Assembly: GCA_013388545.1 (NCBI GenBank) | Contig: JACAFB010000031.1 | Coordinates: forward strand, 62,001-126,000 | Direction of reading: 5' to 3' | Source of the DNA: Ignavibacteriaceae bacterium | GTDB taxonomy: Bacteria; Bacteroidota; Ignavibacteria; Ignavibacteriales; Ignavibacteriaceae | Length of the DNA: 64,000 nucleotides | Shown here: piece by piece, positions 1 through 64,000 of the stretch | Layout of the letters: each line of letters begins with the position of its first letter | Position numbering within the stretch: position 1 is the stretch's first letter | Made by a program: the position numbers and the translations under genes | The notes under the pieces: model-generated | The model's database searches: none | What the model saw: the letters and a program-made list of their open reading frames with translations, nothing else | Told to the model about the DNA's origin: nothing

Positions 1-504
1 TGCTTAATTATTGCCTATTTAATACAGGATATTCGTTGAAAGGATTCATAGCTAAGTCAGGGATATACAATTTTCAGGACAGATTATTTATCGTGTTATT
101 AGTATGCTGAAAGTAGAAAACCACCGGTCGGTTTCGAAATCTTTCTGTTGATATATCTCTCAAATTAAAATTTTTAATTCGGACAAAAGTTGCTGGTAAG
201 CAAAGCAACAGTTAAATTACTTTAAGTTTTTCATCGCATTAATCCCCTCTTTACAAATTCGTGCCGTATTTAAAACTACCACTGTCAAATTATTGCTTGA
301 ATAGTACAAGCTTGAAAAAATGTACAGAAACCAACACATCGTTATACATTTAACTGTAACTTGGCGACCATAGACTATATCAACTATATTTTTTTCAGAG
401 AACTAAAACTCTTTAATATTCATGCTGAAATATCCGAAAAGATATTGAACTTAACTGATATTTTTTAACGGAAGCAACTCATTCTTTGCATTGCCCGGTT
501 AAAA
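1..504. other. Left-edge stretch without a recognisable gene
   Basis: No open frame with recognisable protein character, no RNA gene and no convincing terminator was found in these AT-rich 504 bases. A short inverted repeat (gttgc...gcaac, about 190-208) has no T-tract. The stretch lies downstream of the minus-strand TPR gene, so it probably holds its 3' untranslated region and whatever separates it from a gene outside the window. Confidence 0.5.
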
Positions 505-1110
505 CTATTCTTGCAACCTCGAAAGAGAATTCCGAGCTAAATTTGAAGTTTCTGTATCCGGAAATTCCTTGACGATTCTTTCCCAGACTTGCTTTGCTTT
601 TTCTTTTTGATTACTGCTGGCCCAAATTGCACCTAAATTGTAAAGTGCATGAACATTGTTCTTGTCGTATGAAAGTATTCTGTTTGTGTATTCCTCGGCT
701 TTATTAAAGTCGCTTTGTGTAAAATAAATATATGCCAGGGAGATGTAAATGTCTGTTCGCTTGGGATTTACTTTAAGGATTTTTTCATAATAACTGATAG
801 CTTCATCTTGTTTATGTGCCATAGTCAAATAATCAGCATACTGCCGCAGTTTTAATGTATCATTGGGATTTTCTTCAACAGACTTCTTTAGTTCCTCAAG
901 CTGTTTGATTGCGCTTTCATTTACATTTTCCTTTGTTGGCAAATCATCAGGTTTCTTAAGGTTTTTATGTATATCATCATCAGGCATTTGCTGTTGCATA
1001 ATATCCACACCTGAATCAGATGTCTTGCTGCCGTTCCAGGATGTAAATACAACGACCGCAATTGCAATTACAACTACAGCAGCATACATATAAATTGGTT
1101 TTATTTTCAA
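505..1110 (-). CDS. Membrane-anchored TPR protein
   Basis: The 201-residue product has one N-terminal hydrophobic segment (about residues 8-24), a polar linker to about residue 65, and two to three tetratricopeptide repeats (about 80-195) with typical signatures such as AISYYEKILKVNPKRTDIY. TPR domains bind partner proteins; anchoring suggests an exported, periplasm-facing scaffold, but no specific partner can be named. The start is TTG at 1108-1110, supported by a strong AAGGAGG ribosome-binding site about five bases upstream. It follows the frameshifted cytochrome-like gene with a 15-base gap, so the two probably form one transcript. The function is inferred from the fold only. Confidence 0.75.
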   Translation of the reverse strand: MKIKPIYMYAAVVVIAIAVVVFTSWNGSKTSDSGVDIMQQQMPDDDIHKNLKKPDDLPTKENVNESAIKQLEELKKSVEENPNDTLKLRQYADYLTMAHKQDEAISYYEKILKVNPKRTDIYISLAYIYFTQSDFNKAEEYTNRILSYDKNNVHALYNLGAIWASSNQKEKAKQVWERIVKEFPDTETSNLARNSLSRLQE

Positions 1111-1125
1111 GCTACCTCCTTATGA

Positions 1126-1923
1126 TTAAAATATCCATTTGTACCCAAATATAACTGTTACACCAACATGAATCAGCATAATAATAAACATAGTTATTGC
1201 AAAAGGCAGATGAGCAATGTGCCAATATCTGAAAAGCTTCTGCACCGTTCTTAGCTTGCCGATTCTTCTTACAAGAACAACTTCGTTGTTTTAAGTTGTA
1301 TGACTTTTTTTATTTCACTTATTAAAGATTTTTCCGATACGGGAGATGATTTTATTTTTTTCAGGATTTTTCTGACACTACTGTAATCTCTTATTAAAAG
1401 TTTCAGGTTATGAAAAATTTTTGAGCCCTTATATCTGTCAGGATTCATTAATTTATTTCCCTGAATTGTCAGCAGAATTTGTTTATAAATAAATCTTCCT
1501 ATTATTTCACTTATAACAACTAAAACCATAACCCAGAAACTTACAGATACAATGCCTTCAAGTTTGAATGCTGTATGAAATAGCACGATAAGCGGAACAC
1601 GGCACAAAAAAGATATGAAGCTCAAGCCAGTGTTTTAAGAATCCAAATCTATGAAGCTTTTTTACCCTCTTGCGAATCATGTAAGATGCAACACCAACAA
1701 TCATCAATAAAGTGCCTGCAATTCCAAAACCGTGCCCTAAATAACCGCTTGGTTTTAGGTTATTATGCAAGTCTGCAAACTGAGGGCTTTCCTGTGATTT
1801 AAGTGGAATTTGTTCCAGACTGGTTGTGTAATATTCGTAACCATAATCTAAAATAAAAATTGTTATAAATATTCCTGTAAGAAAAAATATCGTTAAATAA
1901 ATATTATGAACAATTTTATTCAT
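1126..1923 (-). pseudogene. Cytochrome-b-like membrane protein, broken by two compensating frameshifts
   Basis: Three frame segments join into one plausible 265-residue membrane protein. It starts at 1923 and reads to about 1611, continues one base out of frame to about 1290, then returns to the original frame and stops at 1126-1128. The first break lies at a run of six A's on the plus strand (1606-1611): removing one restores HIFLCRVPLIVLFH. The second is in about 1265-1295. The last segment reads [16 protein letters not shown] and ends FGYKWIF. About five membrane spans and several histidines within them (GHGFGIAG, LKHWLELH, FHTAFK, YWHIAH, LIHVG) suggest haem ligation, as in cytochrome b or ferric-reductase-like proteins. 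The start and end frames agree, so the two shifts cancel. This may be a recent pseudogene or a sequencing error. Confidence 0.6.
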
Positions 1924-2025
1924 TAAACTTTTGTGGAATAATCTGTGGGTTTTAACTCAACGCTAATCTTTTCAAAAATTAAATGGAACTAAGGAAAGAT
2001 TTTAAACAACATATATTGAATTATT

Positions 2026-2328
2026 CTAATCCTCGATTTCGATAAGTGTGGAATACTTTGTAGTGTTGTCGTTTGTCATTTCACTTATTTTGTTAATGAG
2101 TATATTAATTCTCTCATTTGCGTTATCATCAAAAGCTTCATAAGCTTCCATGGAGCTGAACAAATACATCTCCTGAAAATGATTTGATTTCCCTTTTAAC
2201 TCATAAACAGAATAATTTTCGAGCCCTTCGGCTTTTAATAAGCTTTTTAATTCTCTAATTACCGAAAAATAATCATTCTTTTTTGTTTCGCTAATTTCAT
2301 ATTGAATTGAGAAAATCACTTTTGCCAT
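2026..2328 (-). CDS. Small hypothetical protein, possible dimeric alpha/beta-barrel fold
   Basis: This is a 100-residue soluble protein with no signal peptide or membrane span. Its alternation of predicted strands and helices (MAKVIFSIQYEI, then a helix around residues 15-32, then a strand at NYSVYEL) and the phrase FQEMYLFSSMEAYEAF recall the ferredoxin-like fold of antibiotic-monooxygenase or stress-response dimeric barrels. I cannot name a family with confidence. The ATG start has a good GGAG site just upstream. It sits 12 bases downstream of dapF and is probably cotranscribed with it. Confidence 0.6.
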   Translation of the reverse strand: MAKVIFSIQYEISETKKNDYFSVIRELKSLLKAEGLENYSVYELKGKSNHFQEMYLFSSMEAYEAFDDNANERINILINKISEMTNDNTTKYSTLIEIED

Positions 2329-2340
2329 TATTTCTCCGCA

Positions 2341-3210
2341 TTATTTTAGTAAACTATTAGTGTAAAAATAACCATTAAAAGTATTAACAGCAGGTCCAAT
2401 TAAAGATAAATTTTTAACTCTGCTTTTCTCTACTTGAAAATCGACAATTAATTCATCGCCTCCTGAGGTTTTAATTATTATTGGTGGTTTCAGATTATCA
2501 GACACATAAGCTATAAAAGCTGCAGCGGCAGAACCTGTACCACAAGCCAGGGTTTCATTTTCAACTCCACGTTCATATGTTCTGATGTAAACCTTTGATT
2601 CAAGAATTTGAATGAAATTTACATTTGTTCCTTCAGGTGCGAAATCACTGTGATATCTGATTGATCTTCCTAAATTAATTACATCAACGTCTTCAAGATT
2701 TAATTTTCTTTGTAGAGGTTTAGAATACGCTTCATTCAAATCTTCAACTTTAATAACCACGTGGGGCGAACCCGTATGGACGAAAGAACTATTTATAAGA
2801 TTATTATCAATTTTAATTTTAAAGTTATACTTAATCTTTGCCGGAGCTTCCATAAAAAACTTAACAAGATCATCCTTTAGGGTTTCTCCTTCAAATATTT
2901 TTCCATTGGAAATGAAGCTGACTTTTTCTGCAGTAAATTTACAATTTAGCTTTGCAAATTGAATAGCACATCTGGCACCATTACCGCATAAACTTCCGGC
3001 AGAACCATCTGAATTATAGTAATTCATTTCAAAATCTTCGGCAGGATGATTGCTGAAAACTATTAACCCATCAGCACCCACTCCAAAATGCCTGTCACAA
3101 ATTTTTATGATGCTTTCTTTAGATGGAGCAAACCCGGGATTTTCGTTTTTATCGATTATGACAAAATCATTTCCCGCTCCACTGTATTTATGAAAAAATA
3201 CTTTTTCCAT
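2341..3210 (-). CDS. dapF: Diaminopimelate epimerase DapF
   Basis: DapF interconverts LL- and meso-diaminopimelate, the last step before meso-DAP enters peptidoglycan or lysine synthesis. The 289-residue product is close to the family's usual 270-280. Both catalytic cysteines are present in their motifs: Cys75 in SLCGNGARC and Cys223 in LACGTGSAAAA. The N-terminal HKYSGAGNDFV and the GSPH and ERGVENET blocks are also characteristic. The ATG at 3208-3210 is the natural start. The small gene at 2026 follows after 12 bases. meso-DAP synthesis fits a Gram-negative cell wall. Confidence 0.96.
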   Translation of the reverse strand: MEKVFFHKYSGAGNDFVIIDKNENPGFAPSKESIIKICDRHFGVGADGLIVFSNHPAEDFEMNYYNSDGSAGSLCGNGARCAIQFAKLNCKFTAEKVSFISNGKIFEGETLKDDLVKFFMEAPAKIKYNFKIKIDNNLINSSFVHTGSPHVVIKVEDLNEAYSKPLQRKLNLEDVDVINLGRSIRYHSDFAPEGTNVNFIQILESKVYIRTYERGVENETLACGTGSAAAAFIAYVSDNLKPPIIIKTSGGDELIVDFQVEKSRVKNLSLIGPAVNTFNGYFYTNSLLK

Positions 3211-3280
3211 TTGAGTGTTCTAATTTACTTGAATAGCGGCAGGTTTTCAATAAAATATTCGAGGTGGAAGAGATTTTATT

Positions 3281-3310
3281 AAAAAAGCCGGAATAATTTT
3301 ACTCCGGCTT
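3281..3310 (-). terminator. Rho-independent terminator after the TM2 gene
   Basis: AAGCCGGA (3285-3292) pairs with TCCGGCTT (3303-3310). Read on the minus strand, the stem is followed by a run of T's. It lies just downstream of the TM2 gene and upstream of dapF, so it probably ends the DUF2752-TM2 transcript. Confidence 0.8.
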
Positions 3311-3333
3311 AAATGATTTGTATTTAATCAGCT

Positions 3334-3690
3334 TTACATAGTCCTCACCATTGCAGCAACCTGCTGAGCAACCTTAGAGTTATACTCAAATGCAAGTTTT
3401 TGATGATTAACAACATCCACAATTGTTCCGATCAAGCACAATCCTGCGGTAAAGATGTAGAGAATTCCCATACCAATTTGCCCGAGTACAAAACGATGAA
3501 CTCCTGCAATTACAACAAAGCCCAGCAATGTGAGAAGTAAAATCAAAGTGGGATCCTTTCTTCTCGCATTATAAATATTTGCAAATTGTGTTGCCTGATT
3601 ATCAGTCATGTCTTTAATGAGGTTTTGTACGAAAACCATTTCTTCTCCCTGCAGATTGGGCAATAATTGTAAGATATTTGCCATAGCCAT
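3334..3690 (-). CDS. TM2-domain membrane protein
   Basis: The 118-residue product has a soluble N-terminal helical part (residues 1-45) and a TM2 domain: two hydrophobic helices joined by a short turn (LLLLTLLGFVVIAGVHRFVL, then GILYIFTAGLCLIGTIVDVV). The G-HRFVLGQIGMG segment is the conserved TM2 core. TM2 proteins are small inner-membrane proteins, mostly of unknown role. The preceding DUF2752 gene ends nine bases upstream; I recall this pairing from related genomes, which suggests a shared function. A terminator follows. Confidence 0.85.
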   Translation of the reverse strand: MAMANILQLLPNLQGEEMVFVQNLIKDMTDNQATQFANIYNARRKDPTLILLLTLLGFVVIAGVHRFVLGQIGMGILYIFTAGLCLIGTIVDVVNHQKLAFEYNSKVAQQVAAMVRTM

Positions 3691-3699
3691 TCCTTTCGA

Positions 3700-4059
3700 C
3701 TAAGATTTCATTTGTAAATAATAGTTAATTCTTGTTTTCATTAATTTGATAATTCTGATAGTAAGTATTAGAAATGCCAGCCAGCCAAGTGGATGAGTAT
3801 TTAAAGATTGCTGAAGATTTCCCTCAAAGAGAAAGTGAATTGAACGGCCTAATCCGCAGCCCGGGCAATACTCGATTCCAATAAGTGAAAAAGGACAAAT
3901 AGTGAAATGACTTTCTATCGGATTAATAAAAACCAAAGCAAGCAATCCAAAAAACCATATCAATGCTTCAAAGTCTAAAAAACTGAAGAATGTTTTGAAC
4001 TTCTTTTTCGCAATAAAGAACCTATCCTTAAGGCCGATTCTAGAGTTTGAAATTTCCAT
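3700..4059 (-). CDS. DUF2752 family membrane protein
   Basis: The 119-residue protein has two main hydrophobic spans (about residues 34-50 and 90-105) flanking the DUF2752 signature: a CPF element followed by GIEYCPGCGLGRSIHFLFEG, where a C-x2-C motif sits next to a helix that also carries an HPLGW box. The cysteine pair could bind metal or form a disulfide, but the family's function is unknown. It lies immediately upstream of the TM2 gene on the same strand. No strong ribosome-binding site precedes the ATG. Confidence 0.85.
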   Translation of the reverse strand: MEISNSRIGLKDRFFIAKKKFKTFFSFLDFEALIWFFGLLALVFINPIESHFTICPFSLIGIEYCPGCGLGRSIHFLFEGNLQQSLNTHPLGWLAFLILTIRIIKLMKTRINYYLQMKS

Positions 4060-4195
4060 AAATTATTGCACTTCCACAGTGAACATAAATAAATGATAAT
4101 ATTTTGTCAATTTGTGTAATTGAAAAAGCAATAAATAATTATAGACGGATAGAAAAACAGATGGATAGAAGGGGTGCATTTTCAGATGATATTTG

Positions 4196-4548
4196 TGGAG
4201 GTGGCGGGAGTCGAACCCGCGTCCGAAGTTAAGTCCCAAAGAACTTCTACATACTTAGTTTATCTTTATTTTAGTGTTAAATTACCGGGTAAACACGGAT
4301 CATCTAACACTTGCTCATTGAAAGATTCATCTTACCTGCAAGAGCGGCAGGCTCAACTATCACACCTAAACGGCGTTCAAATTAATTCCGGTGTGAAAGA
4401 ACTAATTGAACGGCTGCTATTAAATTAAGCAGCTAAGGCGTAGTTATATTCGCCAGTTAATTTTTTTACCGCTTTGTTAACGTGTACACGGAGAACACGG
4501 TATGCAGTTCTAAGTCCCTTTAACCCCGTCGAAACCAATTTCACCCCC
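4196..4548 (-). ncRNA. ssrA: tmRNA (ssrA), tag A-GEYNYALAA
   Basis: tmRNA rescues ribosomes stalled on broken messages and adds a degradation tag. The 5' end (GGGGGTGAAATTGGTTTCGA, from 4548 down) and the 3' end (GGTTCGACTCCCGCCACCTCCA, split over the T arm and acceptor stem) pair as an acceptor stem: GGGGGTG with CACCTCC. The tag frame reads G-E-Y-N-Y-A-L-A-A-stop from 4454 to 4425; with the charged alanine the tag is AGEYNYALAA, close to Bacteroidota tags. The terminal CCA is not encoded (CAA follows the discriminator A). The gene is one-piece, not permuted, about 353 nt, and lies 34 bases downstream of the cobalamin adenosyltransferase gene. Confidence 0.96.
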
Positions 4549-4582
4549 TCAAAAAAATTGTGAGGATAAGTATTGTGGTTGA

Positions 4583-5137
4583 TCAGGATTTGGAATTCCA
4601 TTTAATGTCAGGAACTCCAGCGACTTTATTTTCATAACGAGAAAGAACAAAAAATAAATCCGATAGTCTGTTAAGAAATATAAGAATATTCTCACCGATA
4701 TTCACCACTGAATTCAATTCTACAACTCTTCGTTCTGCCCGTCGGGTTATTGTACGACAAATTTGAAGAAGCGAAGCACTTTTACTGCCACCCGGAAGTA
4801 TAAATTGATTCAGAGGTTCGAGCTTTAATTCAAATTGATCAATTGCATTTTCAATTTCTTCTGAAAATGAAAGGGGTGTACGCTCAATCTTTAATCTTTC
4901 ATTTCTTGGTGAATTTGGGGTGGCTAAATCAGAACCGACAATAAAAAGCTGATCCTGTATTCTTAATAAAATCCTCTTAACTTCAATATCAGTTATTTCA
5001 GTTATTGCATAGCCAATAAAAGAATTTAATTCATCTACTGTTCCATAGGCTTCTATGCGGATGTTGTTCTTAGAAACCCTCTGGCCTCCAAAGAGACCAG
5101 TTTCACCTTTGTCGCCTGTCTTAGTGTAGATTTTCAT
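4583..5137 (-). CDS. PduO-type cob(I)alamin adenosyltransferase
   Basis: The enzyme transfers the adenosyl group of ATP to cob(I)alamin, making coenzyme B12. The 184-residue product starts with the PduO-type ATP-binding signature KIYTKTGDKGETGLFGGQRV and carries the further motifs AYGTVDELNSFIG and CRTITRRAERRVV, which line the active site between subunits of the trimer. ygfZ ends one base before this ATG (TAG-A-ATG), so translation is probably coupled. tmRNA follows 34 bases downstream. Adenosylcobalamin would serve B12-dependent mutases or ribonucleotide reductase encoded elsewhere. Confidence 0.93.
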   Translation of the reverse strand: MKIYTKTGDKGETGLFGGQRVSKNNIRIEAYGTVDELNSFIGYAITEITDIEVKRILLRIQDQLFIVGSDLATPNSPRNERLKIERTPLSFSEEIENAIDQFELKLEPLNQFILPGGSKSASLLQICRTITRRAERRVVELNSVVNIGENILIFLNRLSDLFFVLSRYENKVAGVPDIKWNSKS

Positions 5138-5138
5138 T

Positions 5139-6239
5139 CTATTGTTTCTGATTCCGCAATAAAATTCTTATAGATTTCCCGCTTTTATCTCTGGCAAATA
5201 ATTCTTCGCCGGACTCAATGCTGCCGCGGCGAATATAAGCCAGTCCAAAATATTCGTTAAAACGAAGTGATAAGATTGATGATGTAACTAAGCCAACTTC
5301 ATTGCCTGCAGAATCAATAATATTATAGCTGTTATTATTGTCAACATCGGATTCGAATTTAATGCTTACAAGTTTTTTTTGAACTTTGTCATAGGTTTCC
5401 AGTCTTGCCATAACCTCTTGTCCAATGTAACAGCCTTTTTTAAAGTTAACAAATTTGGTAATATCAGCTTCGTGTGGATTATAATTATCATTCAATTCAT
5501 TCGGAGAACCAGCTATAGAATTTTCGATCCGATAAGATTCGTAGGCATCCTCTCCAATAAAAGCAAAGTCAAAAATGCCTTTATTCTCAAGCATAAAAGT
5601 CAATAACTGCTGGCTGTTCTTTACATCGGCAAGAAATCTGAATCTGACATTATCATTCTCGTCCAAAATTTTCATTAAAAAGAACAACATTCCATCTGTA
5701 CTGATGATCCTGAAAGTATTTGGCTTCAAATCATTCACAACCGAGCCGCAAACCAGTGTAATGAAAGAATCTGCCTGAGGACCAACAAGCTCAAGAAGTG
5801 TATACTTACCATTTGCATCGTTAACTTTCACATCGTCGGTGATAACATATTTCTTTATCCAGCCAATTACTTTGGATTTATTTTCTGAACCGCCAATACT
5901 CAATTGAAAGTCTTCAAAATTAAGGATGGTTGAAAGGTCAATTATTCTTGCTTTTTCGGTTGTGAAAATTGTTTTTCTGATTCCTTCTTTTGGTAAATCC
6001 TTAAGATCATTTGTTGTTATGCGATGAAGAAAATCAAGGACATCCTTTCCTTTTAACTCGATAATTCCAAGATATGATAAATCAACTACCCCTACTCCTT
6101 CGTAAAGGACACGGTTTTCATCTTTAGAACTGGTAAAAACTTTAATTCTTTTTTTACCGGAATCCAGATGAGCTTGAAATCCCAAGCTCTCAAAATAATC
6201 AACTAAAGGGGTTGTTTTGTTTTCAATCCCAATCATCAT
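5139..6239 (-). CDS. ygfZ: YgfZ/GcvT-fold folate-binding protein
   Basis: The 366-residue protein has the aminomethyltransferase-like fold and the YgfZ signature KGCYIGQEVMARL, whose cysteine defines the family. YgfZ-type proteins use tetrahydrofolate to support assembly or repair of iron-sulfur enzymes. The GcvT-like N-terminal half includes LKGKDVLDFLHRITTNDL. Two ATGs are adjacent at the start; GGAGAA lies directly before the first, so the second (6236) may be used. The cobalamin adenosyltransferase follows by one base. Confidence 0.9.
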   Translation of the reverse strand: MMIGIENKTTPLVDYFESLGFQAHLDSGKKRIKVFTSSKDENRVLYEGVGVVDLSYLGIIELKGKDVLDFLHRITTNDLKDLPKEGIRKTIFTTEKARIIDLSTILNFEDFQLSIGGSENKSKVIGWIKKYVITDDVKVNDANGKYTLLELVGPQADSFITLVCGSVVNDLKPNTFRIISTDGMLFFLMKILDENDNVRFRFLADVKNSQQLLTFMLENKGIFDFAFIGEDAYESYRIENSIAGSPNELNDNYNPHEADITKFVNFKKGCYIGQEVMARLETYDKVQKKLVSIKFESDVDNNNSYNIIDSAGNEVGLVTSSILSLRFNEYFGLAYIRRGSIESGEELFARDKSGKSIRILLRNQKQ

Positions 6240-6341
6240 TTCTCCATATGATTTTCTTAGTGAATAAAAACTTTAGAATACTGAAGTCAGTATGAAGTGT
6301 AAATTACACAGCTTTAATAGTGTACAAAGATAATAAAAAAT

Positions 6342-7208
6342 TTAATAAGGACGAGTCTGTTTAGAATTCCTGGTATTTACATAAACACTATCTTTTAGAT
6401 TCCATATAAAAGCAATTGAGTCTCTTGCATAAATCCTGTCGGGCAGATTGTAGAATAAATATTCATAATAATCCGGGTACCGATCGTCATTTACGTTTGC
6501 AATAGTTCTTTGAAAATCAATTCCTTTGTAGGTCATTAACAAGTGAGGGATTGAATCAGTTCCTCGAACCATGAAGTAATTATAGTCAATATGCCCAATT
6601 CCTCTTGCATAGTGGAAATTGACTCTTACAAACGGGGTGTTCTTGTATTTCCAACGATGAATTGAAATATTGTTGAAGCCCCCGTGAGAAGGAATTGGGG
6701 TTTCCCAGACTACGGAAAAATTTCCATTATTACAGGCAAAAAGTGCTAATGAGAAAAATGCAGTCCCCAGTTCAGTACTATCCAGATCAATAAAACTTTG
6801 ATCGTAACCGATAATGTTTTTAGGTTCGATTAATCTTTCCCCGGGTTTGTTTCTAACAATCACCCCAAAAATATATTGATTTCCTCCTTGATTAAAATAT
6901 ATGACTGCAGGCCTGGGTATATTGTAGGTAGTGGTTTTATCAAAGTAAACAAGGTAGGTACCTCGTTCAAAATTGTTAAGTATGTATTCCATCAATGCAA
7001 TGGTATCACAAGGCGTACGCGTTTTAGTCCTTTGTTTAAGTATTTCAAGATTATATCTCTGAATCTCCTCATCTTTACCTGGATTGTATGCAATGTCTTC
7101 GCCTTTGATTTCAGAACTTTCCGGTTCCGTTCTATCTTTTTTCCCGCAGGAAATAAAAACTAATGAAAAAATTGCGACGATAAACAAAATTGGAATTAGG
7201 CGTTTCAT
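6342..7208 (-). CDS. Hypothetical lipoprotein
   Basis: The 288-residue product begins with a lipoprotein signal peptide (MKRLIPILFIVAIFSLVFIS) and a lipobox cysteine at residue 21, followed by a charged linker. The remainder is soluble, rich in aromatic and beta-prone segments, with YLVYFDKTTTYNIPRP and HGGFNNISIHRWKYKN as memorable blocks. I do not recognise a family. It is probably anchored in the periplasmic or outer-membrane leaflet. The gene stands alone, about 100 bases downstream of ygfZ's start side, with no clear operon partner. Confidence 0.75.
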   Translation of the reverse strand: MKRLIPILFIVAIFSLVFISCGKKDRTEPESSEIKGEDIAYNPGKDEEIQRYNLEILKQRTKTRTPCDTIALMEYILNNFERGTYLVYFDKTTTYNIPRPAVIYFNQGGNQYIFGVIVRNKPGERLIEPKNIIGYDQSFIDLDSTELGTAFFSLALFACNNGNFSVVWETPIPSHGGFNNISIHRWKYKNTPFVRVNFHYARGIGHIDYNYFMVRGTDSIPHLLMTYKGIDFQRTIANVNDDRYPDYYEYLFYNLPDRIYARDSIAFIWNLKDSVYVNTRNSKQTRPY

Positions 7209-7374
7209 TTACTCATTAATTAAATATCGACTTTAAAGTAAAACAATATTTGTGCCGCACCGGATATAGACTGAATGATTAAAATCCGTTAAATTTTTAA
7301 ATGATAATCTCAATGGCTGGTTTGCTAATCAGTAAAAAAATAAAAAATGAGAATAATTCCAACTATAAAACACT

Positions 7375-8739
7375 TCAGGCAGAATATTCATTTATAAAAT
7401 AAGCTGAACTATAAAGACCAAGCTCAAAGTGCTTGAGGCTGAAGTGCTCATTCGGAGAATGCAGATTCTCTGTATTCAAACCAAACCCCATCAGAACAGG
7501 TGAAGCATTTAATTTCCTGGCAAAAGTTGCAACTACTGGAATAGAACCACCTTCCCTCATAAACACACACTTTTTACCAAAGGCTTTTGACATCGCTCTG
7601 GCACCTGCCTGAGTAGCCTGATTTTCGAGCGGTGTAATTACCGGGTTTCCACCATGTAATTCACTCACTTTAACCGTGACATATTTAGGTGCAAGTTTTT
7701 TAATATGCTTTGTGAACAGCTTAGCAATTTTTTTAGGCTCCTGATAAGGAACTAAACGCATGCTGATTTTTGCTGTAGCTTTTGAGGGTATCACAGTTTT
7801 TGCGCCTTTACCGGTAAAGCCGCCAAATATTCCATTGCAATCTAAAGTTGGTCTGCCCCAGATCCGTTCAAGTGTTGTAAATCCTTTTTCACCTTTTAGC
7901 TCGGCAACTCCAAGATCTCTTGCAAACTTCTTCTCTGAGAATTTAAGGTACTTAAAGTTTTGTCTTTCTGCTTTAGAAAGTTTAAGAACATCATTATAAA
8001 ATCCGGGAATATTTATTTTCCCGTCTTTGTCGTGAAGCTTTGAGATTATTTTGGCCAAAACATTTATTGGATTAGCCACCGCTCCGCCAAAAGTACCGGA
8101 GTGCAAATCCCTGTTTGGACCGGTTACTTCAACCTCCATATAGCATAAACCTCTTAGTCCGTATGTTAATGTTGGAATTCCATCGTCAAAAAGTGAAGTA
8201 TCCGAAATTAAGACCGCATCACATTTCAACATTTGTAAATTCTGATTAATGAATGACTCGAGATTTGTGCTTCCGATTTCTTCTTCACCCTCAATTAAAA
8301 ATTTAACATTAAGCGGTAGGCTTCCTACTGTTTTAAAGAATGCTTCAACACTTTTTATATGAATATACATCTGTCCTTTGTCGTCAGTTGCACCTCTTGC
8401 ATAGATCTTACCATCTTTTATTGTTGGTTCAAAAGGAGGACTCTCCCAAAGTTCGATGGGATCTACAGGCTGCACATCATAATGCCCGTAAATCAGAACT
8501 GTTGGTTTACCTGGTGCGCCAAGCCATTCGCCATATACCAAAGGATGTCCCTCGGTTTGAATGATTTTAACTTCGTTCATTCCTGCCGCTTTTAATTTAT
8601 CAGCTACAAATCTTGCAGCATTATTAATATCTTCTTTGTGCTCTTGCAAAGTACTGATGCTTTGAATCCTGAGGAAGTCTTTTAGTTCTTCAATGTAATT
8701 TTCTTTATTCGATTTGAGATAATTGATAACCTGTTCCAT
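7375..8739 (-). CDS. M20-family dipeptidase/carboxypeptidase
   Basis: This is a zinc-dependent exopeptidase of the M20 clan, most like the CNDP-type dipeptidases in length (454 residues) and motifs. Metal-binding and catalytic positions are visible: H86 and D88 in YGHYDVQP, the bridging D119 in ARGATDDKG, the general-base region EGEEEIGS (about 150-157), and a late histidine in NLHSPNEHF. A dimerisation lid domain lies about 190-310, with the HSGTFGG block. No signal peptide is visible, so it is probably cytoplasmic and breaks down peptides. It is divergent from lptF across a 204-base gap, with an AGAGG site before the ATG. Confidence 0.92.
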   Translation of the reverse strand: MEQVINYLKSNKENYIEELKDFLRIQSISTLQEHKEDINNAARFVADKLKAAGMNEVKIIQTEGHPLVYGEWLGAPGKPTVLIYGHYDVQPVDPIELWESPPFEPTIKDGKIYARGATDDKGQMYIHIKSVEAFFKTVGSLPLNVKFLIEGEEEIGSTNLESFINQNLQMLKCDAVLISDTSLFDDGIPTLTYGLRGLCYMEVEVTGPNRDLHSGTFGGAVANPINVLAKIISKLHDKDGKINIPGFYNDVLKLSKAERQNFKYLKFSEKKFARDLGVAELKGEKGFTTLERIWGRPTLDCNGIFGGFTGKGAKTVIPSKATAKISMRLVPYQEPKKIAKLFTKHIKKLAPKYVTVKVSELHGGNPVITPLENQATQAGARAMSKAFGKKCVFMREGGSIPVVATFARKLNASPVLMGFGLNTENLHSPNEHFSLKHFELGLYSSAYFINEYSA

Positions 8740-8943
8740 AAAATTGTCCTCTCTGAAAACTTAATGCGGAAAATAAGTTTACTTTTAATAATTAAATGTA
8801 TTTAACTTTATAATCAATTCCGAAAGAATGTAAATATAATTTTTGACTTTCCTGTGTAAATCTCTGTGGAATTTCAACCAGTCGCATCCCGGTCTGAAAG
8901 CATTCCTTGTTAAACTAACGGGGCTTAATTATATTTTCACGCA

Positions 8944-10320
8944 ATGATTTTACATTGGTACATATTAAGAGCACATTTCGCCCCTTTTCTATTTTCATTG
9001 ATTACATTGATTTGCATTTTTTTGCTCCAGTTTTTAATGAAGTTTGCCGACAAGCTTGTTGGGAAAGGAATTGAAACCTGGATAATTGTTCAGCTTATTA
9101 TTTACAATTTATCGTGGATGGTAGTACTGGTGGTGCCAATGGCTGTGCTTGTTGCAACGCTTATGGCTTATGGTAATTTATCGCAGAATAACGAAGTAAC
9201 AATAATGAAATCATCAGGTATCAGTCTTTACAAGATGATGCTGGCTCCGTTTCTTGCAAGTATTGTAGTTGCGTACTTACTTCTTTTATTCAACAACGAT
9301 GTTTTACCTGATGCAAATCACATGGCAAAAATACTGATGACGGATATCTCGAGAAAAAAACCTACCCTTTCACTTGAACCAGGATTTTTTTCTCAGGAAG
9401 TACCAAATTATGCGATTCTTGTAAGAAAGATTGATGAAAAAAATAATGATTTGTTTGATCTGACTATTTATGATTATTCTCAGCCGGGAAAAATTAATGT
9501 TGTAACCGCAAAACAAGGCAAAATATTTTTTTCAAAAGATCAGACAAAACTTTTAATGGACTTAAAGGTGGGCGAAATTCATGAATCGGAGGCAAGCCGA
9601 ACAAATCTCTACCGAAAACTTATTTTTAATCGACATATTATTACAATGGATGCCGAACAATTTTCATTTCAGCAATCAGGGCCGGGTGTTCCCAGAGGAG
9701 AAAGAGAACTCAGCACTCAGGATATGCTTGTTATTCTTGATTCACTTTATGAAATGAGAGAGGAAACCAGGAAAAATCTGGCTAAAGATAGTTACAGGTA
9801 TTTCTTTGCCGATTCAAATCTTGCACCACCTGTTTCTCCTAAAGTGAATATTTATCAAAATAAGGTGCTTTATGCGCGTGTTGTTGACAAAGTTAAAACA
9901 ACAAAAAATGTAGTCCTCTCTAATTTGCAGCGTGTTGAATGGACTCTTCGTGAAATCGAGAAATATGAAGTAGAGGTTTATAAAAAATATGCAATACCTG
10001 CCGCTTGTATGGTTTTTATTTTAATTGGTGCACCGTTGGGCGTAATGGTAAGAAAAGGCGGATTTGGAGTAGCTGCTAGTATCAGCTTACTTTTCTTCTT
10101 AATCTATTGGGCTTTTTTAATTGGCGGTGAAAAATTATCTGAACGTGGTTTCTTCTCTCCTTTTATTGGAATGTGGGCTGCAAATATTATACTCGGCATA
10201 AGTGGAATCTTACTTACTCTGAAAACCAACAGGGAAACAATAACTATTCAGTTTACAATGCTTAAAAAGCTGATTCCAAAGCAATGGCGATCAGAAGAAA
10301 CACCGGAGAACGCCAATTGA
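8944..10320 (+). CDS. lptF: LPS export permease LptF
   Basis: LptF pairs with LptG in the inner-membrane LptB2FG transporter, which extracts lipopolysaccharide for transfer to the outer membrane. The 458-residue YjgP/YjgQ-family product has three N-terminal membrane helices, a periplasmic beta-jellyroll-type domain (about 125-335), and three C-terminal helices including GAPLGVMVRKGGFGVA. It is somewhat longer than E. coli LptF (about 366 residues), the extra length lying in the periplasmic region (about 225-310). lptG overlaps its stop codon. Its presence implies LPS or lipooligosaccharide, consistent with the acyltransferase and heptosyltransferase-like genes at 33-36 kb. Confidence 0.93.
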   Translation: MILHWYILRAHFAPFLFSLITLICIFLLQFLMKFADKLVGKGIETWIIVQLIIYNLSWMVVLVVPMAVLVATLMAYGNLSQNNEVTIMKSSGISLYKMMLAPFLASIVVAYLLLLFNNDVLPDANHMAKILMTDISRKKPTLSLEPGFFSQEVPNYAILVRKIDEKNNDLFDLTIYDYSQPGKINVVTAKQGKIFFSKDQTKLLMDLKVGEIHESEASRTNLYRKLIFNRHIITMDAEQFSFQQSGPGVPRGERELSTQDMLVILDSLYEMREETRKNLAKDSYRYFFADSNLAPPVSPKVNIYQNKVLYARVVDKVKTTKNVVLSNLQRVEWTLREIEKYEVEVYKKYAIPAACMVFILIGAPLGVMVRKGGFGVAASISLLFFLIYWAFLIGGEKLSERGFFSPFIGMWAANIILGISGILLTLKTNRETITIQFTMLKKLIPKQWRSEETPENAN

Positions 10321-11399
10321 AACTACTTGACAAATATCTGATCAAACAATTTATTCAAACAATTCTCTTCGGTTTGTTGGCATTCACTTTAATCTTTGTT
10401 GTTATTGATGCAATGGAAAATCTTGACGATTTCATTGATCAAAGTGTTCCCTGGGAAAAGATCTTTCATTATTACTTCGTTTTCAGTCCCGAAATCTTAA
10501 AACTTATGACACCTGTAGCAGTTTTGTTTGGTGCATTATTCACCGCAGGTAAAGCAGCTAATTTAAGTGAGCTTACTGCGATCAAAGCTGCCGGTGTAAG
10601 CTTCTACAGGTTTATGGCTCCATTTCTTATTACTTCATTAATTATCAGCGTATTTTCTATTTACTTCGGCGGGTACCTGGTCCCGATGGCAAACAAAACG
10701 AAGCAAAATATTGAAATGACCTATCTTAAAAGAGGTTTTAATTTTTCAGGTAATAATATTTTCTTTCAGGATAACCGAACAAGAATTGTTGGTATTTCTT
10801 TTTTTGACAATAATCTAAGTACTGCATACCGTGTAAGCATTCAAGAATTTGATGTTACTGATTATACAAAAATGATTATTCGGATTGATGCATCTAAAAT
10901 GGTTTATGATTCGGTTAATGCAAGCTGGAATTTACGCGACGGTGTTAAACGGGTATTTTATTTAGATCGGGAATCAGCCGAGTACTTCCAATTACTAAAT
11001 ATGAAGGACTTAAACTTTCGTCCGGAGGATTTAGTTAAGAAACAGCAAAAACCACAGGATATGAATCTGACTGAACTTCAGGAATTAATTGACACCCAGG
11101 AACGTGCAGGTAATGATCCAACCTCAACACTTATTGAATATCATTCAAGATATGCATTTGCAGTTTCAAGCCTGATTATAGTTTTATTTGGTCTTCCAAT
11201 TTCAACAACAAGAAGAAAAAGTGGAATGGCAGCCCAGGTGGGAATAAATATTCTGGTTACATTTATTTACCTGGTCTTTATGAAAATCAGTCAGGCATTT
11301 GGAAAGAATGGTGCACTGGATCCCCTAATAACTGCCTGGTTTGCTAATTTGATTTTTCTTGGGGCAGGCATTGTAAACCTTCCCCGTGTTAAACACTAA
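10317..11399 (+). CDS. lptG: LPS export permease LptG
   Basis: This is the second YjgP/YjgQ permease of the LptB2FG complex. The 360-residue product has the expected layout: helices at about 10-30, 55-75 and 95-115, a periplasmic domain to about 260, then three helices with the conserved FGLPISTTRRKSGMAAQ turn. The start is taken as TTG at 10317-10319, overlapping the TGA of lptF (TTGA), because a GGAG site (10305-10308) lies eight bases upstream and the resulting N terminus (KLLDKYLIKQF) matches the family. An ATG at 10284 would add 11 residues inside lptF. Confidence 0.92.
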   Translation: MKLLDKYLIKQFIQTILFGLLAFTLIFVVIDAMENLDDFIDQSVPWEKIFHYYFVFSPEILKLMTPVAVLFGALFTAGKAANLSELTAIKAAGVSFYRFMAPFLITSLIISVFSIYFGGYLVPMANKTKQNIEMTYLKRGFNFSGNNIFFQDNRTRIVGISFFDNNLSTAYRVSIQEFDVTDYTKMIIRIDASKMVYDSVNASWNLRDGVKRVFYLDRESAEYFQLLNMKDLNFRPEDLVKKQQKPQDMNLTELQELIDTQERAGNDPTSTLIEYHSRYAFAVSSLIIVLFGLPISTTRRKSGMAAQVGINILVTFIYLVFMKISQAFGKNGALDPLITAWFANLIFLGAGIVNLPRVKH

Positions 11400-11414
11400 C
11401 TTAATCTTAAAAAT

Positions 11415-11444
11415 AAAAAAGGTGAGTTATAAGCTCACCTTTTT
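11415..11444. terminator. Bidirectional terminator between lptG and the DUF3467 gene
   Basis: GGTGAG (11421-11426) pairs with CTCACC (11434-11439), flanked by six A's on one side and five T's on the other. The hairpin therefore works in both directions and serves the convergent lptG and DUF3467 genes. Confidence 0.88.
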
Positions 11445-11450
11445 AATTCT

Positions 11451-11777
11451 TTAATTTACCTTCTCATCCTTCTTTGGTGGAATAAAACCAAAATGCTGAT
11501 TTGGCTGAGTATCAATTTTTATTTCACCGAAGCGGGATTCAAATTTGTCAATATTATCCTTCAATGCCTTTAAAAGCATTTTTGCATGCTGGGGTGTTGT
11601 GATTATTCTTGATAATACTTTAGCTTTTGGTACACCGGGAACAATCCTTGTAAAATCAATAATAAACTCCGCTGGAGAGTGAGTTATTATTGCAAGATTA
11701 GAATAAATACCTTCGGCTTCCTTTTCACCCAGTTCAATGTTTATTTGCTGTCCTTGCGGCGGATTATTTTGACTCAT
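11451..11777 (-). CDS. DUF3467 protein
   Basis: The 108-residue cytoplasmic protein matches the DUF3467 pattern: a short polar N terminus, the block EGIYSNLAIITHSPAEF, then FIIDFTRIVPGVPKAKVLSR and a C-terminal helix with TPQHAKMLLKALKDNI. Such proteins are small, widespread in Bacteroidota and relatives, and of unknown function. I chose the ATG at 11777 because a GCAGG site lies just upstream; a TTG 15 bases earlier (11792) is possible but has a poorer site. It follows the TPR lipoprotein gene after about 30 bases. Confidence 0.85.
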   Translation of the reverse strand: MSQNNPPQGQQINIELGEKEAEGIYSNLAIITHSPAEFIIDFTRIVPGVPKAKVLSRIITTPQHAKMLLKALKDNIDKFESRFGEIKIDTQPNQHFGFIPPKKDEKVN

Positions 11778-11807
11778 CTTTACCTGCTTCAATCAATTTG
11801 TGATTTG

Positions 11808-12974
11808 TTATTTTCGTAATTCATCAGCTTTTTGGAAAGCGTTATTGGCATCATCCTGCATTCCCAATATCGTATACACCTTTCCGAGCAATTCCCAGGT
11901 CCCTGCATCGGCTTCTTTTGACTGAGCAACCTTTTCAAGATATGGCAAAGCTAACCGATATTTTTCTTTATACTCATCACTTTGAATTTGCTTTTCTTCT
12001 GCTATTTTATTCAGCGCAGTTCCCCATCTTACATAGGTAACTGCAAGGTTATAGACAGCATTTGAATATTCGGGATCAATTTCGATCGCTTTCTTAAATT
12101 GCTTTTCAGCCTCTTCATAATTTTCAGAACCTAAAAGCAAAACTCCGTAATTATATCGGTAATATTTATTTTCTGGTTCCTGCTCAACACCGGTTTTGAA
12201 TGCATCAATTGCAACATCAATTTTGTTTGCTCCAATGTAAGAATTAGAAAGTACAACAAGCAGTTCTGAATCGCCTGGATAAAATTTTCTTCCTTCTTCA
12301 AGAACTTTTATTGCATCAAGGTAATGGTTAACAGAATTTATACTGTCCTGAGGATTTTTTGTTACTTCATAATCGTTACGAGAAATAGATCCTTTTGTGT
12401 AATAAATTTCACCAAGATATCTATAGCCGTCAAGTGCCTTTTCAAGTTCAATTAATTTTTTAAGAGGAGAAATCGCTTTATCATTATCTCCTGCGCTCAT
12501 ATAAACAAAAGCCAGATTCTTGTAAGTATCAGCTGAATCCGGTTCAATCTCCACTGCATTTTCAAAGTTCACGATTGATTTTTCAAAATACATTTTACTG
12601 CTGTCAACATTGGTGGTGTTGATTCCCTTTTGATAGAATGCAACCCCTTTATTAAACAAATTTGCCCAGAAAAACTTCCTGGATTCACCTATGTTTTTTG
12701 CATACTTGTTGCTTATTGACAAAGATTTATTAAATGCATCCATTGCATCTTTGTATTTTTCTTTCTCACCATAAACGTATCCAAGCAAATAATATCCTTC
12801 GTCGCTGTTTGGATTTTTCGTCACTTCTTTTTGAAGCGATTCCATAGCTTTATCAAGGTTTTTCTGTTGAATATATAATTTTGCGCTTGTTATTTCAGTT
12901 GATGAACACTGAAAACCAATAACAGATATTACTAAAAGAATAAGTAACGATATAAATAAGGGTGATTTATGCAT
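11808..12974 (-). CDS. TPR-repeat lipoprotein
   Basis: The 388-residue product has a lipoprotein signal peptide (hydrophobic residues 5-20, lipobox GFQC, Cys23) followed by about seven tetratricopeptide repeats to the C terminus. Clear repeat units include SDEGYYLLGYVYGEKEKYKD and YSNAVYNLAVTYVRWGTALN. It is probably a periplasm-facing scaffold in an envelope complex; no partner can be identified. The DUF3467 gene follows on the same strand. A weak Bacteroidota-like promoter (TAATTTTC with TTG 20 bases upstream) may lie in the divergent gap before the adenosine deaminase operon. Confidence 0.85.
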   Translation of the reverse strand: MHKSPLFISLLILLVISVIGFQCSSTEITSAKLYIQQKNLDKAMESLQKEVTKNPNSDEGYYLLGYVYGEKEKYKDAMDAFNKSLSISNKYAKNIGESRKFFWANLFNKGVAFYQKGINTTNVDSSKMYFEKSIVNFENAVEIEPDSADTYKNLAFVYMSAGDNDKAISPLKKLIELEKALDGYRYLGEIYYTKGSISRNDYEVTKNPQDSINSVNHYLDAIKVLEEGRKFYPGDSELLVVLSNSYIGANKIDVAIDAFKTGVEQEPENKYYRYNYGVLLLGSENYEEAEKQFKKAIEIDPEYSNAVYNLAVTYVRWGTALNKIAEEKQIQSDEYKEKYRLALPYLEKVAQSKEADAGTWELLGKVYTILGMQDDANNAFQKADELRK

Positions 12975-13122
12975 CTTTTCTCCGATAATTTTCGTTTTTA
13001 TTTTTTGAAAATTAACACTATATCAACCGATAATCAAGAATAAACTCACTTCTGAAAATAGTCTTACTTAGATGTGGATTTAAAATTCTAATTTTTGTAC
13101 AAAAGAGAATTAAATTCTTTGA

Positions 13123-13153
13123 TTGATTTTACTTCATTAAAAAGATATTTTTG
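13123..13153 (+). promoter_or_regulatory. Bacteroidota-type housekeeping promoter of the adenosine deaminase operon
   Basis: TTG at 13123-13125 and TATTTTTG at 13146-13153 are separated by 20 bases. This fits the known Bacteroidota consensus (TTTG, 17-23 bases, TAnnTTTG) exactly in the -7 box. Transcription would begin near 13160, giving a leader of about 14 bases with the GAGG ribosome-binding site. Confidence 0.6.
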
Positions 13154-13173
13154 AAATTAAAATCGAGGTTCAA

Positions 13174-14298
13174 TTGAATGCAGAACAAATAATCAGAGCT
13201 ATACCCAAAGTTCTCCTTCACGATCATCTTGACGGTGGTTTAAGACCTCAGACAATTCTTGAACTTGCATCCGATTGCAAATACACTAAACTACCCACTT
13301 CAGATCCTTTAGAGCTTGCAGAATGGTTCCATAGAGGGGCAAATAAAGGCAACCTTGTCGAATTTCTTGAAGGATTTGAACATACAACTGCAGTTATGCA
13401 AACAAAAGAGGCTCTGGAGAGAGTTGCATATGAAATGATGGAAGATATGAAGACTGATGGCGTTGTTTATGTCGAAACAAGATTTGCACCTGTTTTTCAT
13501 ACAAACAAAGGACTCTATCTCGATGATGCAGTTAGAGCTGTACTAAGAGGCTTGGATAGAGGCAGAGCTGATTTTGGTGTCGGCTATGGTCTGATTCTTT
13601 GCGGAATGCGAAACATGAAAAATACGCTGGAAATTGCTGAGCTTGCTGTTAATTTTAGAAAAGATGGCGTTGTCGGATTTGATCTTGCCGGCGAAGAAGG
13701 CGGCTATCCACCAAAAAAACATATCGATGCTTTTCAATTTATTCAAAGAGCAAATTTTAATATCACTATTCACGCTGGCGAAGCTTTTGGTAAAGAGTCT
13801 ATATGGCAGGCAATTCAATGGTGTGGAGCTCATAGGATCGGACACGCTACCAGGCTTATAGAAGACATCATCCAGGACGATAAGGGTGAAGTAATCGGGT
13901 TTGGTGAATTAGCACAATATGTACTTGATAAGCGAATTCCTCTCGAGATTTGTTTGCTAAGCAATCTTCATACAGGCGCTGTTGATAAACTTGAGAATCA
14001 TCCTTTCGGAGTTTTCTACAAAGAAAAATTCAGAGTAACTATCAATACTGACGACAGATTAATGAGCGATACTAATCTTACAAAGGAATTTTTAACTGCT
14101 GTAGAATATTTTAATCTTAATCTTGATGATATTGAAAAGATAACTATCAATTCTATGAAATCGGCTTTCATACCATATAAAGAAAGATTGTATTTTATTT
14201 ACAACATAATCAAACCTGGTTATCAAACAATCAGAGAAAAACTATTATCACTTCAAACAAAATCAGGAGAATATGAAGAAACTATTCACAAACTATAA
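13174..14298 (+). CDS. add: Adenosine deaminase family protein
   Basis: Members hydrolyse adenosine or related aminopurine nucleosides to inosine-type products plus ammonia. The 374-residue TIM-barrel protein keeps the zinc and catalytic residues: H16 and H18 (LLHDHLDG), H200 and E203 (IHAGE), H224 (RIGHATRL) and D293/D294 (TINTDDRLM). The family also contains adenine and aminofutalosine deaminases, so the exact substrate is not settled. The start is TTG at 13174 with GAGG (13165-13168) upstream; no better ATG precedes HxH. It is the first gene of an operon with a small unknown gene overlapping its end by 26 bases, then hutU. Confidence 0.87.
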   Translation: MNAEQIIRAIPKVLLHDHLDGGLRPQTILELASDCKYTKLPTSDPLELAEWFHRGANKGNLVEFLEGFEHTTAVMQTKEALERVAYEMMEDMKTDGVVYVETRFAPVFHTNKGLYLDDAVRAVLRGLDRGRADFGVGYGLILCGMRNMKNTLEIAELAVNFRKDGVVGFDLAGEEGGYPPKKHIDAFQFIQRANFNITIHAGEAFGKESIWQAIQWCGAHRIGHATRLIEDIIQDDKGEVIGFGELAQYVLDKRIPLEICLLSNLHTGAVDKLENHPFGVFYKEKFRVTINTDDRLMSDTNLTKEFLTAVEYFNLNLDDIEKITINSMKSAFIPYKERLYFIYNIIKPGYQTIREKLLSLQTKSGEYEETIHKL

Positions 14299-14605
14299 TC
14301 TTGAAGTTGACAAAAACGAAAGAAAATTATTAATCACTTTTTGTAAACAAGTATTAAAACAAACTGAAAGCGATGAAAGGCTCTTTGCAGAAACCAAAGC
14401 ATTTTCATCAATTCTGTCAAAACTTAACAGCGGTGAAGAAATAATAAAATTAACTAAAGATGAAAAGACAAAACTCACTTTAAACCTGAAGCAGAACATA
14501 GATCACCTCAATAAGGAAATTAAGAAAGCAGGTTTTATTAAAAAGTTCTTCTTTAATTCACTACTCAAGCAATATAACTTGTTGTACGATAAACATCTTA
14601 AGTGA
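14273..14605 (+). CDS. Small charged hypothetical protein between add and hutU
   Basis: The 110-residue product is predicted all-helical, rich in Lys, Glu and Leu, without signal peptide or membrane span, and I recognise no family. It starts inside the end of the adenosine deaminase gene with an AGGAG site six bases before its ATG, and stops four bases before hutU. This tight overlap suggests coupled translation. The helical character (for example [18 protein letters not shown]) would suit a small structural or adaptor protein, but that is a guess. Confidence 0.7.
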
Positions 14606-14609
14606 AAAT

Positions 14610-16265
14610 ATGATAGCAGAAAAAACCATTAAAGCTCCAAGAGGAACTAATCTTAGCTGCAAAGGATGGATTCAGGAAGCAGCTATGAGAATGCTAATGA
14701 ATAACCTTGATCCAGAAGTTTCAGAAAAACCGGATGAATTGATTGTTTACGGCGGCAGTGGAAAAGCAGCCCGAAGCTGGGACGCCTTTAACTCAATTTT
14801 AGAATCATTGCAAAATCTGGATAATGACGAAACCCTTTTAATTCAATCAGGCAAACCAGTAGGAATTTTCAGAACTCATATAAATGCACCGCGGGTTATC
14901 ATTTCAAATTCAATGCTTGTTCCTGACTGGGCAACCTGGGATGAATTCCGAAGATTGGAAAATCTTGGTTTAACTATGTACGGTCAGATGACAGCCGGAA
15001 GCTGGATATATATTGGTACTCAGGGGATTCTGCAGGGAACTTATGAAACTTTCGCAGAATGTGCCCGAAAATATTTTGACGGAAGTTTGAAAGGTAAATT
15101 GGTATTAACTGCCGGTCTTGGTGGAATGGGCGGTGCACAGCCTCTTGCCGCAACTTTTAATGGGGCAGCATTTTTGGGTATTGAAGTTGACAGATCACGA
15201 GCTCAGAAGAGAATTGATACCGGATATCTTGATTACCTGACTGATGATTTAAATGATGCTTTAACTAAAGTTCTTGAGGCAAAATCAAATGGGATAGCAT
15301 TATCTGTGGGTTTAGTCGGAAATGCAGGCGAAGTTCTTCCTGAAATACTTAAACAAAAAATAATACCGGATGTTTTAACTGATCAGACTTCTGCGCACGA
15401 TGTGCTAAATGGATATGTACCTATGGGTATGAGCTTTGAAGAAGCTCTCTCACTCCGAAAAACCAATCCGGATACTTACATAAAACTATCCCGCAAAACA
15501 ATTGTAACACATGTTCAAGCAATGCTCGAATTTCAGAAACTCGGCTCAGTTACATTTGATTATGGAAATAATATTCGCGGAGAAGCAAAAGAAAACGGAG
15601 TCGATAATGCATTTAATATACCAGGATTTGTTCCGGAATTCATTCGTCCTCTTTTCTGCGACGGAAAAGGTCCTTTTCGCTGGGTAGCTCTTTCCGGTGA
15701 TCCAAACGATATTTATGAAACTGATAAAGCTGTGAAAGAAACTTTCCCTGAAAATAAAGCTCTGTGCAACTGGATTGATATGGCACAAAAGAAAGTCCAT
15801 TTCCAGGGCCTGCCTGCGAGAATTTGCTGGCTTGGTTATGGCGAAAGAGCAAAAATGGGAAAAGTTTTCAATAAGCTTGTTTCAGAAAAAAAAGTAAAAG
15901 CTCCTATTGTTATTGGTCGGGATCACCTTGATTGCGGCTCAGTTGCTTCTCCGAACCGTGAAACTGAAGGAATGATTGATGGAAGTGATGCAATTGCTGA
16001 CTGGCCGATACTTAATGCTTTATTGAATTCTATTGGCGGCGCTAGCTGGGTTTCTGTTCATCACGGCGGAGGAGTTGGAATAGGAAAATCAATTCACGCA
16101 GGAATGGTAGTGGTTGCTGACGGAACTAAAGAAGCTGATGACAGATTAGAACGCGTTCTTACTTATGACCCCGGAATGGGAGTGATGCGTCACGCTGATG
16201 CTGGTTACAAACAGGCTATTGAAAATTCAAAAAAATGGAATATTAAAATTCCGATGATAAAATGA
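14610..16265 (+). CDS. hutU: Urocanate hydratase HutU
   Basis: HutU adds water to urocanate, giving imidazolone propionate in histidine breakdown, using tightly bound NAD+ as an electrophile. At 551 residues it has the family's length and hallmark blocks: [31 protein letters not shown] (dinucleotide-binding glycine loop), [11 protein letters not shown] and [15 protein letters not shown] near the end. No hutH, hutI or hutG lies in this window, so either the rest is elsewhere or the pathway is partial. It is the last gene of the add operon. Confidence 0.96.
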
Positions 16266-16334
16266 GCTTTAAAAATATTGATTATTACATATCATTAATT
16301 ATCTCGTCAACAATTGAAAAACGATGTGACTCAA

Positions 16335-16685
16335 ATGAAAAAATTTAGACTAGTAATCAGTAAAAAGATTTTGGCTCCTGCGTTATTTCTGATTCTGTCA
16401 AATGTTTCAGCTGCACAAACTGAAGAACCTTTTAATAAAGGCGATTGCACATTCAATGGTTTTAAGCTTTATGGTAAGATCAAATTCGTAGATTCCTTTC
16501 CTGATGTTACTGTTCAGGTCGTTGAGTCATTTCCGGATCTTAAAGTTAAATTGGTTTCTTCCTTTCCGGATGACTGTGGTGAATGGCAGATTGTTGATTC
16601 GTTTCCTGAAACTAAAATAAAAATAGTAGAATCTTTTCCTGATTTGAAGATAAAATTTGTAGAGTCGTTTCCAGGTATTCCTTAA
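16335..16685 (+). CDS. Secreted protein of six 11-residue 'SFP' repeats
   Basis: With the ATG at 16335 the product has 116 residues: a signal peptide (about 1-27, ending SNVSAA), then a short linker and six tandem units of the pattern (K/Q)-x-V-(D/E/S)-SFP-(D/E). The SFP triplets start at residues 54, 65, 76, 89, 100 and 111, spaced 11, 11, 13, 11 and 11; the longer middle unit holds DCGEW. Cysteines 38 and 81 could form a disulfide. The strand-turn periodicity suggests a compact all-beta fold. The function is unknown. A TTG at 16314 would add seven residues ahead of the signal peptide; neither start has a strong ribosome-binding site. Confidence 0.75.
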   Translation: MKKFRLVISKKILAPALFLILSNVSAAQTEEPFNKGDCTFNGFKLYGKIKFVDSFPDVTVQVVESFPDLKVKLVSSFPDDCGEWQIVDSFPETKIKIVESFPDLKIKFVESFPGIP

Positions 16686-16783
16686 TAAATAATAAAGCTA
16701 TATTGTTTTGTCGAAATGTGGATATGCTCCCCAGGCAAGCACAAAATGACATTTGAAAAAATCATTTAATTAAAGAGGTTAAT

Positions 16784-17974
16784 ATGAAACTTAAAGTATT
16801 AGTAGCTGATAAATTTCCGGATAAATATATCCAGCAAATGAAGGACCTCGATCTTGAGGTTATTTATCAACCAAAACTTGGCGAAAAAGATCTTCCCGAA
16901 GCTGCTAAAGAAGTTGATATTCTTGTCGTGCGATCAACAGTTGTTAGTGAAGAGACCATAAACGCTTCGAAGAAACTTAACCTGATCATCCGTGCCGGGT
17001 CAGGAGTAAATAACATTGCAATTTCTGCTGCCAACAAGAAGGGTATTTATGTTACAAATTGTCCCGGTATGAATGCAGTTGCAGTTGCTGAACTGGCTAT
17101 TGGTTTAATGGTGGCGCTTGATCGATTTATTCCGGAAAATGTCTTTGATTTCCGTAATAGCATCTGGAATAAAGATAAATACTCTAAAGGTAAAGGGCTC
17201 AAGGGAAAGACATTAGGTGTGATTGGAGTAGGCAACATTGGTAAGGAGGTTGCCAAACGAGCCCTTGCTTTTGAGATGAACGTTTACGGAAAAGATATTA
17301 CTAGAATCGAAGGGGTTCAGATAAAAGACTTTTCAGAAATGGATCAGCTTTTACCGCTTTGTGATGTAATCTCAATTCATCTTCCGGCTACACCGCAGAC
17401 AAAAGGATTGTTCAATAAACAAATGTTCAGTTATATGAAAGACGGAGCTTACATAATTAATACTTCAAGACACGATGTCATTGTTGAAGACGATCTGCTT
17501 GAAGCAATAAAAGAAAAGAATTTTCGTGTTGCCGTTGATGTATTTAAAGGAGAACCCGAGGGCAAATCAGGCGAAGTAAAATCAAAACTTCAGGACAATC
17601 CAAACATTTATGTAACCCATCATATTGGTGCCTCTACCGAGCAGGCTCAGGATGCAGTTGCTGAAGAAACTATAAACATTATCAAACATTATGTTCACAG
17701 CGGAGTTATTGATCACTGGGTCAACAGAGCTAAGGTCACCGATTCTCACTATCAGCTTGTTGTTAAACATTACGATAAGCCCGGAGTGCTTGCCAGTGTT
17801 CTGGATTTGCTTCGCGAAGGAGACATCAATATCGAAGAAATTGAAAACGTAATTTTCGATGGCGGGATTGCTGCTTCCTGCACAATGAAGTTAAAAAATT
17901 CAGCAACAGCAGATATGCTAAAGAAGATGAGCGAGAATCCTAATGTAATTAGTGTTAGCCACGTTGAAATTTAA
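16784..17974 (+). CDS. D-3-phosphoglycerate dehydrogenase-like enzyme with ACT domain
   Basis: The 396-residue protein belongs to the D-isomer 2-hydroxyacid dehydrogenases: substrate-binding Arg in VRSTVV (about 52), the NAD-binding loop GVIGVGNIGKEVAKRA, the second Arg region and the catalytic His in THHIGASTEQAQ. A C-terminal ACT domain (about 325-396, beginning VVKHYDKPGVLASVLDLL) suggests amino-acid feedback control, as in serine synthesis. The usual ARGxxVDE motif is changed to TSRHDVIVEDD. It is distinct from the longer SerA at 47380. An AGAGG site precedes the ATG and a strong terminator follows. Confidence 0.85.
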   Translation: MKLKVLVADKFPDKYIQQMKDLDLEVIYQPKLGEKDLPEAAKEVDILVVRSTVVSEETINASKKLNLIIRAGSGVNNIAISAANKKGIYVTNCPGMNAVAVAELAIGLMVALDRFIPENVFDFRNSIWNKDKYSKGKGLKGKTLGVIGVGNIGKEVAKRALAFEMNVYGKDITRIEGVQIKDFSEMDQLLPLCDVISIHLPATPQTKGLFNKQMFSYMKDGAYIINTSRHDVIVEDDLLEAIKEKNFRVAVDVFKGEPEGKSGEVKSKLQDNPNIYVTHHIGASTEQAQDAVAEETINIIKHYVHSGVIDHWVNRAKVTDSHYQLVVKHYDKPGVLASVLDLLREGDINIEEIENVIFDGGIAASCTMKLKNSATADMLKKMSENPNVISVSHVEI

Positions 17975-17989
17975 TTTTAAGTATTTTCA

Positions 17990-18027
17990 AAAAAGCCTTC
18001 GGGGTTTTACAAATCTCGAAGGCTTTT
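17990..18027. terminator. Bidirectional terminator between the convergent dehydrogenase and deiminase genes
   Basis: AAAAGCCTTCG pairs with CGAAGGCTTTT across a 16-base loop. The stem is flanked by A's and T's, so it can end both the plus-strand dehydrogenase and the minus-strand deiminase transcripts. Confidence 0.85.
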
Positions 18028-18098
18028 CTGTTTAGAATAGAAACCTAAAAACTTAGCTGATTTGATTTTCTCTATCTGAACGTAGAGACTTTAAAGAA

Positions 18099-20084
18099 CT
18101 ATTTAATCAGAACCATTTTTTTAATTGAGGTAAAGCTTCCGGCTGTAAGTTTGTAATAGTAAATTCCGCTTGAAAAATTTTCACCGTTAAAAATAATTTC
18201 GTGTTTACCTGCTGATTTGATTTCATCAACAAGTGTTTGTAATTCATTCCCAAGCAAATCATAAACTTTTATCGTTTGTCTCACTTCACCCGGTGAATTC
18301 CAGGTAATTTTTGTGGTTGGGTTAAACGGGTTCGGATAATTTTGTTCAAGAGAAAATTGTACAGGCATAACTTCAACTTCAATTTCGTTGAGCAGCTTAA
18401 AGTCGCCGTTATAATCGATTTGTTTTAATCTATACTGATACTTCCCCGCTTCTAGTTGATCATCAGTAAAGCTATATGATTTACGCTCGGTGGAAGTGCC
18501 GTTTCCGGTTACAAAACCAATTGTCTGCCACTCATTAGTTCTTCGCTGAACTTCAAACCCAAGGTTATTAGTTTCACTTGCTGTTTCCCAGAAAAGTGAA
18601 ACACTTTGATATCCGGCATCAGCAATGAAAGAGATAAGCTCCACAGGCAAAGGATTAGCAGCAAAAAATTTATAGTATCCTTGCGGGGCAGTTATTGGTT
18701 TGGTGATAGTCTTTCCGTTATTTGAAGTTGCACTAATGTAATAATAAACATCTGTTGGAACATTCTGCGGAGGAATAAAACCAATATATTTATCATCACT
18801 TAACAAGTTCATCGGTACAGATGAATAACCACTTGTCGTATCGGTTGTCCAGAACAAATTAACCTGAGAAATTCCACTTTGATTTTTTACAATTGCACTT
18901 ACCTGATATGGCATTGTAGTATAAAGAGTATCATCAAGTCTTGAATGAAAAATCTGCAATGGATTAAAGGCACCAAATTCTTTTACAATGCAATGAATAG
19001 CTCCATTTGAGGGTATTATGGAATTTGAATTAATTCCCACAATTCTATAACCCGGCATTGCTTGTCTGTAAATTCTAAAAGCTGTGGTATCGTATTGCAA
19101 ATCGTAAGTTGGAATAATAACAGTTTTATTTATAATGATTGAATTTGTAAAAGTTCTGTAATATCCTCCATTATCAGGATATCTGCCATATTGGTCAGGA
19201 GGCATCGGAATGCGAATAATCCTGTATGGTTTATTGAAAGGGGTGAGAAAGTTGTTCAAAATGTATTGAAGGTTTTGTTCGATGTAAGGCCCATCTGCAA
19301 CTCCCGGAGGATACTGACCAATTAACAACGTTTCCTCATCAAGAAGCTTCATATGCATATCAATGTGATGAATTCCATCGTATGGCAGATTATTCATCTT
19401 GATATACCTATCAATACCCATGTACAGATTCATTATATTATCAATTTGTGACTCGGTCTTCGAGGTGTTTTCATCAAGTATAAGTTTAGATGAAAAACCT
19501 GTGCCCAATCCATCAGTCATAAAATTACCCCCGGTATGAACCAGATCGTAAGGGGCAACCGTAGTTTGATAAATTGGTAAGCCCCTGTTGTTTGCAAAAA
19601 GAAAAGGAATATTATCATCTAAAGGCCGGGGACGGTTATAAATCCAGTCAATAATAAATAAACTATCGCTTCCCTCAGAATAAACAGACCACGGACCATA
19701 ATCTCTTATCCAAATTGAATTATATGGGAATAGCAGGAAACTAATATTTATAATCGGTACACCATTGCTTGATAAATAATTCCTGACTGAATTAGAATCG
19801 CTGCAAACAATGTACACCTTACATTCAGTCTGAGCATATTTAACAATATCCTTCAGGATCGCCTGTTGACTTGTCCAGGTAATCAATATCCCCTGAAGTT
19901 CCTCCCATTCAGCCATTGTTCTCACCGGAACAGGAGGCGGTGAAGTAAACTCAGGATTTATCGGGGGTTGATAACTTTGCCAAAGCAATTTCTCTTCCTC
20001 GGTCATTTGATTCGGGAGATCCTGAGAAAATATTTTATTGGCACATAAAAGAAGAAGCATTAATGAGAAAAGTATGACCTTCAT
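18099..20084 (-). CDS. T9SS-exported peptidylarginine/agmatine deiminase-like enzyme
   Basis: The family (PAD_porph) hydrolyses guanidino groups, either of agmatine or of peptidyl-arginine. The 661-residue product has a signal peptide (1-20), a catalytic domain (about 35-370), an immunoglobulin-like linker region and a C-terminal T9SS sorting domain (FSLEQNYPNPFNPTTKITW, ending SIKKMVLIK). Expected catalytic residues are all present: D128 (IWIRDYGPW), H240 and D242 (HHIDMH), N314 (TFTNSIII) and C365 (NGAIHCIVKEF). Export to the cell surface resembles the Porphyromonas gingivalis peptidylarginine deiminase more than cytoplasmic agmatine deiminases, but the substrate cannot be read from sequence. 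It is probably a single-gene transcript. Confidence 0.88.
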   Translation of the reverse strand: MKVILFSLMLLLLCANKIFSQDLPNQMTEEEKLLWQSYQPPINPEFTSPPPVPVRTMAEWEELQGILITWTSQQAILKDIVKYAQTECKVYIVCSDSNSVRNYLSSNGVPIINISFLLFPYNSIWIRDYGPWSVYSEGSDSLFIIDWIYNRPRPLDDNIPFLFANNRGLPIYQTTVAPYDLVHTGGNFMTDGLGTGFSSKLILDENTSKTESQIDNIMNLYMGIDRYIKMNNLPYDGIHHIDMHMKLLDEETLLIGQYPPGVADGPYIEQNLQYILNNFLTPFNKPYRIIRIPMPPDQYGRYPDNGGYYRTFTNSIIINKTVIIPTYDLQYDTTAFRIYRQAMPGYRIVGINSNSIIPSNGAIHCIVKEFGAFNPLQIFHSRLDDTLYTTMPYQVSAIVKNQSGISQVNLFWTTDTTSGYSSVPMNLLSDDKYIGFIPPQNVPTDVYYYISATSNNGKTITKPITAPQGYYKFFAANPLPVELISFIADAGYQSVSLFWETASETNNLGFEVQRRTNEWQTIGFVTGNGTSTERKSYSFTDDQLEAGKYQYRLKQIDYNGDFKLLNEIEVEVMPVQFSLEQNYPNPFNPTTKITWNSPGEVRQTIKVYDLLGNELQTLVDEIKSAGKHEIIFNGENFSSGIYYYKLTAGSFTSIKKMVLIK

Positions 20085-20122
20085 AAAAGACCAAAAAAAT
20101 ATGTGAAGTAAAAAGTTAAATT

Positions 20123-20884
20123 TTATACAAGTTTTAAGTCCAGCATTTCATTTATCATTTCGTGAAAGTAAGGCATCTGAAGCAAAAGCTTGATACCTTC
20201 GATGTCCTGGCTTTCTAGGTTAAAAACCACGTGCTGAAGATTTATTGCAATAAATTCTGAAGAGATTTGCGGAAACTCCTTGAACAATTCTTCAACAGAC
20301 TCCGGATGACCATTATTGAAGTCCTTTAAATGTTTTTTTGTAAAGTCTTTAATCAACGATTCAGATTTGGAAGCCAGAACAAAATTTACATAGGGTCCTT
20401 CAATCAGTTCAATAATTTCTTCAGCAAAACTGAGCCCCTGAAGAAAAAGATTTGACTTATAATTATCATCACCAACAATAATAACATTTTCATCATTAGC
20501 AGGAAGATTATCCTTCAAAACGGTTTGCTTGATTTCTACCTCGTACAGTTCACGAAAGAGTATCTTGCTGAGAATGATTTCATTCGAAGTTATATCACCG
20601 GAATAAAATACTTGATCAAGCGTACGTTCTTCTTTTCTGAAATGAAGATATGCATTAGAGAGCAGTGCATTAAAGGAAATTCCCACATCGGAGGAAACAA
20701 AGAAATCTTTTCTATGAATCAAATCCATTGTTGGCATCAATCCGATTGAATGCTCTTCCTCAAAAAGTCTTTTTGATATTGTTGATGAAGATAAAAACAC
20801 AGGATTGATTTTTTCGTCTTCTGAAAGCTCAGAAAGGAATATTTTTGAAAATATATTATCCGGGATGTAAAAATTTGTTTTCAT
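20123..20884 (-). CDS. Periplasmic-binding-fold protein, MqnA-like (tentative)
   Basis: The 253-residue protein lacks a signal peptide. Its order of motifs resembles the MqnA/DUF178 menaquinone-synthesis family: a low-complexity probe region with IGLMPTMDLI, a DVGISFNALLSNAYLHF strand-helix unit, a segment like TSNEIILSKILFRE, the VIIVGDDNYKS block and EEIIELIEGPYVNFVLAS. MqnA makes a dehydratase step of the futalosine pathway, but the match is weak and this may be only a related binding fold. It begins right after the rplS terminator, with no ribosome-binding site visible between the T-tract and ATG. No other menaquinone gene lies nearby. Confidence 0.5.
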   Translation of the reverse strand: MKTNFYIPDNIFSKIFLSELSEDEKINPVFLSSSTISKRLFEEEHSIGLMPTMDLIHRKDFFVSSDVGISFNALLSNAYLHFRKEERTLDQVFYSGDITSNEIILSKILFRELYEVEIKQTVLKDNLPANDENVIIVGDDNYKSNLFLQGLSFAEEIIELIEGPYVNFVLASKSESLIKDFTKKHLKDFNNGHPESVEELFKEFPQISSEFIAINLQHVVFNLESQDIEGIKLLLQMPYFHEMINEMLDLKLV

Positions 20885-20913
20885 AAAAAGAAAGCCGCTT
20901 CTGAAGAGCGGCT
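20885..20913 (-). terminator. Terminator ending the 20-gene operon after rplS
   Basis: AGCCGCT (20893-20899) pairs with AGCGGCT (20907-20913), giving a seven-base GC-rich stem. On the minus strand it is followed by TTTCTTTTT and then directly by the ATG of the next gene. Some readthrough into that gene is possible. Confidence 0.85.
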
Positions 20914-20919
20914 AAAAGT

Positions 20920-21261
20920 TTAAGCTTTTTTACCTTTAATTCGGGCAGCTTTGCCGGAAAGTTTTCTCAGGTAATACAGCTTTGCCCGTCTCACATAACC
21001 TTCCTTCAGTAATTCAACCTTGGCAATTTTTGGTGAATTATAAGGGAATATTCTTTCAACGCCAACACCGCTTGAGATTTTTCTGACGGTAAATGTTTTA
21101 CTGGCTCCGTTTCCTCGTATGCTGATTACGTCACCTTCAAAAGATTGAATTCTTTCTTTATCGCCTTCAATTACTCTGACGTGAACTTTAATATGATCAC
21201 CCGAAGAAAATTTAGGTAATTCTGTCTGTGTCTCCACAAGGTTATTAATAATGCTATTCAT
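20920..21261 (-). CDS. rplS: Ribosomal protein L19
   Basis: L19 sits at the interface of the 30S and 50S subunits. The 113-residue product has the standard L19 length and blocks, including [16 protein letters not shown], the loop [15 protein letters not shown] and the basic [20 protein letters not shown] tail. The order rpsP-khpA-rimM-trmD-rplS upstream is the classic bacterial cluster. Its end lies seven bases before a terminator. Confidence 0.97.
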
Positions 21262-21272
21262 TGGTTTCTCCG

Positions 21273-21953
21273 CTAATTATTTAATTTTTTCCATTTCTCA
21301 GTTAAAAATTTTGATTGCTCTTCTTTCCACTTTTTAATTTCCTTTTCATTGCCGGATAATAAAACTTCAGGAACCTTCATACCACGAAAATCAGCTGGTC
21401 TGGTATAATTAGGAGCCTCTATCGTATCGCCGTCCTGAAATGAATCCAGAAGAGCAGCTTCACTATCATTAAGAACACCTGGTATCAAACGAACTAAAGC
21501 GTCGATTATTACTAATGCCGGAAGCTCGCCACCAGTTAAAACATAGTTGCCAATTGATATTTCATCGGTTGCAAACTTTTCACGGACTCTATCATCAATC
21601 TCTTTATAATGACCGGCAACCACTAAAATATTCTTTGCAAGTGAAAGTCGATTTGCTTCCTTCTGATTAAATACTTTCCCCTTTGGAGTTGTAAAAATAA
21701 TGTGATCGTACTCTCTTTCTTTCTGCAGTTTTTCAATACACTCAAAAAACGGCTCGGGTTTAAGAACCATTCCCGGGCCTCCTCCAAAAGGTTTATCATC
21801 AATTTGCTTATGCTTGTTAAAGGCATATTCTCTCAGGTTATGTACCTGAATGTAGATTTTTCCTTTATCCTGAGCCCTTTTGATGATGCTTGTTTGTAGC
21901 GGGCTTGTTAATAAATCAGGAACAGCAGATATAATATCAATCCTCATCATCAT
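21273..21953 (-). CDS. trmD: tRNA (guanine-37-N1)-methyltransferase TrmD
   Basis: TrmD methylates G37 next to the anticodon, preventing +1 frameshifting. The 226-residue SPOUT-class enzyme has the trefoil-knot motifs: [16 protein letters not shown], the AdoMet loop [10 protein letters not shown] and the [16 protein letters not shown] block that forms the knot. Three ATGs stand in a row at the start (21953, 21950, 21947); I kept the first. The gene overlaps the end of rimM by 17 bases, implying translational coupling. It is followed by rplS after 11 bases. Confidence 0.97.
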
Positions 21954-22452
21954 AAATTCCGGCCCCCGCTTTAAGTTCTAATAACTTTTTCGTTGCATCG
22001 AAATTCAGAATGAAATCTTTAACCGCAGGCAATAATAATTCTTCTTTATTTTCCTGCTCAATCAGGTAGATATCATTTGCAGGAGCTTTCAGTACGTCTT
22101 TAATTACCCCCAAATACTCTCCACCCCTGATTACTTTGCTGCCAATCAAATCGTGTATGAAATAAAAATTTTCCGGTAATAAATAGAGATTTTTTCTGTC
22201 AACATATATTTCTTTTTTCAGTAAAACCTTTATGTCATCCTCAGAGTCGAAGTTCCTGAACTTCATTAATATAAAGCTATTTGACTTTTTTACTTCTTCA
22301 ACAAAAAGCTTCTTTTTATCACCGAAAAATTCAACAAAAACATTTTCCAGATTAAAAAATCTTTCCGGAAAATCAGAGAAAGATTTTAATTTTACAAATC
22401 CTTCTTTACCATATGAGGAAATTATTTTAGCTATTAAAAAGAACTCACTCAC
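21937..22452 (-). CDS. rimM: 16S rRNA processing factor RimM
   Basis: RimM binds ribosomal protein S19 and helps mature the 30S head. The 171-residue product has the RimM N-terminal barrel (IAKIISSYGKEGFVKLKSFS) and the PRC-barrel C-terminal part (FYFIHDLIGSKVIRGGEYLG and the ANDIYLIE block). Its position between khpA and trmD is the conserved one. The end overlaps trmD by 17 bases, and khpA ends seven bases upstream. Confidence 0.93.
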   Translation of the reverse strand: MSEFFLIAKIISSYGKEGFVKLKSFSDFPERFFNLENVFVEFFGDKKKLFVEEVKKSNSFILMKFRNFDSEDDIKVLLKKEIYVDRKNLYLLPENFYFIHDLIGSKVIRGGEYLGVIKDVLKAPANDIYLIEQENKEELLLPAVKDFILNFDATKKLLELKAGAGIYDDED

Positions 22453-22459
22453 TTTTCAT

Positions 22460-22693
22460 TTAATCCAGAATCTCAAGAACAGCTCTTTTGCCAATTTTAG
22501 CCGACGCAGCTGTTAAAAGAACTCTCATTGCTTGTGCAGTCTTCCCTTGTTTTCCGATAACTTTACCGATATCGTCAGGTTGTACCTTTAAAGAAAGCAC
22601 AACTTTTTTATCTTCGGGAGTTGATTCTTCAACGATTACACCTTCAGGGTGATCAACTAAGTGTTTTGCGATGAATTCAATGAACTCTTTCAT
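22460..22693 (-). CDS. khpA: KH-domain RNA-binding protein KhpA
   Basis: This is a 77-residue protein made essentially of a single KH domain of the YlqC/KhpA type, with the GxxG RNA-binding loop in VIGKQGKTAQAMR (about residues 43-55). In other bacteria KhpA partners with KhpB and influences cell size and small-RNA regulation. It sits between rpsP and rimM, as in many bacteria. The 105-base gap upstream is the widest in the operon and contains two hairpins. Confidence 0.92.
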   Translation of the reverse strand: MKEFIEFIAKHLVDHPEGVIVEESTPEDKKVVLSLKVQPDDIGKVIGKQGKTAQAMRVLLTAASAKIGKRAVLEILD

Positions 22694-22710
22694 TAAAGAG
22701 CCTCCATTTT

Positions 22711-22775
22711 TAGTACAGCGGGCAATTTGGCTTTGTACTCTAAAGAAAAGTTCTTTTTTGTTTCTTTAAAAGAAC
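22711..22775 (-). other. Two hairpins in the rpsP-khpA gap
   Basis: AGTACA (22712-22717) pairs with TGTACT (22734-22739), and GTTCTTTT (22750-22757) pairs with AAAAGAAC (22768-22775), within a 105-base gap in an otherwise tightly packed operon. They may be an attenuator, a processing site or an RNA target. The second is AT-rich and only weakly terminator-like. Confidence 0.35.
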
Positions 22776-22798
22776 CCTCTCCTTTTCAAAAGTAGCCC

Positions 22799-23227
22799 TT
22801 ATACTTCTGAAGTACTTGTTTCTTTAGACTCTTCTTTTGGCTTAACTTCTTCGGAACCCGATTTCTTCTTTGATTTCTTCTTACTTAATTTTTTAGCGGC
22901 GCTTGCTTCGCGAAGCTTTACCCATTTTTCAATCTCAGCCTGAATTGTATCTTCAGACAGTCCCTTTCGAATAAGTTCTCTTTTAAGAATTATCCCTTTT
23001 TGTCTTAATAAACTTTTTACAGTATCTGTCGGTTGAGCACCGGTATTGAGCCAATACATTACTCTTTGCTCTTTTACATCAACTGTATGTGGTTTTGTCA
23101 ACGGATTATAGAGCCCTATCGACTCAAGAAATTTACCATCTCTTGGTGAGCGGGAATCTGCAGCCACTATATGATAAATCGGCTGTTTCTTCTTACCCAT
23201 TCTTCTTAATCTTAACTTAACGGCCAA
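22799..23227 (-). CDS. rpsP: Ribosomal protein S16 with lysine-rich tail
   Basis: S16 is an assembly protein of the 30S subunit. The 142-residue product begins with the S16 core [20 protein letters not shown] and [13 protein letters not shown], which occupies about the first 80 residues. The remaining 60 residues form a Lys/Ser/Glu-rich extension (about 95-142) typical of Bacteroidota and relatives. I chose the TTG at 23225-23227, which has GGAGG eight bases upstream; an ATG at 23260 would add 11 residues atypical for S16 and overlap ffh. Confidence 0.95.
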
Positions 23228-23256
23228 ATTGTTAACCTCCGGATAAATTACTCTGT

Positions 23257-24582
23257 TCAATTAAATTTAAAGTTTCTTAAAGATGAGCTATTGAATGCTC
23301 CTTTGGCAAATCTGCTCATCATTCTTTGCATATCTTCAAACTGTTTTAACAGTCTGTTTACATCCTGAATTGATGTACCGCTTCCCCTTGCTATTCTTTT
23401 TCTTCTGCTGCCATTTAAAAGTTTCGGTGTTCTTCTTTCTTCTTTTGTCATAGAATTTATAATCGCCTCAACTTTAATAAATGCCCTATCATCAATTTTG
23501 ACATTTTTTAACTGATTACCAAGCCCGGGAATCATTCCGAGCAAGGATGAAAGAGACCCCATTTTCTTGATAGCTTTAATTTGCTTAAGAAAATCATCAA
23601 AATCAAATTTATTTTTACGTAGTTTTTCTTCTAGCTTTTCCGCATCAATCTCATCAATAGAAGATTGAGCTTTTTCAACCAGCGAGATAATATCACCTTT
23701 CCCCAAAATACGCGATGCAAGTCGCTCGGGATAAAATGTCTCTAATGCATCAAGTTTTTCGCCATTACTTATGAATTTTATAGGTTTACCAACAACTGCG
23801 CGGATTGATAAAGCAGCTCCACCTCTTGCGTCGCCATCAAGTTTTGTTAGTACAATTCCGTCGTAACCAACCTTATCATTAAATGCTTTTGCTGAATTTA
23901 CAGCATCCTGTCCTGTCATCGAATCGACGACAAATAAAGACTCGGCAGGATTTGTAAAAGATTTTATCATGGCAACTTCATTCATCATCTCCTCATCAAT
24001 ATGCAATCTGCCCGCTGTATCAATAATAACAGTATCGAACTTATTGTCCTTTGCATACTGGATTGAACTGGAAGCTGCTTTTAAAGCATTGCTTTCATCA
24101 ATAGAAAAAACCGGTACGGAAATTTGACTTCCGAGCTTAACTAATTGCTCAATAGCCGCAGGACGGTAAACATCAGCCGCAGTGAGAAGAACATTTCTAT
24201 TAAGCTGTTTTAATCTCTTAGCTAATTTAGCGCTAAATGTTGTCTTTCCTGATCCCTGAAGACCAATTACAAGTATTACGGTTATGCCTGTTGGGTTAAG
24301 CTGAATCTCCTTATATCCTCCTCCAAGAAGTTCAACCATTTCATCATAAATTATCTTTGTAATCAACTGCCCGGGTGTAATTGAGGCAATTACTTCCTGC
24401 CCAAGTGCTTTTTCAGAAATTTTTTCTATAAATTCTTTTGCAACCTTAAAGTTTACGTCGGCATCAAGAAGAATTCTTCTAATTTCACGGAGAGTATCTG
24501 AAATGTTTTTTTCAGTAAGTCTTCCTTGTCCTGTTATTTTTTTAAGGGCGGCATCTAATTTTAAAGAAAGGTCTTCGAACAT
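23257..24582 (-). CDS. ffh: Signal recognition particle GTPase Ffh
   Basis: Ffh binds the 4.5S RNA and delivers signal-sequence-bearing ribosomes to the membrane. The 441-residue protein has the N domain (1-85), a G domain with [38 protein letters not shown] and [10 protein letters not shown], and the methionine-rich M domain (about 300-441) with the RNA-contact block [16 protein letters not shown]. It follows atpG by 28 bases and precedes rpsP by 29. The SRP RNA gene is not in the window. Confidence 0.97.
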
Positions 24583-24610
24583 TTTACATTAATCGTCTAA
24601 TCATCAGTTG

Positions 24611-25483
24611 TTAGTTAGATCTCAAAGCATTAGCACCGGAAACTATTTCAATAATTTCTTTAGTAATTGAGGCTTGTCTCTCCTTATTGTATTTGATATT
24701 GAGAGATCTGATTAATTCTTTTGCATTCGTGGTAGCATTATCCATTGCAGTCATGCGCGCACCAAGCTCAGAAGCATAAGATTCTAAAAATACCCTCCAC
24801 ATTTGAGCTCTTATATATCTTGGCAGGAGAAAATTAAATATAGACTGCTGATCATGCTCTAAGATATAATGGGCTTCATTTTTTGTTTTACTTTCGTCCG
24901 ATAACGGAATTGGAAGAAAATCCTCAAAAATTATTTTCTGCTGAATTATTGATTTAAACTCATTGTATACCAGCACAATTTTATCAACAGTACCGTTAAA
25001 AAATAATTGTATCAATTCATTGGTTAATTCAACTGCGGTTTCTGTTGTTGGGTGCGCAAATATATTTAATTTTGAACCGAGAAGTTTAAAATTCCTTTTA
25101 CTGAAATAATCAAAACCCTTTTTACCCACACAGTAAAGCTGGATTTGTATATTCCCCTCATCTTCATTTTGCTGTACGTATCTGGCCGCTTCTTTAATGA
25201 TATTAGTATTAAAAGCACCGCATAACCCTCTGTCTGCGGTTACTACCACAAGGCAAACATTTTTAACCTCACGTTGACTAAGGTAAGGATTACTCGCCAG
25301 GTCAGTATCTGTGATTAGATGTGACAGCATCAGGGATATTTTTCTTGCATAAGGTCTTGCATTAACAATTCCTTCCTGAGCCTTTCTCAACCTGGCGGCA
25401 GCAACCATTTTCATTGCTTTGGTTATTTGCTGAGTGCTCTGAACACCTTTTATTCTTCTCTTTATATCCCTTAAAGTTGCCAT
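24611..25483 (-). CDS. atpG: ATP synthase gamma subunit
   Basis: The gamma subunit is the rotating central stalk that drives conformational changes in the catalytic hexamer. The 290-residue product has the conserved N-terminal coiled coil (MATLRDIKRRIKGVQSTQQI, then TKAMKMVAAARLRKAQ) and C-terminal coiled coil ending MDNATTNAKELIRSL. The middle Rossmann-like domain carries TADRGLCGAFN. It is the last ATP synthase gene of the cluster; ffh follows instead of atpD. Confidence 0.96.
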   Translation of the reverse strand: MATLRDIKRRIKGVQSTQQITKAMKMVAAARLRKAQEGIVNARPYARKISLMLSHLITDTDLASNPYLSQREVKNVCLVVVTADRGLCGAFNTNIIKEAARYVQQNEDEGNIQIQLYCVGKKGFDYFSKRNFKLLGSKLNIFAHPTTETAVELTNELIQLFFNGTVDKIVLVYNEFKSIIQQKIIFEDFLPIPLSDESKTKNEAHYILEHDQQSIFNFLLPRYIRAQMWRVFLESYASELGARMTAMDNATTNAKELIRSLNIKYNKERQASITKEIIEIVSGANALRSN

Positions 25484-25491
25484 CGGTCGAT

Positions 25492-27042
25492 TTACGAACT
25501 TTTCTTAAATGTTGTTAAAAATTCCTCAGCTATTTTATTAATCTTAGAAGCTGTTTCATCACTTAAAACTTTATCACGCTTAATGGATTTGAAAATATCG
25601 TTATTTTTAACTTCAATATATTCAAGGATTTCTTTTTCAAATCTTTTAACATCAATGACCGGAATTGAATCCAGATAGCCGTTTGTACCGAGGTAGATGC
25701 TAACTACCTGCCGCTCAACAGGAACAGGAGAATATAAATCTTGTTTGAGTAATTCCACTAACCTTGAACCTCTTGCAAGAGTTTTTTGAGTTGACTTATC
25801 CAGATCAGAGCCGAATTTTGCAAACGCCTCCAATTCTCTGTACTGAGCAAGATCAAGTTTGAGAGTTCCGGCAACTTTTTTCATTGCTTTAATCTGAGCA
25901 TTGCCGCCAACTCTCGAAACAGAAATACCAACGTTAATAGCAGGCCTTACGCCACCATTAAACAAGCCCGATTCAAGGTAAATCTGCCCGTCGGTAATTG
26001 AAATCACATTTGTGGGGATATAAGCAGAAACATCACCCTGCTGAGTTTCGATAATTGGTAAAGCAGTTAAACTTCCGCCGCCAAGTTCATCGCTTAATTT
26101 TGATGCTCTTTCCAATAATCTGGAGTGAAGGTAAAAGACATCTCCCGGATAGGCTTCGCGTCCCGGAGGTCGTCTTAATAAAAGAGACAACTCTCTGTAG
26201 GCAGCAGCTTGTTTTGAAAGATCATCATAAATTACCAAAGAATGTTTACCATTATCTCTGAAATATTCGCCCAATGTTGCACCTGAATAAGGAGCAATAA
26301 ATTGTAAAGGAGCTGGATCTGAAGCTGAGGCGGTAATAACAGTTGTATACTCCATAGCCCCATTTTCCTGGAGGCTTGCAACAACCTGAGCAACCGTAGA
26401 ACTCTTTTGGCCAATAGCCACATAAATACAATAAACCGGTTGAATTCCTAATTCTTTGGCTTCAGGTGTGTGTGTATATTTTTGATTAATTATGGCATCA
26501 ATTGCAATTGCTGTTTTACCGGTTTGCCTGTCGCCAATTATCAATTCTCTTTGGCCTCTGCCAATCGGTATCATAGCATCAACTGCGGTTATACCGGTCT
26601 GAAGAGGTTCCTTTACAGGCTGTCTCTGTATAACACCAAGTGCCTTTCTTTCGATTGGAAGAAATTTATTTGTACTGATGGTGCCTTTTCCATCCAGTTC
26701 AACCCCAAGCGGAGTAATTACACGACCTAACATTTCTTCGCCAACCGGTAAAGAAGCAACCCGTCTGGTTCTTTTTACAGTATCACCTTCTTTCACTAAT
26801 CTTGAATCACCGAAAAGCACACAACCAACACTATCTTCTTCAAGATTCAACACCATTCCAAAAACGTCGTTTGGAAACTCAACAAGCTCACTTGCCATTA
26901 CCTGCGATAATCCATAAACTCTTGCGATGCCATCTCCGACCTGGAGAACGGTACCAACATCATAAATATCGACCTCACTTTCGTAACCTGATAACTGCTT
27001 ACGCAGAATTGCTGATATTTCGTCTGGTCTTACTTCAGCCAT
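25492..27042 (-). CDS. atpA: ATP synthase alpha subunit
   Basis: Alpha alternates with beta in the F1 hexamer and binds nucleotide non-catalytically. The 516-residue protein has the P-loop GDRQTGKT at residues 170-177, a DELSE-type equivalent region and the C-terminal helical domain. The N-terminal crown region includes GIARVYGL. An arginine finger is expected in the [16 protein letters not shown] block (visible). It lies eight bases before atpG and 27 bases after atpH. Confidence 0.97.
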
Positions 27043-27069
27043 AAATGATTTTCCTTCAATAAACTTTAA

Positions 27070-27624
27070 TTAATTTAGAATAGCTCCACCCTGAATCAAT
27101 TGTTTTTTAAGCAATTGAAGCTGATGCCGGATTGAAGCGTCAAAGACAGTGTCTTTAACTTTTGCTACAAATCCGCCAATGATTTTTTCATCGATAATAA
27201 TATTCAGCCGTACTTTTTTATTCAAATAGGCTTCAAATTTTTTTCTTAAAGATTCTATTTGCTCGCCGGACAACTGGCTTGCTACAACAACTTCAACGTT
27301 TGCAATGCCGAGATGATCATCTTTTATTTCAAGGAAAGCACTGACTATATTATCCAAAAGATTTTCTCTTCCTTTTTTGACTAAAAACTTCAAATAGCCA
27401 ATAGTTTCATTATCAACTTTATCCTTAAAGATTTCATCAATCAATTTTATCTTCAGATGCGATTTGATAACAGGATTAGAAAGAGCTCTTTTTAATGCAG
27501 GATTCTCTTTAAGGGTCTTTTGTAAAAATTCCATATCGGATGAAATGCTGTCAATCATCTTTTTTTCAAGAGCAAGGTCAAGGAGTGAATTTGCATACCG
27601 GTATGAAACTTTATAATCAGCCAT
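27070..27624 (-). CDS. atpH: ATP synthase delta subunit
   Basis: Delta caps F1 and links it to the b-subunit peripheral stalk. The 184-residue product has the helical N-terminal domain (YRYANSLLDLALEKKM) and the C-terminal block DEKIIGGFVAKVKDTVFDAS, which is the family's best signature. It starts two bases after atpF ends. Confidence 0.93.
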   Translation of the reverse strand: MADYKVSYRYANSLLDLALEKKMIDSISSDMEFLQKTLKENPALKRALSNPVIKSHLKIKLIDEIFKDKVDNETIGYLKFLVKKGRENLLDNIVSAFLEIKDDHLGIANVEVVVASQLSGEQIESLRKKFEAYLNKKVRLNIIIDEKIIGGFVAKVKDTVFDASIRHQLQLLKKQLIQGGAILN

Positions 27625-27626
27625 CT

Positions 27627-28193
27627 TTAATTCTTACCTATTTCATTTAAGTAACTATCAACCAGTTTTCTTTGCTTTTCCTGATCGAGATTTTCTTTAA
27701 TAAGCTTGCCGGCTGCCTGAATTGCAATCTCAGCAACATGCGATTTAAGTTCCTGAAAAGCTGCATCTTTTTTACGGTCAATTTCTGCGGCCGCATCATC
27801 AATTAGCTTTTTGGCTTGTAATTTACTTTCCTGAATTATCTGCTCTTTCAACTTATCTGCATAAACTCTGCTTTGCTCAATAATCTTTTTAGATTCTTCT
27901 TCGGCTTTTGCAAGGCTTGCCTGATTCTCATTGAGAATCCTTTGTGCTTCTTGTTTTGCAAGCTCGGCTTTTTCAAGTGATTCTTTTATAGCATTTTCAC
28001 GATTATCTAAAGCAGTAAGAATAGGTTTCCAGGCTACTTTCTTTAGAATGAAAAGAAGAATAAGAAAAGTAACTACAGTCCAGAATGCCAGTCCTCCATC
28101 AACAGAGAGTAAACCTCCGCCGACGCCGCTTTCAGATTCCGCAAACACTCTTGAAGAATAAAAAGAAAATAAAATTGAAATTAATCTTTTCAT
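27627..28193 (-). CDS. atpF: ATP synthase b subunit
   Basis: Subunit b forms the peripheral stalk holding F1 still against rotation. The 188-residue protein has a short hydrophobic N terminus (MKRLISILFSFYSSRVFAES) that looks signal-like, then a membrane helix (about 35-53, LAFWTVVTFLILLFILKKVAW starting here) and a long charged coiled coil to the end. The signal-like start before the true membrane anchor is an unusual detail and may be cleaved. It lies between atpE and atpH. Confidence 0.93.
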   Translation of the reverse strand: MKRLISILFSFYSSRVFAESESGVGGGLLSVDGGLAFWTVVTFLILLFILKKVAWKPILTALDNRENAIKESLEKAELAKQEAQRILNENQASLAKAEEESKKIIEQSRVYADKLKEQIIQESKLQAKKLIDDAAAEIDRKKDAAFQELKSHVAEIAIQAAGKLIKENLDQEKQRKLVDSYLNEIGKN

Positions 28194-28248
28194 TTTATCA
28201 AATTTTTTATGATTAAGAATTAAATGAGTAAATACTCATATAAAAGAA

Positions 28249-28467
28249 TTACTTGCCTGCAAGAATAAAGCAGATAACCAATGAGAAGAGCGAAATACCT
28301 TCGATCAAAGCTGCTGCGATGATCATAGAAGTTCTGATAGCTCCGGCTGCTTCTGGCTGCCTTCCGCTGGCTTCCATTGCTGCGGCTGCCAATTTTCCAA
28401 TTCCAAGAGCACCACCAAAAATTGTTAATCCTGCGCCTAATCCGGCTGCTAAAGCTGCTAACTCCAT
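28249..28467 (-). CDS. atpE: ATP synthase c subunit (proton-type)
   Basis: Subunit c forms the rotor ring in the membrane. The 72-residue hairpin has the glycine-rich first helix (GLGAGLTIFGGALGIG), the polar loop SGRQPEA and the ion-binding Glu56 in ALIEGISLF. In Na+-type rings of the Ilyobacter kind a Gln lies 13 residues before the loop Arg and a Ser follows the Glu; here these are Ile23 and Gly57, so proton coupling is expected. It is spaced 39 bases from atpB. Confidence 0.95.
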   Translation of the reverse strand: MELAALAAGLGAGLTIFGGALGIGKLAAAAMEASGRQPEAAGAIRTSMIIAAALIEGISLFSLVICFILAGK

Positions 28468-28506
28468 GAATTTTTCTCCTAAGGAATATTTTTTAATAAT
28501 TTATTT

Positions 28507-29355
28507 TTAATGATCCTGATGAACTGCCATCCCTATAAATAAAGATGACAACATTGTAAAAATATATGCCTGTAATAAGGCAACTAAAATTTCCAAACCA
28601 TAAATAAAGAGAGCCATTCCAACCGAAACCGGAGAAATCAAATAGCTCTGCATTACAAAAATCAAGCTGATAAGAGCATAAATCACTATGTGTCCGGCCG
28701 TCATATTTGCAAAGAGACGTATAGCCAATGCAAATGGCTTTGTTAACAAACCCAGCAACTCGACAACAACCATTATTGGTAATAAAAAAACCGGTACACC
28801 GTGGGGTATAAGTCCTTTGAAATACCCGAAAAGACCATTCTTCCTGATTCCGCCAATCTGAATCATAAAAAATGAAAATGTTGCCATTACCGCTGTTACT
28901 GCAATATTACTTGTGAAAGTTGCAGAGAAAGGGATCAACCCCAGAAAGTTGCCAAAAAGGATAAAAAAGAAAGCGGTTAATAAATACGGCAAAAATCTTT
29001 CATAGCCCTTGCCAATGGTTGGGATTGCAATTTCATTTTTTACAAAAAGAATAAAAACTTCCAGAAGATTTGAAAATCCTTTGGGAATGAGTGTCTTCTG
29101 GTATTTCTTTGAAGCAAAATAAAAAACTATAACTAACAGCGCTGCAGCAATCCACATAACAAAAACATGCCTGGTGATTGACAAATCAAAACCAAACAAT
29201 TCAATTTGCGGCAAATAAACTTTTCCGAAGGGAGAGAAATCCAGATAATTTCCATCCATTACGTGATGTAAAATCCAATCACTTCCGGAATGCTCGGTTT
29301 TTTCAGCACCAGCCTTCAGTGTATCTGCCACTATTTTTGAAGTATCGCCAGACAT
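28507..29355 (-). CDS. atpB: ATP synthase a subunit
   Basis: Subunit a holds the ion half-channels next to the c ring. The 282-residue product has five to six membrane helices and the essential arginine in LAIRLFANMTAGH (about residue 214), followed by the helix motif ALLQAYIFTMLSSLFIG that contains the outlet residues. The N terminus is longer than in E. coli, with a polar region of about 60 residues. It directly abuts the atpI-like gene. Confidence 0.96.
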   Translation of the reverse strand: MSGDTSKIVADTLKAGAEKTEHSGSDWILHHVMDGNYLDFSPFGKVYLPQIELFGFDLSITRHVFVMWIAAALLVIVFYFASKKYQKTLIPKGFSNLLEVFILFVKNEIAIPTIGKGYERFLPYLLTAFFFILFGNFLGLIPFSATFTSNIAVTAVMATFSFFMIQIGGIRKNGLFGYFKGLIPHGVPVFLLPIMVVVELLGLLTKPFALAIRLFANMTAGHIVIYALISLIFVMQSYLISPVSVGMALFIYGLEILVALLQAYIFTMLSSLFIGMAVHQDH

Positions 29356-29772
29356 TTATTTTTCTTCAAATTTCGAAGGATTTATCCTGATTAAATAAAC
29401 AATTTCTATTATGAGTAAGAAAAAGTATAAAAGAAAGATTGAAAAAATAAAATAATTCGTTCTAAGTTCCAAGAATTCCAGCCCTATAATAATCATAAGC
29501 AGCATAAAAAACATTCTGACAACCATGCCCCCAAAAACCACTAAAAGAAATGATTTATCGGCTTGTTTTAATCCCTTTTTTATGGAGTAAACCCCAAAAA
29601 TGAAATTAATAAATGTGATTATCTGTGCAGCCAATAAAGAATAGAAAATTGGTGCTGGAATTACTTCAAACTCAAAAAGGACTAAATTGATAATGATCAA
29701 AAAAACAAGTAAAAAGACAATATTTCTAAGGAATCTATTCCTTTTCACCGGAGTTTTTCTTTTTCTCAGCAT
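29356..29772 (-). CDS. AtpI-like ATP synthase assembly membrane protein
   Basis: The 138-residue product has four hydrophobic segments (about residues 17-33, 36-60, 75-100, 108-128) and lies between atpZ and atpB, the usual place of AtpI, a c-ring assembly helper. Sequence recognition is weak, so position carries most of the call. I chose the ATG at 29772, which overlaps the end of atpZ by 38 bases; the longer frame from 29808 would overlap by 74. Confidence 0.65.
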   Translation of the reverse strand: MLRKRKTPVKRNRFLRNIVFLLVFLIIINLVLFEFEVIPAPIFYSLLAAQIITFINFIFGVYSIKKGLKQADKSFLLVVFGGMVVRMFFMLLMIIIGLEFLELRTNYFIFSIFLLYFFLLIIEIVYLIRINPSKFEEK

Positions 29773-29986
29773 CAAGAACTGATTTGATGAAATGGTACAG
29801 ACCTGCAAAAGTCCCTAAAACTGCAAAAATAATTGTGTACAAATACCCTGTTTGGAACTTATTATCAAGCCAGTCGCCGAATAAAACTGTGATAACAATT
29901 GTAGCTGCCAGCTGCATACCTAAACCGAGCAGAGGTGCCACATCTCTGATCGATTTATTAAAGCCAGAGCTTTCCTTCTTTCCCAT
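29735..29986 (-). CDS. AtpZ/AtpI family small membrane protein
   Basis: The 83-residue protein has two membrane helices (about 17-37 and 47-67) and the family blocks GLGMQLAATIVITVLFGDWL and GTFAGLYHFIKSV. Proteins of this AtpZ type begin ATP synthase operons and are implicated in ion supply or assembly. It precedes the AtpI-like gene, overlapping it, and follows the bactofilin by six bases. Confidence 0.85.
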   Translation of the reverse strand: MGKKESSGFNKSIRDVAPLLGLGMQLAATIVITVLFGDWLDNKFQTGYLYTIIFAVLGTFAGLYHFIKSVLDAEKKKNSGEKE

Positions 29987-29992
29987 AAGAGG

Positions 29993-30373
29993 TTAAGATT
30001 GTAAAGTAGAGGAATCCTGATTAAATACAGATTCAGTCATTTTACTGTTACCTTCGAATCGGGCTCCAGCTTCAATGACTAATATTCGTGTGATTATATC
30101 TCCTTTAAGAATTGATTTAGATTCAAGCGTTAATTTTTCTTTAGCCTGCACCGAGGCATTGACAGTACCGCCAATTACAATTAACTCCGCCTGAACCTCA
30201 CCGGTTATTTCCCCGGTTTCGCCAATTGTAATACTTCCTTTAGCTTTAATATTACCCTGAATTTTCCCATCAACTCTGATGTTTCCGTTACTTGATACTT
30301 TCCCTTCAATCACGACTCCGGAGCTGATGATAGTAACTTCGTCGACACTTTCAGATATCATTTTGTTTTTCAA
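29993..30373 (-). CDS. Bactofilin
   Basis: Bactofilins are membrane-associated cytoskeletal polymers with a right-handed beta-helix core that influence cell shape and wall synthesis. The 126-residue product has the characteristic repeats: VIEGKVSSNGNIRVDGKIQG, NIKAKGSITIGETGEITGEV and further GGTVNASV/KLTLESKSILKGDI units, with short disordered ends. It lies two bases downstream of an M23 peptidase gene, an association known from other bacteria, where the peptidase acts with the bactofilin. Confidence 0.93.
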   Translation of the reverse strand: MKNKMISESVDEVTIISSGVVIEGKVSSNGNIRVDGKIQGNIKAKGSITIGETGEITGEVQAELIVIGGTVNASVQAKEKLTLESKSILKGDIITRILVIEAGARFEGNSKMTESVFNQDSSTLQS

Positions 30374-30375
30374 TT

Positions 30376-31242
30376 TTATTCTCCTTGATCATTAATGAAT
30401 AGAATTTGAGGATTAACAGGTTTATTATTTATCCAAACTTCAAAATGGAGGTGAGGGCCTGATGTTTTTTCGCCCGTATTTCCGCTTAGGGCAATCATTT
30501 CACCCTGAATAACTTTTTCTCTCTCCTTCTTTAATAGAAGTGAACAGTGCTTATAAATTGTTATAACATTTCCTGAATGAGATAAAATCATTTTGTAACC
30601 ATCGTCAACAGTGTAATCAGAAAACACAACATATCCATCTGCAGGTGCTACCACGGGTGTATTTGTTTTAACGACAAAATCAATACCCATATGCCCTTTT
30701 TCGGGTTCAAATCCTCTGCTGATATAACCCAGAACAGGCTTAATTAAAATCAAATCATTTGATTGAGAAGCGAAGACCTTTTGAATAAAAAGGAAAAATA
30801 ACTTAAAAACATTTCCTTCTTTGGGAGGAACTATAGAGTCCTCCTTCTTATTGTTTTTCATTATTGAATCGATCAATGTTGAATCACCAAGCATAATTGC
30901 ATATTTTAGTTTTGAATTAACCGATTTCAATCTTTCCAGTTCAGCAAGTAAGAAGTTGACTCTTTCACTGATTTCTTCAAGACGCCGGTTATCTTCACTT
31001 GATAAATTTGTTTCCCTATATGAGAGCAAGTCCGAGATTGGAGAATTGGTGATAATGAAAAATCCAAGAAAAAAAACAATGATCGAATAAACAGTAAATG
31101 CAATCAGAACTTTTGGAGTTCGAACTTTATAGGTTCGGGACTCCGCTGCTGAAATATCTGGCACCAATAGAATCGTATATTCAAGAAACTTTCTGAATTT
31201 TTTGTTGAGTAATTTTATTTTTTCCAAAAGCCTTTTCATCAA
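30376..31242 (-). CDS. Membrane-anchored M23 peptidase (LytM type)
   Basis: The 288-residue protein has one membrane helix (about residues 48-67), a coiled-coil-like stretch (about 80-125) and a C-terminal LytM/M23 domain (about 185-285). Zinc-binding residues are visible in GHMGIDFVV and HLHFEVWINNKPVNP; the intermediate KHCSLLL helps too. Such enzymes cleave peptidoglycan crosslinks. Its gene overlaps the upstream membrane glycosyltransferase by four bases and abuts the bactofilin, suggesting a wall-remodelling pair. Confidence 0.92.
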   Translation of the reverse strand: MMKRLLEKIKLLNKKFRKFLEYTILLVPDISAAESRTYKVRTPKVLIAFTVYSIIVFFLGFFIITNSPISDLLSYRETNLSSEDNRRLEEISERVNFLLAELERLKSVNSKLKYAIMLGDSTLIDSIMKNNKKEDSIVPPKEGNVFKLFFLFIQKVFASQSNDLILIKPVLGYISRGFEPEKGHMGIDFVVKTNTPVVAPADGYVVFSDYTVDDGYKMILSHSGNVITIYKHCSLLLKKEREKVIQGEMIALSGNTGEKTSGPHLHFEVWINNKPVNPQILFINDQGE

Positions 31243-33119
31243 TTACTTCCTAATCGTCTTTTAATTTCGTTGATATCCTGAAGTACTGTTGCTCTGATAT
31301 TCTCGTCTTTAACCATACTCAAATATTTTTCAAAATATTCTAAAGAACTCTGATAATCTTCAATAATGTAGTAGATAATTCCGAGATTTTTGTACGCTTC
31401 AGAAAATGAAGGATCAATTTCCAATGTCTTCATAAAATTTTGAAGTGCTTTATCATAAACTCCTTGTCTTGAATATAAGCCGCCTAGATTAAAATAAGCA
31501 AGCGCAAAATTTGGGCTAAGAGCAATTGCCTTCTGGTATGAACTCAGAGCTTCTGAATAATTTTGTTTGACTGATTGTGCATTTCCTAAAAGTACGTAAG
31601 CGACTTCATTTGGTTTTATCTGTATTGATTTTTCATAATTTACTATTGCATCATCAATCTGGTTCTTATCAAAGTAAATATTGCCTAAATTGTTGAATGC
31701 ATCATAATTCGGGTAATTATAATTAGGGGAAAAAGCGATAATAAGAACAGCAAACAATATTGCCGCAATCGAAGGATAAATTAATGCTTTCAGGTTTTTA
31801 CTTTCAAAACAAGATATCGTTTCATTGATACCGTAAGCTGCAAAAATCAGGAAGACGGATGCAATACCAACTCTGAATCTTCCTATTACAAAAAATACCA
31901 CCACAGAAATAATATAGCTTATAGTAAAAAGTAAAATCAGTGGATTCATTTTTTTTGATCTTGCCGCATAATAAAAGCCGAAGACTGATATTACTGCAAT
32001 TACAAAAAACCCCGGCAGAGGCAATTTTAATAAATCAGAAAAATTTTCTTTTGCAAAGTTTATATCTACAACTGATGATTGGGGATTTTCAGAATGATCA
32101 AAAAACAGCAGCAGCTTTTTCAAAATCAGGTAAATAGAAGATGAAGGATTTGAAGTGTTAAATTCGATTCCCTGTCCGAACCAATAGGCGGATGCTTCAG
32201 AAGGCAATAAATCTTTTTGTAATAGCTTTTCTGCAAACTTTTCACCTGCCATATCTCTGAAGAAATCAAAATTTTTAGGTGTTGTAAATACACCGGTTGC
32301 ATCTTTATTGTTTCCGATAAAGTAATTTATGCCACCATTTGAGCTGATGATTACGAAGTCTTTTCCTGCAATGTAATTAATCAGTGTTATTGCGAATACA
32401 GGAATTAAAACACCTGCAATGAAAAAATAGATACCGGATTTTATTTCAGTCCACAGTGCATTCTTTTTTATATAAATGTACAAAGACCACAAAAGTAAAA
32501 CGGGTACAAAAAACAAAATATTTGCACGGAATAAAGAGGCAACTCCGAATATTAACCCTGCAGTAATCCAATGTTTATTTTTACTGACAGGTTTTTGCAC
32601 AGAAAAAAGATAAATAACAATTGAAATTAAAAAAGCCTGAAGAGTCTCACCTAATAAATTGCCGGTATAAAAAATAAACACAGAGTAAATTGCAGCTGCA
32701 AAAGCCGATATATACGCTGTACGCTGATTGAATAAATTTCTTGCAGCCAGAAAAACAAAAAGTATCGCACCGGTACTTAATAATGCTTGAATAATTCTCA
32801 CCGCTGTAAAAGATTCACCCAATAAAGTAAATACAATTGCAAGAAAATAAGAATAACCGGGTGACATAAAGAAAGGTTCGTCTAAAATCCAGGAACCTGA
32901 GTTTATAATAAACCTGGCTTGCTCAGTATAAATCTTTGCATCTGAAAAAACATAAATCATAAAAGGAGAAGAGGCAGATTCCAGAATGTAATAGATACGA
33001 AGAGTGAAGCCGAGCAGTAGAATCAATCCTAATAATTTAATTTCCCGCTTATTAAAAACGCGGGACTTCTTTAAATCTGCTTTCTTTACTTCGGTCTTTT
33101 TCTTCTGATTCGCTGTCAT
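31239..33119 (-). CDS. GT39-like membrane glycosyltransferase fused to TPR repeats
   Basis: The 626-residue protein has roughly ten membrane spans over residues 20-450, resembling dolichyl-phosphate-mannose-type glycosyltransferases (GT-C fold), with an acidic pair in VFSDAKIYTEQARF on the first periplasmic loop as expected for lipid-linked sugar transfer. The C-terminal part (about 475-620) is four TPR units such as YDAFNNLGNIYFDKNQIDDA. It may glycosylate an exported substrate recruited through the TPRs; that is inferred. It overlaps both neighbours by four bases. Confidence 0.8.
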   Translation of the reverse strand: MTANQKKKTEVKKADLKKSRVFNKREIKLLGLILLLGFTLRIYYILESASSPFMIYVFSDAKIYTEQARFIINSGSWILDEPFFMSPGYSYFLAIVFTLLGESFTAVRIIQALLSTGAILFVFLAARNLFNQRTAYISAFAAAIYSVFIFYTGNLLGETLQAFLISIVIYLFSVQKPVSKNKHWITAGLIFGVASLFRANILFFVPVLLLWSLYIYIKKNALWTEIKSGIYFFIAGVLIPVFAITLINYIAGKDFVIISSNGGINYFIGNNKDATGVFTTPKNFDFFRDMAGEKFAEKLLQKDLLPSEASAYWFGQGIEFNTSNPSSSIYLILKKLLLFFDHSENPQSSVVDINFAKENFSDLLKLPLPGFFVIAVISVFGFYYAARSKKMNPLILLFTISYIISVVVFFVIGRFRVGIASVFLIFAAYGINETISCFESKNLKALIYPSIAAILFAVLIIAFSPNYNYPNYDAFNNLGNIYFDKNQIDDAIVNYEKSIQIKPNEVAYVLLGNAQSVKQNYSEALSSYQKAIALSPNFALAYFNLGGLYSRQGVYDKALQNFMKTLEIDPSFSEAYKNLGIIYYIIEDYQSSLEYFEKYLSMVKDENIRATVLQDINEIKRRLGSN

Positions 33120-33742
33120 TTGTATTTTTTCATTATTTCAGCAAATTTTAAGTTGCCTTCTCTCACAAGCTTTGGTTCATCGGTTGTCAGATCAATTAAA
33201 GTTGAAGCAAGGAAGTATGATTTTTTTTCAGTATGAAAAATTGCATCAACTTCATCAGCAAACTCATACTTAATCAATTGAGGATCGTTTATGGGCTCTT
33301 GTTCGGTTCGGTTCACACTTGTGGAAATCAAAGGCATTTTTAGAGATTCAAGAAGGCTCAAGCAAAACCGATTGTTTGGAATTCTGAAAGCACAGGTTTC
33401 AGCATTAAAAATTGAGCGCATTTCCTTATTTAAATTTAGTATGAACGATACCGGGTTTGGCCAAATTGAAATCAGGAAGTCAATGTGTTTTTCATAATTG
33501 AATTCAACATATTTCCTCAGGTCTTCAATATTACTGATAAGCAGAATGTATCTCTTCCAGTTTGCTCTTCCCTTTATTTCATTTATCCGTTGAATTGCAT
33601 TTTCGTTAAAAGGATTTGCGCCAAATCCATAAATAGTGTCTGTGGGATAAATAAAAACCCCGCCTTCGAGATAGATTTTTTTTGCAATAGCAACAGCATC
33701 TTCTAAGTCTTTGTCGACATTTATCCAATTAGGGCTTTTCAC
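33116..33742 (-). CDS. tsaC: Threonylcarbamoyl-AMP synthase (TsaC/YrdC family)
   Basis: TsaC makes threonylcarbamoyl-adenylate from threonine, bicarbonate and ATP, the first step of the t6A modification of ANN-decoding tRNAs. The 208-residue single-domain YrdC protein has the KxR-type nucleotide pocket, with GGVFIYPTDTIYGFGANPFN near the start and the RIPNNRFCLSLL and STSVNRTEQEP blocks. It lacks the extra Sua5 domain. It overlaps the heptosyltransferase-like gene by 14 bases. Confidence 0.93.
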   Translation of the reverse strand: MKSPNWINVDKDLEDAVAIAKKIYLEGGVFIYPTDTIYGFGANPFNENAIQRINEIKGRANWKRYILLISNIEDLRKYVEFNYEKHIDFLISIWPNPVSFILNLNKEMRSIFNAETCAFRIPNNRFCLSLLESLKMPLISTSVNRTEQEPINDPQLIKYEFADEVDAIFHTEKKSYFLASTLIDLTTDEPKLVREGNLKFAEIMKKYK

Positions 33743-34760
33743 CTAACATCTCCGCAACTTTATTGAAAACTTTTTCAGGTAATAACTTCACACCGCAATC
33801 AAAATGATTCAATGGGCAAACATCGTAACCGTGAATTCCGCAGGGTTTGCATTTCAAATCATCGATGCTGATAAATGAACTTTTTTTATTATAAGGGTAA
33901 AAACCAAATTCCGGCACAGTAGAACAATATAATGTTAATACCGGAATATCTGCACAAATACCAAAATGGGTAGGTGCACTGTCATTGCAAATTAAAAGCT
34001 TTGCCTTTTTCAGAAGAATAATAGTTTGAATAATTGAGAAAATTCCCGCAGCATTAAAAACTTTTTTGTCAAACTTTTTAGCGATTCTTTCGCAAATTTC
34101 AATTTCTCTTTCACTGCCAATTAACACAACATTCTCATCTTTATCAAATAACTTTTTAACTACTTCGACAAAATGTTCTTCAGGATATTTTTTTGTTTTC
34201 CAAACACTTCCCGGGGCAACTGCGATGAAACCTGCTGATAATTTATTCTTTTGAAAAAATAATTCTACATCTTTTTCTGATTCAACCGGAAATGAAATTT
34301 CAGGCAATATTCGCCAGTCCTGCTGTTCCCAGTTAGTCCCAACCAGGTTGAGATTTCTTTTCACTTCGTGATCTGAAAGTTTATATTCAACAATGTTTTT
34401 ATATACTGAACTTAAGCTGCTGTTTGAAAATCCAAAAGTTTCACGAACTCCTGAGTTTAGCACTATTAAAGAAGTTCTGAATGATCTGTGAGGAGAATAA
34501 ATTCGTGTATATTTATTTCTCTTCAGTTCCCGGATAAATCCAAATAAGGATAGTATAGATTTATGTCTGCTTCGCTTGTCAAGTACAATTACTTCATCAA
34601 CATATTCTGAGCAGGCAAAGATCTCCCTTGTAACAGGAATACAAACCACATCAATTGAAGACGATGGAAACTGCTTTTTAAGCTGCTGGATCATAGGTAA
34701 TGTTAGAATTGCATCACCAATAAAAGCTGTTTGTATAACTAATATCTTTTCCACAAGCAT
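33729..34760 (-). CDS. Glycosyltransferase family 9 (heptosyltransferase-like)
   Basis: GT9 enzymes add heptose to the LPS inner core. The 343-residue product has the two-Rossmann architecture: KILVIQTAFIGDAILTLPMI at the N terminus, VAPGSVWKTKKYPEEHF in the middle and the nucleotide-sugar site LLICNDSAPTHFG, then a cysteine-rich KCKPCGIHGYDVCPLN block. I placed the start at the ATG 34760, with GGAAG eight bases upstream, two bases after the acyltransferase stop; an earlier ATG (34796) lies inside that gene. The precise sugar is not certain. Confidence 0.88.
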   Translation of the reverse strand: MLVEKILVIQTAFIGDAILTLPMIQQLKKQFPSSSIDVVCIPVTREIFACSEYVDEVIVLDKRSRHKSILSLFGFIRELKRNKYTRIYSPHRSFRTSLIVLNSGVRETFGFSNSSLSSVYKNIVEYKLSDHEVKRNLNLVGTNWEQQDWRILPEISFPVESEKDVELFFQKNKLSAGFIAVAPGSVWKTKKYPEEHFVEVVKKLFDKDENVVLIGSEREIEICERIAKKFDKKVFNAAGIFSIIQTIILLKKAKLLICNDSAPTHFGICADIPVLTLYCSTVPEFGFYPYNKKSSFISIDDLKCKPCGIHGYDVCPLNHFDCGVKLLPEKVFNKVAEMLGEKP

Positions 34761-34762
34761 AA

Positions 34763-35638
34763 TTAATACTTCCACCGTTTGTGCATCCAGAACCACTGTT
34801 CAGGATATTTTCTGATGAATGTTTCAAGAAATTCATTATGACGCTTTGTCAACTCCACTACTTTTTCATTCTCGTCATCGGGTAGATTTTCGGTTGTTAT
34901 CTCTTTGATATAAGCTTTATAACTCATATCCGGTTGTCGAACACTAATACCGTAAAAAATTGGAGCCCCGGTCTTTAAAGCCAGAATTGCCGGTCCTGTA
35001 TAAGCCGCAGAAGATCTTCCAAGAAAAATAATTCTCGGACTTTCAATCGGGCCGCGTTGATCTGCAACCATGGCAACTACTTTTTTCTGAAGCAAAACCT
35101 GGTAAGTCTGGCGGACTGAAACTCCAAGAGGAACAACACTATTCCCCCATTTCGTTCTCATCTTATCAAGCCATTTGGTAACAAAAGGGTTCCTCTGAGG
35201 TTTAATGATAACGGAAAAGGGCAGCCCGAGCTGAAGAGCAATTGATGCAGCAGTCCATTCCCAATTACCAATGTGACCCGAAAGCACAATCAGTCCTTTA
35301 CCTAATGCATATTTTTGTTTAACAACCTCAAGAATTTCTTTATCACACTTTACAAGATTTTTCATTTCCTCTTTAGAGAGAAACGGAGAATAAAATATTT
35401 CGATGAATGTAACAGCAAAGCTTTTATAATTAGCAAAGGCCAGTCTTTTTATTTCTTTTTCGCTCAGATCGGGAAAAGTTTTTCTGAGATTATCAAGCAC
35501 AGTTTTTTTTCTGATGGGGATGAGATAATAGAACATTAGTGCAAATATTAACCCAAATTTGCGGGAGATTTTTAATCCCATAAATCTGAAAAGATAACTG
35601 AAAGCAATCAGTAAAATATATTCGATTCGATTTTTCAA
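34763..35638 (-). CDS. Lipid A-type lysophospholipid acyltransferase (LpxL/HtrB family)
   Basis: The family adds acyl chains to lipid A precursors. The 291-residue product has an N-terminal membrane anchor and the acyltransferase motif LSGHIGNWEWTAASIA (His-x4-Glu), followed by the substrate block VVAMVADQRGPIES. A TTG at 35638 is preferred as start because an AAGG site lies five bases upstream and a promoter -7 box covers the alternative TTG at 35662. It is probably the first gene of the long operon ending at rplS. Confidence 0.85.
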   Translation of the reverse strand: MKNRIEYILLIAFSYLFRFMGLKISRKFGLIFALMFYYLIPIRKKTVLDNLRKTFPDLSEKEIKRLAFANYKSFAVTFIEIFYSPFLSKEEMKNLVKCDKEILEVVKQKYALGKGLIVLSGHIGNWEWTAASIALQLGLPFSVIIKPQRNPFVTKWLDKMRTKWGNSVVPLGVSVRQTYQVLLQKKVVAMVADQRGPIESPRIIFLGRSSAAYTGPAILALKTGAPIFYGISVRQPDMSYKAYIKEITTENLPDDENEKVVELTKRHNEFLETFIRKYPEQWFWMHKRWKY

Positions 35639-35659
35639 TATAACCTTGAAATGTCCGCA

Positions 35660-35695
35660 CAAACTTAAATAATGATTGCTTCTTTCAGAAACAAA
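35660..35695 (-). promoter_or_regulatory. Candidate promoter of the 20-gene operon
   Basis: On the minus strand TTTG (35695-35692) is followed after 24 bases by TAAGTTTG (35667-35660), a perfect match for the Bacteroidota -7 box TAnnTTTG but with spacing one base over the usual 17-23. Transcription would start near 35653, just ahead of the AAGG site. It lies inside the tail of the upstream terminator. Confidence 0.4.
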
Positions 35696-35730
35696 AAATC
35701 GCTTGCCCCCGGAGCGGGAACAAGCGATTT
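35693..35730 (-). terminator. Terminator after the GWxTD gene
   Basis: AAATCGCTTG (35696-35705) pairs with CAAGCGATTT (35721-35730), a ten-base stem with a G/C-rich loop. The minus-strand reading ends in six T's, so it closes the GWxTD transcript and insulates the operon that starts at 35638. Confidence 0.88.
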
Positions 35731-35760
35731 AATCCTGAAAATCCCAAAAAATTTTTTAGG

Positions 35761-37131
35761 TTATCTTAATACCTGAATTTTTCTCTCCCAATTATCATCC
35801 CGCAGCTCTCCTCTTACAGTTGAATGGACGAGAAGATATTCATTAAAACCAATTACATCGGCAAATATGAAAATCACACCACCTTCAATATGATTATAAT
35901 ACCAGATTTCATAAGGTTTAGTATCAACCTGGTTCGGGTAGCGTTCAATTTCACTCGGCTCACCGTAAGTTATGTAAACCCGGCCTCTGTCCGACCTCCA
36001 GCCTTTTTTGGATGTAGTTCCAAATTTATCATTGGAATATTTTACGCGTTCAAGATAGGATTTCATTATTTCATTTTCAGGAGTTCCGGGAGTTTCATCT
36101 CTTGCTTTCCAGAATTTGGATAGGAAAGCCCTCTTACCTTCATTGTTATCAATCGACTCCCATTGAGATCTTTCATCAATTGTTGCGATGTATGAAGAAT
36201 ATCCAAACATTTCATCAAGCTCTTCATCTGACATACCTAAAAACTGTGTGCCTGTTTGTTCAGTTGTGGCTATCGTAGTTTTAGTTGTATCGATAACTTT
36301 AGGATTGTAGATAAACAGTCTCTTAGTTGAAACCAAAGATTGGTTATTTGCACTGTCGATAAGAGCGACAACCAGAGTATAAGCTCCGGTTGGGATTTTA
36401 GTAATATTCAAAGCACCAACTTCTACCATCGAAGTAATTTTAGTTGAGACTTTTTTCTGTTTCGAAATCAGGCTTTTATTATTAACATCAACAAGTAGGT
36501 GGCGCAAAGTATAATAATCTGATCTTGCATTCAGATTAACATTGTAAAGTTCTGTGTAGAAGTAAACAATTGGAAGAGATTCTCCAAAGATTTTTGAGGG
36601 ATTCGGAACGACCTCATAAGTATTTTTATAAAACATTGAATTACTTTGTTCAACCTGCTTAATTGAGGTTGCAAGCTGAATATCACTTATAGAAAATCTC
36701 TCCTTAGGCAATCCTGAAATTGTGACTGGATAAGAGACTGTGTCAACTTTTGAACTTTCATTCAAATCACTGCCGGTTAAATAGCAAATATAATTTCCGA
36801 ACGGAAGAAGAAAGCCAAGATTACCCGTCAGACTTTTTAGACGGTCAATTGTAGTGTCAATCAGCTCATTATTGAAATTATACATTTTATCAATAGCAGT
36901 TAATCCAGTTGATTTGTCGATGAACTTTATTTGAAGCGTTCCACCGCAGCTATATTTTCCCTCAGATGAAACGAGTTTCAATTGCGGCTGATAAAATGAA
37001 TAGTAAATTTCAACATAGCCGGTGCTGTCGTCATAAAAAAACCTTGCAAAATCAAAATCGACTTTGAAAATATCTTGGGAGAAAGCTGCTGAAGAAAAAA
37101 GTAAAACGGAAATAAGAATTTTTTTAATCAT
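35761..37131 (-). CDS. GWxTD-domain exported protein
   Basis: GWxTD domains occur in exported proteins of Ignavibacteria, Bacteroidota and Chlorobi. The 456-residue product has a signal peptide (1-18), a beta-rich middle, and a C-terminal GWxTD-type motif: KKGWRSDRGRVYITYGEPSE near residue 395, with FWKARDETPGTPENE before it. The family's function is not established. It lies between two terminators, downstream of the PorV-like gene, so it may be expressed alone or by readthrough. Confidence 0.85.
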   Translation of the reverse strand: MIKKILISVLLFSSAAFSQDIFKVDFDFARFFYDDSTGYVEIYYSFYQPQLKLVSSEGKYSCGGTLQIKFIDKSTGLTAIDKMYNFNNELIDTTIDRLKSLTGNLGFLLPFGNYICYLTGSDLNESSKVDTVSYPVTISGLPKERFSISDIQLATSIKQVEQSNSMFYKNTYEVVPNPSKIFGESLPIVYFYTELYNVNLNARSDYYTLRHLLVDVNNKSLISKQKKVSTKITSMVEVGALNITKIPTGAYTLVVALIDSANNQSLVSTKRLFIYNPKVIDTTKTTIATTEQTGTQFLGMSDEELDEMFGYSSYIATIDERSQWESIDNNEGKRAFLSKFWKARDETPGTPENEIMKSYLERVKYSNDKFGTTSKKGWRSDRGRVYITYGEPSEIERYPNQVDTKPYEIWYYNHIEGGVIFIFADVIGFNEYLLVHSTVRGELRDDNWERKIQVLR

Positions 37132-37144
37132 AATTTTAATAATA

Positions 37145-37170
37145 AAAAAGGCTGGTTTCCCAGCCTTTTT
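37145..37170 (-). terminator. Terminator between the PorV-like and GWxTD genes
   Basis: AAAAAGGCTGG (37145-37155) pairs with CCAGCCTTTTT (37160-37170) across a four-base loop. It lies downstream of the PorV-like gene and immediately upstream of the GWxTD gene, and is symmetrical enough to act in either direction. Confidence 0.9.
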
Positions 37171-37190
37171 GATTTATGAAACAATTACGT

Positions 37191-38240
37191 TTAGAAACCG
37201 AGCTTTACAGCAAACAAATGGTTTGCATCAAAGAACCTTGCAAACCTGTAAGCATAATCAACAGTAATGTCCAGAGCAGTCTTCAGTTTAACACCAGCGC
37301 CAAGAGTGACTCCGAATATATTTTCTTCGTCCTCGAAGCTGGGGTTATCATCGGCTTCAGGCTGAAATGCATAACCACCTCGGAGAAATACCAGATCGTT
37401 ATAGCTGAATTCAGCGGCCAATTTGTACTGATCATTTGAAAAGTTGTTGTTTTCAAATGAGGTCATTACCAATCCTTTAATATCATTGGCAAAGGATCTT
37501 TCATATGCTATACCAAGCTCGAGTTGTGAAGGTAATTCAAAAGGAGCCGCATCAATCTGATAATACTGGAAACCTCTGTTTGAAAGAGGATCTTCAGCTA
37601 CTCTCAGCAAATCAGGACCATCGAATGACATCGAAGGACCGAGATTTCTTAATACGATTCCAATCTTTAAGCCTTCTAAACCGGCAAAGCCATTGTACAT
37701 TACACCAGCATCAAATGCAAAACCGGTTGCACTTACTCTCATTATCTTTTCAGAAATAAGTTTGAAATTTGCACCAACAGAAATTCTGTCGGTAAGATAA
37801 TTCGAATATGTTAATCCGATTGTAACATATGTTGGTGAAAAAACAGAACCTGTTCCCTGAGGAGCTTCAACAGTAGTAACCGGTATATCGCCAAAGTCGA
37901 TAGACTTAATACTAAGCCCCAATGCACCGAAGCCTTCAAACTGAGTTGCAACAACTGCATAAGAAACTCCGATGTCGGCAATATAATTCATCTGCGAAAA
38001 GAGAACTTCAACACTAGAGTTCATCAGGCTTAAGCCAGCAGGATTATAATAGATAGCTTCTGAACCTTCTATACCTGCAATATATGAACCGTTAAGTGAT
38101 AAACCTCTTCCGCCGACCGGTATTAACAACTCTTGAGCACCCGCAGTACCATTTCTTCTGCCACCGCCGGCAAAAATTTCGGCACTGAGCACAAGCAGTA
38201 CTGCTAAAGTAAGTACCGTGTATTTTAGAAATATTTTCAT
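37191..38240 (-). CDS. PorV/PorQ-family outer-membrane barrel
   Basis: PorV shuttles cargo between the T9SS translocon and the sortase in Bacteroidota; PorQ is its relative. The 349-residue product has a signal peptide (1-24), the family block GGRGLSLNGSYIAGIEGSEA with IYYNPAGLS, repeated beta strands of an outer-membrane barrel, and a terminal phenylalanine (VKLGF) for barrel insertion. It follows the 1,087-residue secreted protein after 59 bases. Which of PorV or PorQ it corresponds to is not settled. Confidence 0.85.
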   Translation of the reverse strand: MKIFLKYTVLTLAVLLVLSAEIFAGGGRRNGTAGAQELLIPVGGRGLSLNGSYIAGIEGSEAIYYNPAGLSLMNSSVEVLFSQMNYIADIGVSYAVVATQFEGFGALGLSIKSIDFGDIPVTTVEAPQGTGSVFSPTYVTIGLTYSNYLTDRISVGANFKLISEKIMRVSATGFAFDAGVMYNGFAGLEGLKIGIVLRNLGPSMSFDGPDLLRVAEDPLSNRGFQYYQIDAAPFELPSQLELGIAYERSFANDIKGLVMTSFENNNFSNDQYKLAAEFSYNDLVFLRGGYAFQPEADDNPSFEDEENIFGVTLGAGVKLKTALDITVDYAYRFARFFDANHLFAVKLGF

Positions 38241-38299
38241 TTTAAACTCTCCATAATTAAATTTTTAATTTTGAGAGCGGGTATATGCCCACTCATAAT

Positions 38300-41200
38300 T
38301 TACAATCTATCAATGTATTGAGTCTCTCTTATTACGGCAATTTTCAGAACCTTTGTTCCGATTCCCGGTAAATCGATATATGCCAGGTACATACCGCTGG
38401 CTACCGGTAATTGATCCTTATTTAAGAGATTCCAATCTGCAAATTGTGAATTATCATCTTTGTCTATTCTTTGAATAAACACACCTGCTAATGAAAATAT
38501 TCTTATAGTTGCCTGATGTGGCAGATTTGTAAATCGTACAAACCTGTTGTACTTATTTTGCTCAAGAGCATGAGCGCCAAAATATGGATTTGGGAATACG
38601 CTGATTTCATCAAGCCTGTTTTTAGCAACTTCAGGATTGTTCAACTTTGGAGCCGTGGCAACAAATTCGAACTTATCATCAAGTGTAATCGGTTTCCAGG
38701 TTGCTATTCTAATCACTGTTCCCGGATCCGGCAGATCCGCAGGATCATTGCTCTTGGTCATGAAAGTCAGATTGACTACCGGATAATCAGACTGTGTTGC
38801 AGCTCCCGAAGGATTTGGAATGGGCTCAGTGTATGTAGTTCCACCTAAAGGATTTACGAAATATAAATCTTCATAGGCAACACTATCTTTATCCAGTCTG
38901 CTAATATCTAGATACAGCGACGACCAATTTGAATCCTTGAAACTTACATTTCTCTGAGTAGCGGCAGCCCACTGATCAAAAACTTTAACATATAAACGTT
39001 TGTCATCGTTTGGATCATCCGGGTTCCCGATATTCCAGAATTCCAGCGGTATAGTTCCCTTTCCAGTCGGATTAGATTTGAACTGACCATTAGCAAGTCC
39101 CGACCAGAAATAATAGTATTCATTATTGGTTCCTGTGAATCTCAACTCATAATCATCTGATCCAATAGAACTTCCTGCCAGATTCTGTATTGAGCTTGCT
39201 GTGCCTTTTACTGATGCTAACCACCACTTACGCGTTTCATTAGTAGTAGTAACGCCAAAGCAGTTTCTTCCTAATCTTGGTACGTATGGTCTTAAGTTAC
39301 CGGATGAGGGGACATCCTTGCCATTTTCTTTAATAAGAGATACTTCTCTTACTTTTGATGTTGAGTTACCAGGATCTGAAACTGCAATAATAAATCCATC
39401 AATAATTTTAGTATTCTTTGATGAATCTACACCGGCTGCAGTTAAATCTGTAAAAGCTGTCTCGTTCTTAATAATAGTATCACTCCTGGTAACATTAACC
39501 AGGTTCCATGCAAGAGAAGTTGCAGGTGTTGGATCAACATCTGTAAAGAAGACACTATACTTATCGCCGGTAAGTGCATTAGGATCCACAACACTAACAT
39601 TTACTAATCCATTGCTGCGTCCGGCTGTTCGTGTAACTTCTATCAGGTCACCTTGATTATAAGTATACTCGTCACCAACCTGAGGTGACTGTGGAAATAC
39701 TTCTATTGGTGCATATGGAGTTCGTAAGACTTTTGGACTACCATTGGGGCAATAACCATAAGCTACTACACCAATATAATACGGACTTCCATTATTCAAC
39801 GGTCTTCTCGAATAAGCATCAGTGGTAATTTCAAAGAACCTTTGAAGCTTACTATCAGTACCATTAGCAACCGGAAGCAGAACAGTTTGCCCCTGAACTG
39901 TCTGGAAGTCAAGAATCTCAGTTATACCATTTTCAACGTCAAATATGCCAAGCAGCACCGGATCGGATCCGGCAATATTACTGAATTGGTATACTTCATA
40001 TCCTTCGAACGTATATGTCGTATCAGATAAACCTTTCCCGCCAAGTAAAGGATCAAAAGCATCATAGGATTCCGAATTGTCTTCCCAGTAAAAAACAATC
40101 TTCCTATCTAATCCTACTGCCGTAATTGAGGGCTGAGGCGGAGCCGGAACAAGATTGAAGTCAAGATCATATGCGATTTGTGCCGCACGATCAGTTTCCT
40201 TTAAGACTTTCAAGCTGTTCAGATTATCTGTACCTCTTGCACAGAGGATACCGACAACAACTTCTTGCGTATCTCCCGGTACCATTGTAAATGTTCCGGA
40301 AGACATTGTAATTCTTCTGTCTCCGGGAGGTTTACCACCAGGCCAGCCAGGACCCTCGTACCAACCTGTTCCGGCTATCGGATCACCAGAAAGGCAATAC
40401 TGAACTTCAAGACCGGTATTGGGATCAACGAAGGGTGACCCGTCATATGTTCGGCTAGTCATATAATAATACATTTGAATAGAGCCGCTGGGAGAACCCA
40501 AATCCGGATCTATGTAAGTATTATCATTATTAATATAGAATGAGAATGAGGTTAAAGGAAGATTAGTTTTTCCTTTTATCCATCTCCCATCAAATTTTGC
40601 ACTATCTGGCAAATTTTTCTCGGTAATTATGGGATATCTTGCCGGATCGTAAGGAATTACCGGACCCTGGAAAAAGTCATATCCGGCAGCAGGAGGCGGC
40701 GTTCCATAACCGGTTTCATCGTTATTATCACTATTATAGATGAAGCCAAGTGTAAGTAGTGTGTCGCAGCCAGAATAATCATCATTGGCATATCCCAGAT
40801 CCGGATCAGACCAATAAGCCAGAATCATATCACGGATAGTGTTATTACCTTTATTTATAATTTTGTATTTCTTGAATACCATATCACCAAGGGGTCCGGT
40901 TCTGTTGAACCCGAAAATAGTACATTGAATTTCAAGACCCATCGGTTGAGTACCGTACAAGAAAGTAGTTCTGGAAGCGTCGAGGTCGTTCATCACGAAC
41001 CATATTGTCTCGTCTCCAAGAGATTGGGGCAAGTCTACTCCACGAGTAAAAATTTTATCGCCGTCTACATCAACCCAGGGAGCGCCATCTTCAACAGGCC
41101 AGTTGTTGTAATCGGATTCATATCTGTCCCGATCAGTACCCGGAGGTAAAAGTTCCCAGCCTTTTCTGATCCTGTAGATTTTATATTTAGGATTTGAAGC

Positions 41201-41563
41201 ATCGGATGTAACACCGGGAAGAATCGGGCCGGCAGCTAAGCCGTATCTGTATGTACTTCCACCAACGCGGGTTTCTGTACCAACTTTGCCTCCGAAGAGC
41301 AAACCATCTTCAAAGATAGCTGCAACAGTTCCATTGATTCCGCCAGGCCAAACAAGACCGCTACCGTTAGTAATAGGATTATATGAGCCCATACCATTAT
41401 TAGCAAAGTACATCAGGATCTGATTAATGGCTATGTACTCAGTAATATCATTTGTGTTCGTTTTATACGTTTGATTTCCCTTTTTCTCCTCGGGCAGTGT
41501 CGCTCCAAAGAAAACAAGAGCAAGAAACAGTATAAAAAGTTTAATAGGAATATTTTTTTTCAT
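38300..41563 (-). CDS. Very large secreted protein with C-terminal sorting-type domain
   Basis: The 1,087-residue product has a signal peptide (about 1-25) and long beta-rich domains with Asp/Gly/Asn-rich loops; calcium binding is possible but not shown. The last about 90 residues (EISVFPNPYFGAHALEQNKY through AGVFIQRI and ASGMYLAYI) form a T9SS-type sorting domain, although the KKM ending is absent. No enzyme family is recognised; an adhesin or surface-layer role is a guess. ATG 41563 has an AGGAG site six bases upstream and is preferred to 41578. It sits between the TonB receptor and PorV-like genes. Confidence 0.75.
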   Translation of the reverse strand: MKKNIPIKLFILFLALVFFGATLPEEKKGNQTYKTNTNDITEYIAINQILMYFANNGMGSYNPITNGSGLVWPGGINGTVAAIFEDGLLFGGKVGTETRVGGSTYRYGLAAGPILPGVTSDASNPKYKIYRIRKGWELLPPGTDRDRYESDYNNWPVEDGAPWVDVDGDKIFTRGVDLPQSLGDETIWFVMNDLDASRTTFLYGTQPMGLEIQCTIFGFNRTGPLGDMVFKKYKIINKGNNTIRDMILAYWSDPDLGYANDDYSGCDTLLTLGFIYNSDNNDETGYGTPPPAAGYDFFQGPVIPYDPARYPIITEKNLPDSAKFDGRWIKGKTNLPLTSFSFYINNDNTYIDPDLGSPSGSIQMYYYMTSRTYDGSPFVDPNTGLEVQYCLSGDPIAGTGWYEGPGWPGGKPPGDRRITMSSGTFTMVPGDTQEVVVGILCARGTDNLNSLKVLKETDRAAQIAYDLDFNLVPAPPQPSITAVGLDRKIVFYWEDNSESYDAFDPLLGGKGLSDTTYTFEGYEVYQFSNIAGSDPVLLGIFDVENGITEILDFQTVQGQTVLLPVANGTDSKLQRFFEITTDAYSRRPLNNGSPYYIGVVAYGYCPNGSPKVLRTPYAPIEVFPQSPQVGDEYTYNQGDLIEVTRTAGRSNGLVNVSVVDPNALTGDKYSVFFTDVDPTPATSLAWNLVNVTRSDTIIKNETAFTDLTAAGVDSSKNTKIIDGFIIAVSDPGNSTSKVREVSLIKENGKDVPSSGNLRPYVPRLGRNCFGVTTTNETRKWWLASVKGTASSIQNLAGSSIGSDDYELRFTGTNNEYYYFWSGLANGQFKSNPTGKGTIPLEFWNIGNPDDPNDDKRLYVKVFDQWAAATQRNVSFKDSNWSSLYLDISRLDKDSVAYEDLYFVNPLGGTTYTEPIPNPSGAATQSDYPVVNLTFMTKSNDPADLPDPGTVIRIATWKPITLDDKFEFVATAPKLNNPEVAKNRLDEISVFPNPYFGAHALEQNKYNRFVRFTNLPHQATIRIFSLAGVFIQRIDKDDNSQFADWNLLNKDQLPVASGMYLAYIDLPGIGTKVLKIAVIRETQYIDRL

Positions 41564-41590
41564 ACTTAACTCCTGCAAATATTCATTTGA

Positions 41591-44470
41591 TTAATATTCT
41601 AACTTTAAACCTAACCTGATCTGTCTTGGCGTACCATATATATTAGCGTTATCATTATTCACGGTGTTGTAAACATCAATATATTTCTGAGCAACTGCCT
41701 CACCATAGGTTTCACGGTAGCTCTGAACAATACCGGCTCCTTCATCTGAAGCGAGATAGCCATTATTCGTTGTGCCTGTTTGTATAAATACATCTGTAAC
41801 ATTCTTTGTATTAAGAATGTTGATGACCCACAGATAAATATTGAAATCCAGCGGGCCAAGCTTGAATGATTTATCAAGACGAGCATCAATCTGGAAGTTC
41901 CATGGTGTAGTAGATTCGTTAAGTGTTTCAAGAGGAATTCTACCGTTACCATATCCTTCTACTTTGGTGAAGTTATGACCACTATTGAATGTAAACAACA
42001 AGTTCAACCCTGTATTGCTTAACCAGGCCGGGCCATCGTCTTCGCCAAATCTGTAGTCAGCATTTATTGAACCTCTGTGAGTCTGATTGAAGTCAAGAGG
42101 AGATATCTGCTGAGGCAGAAATGGAGTAGCCGTTGGAGACTGCCAGAGAGCTCTGAATCCGGTTGAAGAGGTAGAACCTGTTCCACGGGCATCGGAGAAT
42201 GTATAATCCAATGTTGCAGAGAGTCGTTCGGTTCTCCTTAAATCAAGTCTCAATTCAAATCCCTTGGTTGTAGCAAAATCGCCATTTGTAAATGCGTAAT
42301 ATGAACCATGCTGTGAGCTGGGATCGGCATAAACAAAACGGATTTGCACCTGGTCTTTTATATCTTTATAAAAGGCTGTTACGTCAAAAGCAAAGTTCTC
42401 GCCAACCTGCTGTGTAAAACCAATTTCGTAAGAGGTTGTTCTCTCAGGCTTTAATCCAAAACCAACAGGGGCTTGAATTGCATATCCACCTTTAATATTA
42501 TCAGACGCAACAACCCATCCCTGATATATATCTCTCAATCTTGTCTGCTGTATGAATTTTCCATACTGGGCATGGAATTTTGTAACATCAGTAAGATTAA
42601 ATGAGAAACCTAACCTTGGACTAACCTGAACAGTAGGATCAACTTCGACTAACTCATCAGGATCAACAATTCCCTCCTCATCAAATTGAATATTAGTCGG
42701 ATCTTTAAATACTTTGCTGTCTGTTTTAATATAATCAAGACGGAAGCCAAGATTGAATACAAGGTCATTGAATTCCATTTTATCCTGAATATAATATGCA
42801 GCAAAAATTGGATGTTTAGGACGATAAAGTCCTTCTTCATCTGTCTGATTTCCTACTAAATCATATCCGTAATTATCAACTCTTCTGTACCATTGAGTGT
42901 AAGGAGCATCAGGATTTTCGCGGGCGTAATTTGCAAGTAAAGATGCGCTGCCAAAAGCATATCTTCTGATAGTCCAATACTTGAATTCGCCTCCGGTCTT
43001 GAATTCATGCTCTTTACCAATCTGGTAAGTGAGGTCGATATTTCCACCTAAACTCTGCTGTCTTATTTTCTGATAAAATGCTTGTGTTTCAGACGGCTTG
43101 GCAAAAGTAGAATTAAAAGCACGGTATCTTGCCAAATCTGAACCATCTCTTAAAAGCGTATATCCGATTGCGGCGTTGTCCAATGAGTCACCATATGATT
43201 TAACATTATGTTTGAAATCAGGGTCCATATTAACATCGTAGTCTGAATAGTAAACGAAATTAAGATCATAATAAGCATTTGAGCTAAGAAGATGTGTAAT
43301 TTTAAAATTACCTGTAGCCGTATAACCTTCGCTGATGCCAGCTCGTTTTTCGGCAAGTAATTCAGCAATACCAACACCATCTCTGCTATAATACTGGTAA
43401 TAAGTACCGCCAACTTTAAAGATGAACGGTTTGAAATCTGCAGAGATATTTCCCTGAAGTCTCCAGCTTTGAGTAGCAGCATTAACAATATATCCTGCAG
43501 GATAAACAATGCTAAATGTATCTGCTCTCGATCCCAAAGAAGGGTCTGTCAGGTTAACAAAATTTGCCCCCTCCCAATATCTTATCGGGCTTCGCTGGAA
43601 AATGTTGCTTCCAGCCAGGAAGAATTTAAATGTTTTATCATTCGGGATTATAGGACCGCTGATAGTAGCAACATATTCGCTATAACCATATGAATACCCG
43701 CCAAGGAACTTCCGGTCGCTTGTGGGAGAGACAAAATTATCAGTTATAGCTTCAAGAGAAATATTGTATCGATCAGTACCTGATTTTGTGATAGTGCTGA
43801 CAATTCCGCCGGTAGCACCGCCAAATTCAGCGGAGTAACCACCAGCCTGAAACTGAATTTCTTCGATAGAGTTTGTGATAATACTTGAGCTGTTACCTCC
43901 AAAAAGCGCATCTGTTACAAGCACTCCGTCAACATAGAATGCAACTGCATCAGAACGACTTCCACGCACATAAATGTTTCCACCCTGATTTACTACACCA
44001 GCCTGCTGAGATACAATTGAGTTAACACCTCGAACCGGAAGATTTTCAATATCCTCTGATTTAATAAGCGTATTAGAGTTGGTGGAGTTTTTATTAATAA
44101 GAGGTCTTATTGCCTGAACAACAATTTCCTGAGTTTCAATTGAACTGGATCGCAGCTCAAAATTAACTTCGCTTGTAAGGTCGGCGTATACTCTTATATT
44201 TTCGATAGTAAAATCCCGATAACCAATATAACTGGCTTTAATCGAATATGTACCGGGGGCTACGTTAAGAATGAAATAATCACCATTAACATCAGTAGCA
44301 GAACCAAGTGTGGTTCCAACCACGATAACATTTGCTCCGATTAAAGGTTCTTTGGTATCAGCATCGATTACTCTACCAGCAAGCTTACCGGAGGCCATAT
44401 TAGGGATTGAGTTGGCCAGAACTGGCAAGCTAAGGAGTAAAGTAAGCAAAATTGTAAATTTCCTAAGCAT
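41591..44470 (-). CDS. TonB-dependent outer-membrane receptor
   Basis: The 959-residue protein has a signal peptide (1-19), a carboxypeptidase-regulatory-like domain (about 27-115, with GRVIDADTKEPLIGANVIVV), a plug (about 120-235, with IENLPVRGVNSIVSQQAGV and IYVRGSRSDAVAFYVDG) and a C-terminal barrel ending in the aromatic tail LGLKLEY. Such receptors take up ligands, often glycans or siderophores, using TonB energy; the substrate is unknown. A lipoprotein gene lies 29 bases upstream, as in SusC/SusD-like pairs, but that lipoprotein is DUF4397, not SusD. Confidence 0.92.
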   Translation of the reverse strand: MLRKFTILLTLLLSLPVLANSIPNMASGKLAGRVIDADTKEPLIGANVIVVGTTLGSATDVNGDYFILNVAPGTYSIKASYIGYRDFTIENIRVYADLTSEVNFELRSSSIETQEIVVQAIRPLINKNSTNSNTLIKSEDIENLPVRGVNSIVSQQAGVVNQGGNIYVRGSRSDAVAFYVDGVLVTDALFGGNSSSIITNSIEEIQFQAGGYSAEFGGATGGIVSTITKSGTDRYNISLEAITDNFVSPTSDRKFLGGYSYGYSEYVATISGPIIPNDKTFKFFLAGSNIFQRSPIRYWEGANFVNLTDPSLGSRADTFSIVYPAGYIVNAATQSWRLQGNISADFKPFIFKVGGTYYQYYSRDGVGIAELLAEKRAGISEGYTATGNFKITHLLSSNAYYDLNFVYYSDYDVNMDPDFKHNVKSYGDSLDNAAIGYTLLRDGSDLARYRAFNSTFAKPSETQAFYQKIRQQSLGGNIDLTYQIGKEHEFKTGGEFKYWTIRRYAFGSASLLANYARENPDAPYTQWYRRVDNYGYDLVGNQTDEEGLYRPKHPIFAAYYIQDKMEFNDLVFNLGFRLDYIKTDSKVFKDPTNIQFDEEGIVDPDELVEVDPTVQVSPRLGFSFNLTDVTKFHAQYGKFIQQTRLRDIYQGWVVASDNIKGGYAIQAPVGFGLKPERTTSYEIGFTQQVGENFAFDVTAFYKDIKDQVQIRFVYADPSSQHGSYYAFTNGDFATTKGFELRLDLRRTERLSATLDYTFSDARGTGSTSSTGFRALWQSPTATPFLPQQISPLDFNQTHRGSINADYRFGEDDGPAWLSNTGLNLLFTFNSGHNFTKVEGYGNGRIPLETLNESTTPWNFQIDARLDKSFKLGPLDFNIYLWVINILNTKNVTDVFIQTGTTNNGYLASDEGAGIVQSYRETYGEAVAQKYIDVYNTVNNDNANIYGTPRQIRLGLKLEY

Positions 44471-44499
44471 ACTGTTTACCTTTTATTTAGTTAATAATT

Positions 44500-45267
44500 T
44501 TATTTACCTCTAACCGGGAGAGGATCATTTTCTAAATGCATAATGCCAGGATTAATGGCATTACCTGTTAAAACAAACAAATATCTCTTACCTGCCTGAA
44601 TTTGAACCGAATCAGATGCAACAACATCAGTAGTAAGCAATTTTTTGAACACAAACTTGCGCCCACCAACTGCAGCATCTGTGAACCTTACGTCATTGAA
44701 GCCTTCATCTTTATTAAAGTCTTCAATTATTAAAGAATCTTTTCCGGCTGTTCCGTCATAAACATCAATTCGTGGCTGATCTGTTAAGGGATTCAAAGCC
44801 TGAGTTATCAAATATAAAAATGAAATATAAGCTTTACCCTGAACAGGCGAATTGTCATAATAGGTTAAGCCTTCAGCAAAAGTAGCATAATTGAAATTGT
44901 TTAAAGTGTCGACTGTTGAATATTCTCCTGTGAAAAAGCAGCTAACTTCATTATAAGAAGAGAAGTTTATCTTTTTGTTATAAATAGTATCATTAGTTGC
45001 TTTATCAACGATAGTTATTAATCTTTGTCCGGCGATAACGTCAAAGAAAGGTGTAACTTCCTGATATGCCAGGTCGCTTAATTCTGCAACGGGAGTAGTT
45101 CCATCGATTGTTACGACAAGATTGGCAACATTAGCCGAAAAGTTACCGATTCTAATGACGGCAAATGGACGTGCCGGAGCTTCAACAGTAGGTTCTTCAA
45201 CACAGCTAAAAATTCCGATGGCAAGTAAAAGAGAACTGAGTATCAGTGCTATTTTTTTTAGCCGCAT
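44500..45267 (-). CDS. DUF4397-domain lipoprotein
   Basis: The 255-residue product has a lipoprotein signal (hydrophobic 5-20, cysteine 22 in GIFSC), then about two DUF4397-type beta-sandwich units, signalled by AVIRIGNFSANVANLVVTID and the FFDVIAGQRLITIVDKATND block. DUF4397 proteins are surface lipoproteins of unclear function. It lies just upstream of the TonB-dependent receptor and is probably cotranscribed with it; together they may form a surface uptake or adhesion system. Confidence 0.8.
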   Translation of the reverse strand: MRLKKIALILSSLLLAIGIFSCVEEPTVEAPARPFAVIRIGNFSANVANLVVTIDGTTPVAELSDLAYQEVTPFFDVIAGQRLITIVDKATNDTIYNKKINFSSYNEVSCFFTGEYSTVDTLNNFNYATFAEGLTYYDNSPVQGKAYISFLYLITQALNPLTDQPRIDVYDGTAGKDSLIIEDFNKDEGFNDVRFTDAAVGGRKFVFKKLLTTDVVASDSVQIQAGKRYLFVLTGNAINPGIMHLENDPLPVRGK

Positions 45268-45308
45268 ACTAAACTCCTAAATTTTCTAAAATAATTATAA
45301 AGGCAGAA

Positions 45309-45337
45309 GCCTAACAAAAGCATTGCAAATGTTAGGC
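45309..45337 (-). other. Hairpin in the gap before the lipoprotein gene
   Basis: GCCTAACA (45309-45316) pairs with TGTTAGGC (45330-45337), with a 13-base loop but no clean T-run. It could attenuate readthrough from the secreted-protein gene upstream into the lipoprotein-receptor genes, or be a processing site. Confidence 0.4.
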
Positions 45338-45368
45338 ATCCACCAGGAAATATTATGTGTCTAAATCA

Positions 45369-47156
45369 TTACTTTAAGAGCATCATCTTCTTTGAACTGG
45401 TGAAATTACCAGCTTTCAAAGTGTAGATATATAATCCTGATGCCAGATTTGAAGCATCAAAATTAACAGTGTATGAACCTGCATCTTTTGTTGTATTAAC
45501 AAGCTCTGCAACTTCATTACCAAGTACATCGTAAACCTTTAAGCTGACATTGCCTCTTTCAGCAACACTATAGGTTATCTTTGTGCTTGGGTTGAAAGGA
45601 TTTGGATAGTTCTGTCCAAGATCAAATGAATAAACAGAAACCGGATCTTTTACATCTGTGAAAACAAATGTAACTGGTGCAACATAAAATACTGCTGGGC
45701 CAAGATTGTTATAAATGTGAGTAGTATTACCGGCCTCATACCAGTAACCAACGAAAGCAGTATAACTTCCGCCGCCATTGGTTCTCAGAGTTGGAGCCAT
45801 GTGTGAACCGTTCTCATTCATTAAATCGGTTTCGGTTAGGTTAATAGGAGCAGACCAGTCACCTGACAATGATCTGTAAGAGAAATACACGTCGCAAAGC
45901 GAATCACCGGCAGTTGGTGAGCCATTAGTCCAGGTAGCAGCCAGTACGTCTCTTTCTTTATTCATTGCTAACCAGGCAGAAGGACCATGCTGTCCAAGTC
46001 CTGGGCTAGGATCCTGGAATCTCGTGAATGTTGAATCAGTAATACCGGAGAAGATCACCTTTCCATCCCAGCCGGTAGGTGTTTCAAATACCTCAACAAG
46101 TGCGTTAATACCAGAGTTGTTATCTATAGTAGTGTCAGTTACTGAGAATGTTAAATGGACATATCCATCTTTATCAACATTGATATCACCGGCATAAGAA
46201 ACAAATCCATCGCCTTTAATAAAATCGTAAAGACGATCGTAGTTGCTGAGAGCAGGAATGGTTCTGAAGTCACATACTTTTATTGGTGCCCAGGTAGCTC
46301 CAAAATCGGTTGATTTTGAATAACCGGGATACCAACCGCTAACGATTGGATCGCCAGGATTAGGATCGGGCATTGTACCAAGGAAACCAACGTAAGTTAC
46401 ATTATTAAATCCAACCCCTCCAATACCAATATTACCACCATCTCCGAAAGCAGCAGAGTTTAGGTTTGGATCGTCAACGGGAGTAATAGTTCCAAAATCC
46501 TGTGTTCTGAAAATTCTATAGGAAGCATCTCCTTGATTATCTGTTCCCCAGAAAAACCAGTCAGCACTTGTCCAACAAGGGACCTGAGAACTGTAAGCTG
46601 GTGGACCTTGATCAATTGCTGAGAATGGGCTTCCGAAGCCAAGCGGCTGATCAGCACCATAACCTAAAAATCCAAATGTAGATGGATTAAGTTCCGGCCA
46701 GGAGAACAAGCCTGTTGTAGCAGACAAGTTACCACCGGTTGGATTACCTATTGCCATGCTTGGATATCTTGCAAGCTTCTGAGGAGCAGCACCATTTACT
46801 GCTGCTATTCTTGTCCAGGTTAAACCTGCATCTGTTGAAATGTTGTACCACAACTCACCAGAACCAGTAGCATAAGGGGTTTTCCCTCTGTGTAATAATG
46901 CAACGACATCCGCATCCTGGTCGAAAGCAATTGGGTTTAGAACTGAGATTGCTGGTCCGAATGAGTTTGCCATTGTATCAACAGCAACCCAGGGAGCTGC
47001 AAGAGGACCAACACCACCATCATTACGGATAAGGCCATCAAATTGAGGCTCTTCCATAAGAATCGGTGCTTTTTTATCAAGCACTCTCTCTTGTGCTAAT
47101 CCAATAACCGGGAGGAGTGAGATAAGGAGTAATATAACGGAAAGTTTTTTTAGCAT
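45369..47156 (-). CDS. T9SS-substrate secreted protein
   Basis: The 595-residue protein has a signal peptide (1-21) and, from about residue 30 to 500, beta-rich sequence with sialidase-like BNR hints such as STDAGLTWTR and KSTDFGATWAPIKV. It ends in a T9SS type A sorting domain (FDLGQNYPNPFNPSTKITYS, ending KKMMLLK). It may be an extracellular enzyme or binding protein, but no active-site motif was identified. It heads the surface gene run 47.2-37.2 kb, with AAAGGAGAG before its ATG. Confidence 0.82.
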   Translation of the reverse strand: MLKKLSVILLLISLLPVIGLAQERVLDKKAPILMEEPQFDGLIRNDGGVGPLAAPWVAVDTMANSFGPAISVLNPIAFDQDADVVALLHRGKTPYATGSGELWYNISTDAGLTWTRIAAVNGAAPQKLARYPSMAIGNPTGGNLSATTGLFSWPELNPSTFGFLGYGADQPLGFGSPFSAIDQGPPAYSSQVPCWTSADWFFWGTDNQGDASYRIFRTQDFGTITPVDDPNLNSAAFGDGGNIGIGGVGFNNVTYVGFLGTMPDPNPGDPIVSGWYPGYSKSTDFGATWAPIKVCDFRTIPALSNYDRLYDFIKGDGFVSYAGDINVDKDGYVHLTFSVTDTTIDNNSGINALVEVFETPTGWDGKVIFSGITDSTFTRFQDPSPGLGQHGPSAWLAMNKERDVLAATWTNGSPTAGDSLCDVYFSYRSLSGDWSAPINLTETDLMNENGSHMAPTLRTNGGGSYTAFVGYWYEAGNTTHIYNNLGPAVFYVAPVTFVFTDVKDPVSVYSFDLGQNYPNPFNPSTKITYSVAERGNVSLKVYDVLGNEVAELVNTTKDAGSYTVNFDASNLASGLYIYTLKAGNFTSSKKMMLLK

Positions 47157-47379
47157 AATGCTCTCCTTTTATTGTTAAGTGAGATTTGTTAATTAAGATA
47201 TTGAGCAAAAACAATAAATCAATGGAAATTTTATTAAAAACTTAATATTAACTTATTGTTAATTCTAAACACCTCGAAAAAATACTACATTACCATTCTT
47301 TAGTCAAGTAAAAATCCCCTTTATTTTTTGTTCAGAAATACAGTTTTTTCTGATAAATGTCAAGCAATAATAAAATCCG

Positions 47380-48966
47380 CTAAAAATTAATTCGAACCGC
47401 TCTTATGTCTTTTATTCCATCTATCGATGAAATCTGATTTATCACTTTTTCATCTACGGGATTATCAACATTAACTACTGTAAGCGCTTCACCACCAATG
47501 ACTGTTCTGCCAAGCGAAAGCCCTGCAATATTAATTTGTTTATCAGCTAAAACACTGCCTACTTTAGCAAGCATTCCGGGCCGGTCTATGTTGAAATATA
47601 AAAGCATATTCCCAAAGGGATTTATTTCAAGACTAAAATTATCATATCGAACAATGCGTATTTCATTTAATCCGAAAACTGTTCCGGCAATTGTTTTTTT
47701 TAATTTCTCACCTTCGCACTCAATCGTAAGAAGATTATTATAATTTTCATTAACTGAGCTTTGAGTTTGATTGATTGTAATTCCAAGTTCCCGGGCAATA
47801 AATGGAGCACTGATAAAATTAACAGGATCAGTAAGTCTTTCAGATAAGAAACCCTGAAGTACATATGCAATTATCATCTCGCTATTTCTCTGAAGCATTT
47901 CACCGGAAAGCGAAAGATTTATTTTTTTCAGGTTCCCTTCTAAAAGCTGAGATTGCAATGAACCGAGTGCTTTAGCAAGCTTGATATATGGTTTTAAATT
48001 TTCCGAAATTTCATTTCCCGGCGAAGTATTAACCGCACCGGAGATCTGGTTATTGTTAAATAGCGCAATTATCTGCTCGGCTATTTGAATAGCAACTTTA
48101 ACCTGTGCTTCCTCCGTTGAGGCACCAAGATGAGGTGTGCACAGCACTTTTGGATGTGTGAACAGCTTACTTTTGAAATCAGGAGGTTCTTGTTCATAAA
48201 CATCAAAAGCCGCTGCAGAAACCTGACCTGAATCTAATGCACTGATCAGTGCTGCTTCATCAACTAATCCTCCGCGGGCACAATTAATAATCTTAACTCC
48301 TTTTTTGCATTTAGCGAGCGAGTGCTCAGAAATAATATTTCTTGTTTGCTCATTGAATGGAACATGTAAAGTAATAATATCTGAGGTTTCAAACAGCTCA
48401 TTCAGAGCAACGGGTTTTATTCCGGCTTTAAGAGAGACTTCTTCTGAAAGCAAAGGATCAAAACCAATGACTTTCATTCCGAACGCTTTAGCTCTTAGCG
48501 CAACTTCCTTCCCAATTTTTCCTAATCCGATTATGCCAAGAGTTTTATTATTGAGTTCGGAACCTTTGAATGACTTTCTTTCCCATTTTCCCTGACGAAG
48601 AGAGATGTTAGCCTGAGCGATATTTCTCGACATACCAAGCATCAAGGCAATTGTGTGCTCAGCGGTAGAAATTGTGTTGCCGCCGGGAGTATTCATAACA
48701 ATTATTCCTTTTCGGGTAGCTGCATCAACATCAATATTATCAACTCCTGTTCCTGCCCTTCCTATCACTTCCATATTTTCCATGTGTTTAATCAGCTCGG
48801 AATTAACCTGAGTTTCGCTTCTTACAACAAGCCCATTGTAACCGGGAATTATTTTTTTAAGTTCATCAGGTAAAATTCCTGTTCTGAAATGGACATCAAA
48901 TCCGGCTTCACTTAGCATAGAGACACATTGCTTGTCAACCGGATCGCTAACAAGTATTTTCTTCAT
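47380..48966 (-). CDS. serA: D-3-phosphoglycerate dehydrogenase SerA (long form)
   Basis: SerA oxidises 3-phosphoglycerate in the first step of serine synthesis. The 528-residue long form has the NAD-binding GIIGLGKIGKEVALRAKAFG, the substrate block VVRSETQVNSELI, the catalytic-region INCARGGLVDEAALI and HLGASTEEAQVKVA, then an intervening ASB domain (about 315-450) and a C-terminal ACT domain (about 455-528). It differs from the 396-residue protein at 16784. Thioredoxin lies 16 bases upstream. Confidence 0.93.
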   Translation of the reverse strand: MKKILVSDPVDKQCVSMLSEAGFDVHFRTGILPDELKKIIPGYNGLVVRSETQVNSELIKHMENMEVIGRAGTGVDNIDVDAATRKGIIVMNTPGGNTISTAEHTIALMLGMSRNIAQANISLRQGKWERKSFKGSELNNKTLGIIGLGKIGKEVALRAKAFGMKVIGFDPLLSEEVSLKAGIKPVALNELFETSDIITLHVPFNEQTRNIISEHSLAKCKKGVKIINCARGGLVDEAALISALDSGQVSAAAFDVYEQEPPDFKSKLFTHPKVLCTPHLGASTEEAQVKVAIQIAEQIIALFNNNQISGAVNTSPGNEISENLKPYIKLAKALGSLQSQLLEGNLKKINLSLSGEMLQRNSEMIIAYVLQGFLSERLTDPVNFISAPFIARELGITINQTQSSVNENYNNLLTIECEGEKLKKTIAGTVFGLNEIRIVRYDNFSLEINPFGNMLLYFNIDRPGMLAKVGSVLADKQINIAGLSLGRTVIGGEALTVVNVDNPVDEKVINQISSIDGIKDIRAVRINF

Positions 48967-48982
48967 TAGTTGAGTTTTTATA

Positions 48983-49303
48983 TCAGATTACTGAATTAAG
49001 TTTTTGTACTATTACATTTTTGGGAACTGCACCAATAATTGTATCCTTAAGTTTGCCTTCCTTAAACAGTAGTAAAGTAGGTATACTGCGAACGCCGTAT
49101 TTTATAGAGGTTTGTTGATTCTCATCAACGTCGAGTTTACAAATCTTTGCTTTTCCTTCATATTCATTTGCAAGCTCTTCAATTATTGGGGCAATCATCT
49201 TACAGGGGCCACACCAGACCGCCCAAAAATCAATGAGCACAGGAAGAGAAGATTTTAATACTTCGTCGTCAAAATTTGAATCTGTTATGTTCTGAGGTTT
49301 CAT
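48983..49303 (-). CDS. trxA: Thioredoxin
   Basis: Thioredoxin reduces protein disulfides in the cytoplasm. The 106-residue product has the active site VWCGPCKMIAPI (Cys31 and Cys34), the cis-proline block RSIPTLLLFKEGK and no signal peptide. It is located between the SDR gene and serA with short gaps, so the three may be cotranscribed. The length is the standard one. Confidence 0.95.
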   Translation of the reverse strand: MKPQNITDSNFDDEVLKSSLPVLIDFWAVWCGPCKMIAPIIEELANEYEGKAKICKLDVDENQQTSIKYGVRSIPTLLLFKEGKLKDTIIGAVPKNVIVQKLNSVI

Positions 49304-49336
49304 AAGCTTCCTGAAAATATTTATTCATTAATAAAA

Positions 49337-50155
49337 CTATTCGCCCTGTCCCACATAATTAACAATATCCTCCCCTCCATCAGCATTAATAATACCGCCA
49401 GATATCCACTCACCGCCTTCTCTGCACAATAGAGAGATTACTTTCGCAACGTCTTCCGGAGTGGTTAGTCTTCCTTTAGGATTTTTTCTTTGTGCCACTT
49501 CAATCATTTTTTGATTGCCCGGAATTTTTCTTAATGCAGGAGTATCGGTTACGCCTGCCATAATTGAATTAACTGAAATGTCGTAAGGGCCCAGTTCCAA
49601 AGCAAGCTGCCGAACGTGAGACTCTAGAGAAGCTTTAGCTGCGGAAACAGCTCCATAATATGGAATTGCAGAATGACTGCCGGAACTAGTCATTACAAAT
49701 ATTCTGCCTTTCTTCATAAAAAGGTTATTCGCAATTAAATCCTGCACCCAATAAATCAATGAATGAGCCATAACGTCCAGAGTCATTTCAAGCTGAGCTT
49801 TGGTTAATGCCTGTTCATTATCTTTAGGAATAAAAGGTTTCAGCGTTCCGAAAGCAAGTGAGTGCATTAGAACTTTTACAACCGGCTGACGATGAAAAGT
49901 ATTTACAAGCTCTTTTATTATTTCTTCACGTTTGAAAGCATCTGCAGCATTAGCATTGAAGAACAGAGACTTTGAACCAAATGAATGTATTTCGTCAATA
50001 ATTCTCTCAACATTATGCATGGTTGCCTGCCTGTCGAGATGAATGCCAATAATGTTGTATCCATCTTCGGCTAACTTAAGAGCAGCAGCTTCACCAAATC
50101 CTGATGAGGCTCCAAGGATCATTGCCCATTGATTATGCTTTTCACCTGGTTTCAT
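49337..50155 (-). CDS. Enoyl-ACP reductase-like SDR
   Basis: Short-chain dehydrogenases use a Rossmann fold and a Ser/Tyr/Lys triad. The 272-residue product has the cofactor loop GASSGFGEAA, the HSLAFGTLKPF block resembling enoyl-ACP reductases, the catalytic stretch TSSGSHSAIPYYGAVSAAKA and the FabI/FabL-like segment AKASLESHVRQLALELGP. It may catalyse the last step of the fatty-acid elongation cycle (FabL-type, NADPH). Other SDR activity cannot be excluded. The thioredoxin gene follows by 33 bases. Confidence 0.65.
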   Translation of the reverse strand: MKPGEKHNQWAMILGASSGFGEAAALKLAEDGYNIIGIHLDRQATMHNVERIIDEIHSFGSKSLFFNANAADAFKREEIIKELVNTFHRQPVVKVLMHSLAFGTLKPFIPKDNEQALTKAQLEMTLDVMAHSLIYWVQDLIANNLFMKKGRIFVMTSSGSHSAIPYYGAVSAAKASLESHVRQLALELGPYDISVNSIMAGVTDTPALRKIPGNQKMIEVAQRKNPKGRLTTPEDVAKVISLLCREGGEWISGGIINADGGEDIVNYVGQGE

Positions 50156-50270
50156 TAGTGAATTATAACCTCGTTTTGTGGCTTGAAAATTTCAGGGTGG
50201 AATAATACTAAAACCGATTTAGTTAAACAACAAAATGTTTTCATTCCGGCAAACAGCAAAATTTCTCTTT

Positions 50271-53200
50271 TTACTTCTTCCAGAGAATCAGCGAATCATC
50301 ACCTAACAGGTTGACAATCTCCCTGATAAATTTTTTACTCAGCTTAACCCGGTGATCCTTCAGGTTGAAAAGACTACCCTTATTTCCATTTTGAGTTAAA
50401 TGAAGATATACAGGCGTGCTGCCTTTATTAGCAGATAAAATATTTTTTACAGCAAGAATTTTTTCGGGCTCATTTTTTTCTTTTGCGATTACTATGCGAA
50501 TGCTTTGCGTCATTTCTTCTCTGGCCAAATCTATGGGAATAAGCTTGTTGATGTGCAGCTTAATTGCATCACCGCTGCTCTCAAGTTTACCAATGATAAA
50601 TACAGGTTCTTCAAGCTTCAAAAATTTTCCGTACTGATCATATATTTTTGAAAACATTATGCATTCGGATGAACCCGAAAAATCATCAAGCTTGAAAAAT
50701 GCCATTGTCCTTCCAACCCGGTCGATTTTAGTTTCAAGCTCTGTAATTATTCCGCAGGCAGTAACATCAACTTCAGCTTCATCAAGATCTGCCGTTTCAC
50801 CCAGATGAATAGATGAGAATGATTTGTATTCAACTTCATAATCATAAAACGGATGACCGGTTACATAGAAACCGATCACCTGACGCTCTTTACTCAATGT
50901 TTCTCTTTCGCTCCATTCTTCTGCCGGAAGGAGTTTCGGTTCAGGAATTCTGACTTCTTCTTCGATGTGTCCGAACAGACTTTCGCTCGTTCTGATCTTT
51001 GAATTTTGAACTTTGTGAGCAAAATCAAGTGCAAGTTCTATAGAATTAAAAAGTTGTGAGCGTGATTTATTAATAGAATCAAAAGCACCGGCAAGAACTA
51101 ATCCTTCGAGACATCTTTTATTAACTATACGGTTATCAACATTCACGCAAAAATCAAAAATACTCGTAAAATTTCTGCTAAGTTTTTCTCTGCTCCTGAT
51201 AATTTCTTCAACCGCTGATACTCCGACGTTTTTAATTGCAGAAAGACCAAACCGGATTTTACCGTCAACAACATCAAAACCCACGGAAGGATTGTTTACG
51301 TCCGGAGGAAGTACAACAATTTTCAACTTGCGGCAGTCTTCAAGAAATCCGGAAACTTTATTTGTGTTTTCAAATTCATTAGTCAGGCTTGCTGCAAGAA
51401 ATTCAGCTGTGTAATGAGCTTTTATATAAGCTGTTTGATATGCAACGTAACTATATGCAACCGAATGGCTCTTGTTGAAACCATAATTTGCAAATTTAAA
51501 GATAGCTTCAAATATCTCTTCGGCAATTTTTTTATCAATGCCATTCTTTACAGCACCGTTTATAAATTTTACTTTCTGTTCTTTCATCACGCGTAAATCT
51601 TTTTTACCCATAGCTCTGCGAAGAATATCTGCTTCCGAAAGAGTCATACCGGCAACTTTATTTGCAATTTGAATTACCTGCTCCTGATAAACAATAATAC
51701 CATAAGTTTCCTTTAAAATATTTTCAAGAATCGGATGCGGGTAAGTAACGGTTTGCCTTCCAAACTTTCTGTCAATATAATCGTTAATAAAGTCCATTGG
51801 CCCTGGTCTGTAAAGAGCATTCATTGCTGAAAGATCATTGATACTTGTCGGATGCAGTCTTTTCAGATACTCTCTCATAGGAGAAGATTCAAATTGAAAG
51901 ATTCCGGTCGTTTGTCCTTTTGAAAAAAGCTGAAAAGTTTTTTCATCATCAAGAGGAAGGTTATCAATATCAATTTCAACATTATGATTCTTTTTGATCA
52001 GAGCAATCGAGTCACGGATAATTGTCAATCTTCTCAAGCCTAAAAAGTCCATCTTCAGCAAACCGACATATTCAATTTCTTTCATATTGTATTGTGTAAC
52101 AACATCGGTTTGAGATACAGCGGTAGCCAGAGGTACATAATTACTTACATCATCGGGGGTGATAACAATACCCGCAGCATGTTTGGACATATTGCGGTTC
52201 ATTCCTTCCAATACTTTAGAGTACTTTATCAGGTTTTGAATATCAGGATCCGAAGATTCTTTTACCCATTTGAGCTCAGGAACATCAGCAAGCGCCTGAT
52301 CAATAGTAAATACTTTTCCGAATTTTGATGGGATGTGCTTAGTAATTTTATTTACGGTTGGAATCGGAATTTTCAAAACACGTGCAACGTCTCTGATAAC
52401 AGCTTTTGATGAAAGCCGGTTGAAAGTAATAATCTGGCTGACACAATCATTTCCATATTTTTTTCTTACATAATCAATCACTTCGGCTCTTTGATCATCG
52501 GCAAAATCAATGTCGATATCGGGTAAAGATTTTCTATCCGGATTTAAAAATCTCTCAAACAATAAATCATATTCAAGAGGATTTATGTTTGTTATTCCAA
52601 GACAGAATGCAACCAAACTACCGGCAGCACTTCCCCTTCCCGGGCCGACGACAATATTTTTCTTCTTTGATGAATTAATGAAATCCTGCACAATAAGAAA
52701 GTAACCCGAGAAGCCCATCGCTTTTATGGTGTTGAGCTCAAATTTAATTCTGTCCTCAATTTCAGAAGTTATATTTTTAATTTTTTTGTGAAGTCCTTCA
52801 TATGTCAACTGCTCAAGGTAATCATCAAAGGATTTAGCAGAAGAATCCCCGGGAATCGGGAAAACCGGGAAGTGATATTGACCGAAATCCAGTTTAATAT
52901 CAACCTTCTCTTCAATTTCAAGAGTGTTTTCAATTGCACCTTTATAATTCTTGAAAAGCTTTTTCATCTCGGAAGCAGATTTGAAGTAAATCTGATCTGT
53001 TCCATACCTCAACGTGCGAAAGTCTTCCCCGTTTTTATCTGAAAGTAGTAAAAGAATATTGTGAGCAATAGAATGTTCCCTTTCTATGTAATGACAGTCG
53101 TTTGTTGCAACCATCTTGATACCAAGCTCACGTGATAATCTCGGAACACCTTCAAGAATCGGTTTGTCAACTTCAAGATTATGATCCTGAATCTCCAGAT

Positions 53201-53735
53201 AAAAATCATCGCCGAATAATTCTTTAAACTTTATTGCATTCGCCCTTGCCTTTTCATAATCATTATTTACAAGGTATGAGGAAACAATTCCTGCAGCACA
53301 GGCAGATGTACAAATTAATCCTTCACTATGCTTTTTAAGTACATCAAAATCAATTCTTGGCCTGTAATAAAATCCTTCGAGATGACCGATGGTAGAAAGC
53401 TTTGAAAGATTTTCATAACCTTTATTATTTTTTGCAAGTAAAATTAAATGGTGATATGGTTTTGTTTTTTTTCTTCCATCAACCTCATCACCTTTACCGC
53501 GATCAGTTCTTTTACCCTCTTTTACGATGTAAGCTTCCATTCCAAGAATAGGTTTTATTCCCTCGCTTTTCGCTTTGCGATAGAATTCAGGAATGCCGTA
53601 TAAAACTCCATGGTCGGTTAAAGCAACTGCCTTCATATCATTATTTCTGGCAGCGTTAATTAGATGTTCAACCGTACAGGCACCGTCTTGTAAGCTGTAA
53701 TGTGTGTGATTATGAAGATGAATGAAATCTGACAT
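50271..53735 (-). CDS. dnaE: DNA polymerase III alpha subunit
   Basis: DnaE is the replicative polymerase. The 1,154-residue protein has the N-terminal PHP domain (FIHLHNHTHYSLQDGACT), the catalytic palm with GPGRGSAAGSLVAFCLGI and DIDIDFADDQRAEV, the fingers, then helix-hairpin-helix and an OB-fold region near the C terminus. All three expected acidic catalytic positions seem present. It belongs to the DnaE class rather than PolC. The upstream 299-base gap has a possible short-spaced promoter (TAATTTTG) close to the ATG. Confidence 0.97.
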   Translation of the reverse strand: MSDFIHLHNHTHYSLQDGACTVEHLINAARNNDMKAVALTDHGVLYGIPEFYRKAKSEGIKPILGMEAYIVKEGKRTDRGKGDEVDGRKKTKPYHHLILLAKNNKGYENLSKLSTIGHLEGFYYRPRIDFDVLKKHSEGLICTSACAAGIVSSYLVNNDYEKARANAIKFKELFGDDFYLEIQDHNLEVDKPILEGVPRLSRELGIKMVATNDCHYIEREHSIAHNILLLLSDKNGEDFRTLRYGTDQIYFKSASEMKKLFKNYKGAIENTLEIEEKVDIKLDFGQYHFPVFPIPGDSSAKSFDDYLEQLTYEGLHKKIKNITSEIEDRIKFELNTIKAMGFSGYFLIVQDFINSSKKKNIVVGPGRGSAAGSLVAFCLGITNINPLEYDLLFERFLNPDRKSLPDIDIDFADDQRAEVIDYVRKKYGNDCVSQIITFNRLSSKAVIRDVARVLKIPIPTVNKITKHIPSKFGKVFTIDQALADVPELKWVKESSDPDIQNLIKYSKVLEGMNRNMSKHAAGIVITPDDVSNYVPLATAVSQTDVVTQYNMKEIEYVGLLKMDFLGLRRLTIIRDSIALIKKNHNVEIDIDNLPLDDEKTFQLFSKGQTTGIFQFESSPMREYLKRLHPTSINDLSAMNALYRPGPMDFINDYIDRKFGRQTVTYPHPILENILKETYGIIVYQEQVIQIANKVAGMTLSEADILRRAMGKKDLRVMKEQKVKFINGAVKNGIDKKIAEEIFEAIFKFANYGFNKSHSVAYSYVAYQTAYIKAHYTAEFLAASLTNEFENTNKVSGFLEDCRKLKIVVLPPDVNNPSVGFDVVDGKIRFGLSAIKNVGVSAVEEIIRSREKLSRNFTSIFDFCVNVDNRIVNKRCLEGLVLAGAFDSINKSRSQLFNSIELALDFAHKVQNSKIRTSESLFGHIEEEVRIPEPKLLPAEEWSERETLSKERQVIGFYVTGHPFYDYEVEYKSFSSIHLGETADLDEAEVDVTACGIITELETKIDRVGRTMAFFKLDDFSGSSECIMFSKIYDQYGKFLKLEEPVFIIGKLESSGDAIKLHINKLIPIDLAREEMTQSIRIVIAKEKNEPEKILAVKNILSANKGSTPVYLHLTQNGNKGSLFNLKDHRVKLSKKFIREIVNLLGDDSLILWKK

Positions 53736-54034
53736 GTTAAATCAAAATTAAAATTATTACGCGATCAAAAAATTAAGAATGTCATCTCAAGCTTTTCAAA
53801 GAACGAAAGTTAATTCACTCTTGGAAAAGCCTGCCTGTTCAAAACAGTTATTAAATAACAGGAAAATTTTTCAGAAATTTTGTAAGTGCTGATCGAAGTT
53901 AATGAAATTGAAAATCAAAATCTAAAAAGGGAAAATAATTTTTAGGCTGAAAAGTTTTTAACAGGTTAAATTATGATTTTAATATAAGACAAAAATTATG
54001 TCAATTTACATTTAAGTTTCTACAGTTTATGTCA
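53736..54034. other. Gap between dut and dnaE
   Basis: This 299-base stretch has no recognisable gene. On the minus strand TAATTTTG occurs about ten bases before the dnaE ATG, with TTTTTTG 15 bases upstream: a possible but short-spaced promoter. An inverted repeat CCTGTT...AACAGG (53834-53862) may form a weak terminator for the dut transcript. Confidence 0.4.
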
Positions 54035-54487
54035 TCATTTCTTTCCTGTATGCCCAAATCCACCTTCACCGCGATGGGAAGAATTTAATTCATTCACTTC
54101 TTCAATTTCTGCATAATATACTTTTGAAAGAATTAATTGAGCAATCCGGTCTCCACGTGAGATTAAAAATTTTTCTTTGCCAAAATTCATAAGGATAATT
54201 TTTACTTCACCCCGATAATCTGAATCAATGGTTCCCGGTGAATTTAAAACTCCGATTGAATGATTTGCAGCTAATCCGCTTCTTGGTCTTACCTGCAGTT
54301 CATAACCGGGAGGAATTTCTACAGAAAGATTTGTGGGAATCAACTCGGCTTTTCCCGGTTCGAGAAAAAAGCTTTTATCTATTGCCGCACGGATGTCCAT
54401 TCCGGCGCTGCCCTGTGTTGAGTAAGAAGGGAGCGGAATATCTTCGTATCCTTTTCTTAATCTTTTTAGTTTTATTGTTATCTTCAT
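54035..54487 (-). CDS. dut: dUTP diphosphatase
   Basis: Dut hydrolyses dUTP to dUMP, protecting DNA from uracil. The 150-residue trimeric-type protein shows the conserved motifs: SAGMDIRAAI, RPRSGLAANHSIGVLN (with the substrate-contact Arg-Ser-Gly), GTIDSDYRGEVKIIL, RGDRIAQLILSKV, and the C-terminal phosphate-binding arm RGEGGFGHTGKK. It follows the flippase gene after 11 bases and is the last gene of that run. Confidence 0.96.
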   Translation of the reverse strand: MKITIKLKRLRKGYEDIPLPSYSTQGSAGMDIRAAIDKSFFLEPGKAELIPTNLSVEIPPGYELQVRPRSGLAANHSIGVLNSPGTIDSDYRGEVKIILMNFGKEKFLISRGDRIAQLILSKVYYAEIEEVNELNSSHRGEGGFGHTGKK

Positions 54488-54498
54488 TGATTGAATGA

Positions 54499-55965
54499 TT
54501 AAACGTTTTTTGAGGATTTAAAAAATTTTTTCAGAATAAAATTCCATTCATTTCTATCTAAAACAAAAATTAACATTGAAACAAAAAACAACATCAAAAG
54601 CCCGGCTTTGATCATAAAATCCAGACTATCGATTGAAAGCAAATAATAATAAGCAAAACCAAGCAGTCCGATTATTAAAAATATTTTAATAATCCTTCCG
54701 TACTCATAATTGACCTGGTAAATCTTTTGAGTGACTAAAAACAATAGTGCAGCCATAATGGCGTAGCTTGCAAGTGTTGCAAGAGCAGCGCCCATTATTC
54801 CAAGCACAGGAATAAGAATAATATTTGCTGCGATGTTTATCACTGCTCCTGCACCGGTTATGAATGGCACGTAAATACTTTTTTCTTTTATAAAAATGCC
54901 TGCAGTAAAAACAACATACAGTCCATTTAGCAAGTAAGCAAAGAGAACGACCGGAACTATTTTAAGACCACTCCAATAAGCCTCACCAATCAGGTGCTTA
55001 CCGAAGATGCTCATCATTACAAGATCATCAATGAATAACGACATTACAACTAATATCACGGAGCCGACAATCAAAAAATATGTAAGGACTTTTGCGAATG
55101 TTTGCTTAGCATTCTGTTCCTTTGATTCAGCCATGAAAAAGGGCTGCCATGCATACTGGAACATGTTAACAAACAGCATCATGAAAATACCAAGCTTATA
55201 ATTTGCCTGATATATTCCAAGAGTTGAAAGATTGGTTAACTTTTCAATTATCGGTCTGTTGATTACCTGAATCATCATTGAGGCTAAACCTGAGGGCAGA
55301 TAAGGAATCCCAAATTTTAATAACCTTGCCAAGAGCTGCTTGTGAATTCTGAATCTTATATTTTCACGAATCAAAGGAACCATCAGAATCAAAGTAATTG
55401 CTGAAGCAGCAAGGTTGCTGATAAAAACTCCTTCAATTCCGGATTTAAGCTTTAAAATAAAAACAAGATTAAGTATAACATTTGTAACAATGTTTATGAT
55501 TTTTATTGCAGCAAACTTTTTAGCTTTTCGCTGAAGTCTTAACTTAATAAAAGGAATGGCGGTGATTGCATCAAGAAATAATATCGGGGAAACAAAATAA
55601 AACAAGTACTGATAACTGTGCTCAACACCAAGTGCAACTGAAACGGAACTCCTGAAAAACAGAAGCACGGTAGAAACTATAAATGATACAATAAGCACTG
55701 ACAAGTATGGTGTTGAAAAATTATCTTTTTCATCCCCAAGCTCATTTAAAGAGGCAAACTTGAGAAATGCAGAATCCATCCCATACAAAAGAATAATGTT
55801 GAACAACGCCATAAAGGCATAAACGTTTGTAATGATTCCGTATTCTGCAGGCATGAAAATATTTGTATAAAAAGGCACAAGAAGAAAATTGAGAAACCTG
55901 CCAAGCATAGTACTGATTCCGTAAACGGCTGTATCTTTAGAAAGTTGTTTAAGCTTCTCAAACAT
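54499..55965 (-). CDS. Polysaccharide flippase (Wzx-like, MATE/MOP fold)
   Basis: Wzx proteins flip lipid-linked sugar units across the inner membrane. The 488-residue protein has about 12-14 membrane helices spread over the whole length, and the polysaccharide-biosynthesis signatures YGISTMLGRFLNFLLVPFYT near the start and GIPYLPSGLASMMIQVINRP in the middle. It overlaps nadC by one base (TAATG). Its substrate is likely a surface polysaccharide made by the glycosyltransferases at 58-64 kb. Confidence 0.88.
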   Translation of the reverse strand: MFEKLKQLSKDTAVYGISTMLGRFLNFLLVPFYTNIFMPAEYGIITNVYAFMALFNIILLYGMDSAFLKFASLNELGDEKDNFSTPYLSVLIVSFIVSTVLLFFRSSVSVALGVEHSYQYLFYFVSPILFLDAITAIPFIKLRLQRKAKKFAAIKIINIVTNVILNLVFILKLKSGIEGVFISNLAASAITLILMVPLIRENIRFRIHKQLLARLLKFGIPYLPSGLASMMIQVINRPIIEKLTNLSTLGIYQANYKLGIFMMLFVNMFQYAWQPFFMAESKEQNAKQTFAKVLTYFLIVGSVILVVMSLFIDDLVMMSIFGKHLIGEAYWSGLKIVPVVLFAYLLNGLYVVFTAGIFIKEKSIYVPFITGAGAVINIAANIILIPVLGIMGAALATLASYAIMAALLFLVTQKIYQVNYEYGRIIKIFLIIGLLGFAYYYLLSIDSLDFMIKAGLLMLFFVSMLIFVLDRNEWNFILKKFFKSSKNV

Positions 55966-56819
55966 TATCTTGTACTTTTTAAAATTGAAATTTCTAGCGA
56001 TATATCAAGCGCTTTTACACTATGAGTTAAAGCTCCCGAAGAAATATAGTCAACCCCTGTTTCGGCTATCTGTTTTACGGTTTCAAGAGTTATACCGCCG
56101 GAAGCTTCAAGCTTACATTTACCATTCACAAGTTTGACTGCTTCTTTCATCATGTCGACTTGGAAATTATCAAGCATAATAATATCAGCATTAGCATTTA
56201 GTGCTTCCTGAACTTGTTCAAGGTTCGTGGTTTCAACTTCAATAAGCAGCGCGGAATTTTTTTTGTTTCTATATTCAATACAGGCTTGTACGGCTTTAGT
56301 TATCGAACCGGCAACTGCAATGTGATTATCTTTAATGAGAAACATATCGAACAAACCGAATCTGTGATTTTTACCACCCCCGATTTTGACTGCGAGCTTA
56401 TCAAGCTCTCGTAAGCCGGGAACTGTTTTTCTGGTGTCAAGTATTTTTGCTTTTGTGTGATTAATTCTTTGTTGAAAAGCATTGGTAAGAGTTGCAATTC
56501 CACTCATTCGCTGTAAAAAATTTAATGCTGTTCGCTCTGCTGTTAATAATGAAGCCGCTCTTCCCAAAACAATTGCAGCAATAGTTCCTTTTTTAACAAA
56601 AGAGCCATCAATTAAATTTTTATTAAATGCAATTTTCTCGTCAAAAATCCGGAAAACCTTTTCAGCAATTTCTAATCCTGCAATGATTCCATCAGCCTTA
56701 ACTAAAAATTTACCCTCAGCGCTTACATCGTTTGGAATAGTTGCCCGAGTGGTTAAATCTCCTGTCTGAATATCCTCTTCGAGTGCTTTCCTGATTATGT
56801 CTTCAATGGATCGGTTCAT
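55965..56819 (-). CDS. nadC: Nicotinate-nucleotide pyrophosphorylase NadC
   Basis: NadC converts quinolinate and PRPP to nicotinate mononucleotide in de novo NAD synthesis. The 284-residue protein has the family blocks ALEEDIQTGDLTT, ERTALNFLQRMSGIATLT, ILDTRKTVPGLRELDKLAV, KIGGGKNHRFGLFD and IMLDNFQVDMMKE. Arg and Lys residues for substrate binding are conserved in these blocks. It starts ten bases after the thioesterase gene and is translationally coupled to the flippase gene. Confidence 0.96.
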   Translation of the reverse strand: MNRSIEDIIRKALEEDIQTGDLTTRATIPNDVSAEGKFLVKADGIIAGLEIAEKVFRIFDEKIAFNKNLIDGSFVKKGTIAAIVLGRAASLLTAERTALNFLQRMSGIATLTNAFQQRINHTKAKILDTRKTVPGLRELDKLAVKIGGGKNHRFGLFDMFLIKDNHIAVAGSITKAVQACIEYRNKKNSALLIEVETTNLEQVQEALNANADIIMLDNFQVDMMKEAVKLVNGKCKLEASGGITLETVKQIAETGVDYISSGALTHSVKALDISLEISILKSTR

Positions 56820-56829
56820 TTAGTTTGAC

Positions 56830-57237
56830 TTAAAAATATTTTTTAATTGCCCGGTAAAAGAATTCAGGTGGTCTGATTGGTTTTTTTGTCTGAGGATTGA
56901 TAAAAACCAATTCAACATATCCCTGACAAATTTCAACGCCGCGTTCTTTGCTTCTGATAATATGATCGATATGTACTTTAAGTTCAGGAAGTTTTTCAAC
57001 TCTGGTTTCTATTTCAATCAGCTCGTCATAATAAGCCGGATTTTTATACTTTATAAAAACCTCAACGACCGGCATCTGGTATCCGCTTTTTTCAATCATT
57101 TTATAAGTGAGATTATTCTCACGCATCATTTCCGTTCTTCCGACTTCGAAGTACTCGAAGAATTTTCCGTTATATGCAAAATGCATCTGATCGGTATCGG
57201 CATATCGAACACGAAGTTCTGTTTTATGTAAGAGCAT
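56830..57237 (-). CDS. YbgC-type acyl-CoA thioesterase
   Basis: The 135-residue hotdog-fold protein carries the 4-hydroxybenzoyl-CoA thioesterase signature RYADTDQMHFAYNGKFFEYF with the catalytic Asp at position 15 or 17, and the later block PVVEVFIKYKNPAYYDE. It probably hydrolyses acyl-CoA or acyl-ACP thioesters; the substrate is unknown. No tol-pal genes are adjacent. It heads the nadC-wzx-dut run, downstream of the accA terminator. Confidence 0.88.
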   Translation of the reverse strand: MLLHKTELRVRYADTDQMHFAYNGKFFEYFEVGRTEMMRENNLTYKMIEKSGYQMPVVEVFIKYKNPAYYDELIEIETRVEKLPELKVHIDHIIRSKERGVEICQGYVELVFINPQTKKPIRPPEFFYRAIKKYF

Positions 57238-57260
57238 AATTATTACTTCAACTCAGAATA

Positions 57261-57285
57261 AAAAATCCCGAGAAATATCGGGATT
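57261..57285 (-). terminator. Terminator after accA
   Basis: AATCCCGA (57264-57271) pairs with TCGGGATT (57278-57285) across a six-base loop. The minus-strand reading continues into a run of six T's. It ends the polysaccharide-accA transcript ahead of the thioesterase gene. Confidence 0.87.
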
Positions 57286-57318
57286 AGAAAATTTTAAATG
57301 CAAGGTTCAACCTGAAAA

Positions 57319-58269
57319 TTATTCCTGGTAAACACCCATTTTACCGAACTTTTCTATTCTTCCTTCAAAAAGTTTATCGGGTTTTATTTTAACAAGCTTA
57401 TCAAGTTCTTCGATTAAAACTTGTTTCAGGTTGTCTGCCGCTAATTTATGATCTTTATGAGCTCCGCCCAGTGGTTCAGGAACAATCCGGTCAATTATTC
57501 CTTGCTGAAGCAGGTCGGGTGCTGTTAGTTTTAATGCTTCTGCGGCCTGTTCTTTATATTCCCAGCTTCTCCATAATATACTGGAACAGGATTCGGGACT
57601 AATAACTGAATACCAGCAGTTTTCAAGCATAAGGATTCTATCGCCTAAGCCAATTCCTAAAGCACCGCCGCTGGCACCTTCACCAATGATAACTATGATA
57701 ATTGGTACCCTAAGCTTACTCATTTCAAAAAGATTTCTTGCAATTGCCTCTGCCTGTCCTCTTTCTTCGGCTTCAATTCCGGGAAATGCACCCGGTGTGT
57801 CAAGCATTGTAATTACAGGCCGGTTAAATTTTTCTGCAAGTTTCATTAATCGAAGTGCTTTTCTGTAACCTTCAGGATTAGACATACCAAAATTTCTGTA
57901 AAGATTTGATTTGGTATCCCTTCCCTTTTGCTGCCCGATAATCATAACTTTATAATTATCAAGCTGGGCTAATCCGCCGACCATCGCCTTATCATCCTTA
58001 TAGCTTCGGTCTCCGTGAAGTTCAACAAAGTTTTCAGTCATAAGATTGATATAATCAAGAGTATAGGGACGATCGGGATGACGAGCAAGCTGAACGCGCT
58101 GCCATCTTGAAAGCCCTTTGTAAAGTTCTTCTTTCAACTGTTTAACTTTTTTTTCAATCTTAATAATTTCGTTTCCAATATCCAGGTTATCTGAAACTTT
58201 CCGCATTTCTTCAAGCTTAGCTTCAAGTTCAAATATTGGTTTTTCAAAATCTAAAATTGCTCTGGCCAT
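57319..58269 (-). CDS. accA: Acetyl-CoA carboxylase carboxyltransferase alpha subunit
   Basis: AccA with AccD transfers carboxyl groups from biotin to acetyl-CoA, the committed step of fatty-acid synthesis. The 316-residue product has the helical N terminus, [19 protein letters not shown], the oxyanion-type block [20 protein letters not shown] and [20 protein letters not shown]. It starts one base after the glycosyltransferase-fusion gene. accD is not in this window. Confidence 0.96.
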
Positions 58270-58270
58270 C

Positions 58271-60250
58271 TTAGCTATTTTTACTCCACATTTTATTTAT
58301 TGATTTACCAAGAATTTCAAGGTCTAACCAGATGTTCTGATTTTTCGCATAATAAAAATCAAGTTTTTCAATTTCTTCCTGATTACCGTATTCAATATAC
58401 CAATAACCCGTTAACCCCGGTTTACCGAAATATAAATTATCCTCTTTTCGGCTTTTGGGTCCAACAAAGCTGTATTTACCGGTTAACACTTTTGGAACAT
58501 CCAGAATAAAATCAGAAAAATCAGATTTCCTTCCTGATAGTTTGTGGTTGAAATATATGAACGGATAAATCAAAAACAAAGCTGGAAAAGCAAGGCAAAT
58601 GTCGAACAGAGTTTTTATGAATTTCATTTTGGGGTCAGAAATATTGTAATGCAATTCAATCAGTGGCATATCATCCAGAAGTGTGACAGCGGTTTTCCCA
58701 ACTATGAATTCAAGATTTGAACCAACTATTTTGAATTCAACATTTTCATTCTGACATCTGGAAACTATTTCCATCATTTTATTATAAGAGATTTCACTCG
58801 ATGAGAAAATAATTTCATTAACATTAAACTCTTTGATAATTTTTTGTATGTTCTGATCAGTTCCCACCACTTCAAAAGAATTAATTTTCATCCCGACTTC
58901 TTTATTAGAAAATCCAATAAGCCCGACAATGTTTCTCAAATCTGTTCGTTTATGCTGAAGTTTATGCCCGATCATTAAAGCGGTTTCATTCAAACCAACC
59001 ACCAGTGTTCTCTTTTGACCGGCAGAATCAAACGACAAACCAACTTTGAAAACAACTTTTGCAACAGCTCTCCAGAATGATAAAAAGACCATCAGGAATA
59101 AATATGATATCAAAACTACTGCGCGACTGTATGCAAATTCCTTAAAGAAAAATGTAAGCGAAGTAAGAACCGGCAAAGAAACCAAAACCGATAACTGGAT
59201 TTTAAGAACTGAAATTTTATCCTGCCTGTAAGCCCCGACAATCATTGCAATAAACATCTGGATCAAAGCCGGAACTGTGTAAACTATTATCACCGCTGAG
59301 GCGGGGAACCCCTTCCACCCGCTCAAATTCATATAAATTTTTTCGGCCGCATACAAACAGAGATTGAATATTATAAAATCAATAATTATTGAGATGATGA
59401 TGAGCTTTTTCCTGGCAAGAAATGCAAATGCTCCTCTTACCACAATTGCACTTCTCAAAATCAATTCAACTATAAATGAAGATGAAAGATGTTTCTTTAC
59501 AAAAAGATGCATTGCGCTGTAAAAAAATTTCACCTCGTCGTAACTGCTTCGCTTGGTGCTTTCACCTTTATAATGAATAATCTGGGTTTCAGGCACGTAA
59601 TAAACTTTGTAGCCGGCTTTTTGTATACGGTAACAAAGGTCAAGGTCTTCGCCATACATAAAAAATTGTTCATCGAAGCCGCCCACTTTGTCATAAACCT
59701 CTTTAGTCATCATCATAAATGAACCTGAAATTGCATCAACTTCATAAGTTTCATTCTCGTTGAGATAGGTGAGATTATATCTGGCAAAAAGTTTACTTTT
59801 AGGAAAAAGATTACTGAGACCGGTTACTTTGGTAAAAGAAGTCCAGGGCCCGGGGAAACTTCTTCGGCAAGCGAGTTGAAGAGTGCCGTCGGGATTCAGA
59901 ATCTTGCAGCCAGCAAGCCCTGCTTCTTTATGCTTTTCAAAAAATGAAATCATTTTTTCAAATGTATCTTCTCGCACAATTGTATCGGGATTTAGCAGAA
60001 GCAGATATTTACCGGCGGCTATTTTCATAGCCAGGTTGTTGGCTTTACCGAATCCGAGATTTACTTTGTTTACAATTAGTTTAACAGCCGGAAATTGTTC
60101 GCGGATAATCTCTGCACTTCCGTCATCAGATGCATTATCAACCACGATGATTTCATAATTCAGATTTGTGCCTGCTTTGAATATTGAGTGAAGAAGATTC
60201 TGCAGGAATTCTTTTACGTTATAGTTTACTATAATTATTGAGAGGTCCAA
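58271..60250 (-). CDS. GT2 glycosyltransferase fused to a degenerate phosphoglycosyltransferase
   Basis: The 659-residue protein begins with a GT2 domain (about 1-240; [20 protein letters not shown] and [19 protein letters not shown]), resembling rhamnosyltransferases. Then follow four to five membrane helices (about 265-400), a Rossmann-like domain (about 410-530, [16 protein letters not shown]) and a re-entrant hydrophobic segment, as in WbaP-type phosphoglycosyltransferases. But between FNHKL and the YSFVGPKSR block only about 22 residues remain, and the donor-binding KFRSM and DELPQ segments are missing, unlike the intact enzyme at 61032. Only the GT2 half is expected to be active. Confidence 0.83.
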
Positions 60251-60259
60251 GCTAAAACC

Positions 60260-60988
60260 TTATAACTTACCGAAGATGCTTCTTATTCTTAATATCCAAA
60301 CCATGATTACGGCTTCCCTTACAATTTTCTTTGACATTTTGGATTTGCCCTTAACCCGGTCAACAAAGACGATCGGTATTTCTTTAATTCTGAAACCTTT
60401 TTTGTAGGCTTTAAATGTCATCTCTATTTGAAAAGAATAACCGTTTGACTTTACTCTGTCCAGATCAATTGATTCGAGAACTTTGCGGCGAAAACATTTA
60501 TAACCACCGGTTGCGTCACGGACAGGAAGCCCGGTTATTATTTTAGTGTAAACGCTGGCGAAAAAGCTAAGCAGAAGTCTTTGCATAGGCCAGTTAAGCA
60601 CCCTTACACCATTAATATATCTGCTTCCAAGAACGAGGTCAGCATCCTGTATTGCTTCAATGAATGCAGGAATTTCATCAGGATCGTGTGAAAAATCAGC
60701 ATCCATTTCAAAAATATAATCATAAGATTTTTCGAGGGCATATTTGAAGCCTGAAAGATATGCTGTTCCCAATCCCATCTTGAAAGGACGCTTGATCAAC
60801 TTAACTCTTTGGTTTGATTTGCTCAGTTCCTCAACATAGTCAGCAGTGTTGTCGGGAGAATTATCATCAACAATCAGAATATCGATTCGTTCATCTTTGC
60901 TGAGAACTTCAGGAATCAGATTTTTTATGTTTTGAAGTTCATTGTAAGTGGGAATAATTACTAAAATTTTTTCTGAATTCATTTTCAT
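60260..60988 (-). CDS. Polyprenol-phosphate-sugar synthase (DPM1-like GT2)
   Basis: The 242-residue GT2 enzyme has IPTYNELQNIKNLIPEVL at the start, VDDNSPDNTADYVEEL, the acidic metal-binding FEMDADFSHDPDEIP and a lipid-anchor-type C-terminal segment. It resembles dolichol-phosphate mannose synthases, which charge polyprenyl phosphate with mannose for membrane transferases such as the GT39-like protein at 31239. Two ATGs are close (60988, 60982); the second has the better-spaced site GGA. It lies nine bases upstream of the GT2-fusion gene. Confidence 0.9.
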   Translation of the reverse strand: MKMNSEKILVIIPTYNELQNIKNLIPEVLSKDERIDILIVDDNSPDNTADYVEELSKSNQRVKLIKRPFKMGLGTAYLSGFKYALEKSYDYIFEMDADFSHDPDEIPAFIEAIQDADLVLGSRYINGVRVLNWPMQRLLLSFFASVYTKIITGLPVRDATGGYKCFRRKVLESIDLDRVKSNGYSFQIEMTFKAYKKGFRIKEIPIVFVDRVKGKSKMSKKIVREAVIMVWILRIRSIFGKL

Positions 60989-61031
60989 TCCGGAAATAGT
61001 TTTTCAGGTCTGGAATTAAAATTATATGTTT

Positions 61032-62435
61032 TCATTCGTAGTGCCCTTTCCCGAATAACACCACAAAAATGGTTCTGAAAAGAATTTTTAAATCCATTCT
61101 TAATGACATATTTTCAATATAAAAAAGATCATAGCGCAATTTAATTTTTACGTCTTCAATAGATTCGTCGTACTTATGCTTTACCTGTGCCCAGCCTGTA
61201 ATCCCGGGCCGGACTTTTAAACGTCGTTTATAGTATGGAATTTCATGCGACAATTTTTCAACAAAGAATGGTCGTTCAGGACGAGGACCAACTATACTCA
61301 TCTCACCGCTTAATACATTAATGAATTGAGGCAGTTCATCAATTCTTACTTTTCGTATGATTCTTCCGACGCGCGTAACACGCGGATCATCTTTTTGAGA
61401 CCAAACAGGACCTGTATATTTTTCAGCATCTTGTTTCATTGATCTGAATTTTACTATTCTGAAAATCTTTCCATTCATTCCCATTCTTTCCTGAACAAAG
61501 AAAACAGGGCCCGGCGAATCCAGCTTTATAGCAATTGAGACAATTATAAAGATTGGCAAGGTCAATATCAGGATTATAAAAGATATTATTATATCAAGAA
61601 GGCGTTTTGCTGTTTTTTCCCATTCAGGCATAAGCTGCGGCATAATGTCAATCAAAGGAATGCCGTAAATTTGTGATGTACGCGCCTGGCCTGAAAGAAT
61701 TTCATACAAGTCGGGCACTATTTTAATGCCTACATTCCTGCCTTCGCATTTTGCAATTACCTCTATTAAAATGTCGTGATCATCTTTTTCAAGTGCAATG
61801 ATTACTTCTTTCACCATGTTCTGTTCAATAAATGTATCAAGCTTTTTTACTGAACCAATTTTTCTGCATTCCTTATAAGTTTCGTCTTTATTCTCCTCGT
61901 TCTGATCAATAAATCCAACCACATCAAGTCCTAAAGCTCTGTGGTGTTTCAGTTGGTCAAACACCTCAAATGCTTTCGGGTTAAATCCTACTATCAAAGT
62001 ATTTTTTCTTCCAAACCCGTTGATAAGAAGTCTTCTCTGAAAACTTCGAAGAAGTAATCTTCCGGAACCAACAAAAAATATAAACAAAGACCAGTAAATG
62101 AATATTAATATCCGCGTACCTGAAGATATATTATGTATGTAGTCATCCAGAAAGATTAGAAAGAACAAAATAAAAACACCGACTATTGAAGCTTTGAACA
62201 GCGTCACAAGCTCATCGATTCTTGAAGAGGCAAACCAAGTACGGTACATACCAACGAAAGTGAAAATTATCAGCCAGTATGCATAAACAACTATCATCGG
62301 AAGAAAGAATTCGGGCATGCTGATCACGTCAAACAGACCGGATTGAATTCGGATATACCAGTAAATCAGCCAGGCAAGGTTAATTGTAATAAAATCGCTG
62401 AGCAGAATTAATATTTTTTCAATTGTCTTATTCAT
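61032..62435 (-). CDS. Polyprenyl-phosphate sugar-phosphate transferase (WbaP-type)
   Basis: This enzyme starts polysaccharide assembly by moving a sugar phosphate to undecaprenyl phosphate. The 467-residue protein has four N-terminal helices (about 10-130), a Rossmann-like domain (140-260) and an intact catalytic domain: PGPVFFVQERMGMNGKIF, VKFRSMKQDAEK, RIDELPQFINVLSGEMSIVG and KVRPGITGWAQVKHK. It lies between two GT2-type genes and is the likely initiating enzyme of the 58-64 kb polysaccharide cluster. Confidence 0.94.
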   Translation of the reverse strand: MNKTIEKILILLSDFITINLAWLIYWYIRIQSGLFDVISMPEFFLPMIVVYAYWLIIFTFVGMYRTWFASSRIDELVTLFKASIVGVFILFFLIFLDDYIHNISSGTRILIFIYWSLFIFFVGSGRLLLRSFQRRLLINGFGRKNTLIVGFNPKAFEVFDQLKHHRALGLDVVGFIDQNEENKDETYKECRKIGSVKKLDTFIEQNMVKEVIIALEKDDHDILIEVIAKCEGRNVGIKIVPDLYEILSGQARTSQIYGIPLIDIMPQLMPEWEKTAKRLLDIIISFIILILTLPIFIIVSIAIKLDSPGPVFFVQERMGMNGKIFRIVKFRSMKQDAEKYTGPVWSQKDDPRVTRVGRIIRKVRIDELPQFINVLSGEMSIVGPRPERPFFVEKLSHEIPYYKRRLKVRPGITGWAQVKHKYDESIEDVKIKLRYDLFYIENMSLRMDLKILFRTIFVVLFGKGHYE

Positions 62436-62437
62436 TA

Positions 62438-63604
62438 TTACCGTGGAGTTGATTGCCAGAACGCAGTTTGCCTTCCTGTGATAAATTTTATTATTCCAAT
62501 TAACATTGCAACATTTGTCATCACAAAATAAAATAAAACCTGAAGAGGAACTATCCGAATTTTTATTTTTTGAAGCACATATCCAACAAGAGAAAGTAAA
62601 TAAATTATTATCTGCAAAAAGAAAGCATTTTTATATAACTCACCCTCATTAATCAGGAAGAAATTTGAAGCAAAAATCAGAAGTAATATTACCGGGGAAT
62701 ACCAGCGGATAATTTTGTGCGACCACAAACCATAACTAGCCAGCCCGTAGGAAGGTAAAAGAATTTTTTTTATAGCACGAACTGTTGAAAGATTAATCGA
62801 GTTGTTCCGGATTTTTCTTCTGAACTCAGCTTTTATATCAGGTGCCGTTAGCTCTTCAGCTACAGCTTTTGATTTATAAAGAAAATCTTTTTTCTTTTCC
62901 AGTATTTTCATCGAAAGATAAAAATCATCCATCACCGGATGTTCAATAGGAATGTCTGTGAAAAGTTCTTTTCTTATACTGTATATGCCGCCGTTGGCAC
63001 CGATTAATTTTCCAAGTTCCCCTTCTTTTTCTTTCAGAAGAGTTTCAAGATCCCAGTATGTTTTTTCTTTGGTTCCGGAATTAATTGATTCTTCATATTC
63101 CTGAAGGACAAGCTTGCCGCTTATTCCTCCAACTCTTTCATCTTTGTATTCGCATAATAAATTCTTAAGTGAATCTTTCATATAAATTGTGTTTGCATCA
63201 CAAAAGACAAGAATTTCCCCGGAAGCTTGTTTTACAAGATCGTTCAAAACCCTGGCTTTGCCGCGTCTTTCATTAAAAAGAAAAGCTTTTAATTGAGGAA
63301 ATTCTGAATTCAATGCCATTAAAATGTTGTTGGAGCTGTCTGATGAATTGTCCGAGCCAACAATTACTTCAATTTTATCTGAAGGATAGTCGGATGCAAA
63401 TAATGTCCGGATAGTTTTTTCGATTACCTTTTCTTCGTTGAAAACCGATATAAGTACAGATACTAACGGCCTGTAATTCGGATCAGAGATATAATTCTTT
63501 TTCCTGAAGAGCCAAATAATCCAGATCGAAAGCGGATATAAAAAATATATGTGGATGAAAAGCCCAATCGAAATCCAGAATAATATTTTAGAGATTACTT
63601 CCAT
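62438..63604 (-). CDS. GT2 glycosyltransferase with C-terminal membrane helices
   Basis: The 388-residue protein has an N-terminal helix (about 8-30), a GT2 domain with VSVLISVFNEEKVIEKTIRT, the donor-site GSDNSSDSSN, the metal-binding VFCDANTIY and acceptor-site MDDFYLSMKI, and about three C-terminal helices (300-375). This layout resembles processive or membrane-bound GT2 enzymes such as icaA-like synthases, but it may transfer only one sugar. It starts directly after the stop of the preceding gene (TGA-ATG). Confidence 0.88.
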   Translation of the reverse strand: MEVISKILFWISIGLFIHIYFLYPLSIWIIWLFRKKNYISDPNYRPLVSVLISVFNEEKVIEKTIRTLFASDYPSDKIEVIVGSDNSSDSSNNILMALNSEFPQLKAFLFNERRGKARVLNDLVKQASGEILVFCDANTIYMKDSLKNLLCEYKDERVGGISGKLVLQEYEESINSGTKEKTYWDLETLLKEKEGELGKLIGANGGIYSIRKELFTDIPIEHPVMDDFYLSMKILEKKKDFLYKSKAVAEELTAPDIKAEFRRKIRNNSINLSTVRAIKKILLPSYGLASYGLWSHKIIRWYSPVILLLIFASNFFLINEGELYKNAFFLQIIIYLLSLVGYVLQKIKIRIVPLQVLFYFVMTNVAMLIGIIKFITGRQTAFWQSTPR

Positions 63605-64000
63605 TCAGTTTTTTTGAATGTATTGTTGATAAACTTTCTCTAATTTTTCGGCGATTTTTTCCCAGGTGTAGTTTTCAGCCACAAAACTTCTTCCATTTTG
63701 CTGAAGTTTTTCAGCGTTAATTTTACCTGTGAAAAAATCAATTATTTTAACCTTAAACTCCTCTGCTGAATCTGCAACCAGCAAGTGCTCGCCGTCTTTT
63801 ACTTCAATGCCTTCTTTCCCGATTGAAGAAGAAATTAATGCATTACCCGCCGCCAGCATTTCAAGAACTTTAATTCTTATTCCACCGCCTATACGCAGCG
63901 GAACAACCACCAAAGCTTTGTCTCTGAGAGCTTCAAAAATATTTTCTACATAACCAGCGGCGATCACATTTTTTTTGACTGCCGCAGGAATTTTTAATTT
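63605..64000 (-). CDS. Glycosyltransferase family 4-type C-terminal part, cut by the window edge
   Basis: The open frame continues past the window edge, so the 132 codons seen are the C-terminal portion of a longer gene; GTG at 63965-63967 is not a real start because the frame stays open upstream (KIPAAVKKN). The visible part has the GT-B nucleotide-sugar site: VVVPLRIGGGIRIKVLEMLA, with AGNALISSSIGKEGIEV and the conserved E in the glycan-acceptor segment. It belongs to the surface polysaccharide cluster and abuts the GT2 gene without a gap. Confidence 0.85.
   Translation of the reverse strand, partial: KLKIPAAVKKNVIAAGYVENIFEALRDKALVVVPLRIGGGIRIKVLEMLAAGNALISSSIGKEGIEVKDGEHLLVADSAEEFKVKIIDFFTGKINAEKLQQNGRSFVAENYTWEKIAEKLEKVYQQYIQKN

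Follow-up and report, generated by a model that had tools for sequence, protein, structure and literature searches.

The window, a stretch of 64,000 nucleotides from an Ignavibacteriaceae bacterium, encodes a 116-residue protein with six SFP repeats that, judged by its sequence and predicted fold, is an exported relative of the knotted protein UU089.1 (Q9PR55). On balance, we favour an explanation in which this exported member of the knotted family is carried as a one-gene cassette and serves as a stable binding or blocking protein of the cell envelope. The protein would share with the other small β-repeat proteins of the UU089.1/Q9PR55 family a chain wound into a deep torus-type knot, and a disulfide bond between Cys38 and Cys81, formed after export, would tie the N-terminal arm and the central unit together. 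The gene would travel in self-contained form, and its very stable product would bind or block something in the envelope and would not be an enzyme. The coordinates of the gene, its elements and its neighbours are listed in Table 1.

Table 1. Features of the SFP gene and of the hutU-serA locus in the window.
Feature	Position	Strand	Basis
hutU, upstream neighbour	14610-16265		NCBIfam, above cut-off
Putatively acquired segment between hutU and serA	16266..16783	+	Gap comparison with related genomes
Gene for the 116-aa, probably exported SFP-repeat (PHROG 6462 / UU089.1-like) protein	16335..16685	+	ORF and translation; PDB E 1.2e-10; phrog_6462 E 2.5e-32
Signal-peptide-like N-terminus, residues 1-27, MKKFRLVISKKILAPALFLILSNVSAA	16335..16415	+	Read from sequence; comparable hydrophobic segment in most relatives
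Codon of Cys38, the candidate disulfide partner from the N-terminal arm	16446..16448	+	Co-occurrence with the Cys81 column
Repeat core of SFP turns and six predicted strands in alternation	16470..16682	+	AlphaFold2 model, pLDDT ~97 over the core
SFP codon starts	16494, 16527, 16560, 16599, 16632, 16665	+	Within the repeat core
Expanded middle unit DDCGEW, which contains Cys81 and an almost invariant G and W	16569..16586	+	Alignment A1
Cys81 codon	16575-16577	+	Inside the DDCGEW unit
Phosphoglycerate-dehydrogenase-like gene (serA), downstream neighbour	16784-17974		NCBIfam, below curated cut-off

The initial annotation described six SFP triplets with a two-residue expansion carrying Cys81 in the middle, and the translation of 16335-16685 confirms both the positions (residues 54, 65, 76, 89, 100 and 111, with a spacing of 11-11-13-11-11) and the contexts (in order VDSFPD, VESFPD, VSSFPD, VDSFPE, VESFPD and VESFPG). 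The cysteines of the protein are Cys38 and Cys81. Four or more SFP triplets were obtained in none of 200,000 shuffles of the protein's own residues. The Ser and Pro codons vary from repeat to repeat, and the array is therefore not a slipped DNA repeat. The six-unit layout with a central expansion recurs in approximately 100 relatives, and among orthologues the differences are mostly synonymous (dN/dS ~0.02-0.18). Since the codons of the repeats differ and the changes between orthologues are largely silent, the repeat pattern is maintained by purifying selection on the protein. In alignment A1, Gly56 and Trp58 (model numbering; add 26 for the full-length protein) are at least 90% conserved. We prefer the ATG at 16335 as the start codon over an in-frame TTG at 16314, which would add seven residues, because a signal-peptide-like sequence directly follows the ATG. 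A scan of the DNA for promoters and terminators gave promoter-like sites no more often than expected by chance.

A sequence search of the PDB returned one real relative, UU089.1, with E-values of 1.2e-10 for the single sequence and 1.4e-16 for the family profile. The similarity extends over the repeats to either side of the central expansion, and the proteins are homologous over residues 48-105. We modelled the mature window protein with AlphaFold2, without templates and with an alignment of 75 family members. In the resulting model (pLDDT 92.9, pTM 0.81) six strands (residues 21-25, 32-36, 43-47, 57-60, 67-71 and 78-82 in model numbering, again offset by 26) are separated by the SFP turns, so that the regular strand-turn repeat expected from the sequence is present in the predicted structure. 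When the model was compared with the PDB using Foldseek, the Q9PR55 entries were the only matches at E ≤ 0.001 (four of four, E 2.2e-6 to 7.6e-5, probability 1.00). The TM-scores to Q9PR55 are only moderate, at 0.34-0.58 when scaled to the length of the model and 0.39-0.67 when scaled to that of the target, and the winding of the window protein may therefore differ from that of Q9PR55. A structure search of BFVD gave nothing significant. Q9PR55 is reported to be the first protein with a 7_1 knot, which AlphaFold had predicted before crystallography established it (PMC9278004, PMC11223836, PMC13352647), and its homologue P73136 is predicted to contain a 5_1 knot (PMC9278004). AlphaFold can misjudge topology, as stated in one published study (PMC10672856). 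The tentative remark in the initial annotation that small repeat proteins of this kind have been predicted to be deeply knotted is upheld as a lead by the homology to the solved 7_1 protein and its predicted 5_1 homologue P73136.

The window protein also matches the profile phrog_6462 (E 2.5e-32, residues 17-116), which represents a PHROG of unknown function, while searches of Pfam and NCBIfam with the window protein alone gave chance-level matches only. Weak Pfam matches of other family members (DUF6893, DUF723 and others) were treated as chance. The profile searches thus led to no family of known function, and the early impression that the protein has no nameable relative had to be abandoned in favour of UU089.1, PHROG 6462 and a sister family, Pfam DUF6150 (PF19647). 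The sister relationship is proposed from a profile-profile comparison of DUF6150 with the SFP family (hhalign, E 1e-6, probability 91), which points to common ancestry at the profile level. The DUF6150 Pfam model itself matched neither the window protein (E ≤ 1) nor the members of alignment A1 (E ≤ 0.1). Four of five models of the DUF6150 fold were poorer (pLDDT 36-71), and the nearest PDB match was again Q9PR55, with a weak E-value of 5e-3. DUF6150 genes with ESQAD repeats occur in Ignavibacteria and in phage contigs (L082-L085, L122-L128); those in phage contigs share the strand of their neighbours, and the gene order is conserved in L124-L128.

The window protein is probably exported, as suggested by its signal-peptide-like N-terminus and in agreement with the initial view that it is secreted; a hydrophobic N-terminal segment is found in nearly all family members. 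Four members without such a segment (L091, L097, L098, L105) also lack both cysteines. These proteins suggest that the family core can work in the cytoplasm as well, and their existence means that the family as a whole cannot act exclusively in the envelope. Among 102 distinct members, both cysteine columns are occupied in 81, neither in 17 and only one in 4, which makes 98 of the 102 concordant; the corresponding Fisher value of 2e-15 is inflated by shared ancestry. On the tree, the pair changed independently only two to four times, and two of these changes are well supported, both usually concordant. This joint gain or loss of the two cysteines favours, but does not prove, the Cys38-Cys81 disulfide that had been raised for checking, and lends it indirect support.

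In one scan of bacterial genomes we found 97 related stretches, and those from named organisms belong to at least eight phyla, with relatives in Ignavibacteria, Bacteroidetes, Cyanobacteria, Proteobacteria, Firmicutes and Myxococcota, among others. The gene is present in 10 of 296 genomes of the window's phylum and in none of 14 controls, and 13 of 14 carrier genomes checked have a single copy. Tandem pairs of family genes were seen at two loci (L075:196-921 and L071:1283-2033), the second copy in L071 being strongly diverged and on a long branch. A search of E. coli genomes with a relative from Gilliamella as the query gave no match, and a plasmid search gave three distant matches, in Leptospira weilii and Burkholderia. 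The relatives on Leptospira weilii plasmids (NZ_CP092209.1:10836-11072 and NZ_CP092208.1:141286-141522) are annotated as hypothetical proteins. PADLOC gave no match to the SFP protein, most bacterial copies do not adjoin recurring defence or prophage genes, and no conserved operon partner was found across phyla. An apparent helicase cluster beside the gene proved to be a mixture of different helicase types. The patchy, cross-phylum spread of the family is best explained by horizontal acquisition of a single gene.

In about 20 genomes of the window's order that lack the SFP gene, the gap between hutU and serA is 17-38 bp, and where the gene is present, in the window and its close relatives, it is ~416-532 bp. 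In a few genomes without the gene the gap is larger (139-807 bp), and the site is thus not always tight. In a further genome the SFP gene at this site is shortened and contains a TAG in frame (L143 / G012:C56:77332-77472), apparently a decayed copy, which indicates that the gene can decay. The simplest reading of these gaps is a gain of the SFP gene between hutU and serA in one clade.

Fifteen viral contigs from IMG/VR carry the SFP gene. A moron is a gene added to a phage genome, typically one that serves the lysogen. The SFP gene lies opposite to both of its neighbours in 7 of 13 scorable viral contigs, compared with 13 of 110 other genes on the same contigs (p 0.001); the contigs are partly interrelated, and the seven cases represent three distinct insertion sites. 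In bacterial loci the opposite orientation is not enriched (11 of 76 versus 78 of 718). Baseplate hub genes are found near the SFP gene in three contigs (L099, L103, L106), and the other genes tested nearby encode a terminase (L097), a tail completion or minor tail protein (L108), a tail protein of gpD type (L105) and an Rz spanin (L101). The SFP gene of phage contigs is thus often in a moron position, opposite flanking tail, lysis or packaging genes. Among 50,697 records of annotated phages, three queries gave no match to the SFP protein. In the putative phage contig L102 (452-5825), a type I restriction hsdM gene is located two genes after the SFP gene.

No candidate catalytic residues were seen among the conserved positions of alignment A1, which look structural (G, W, F, P, D and the core V of strands and turns), and we therefore propose a binding or blocking protein. 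Its specific role is much less certain. We tentatively suggest protection of the carrier's envelope, and within this suggestion superinfection exclusion or inhibition of lytic enzymes is the leading version. A superinfection-exclusion factor proper would be derived from phages, its exported product would stop the genome entry or the wall-piercing device of other phages, and it would later have become a bacterial defence gene. The moron position opposite tail, lysis and packaging genes, the export of most members, the patchy distribution and the clean gain between hutU and serA fit such a factor, for which HK97 gp15, cited in a review as a moron-encoded exclusion protein (PMC11436027), is a precedent. 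However, the lack of a PADLOC match, the phage copies without a signal peptide (L097, L098, L105) and the location of most bacterial copies away from recurring defence or prophage genes speak against it, and we consider this strict form rather improbable.

The main rival, to which we give similarly low credence, is a host protein that stabilises the envelope, for instance as a scaffold against oxidation or proteolysis, and that phages would carry as a fitness factor. At eight Bacteroidetes/Chlorobiota loci (L009, L023, L025, L034, L040, L046, L048, L074) the SFP gene directly follows, on the same strand, a glutathione-peroxidase-like gene with an apparently exported product; NCBIfam confirms two of these neighbours, with scores under the curated cut-off. 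Such an arrangement would suit a stability function, but the neighbour is absent from other lineages, and the SFP gene is too thinly distributed to serve in a general stress response. It is far less likely still that the protein is an unknotted β-repeat or solenoid and resembles Q9PR55 by repeat convergence only: repeat proteins can yield inflated similarity and the TM-scores are moderate, but the similarity spans the repeats either side of the central expansion and Q9PR55 is the sole PDB fold match.

Returning to an exported, knotted binding or blocking protein, we speculate, with little confidence, that exported members of the family with the most complex knot are morons shared by phages and bacteria, which guard the envelope against phages or lytic enzymes, and that the knot and the disulfide were selected for stability there. 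Why nature ties a seven-crossing protein knot is an unanswered question, the solved example being uncharacterised and with little functional context. The UU089.1 knotted family was already known, and the window protein is a new exported member; the co-occurrence of the cysteines, the moron position in phage contigs and the acquisition at hutU-serA are new. Single-gene passengers in phage genomes, together with acquired sites in scattered bacteria, provide a first clue to the purpose of the knots. With about 100 natural variants that differ in cysteines, turns and compartments, the association with phages, and a single locus available in intact, decayed and empty form, both the conservation of the knot and its function become testable.

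Compared with known systems, DUF6150 resembles the SFP family in its six period-11 repeats and G-x-W centre, and differs in having ESQAD in place of ESFPD. PHROG 6462 is a cluster of phage proteins, which the phage copies found here match as well; in contrast, the copy in the window is on a chromosome, and no prophage was seen in its surroundings. The arrangement expected of an exclusion moron, a single gene opposite the late genes of a phage, is seen for the relatives in phage contigs, whereas the window copy lies between housekeeping genes. P73136, with 112 residues and a reported 48% identity to Q9PR55 (PMC9278004), is close to the window protein in length. The closest solved structure is that of UU089.1 from Ureaplasma (PDB 8IWA, 8IWB, 8IWC, 8JRM, 8W68), with its 7_1 knot, the most complex known in a protein. 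Q9PR55 and the window protein have in common the period-11 SFP(D) repeats and the longer central unit; the window protein differs by one additional SFP unit at the C-terminus, by an N-terminus that resembles a signal peptide and by the Cys38/Cys81 pair.
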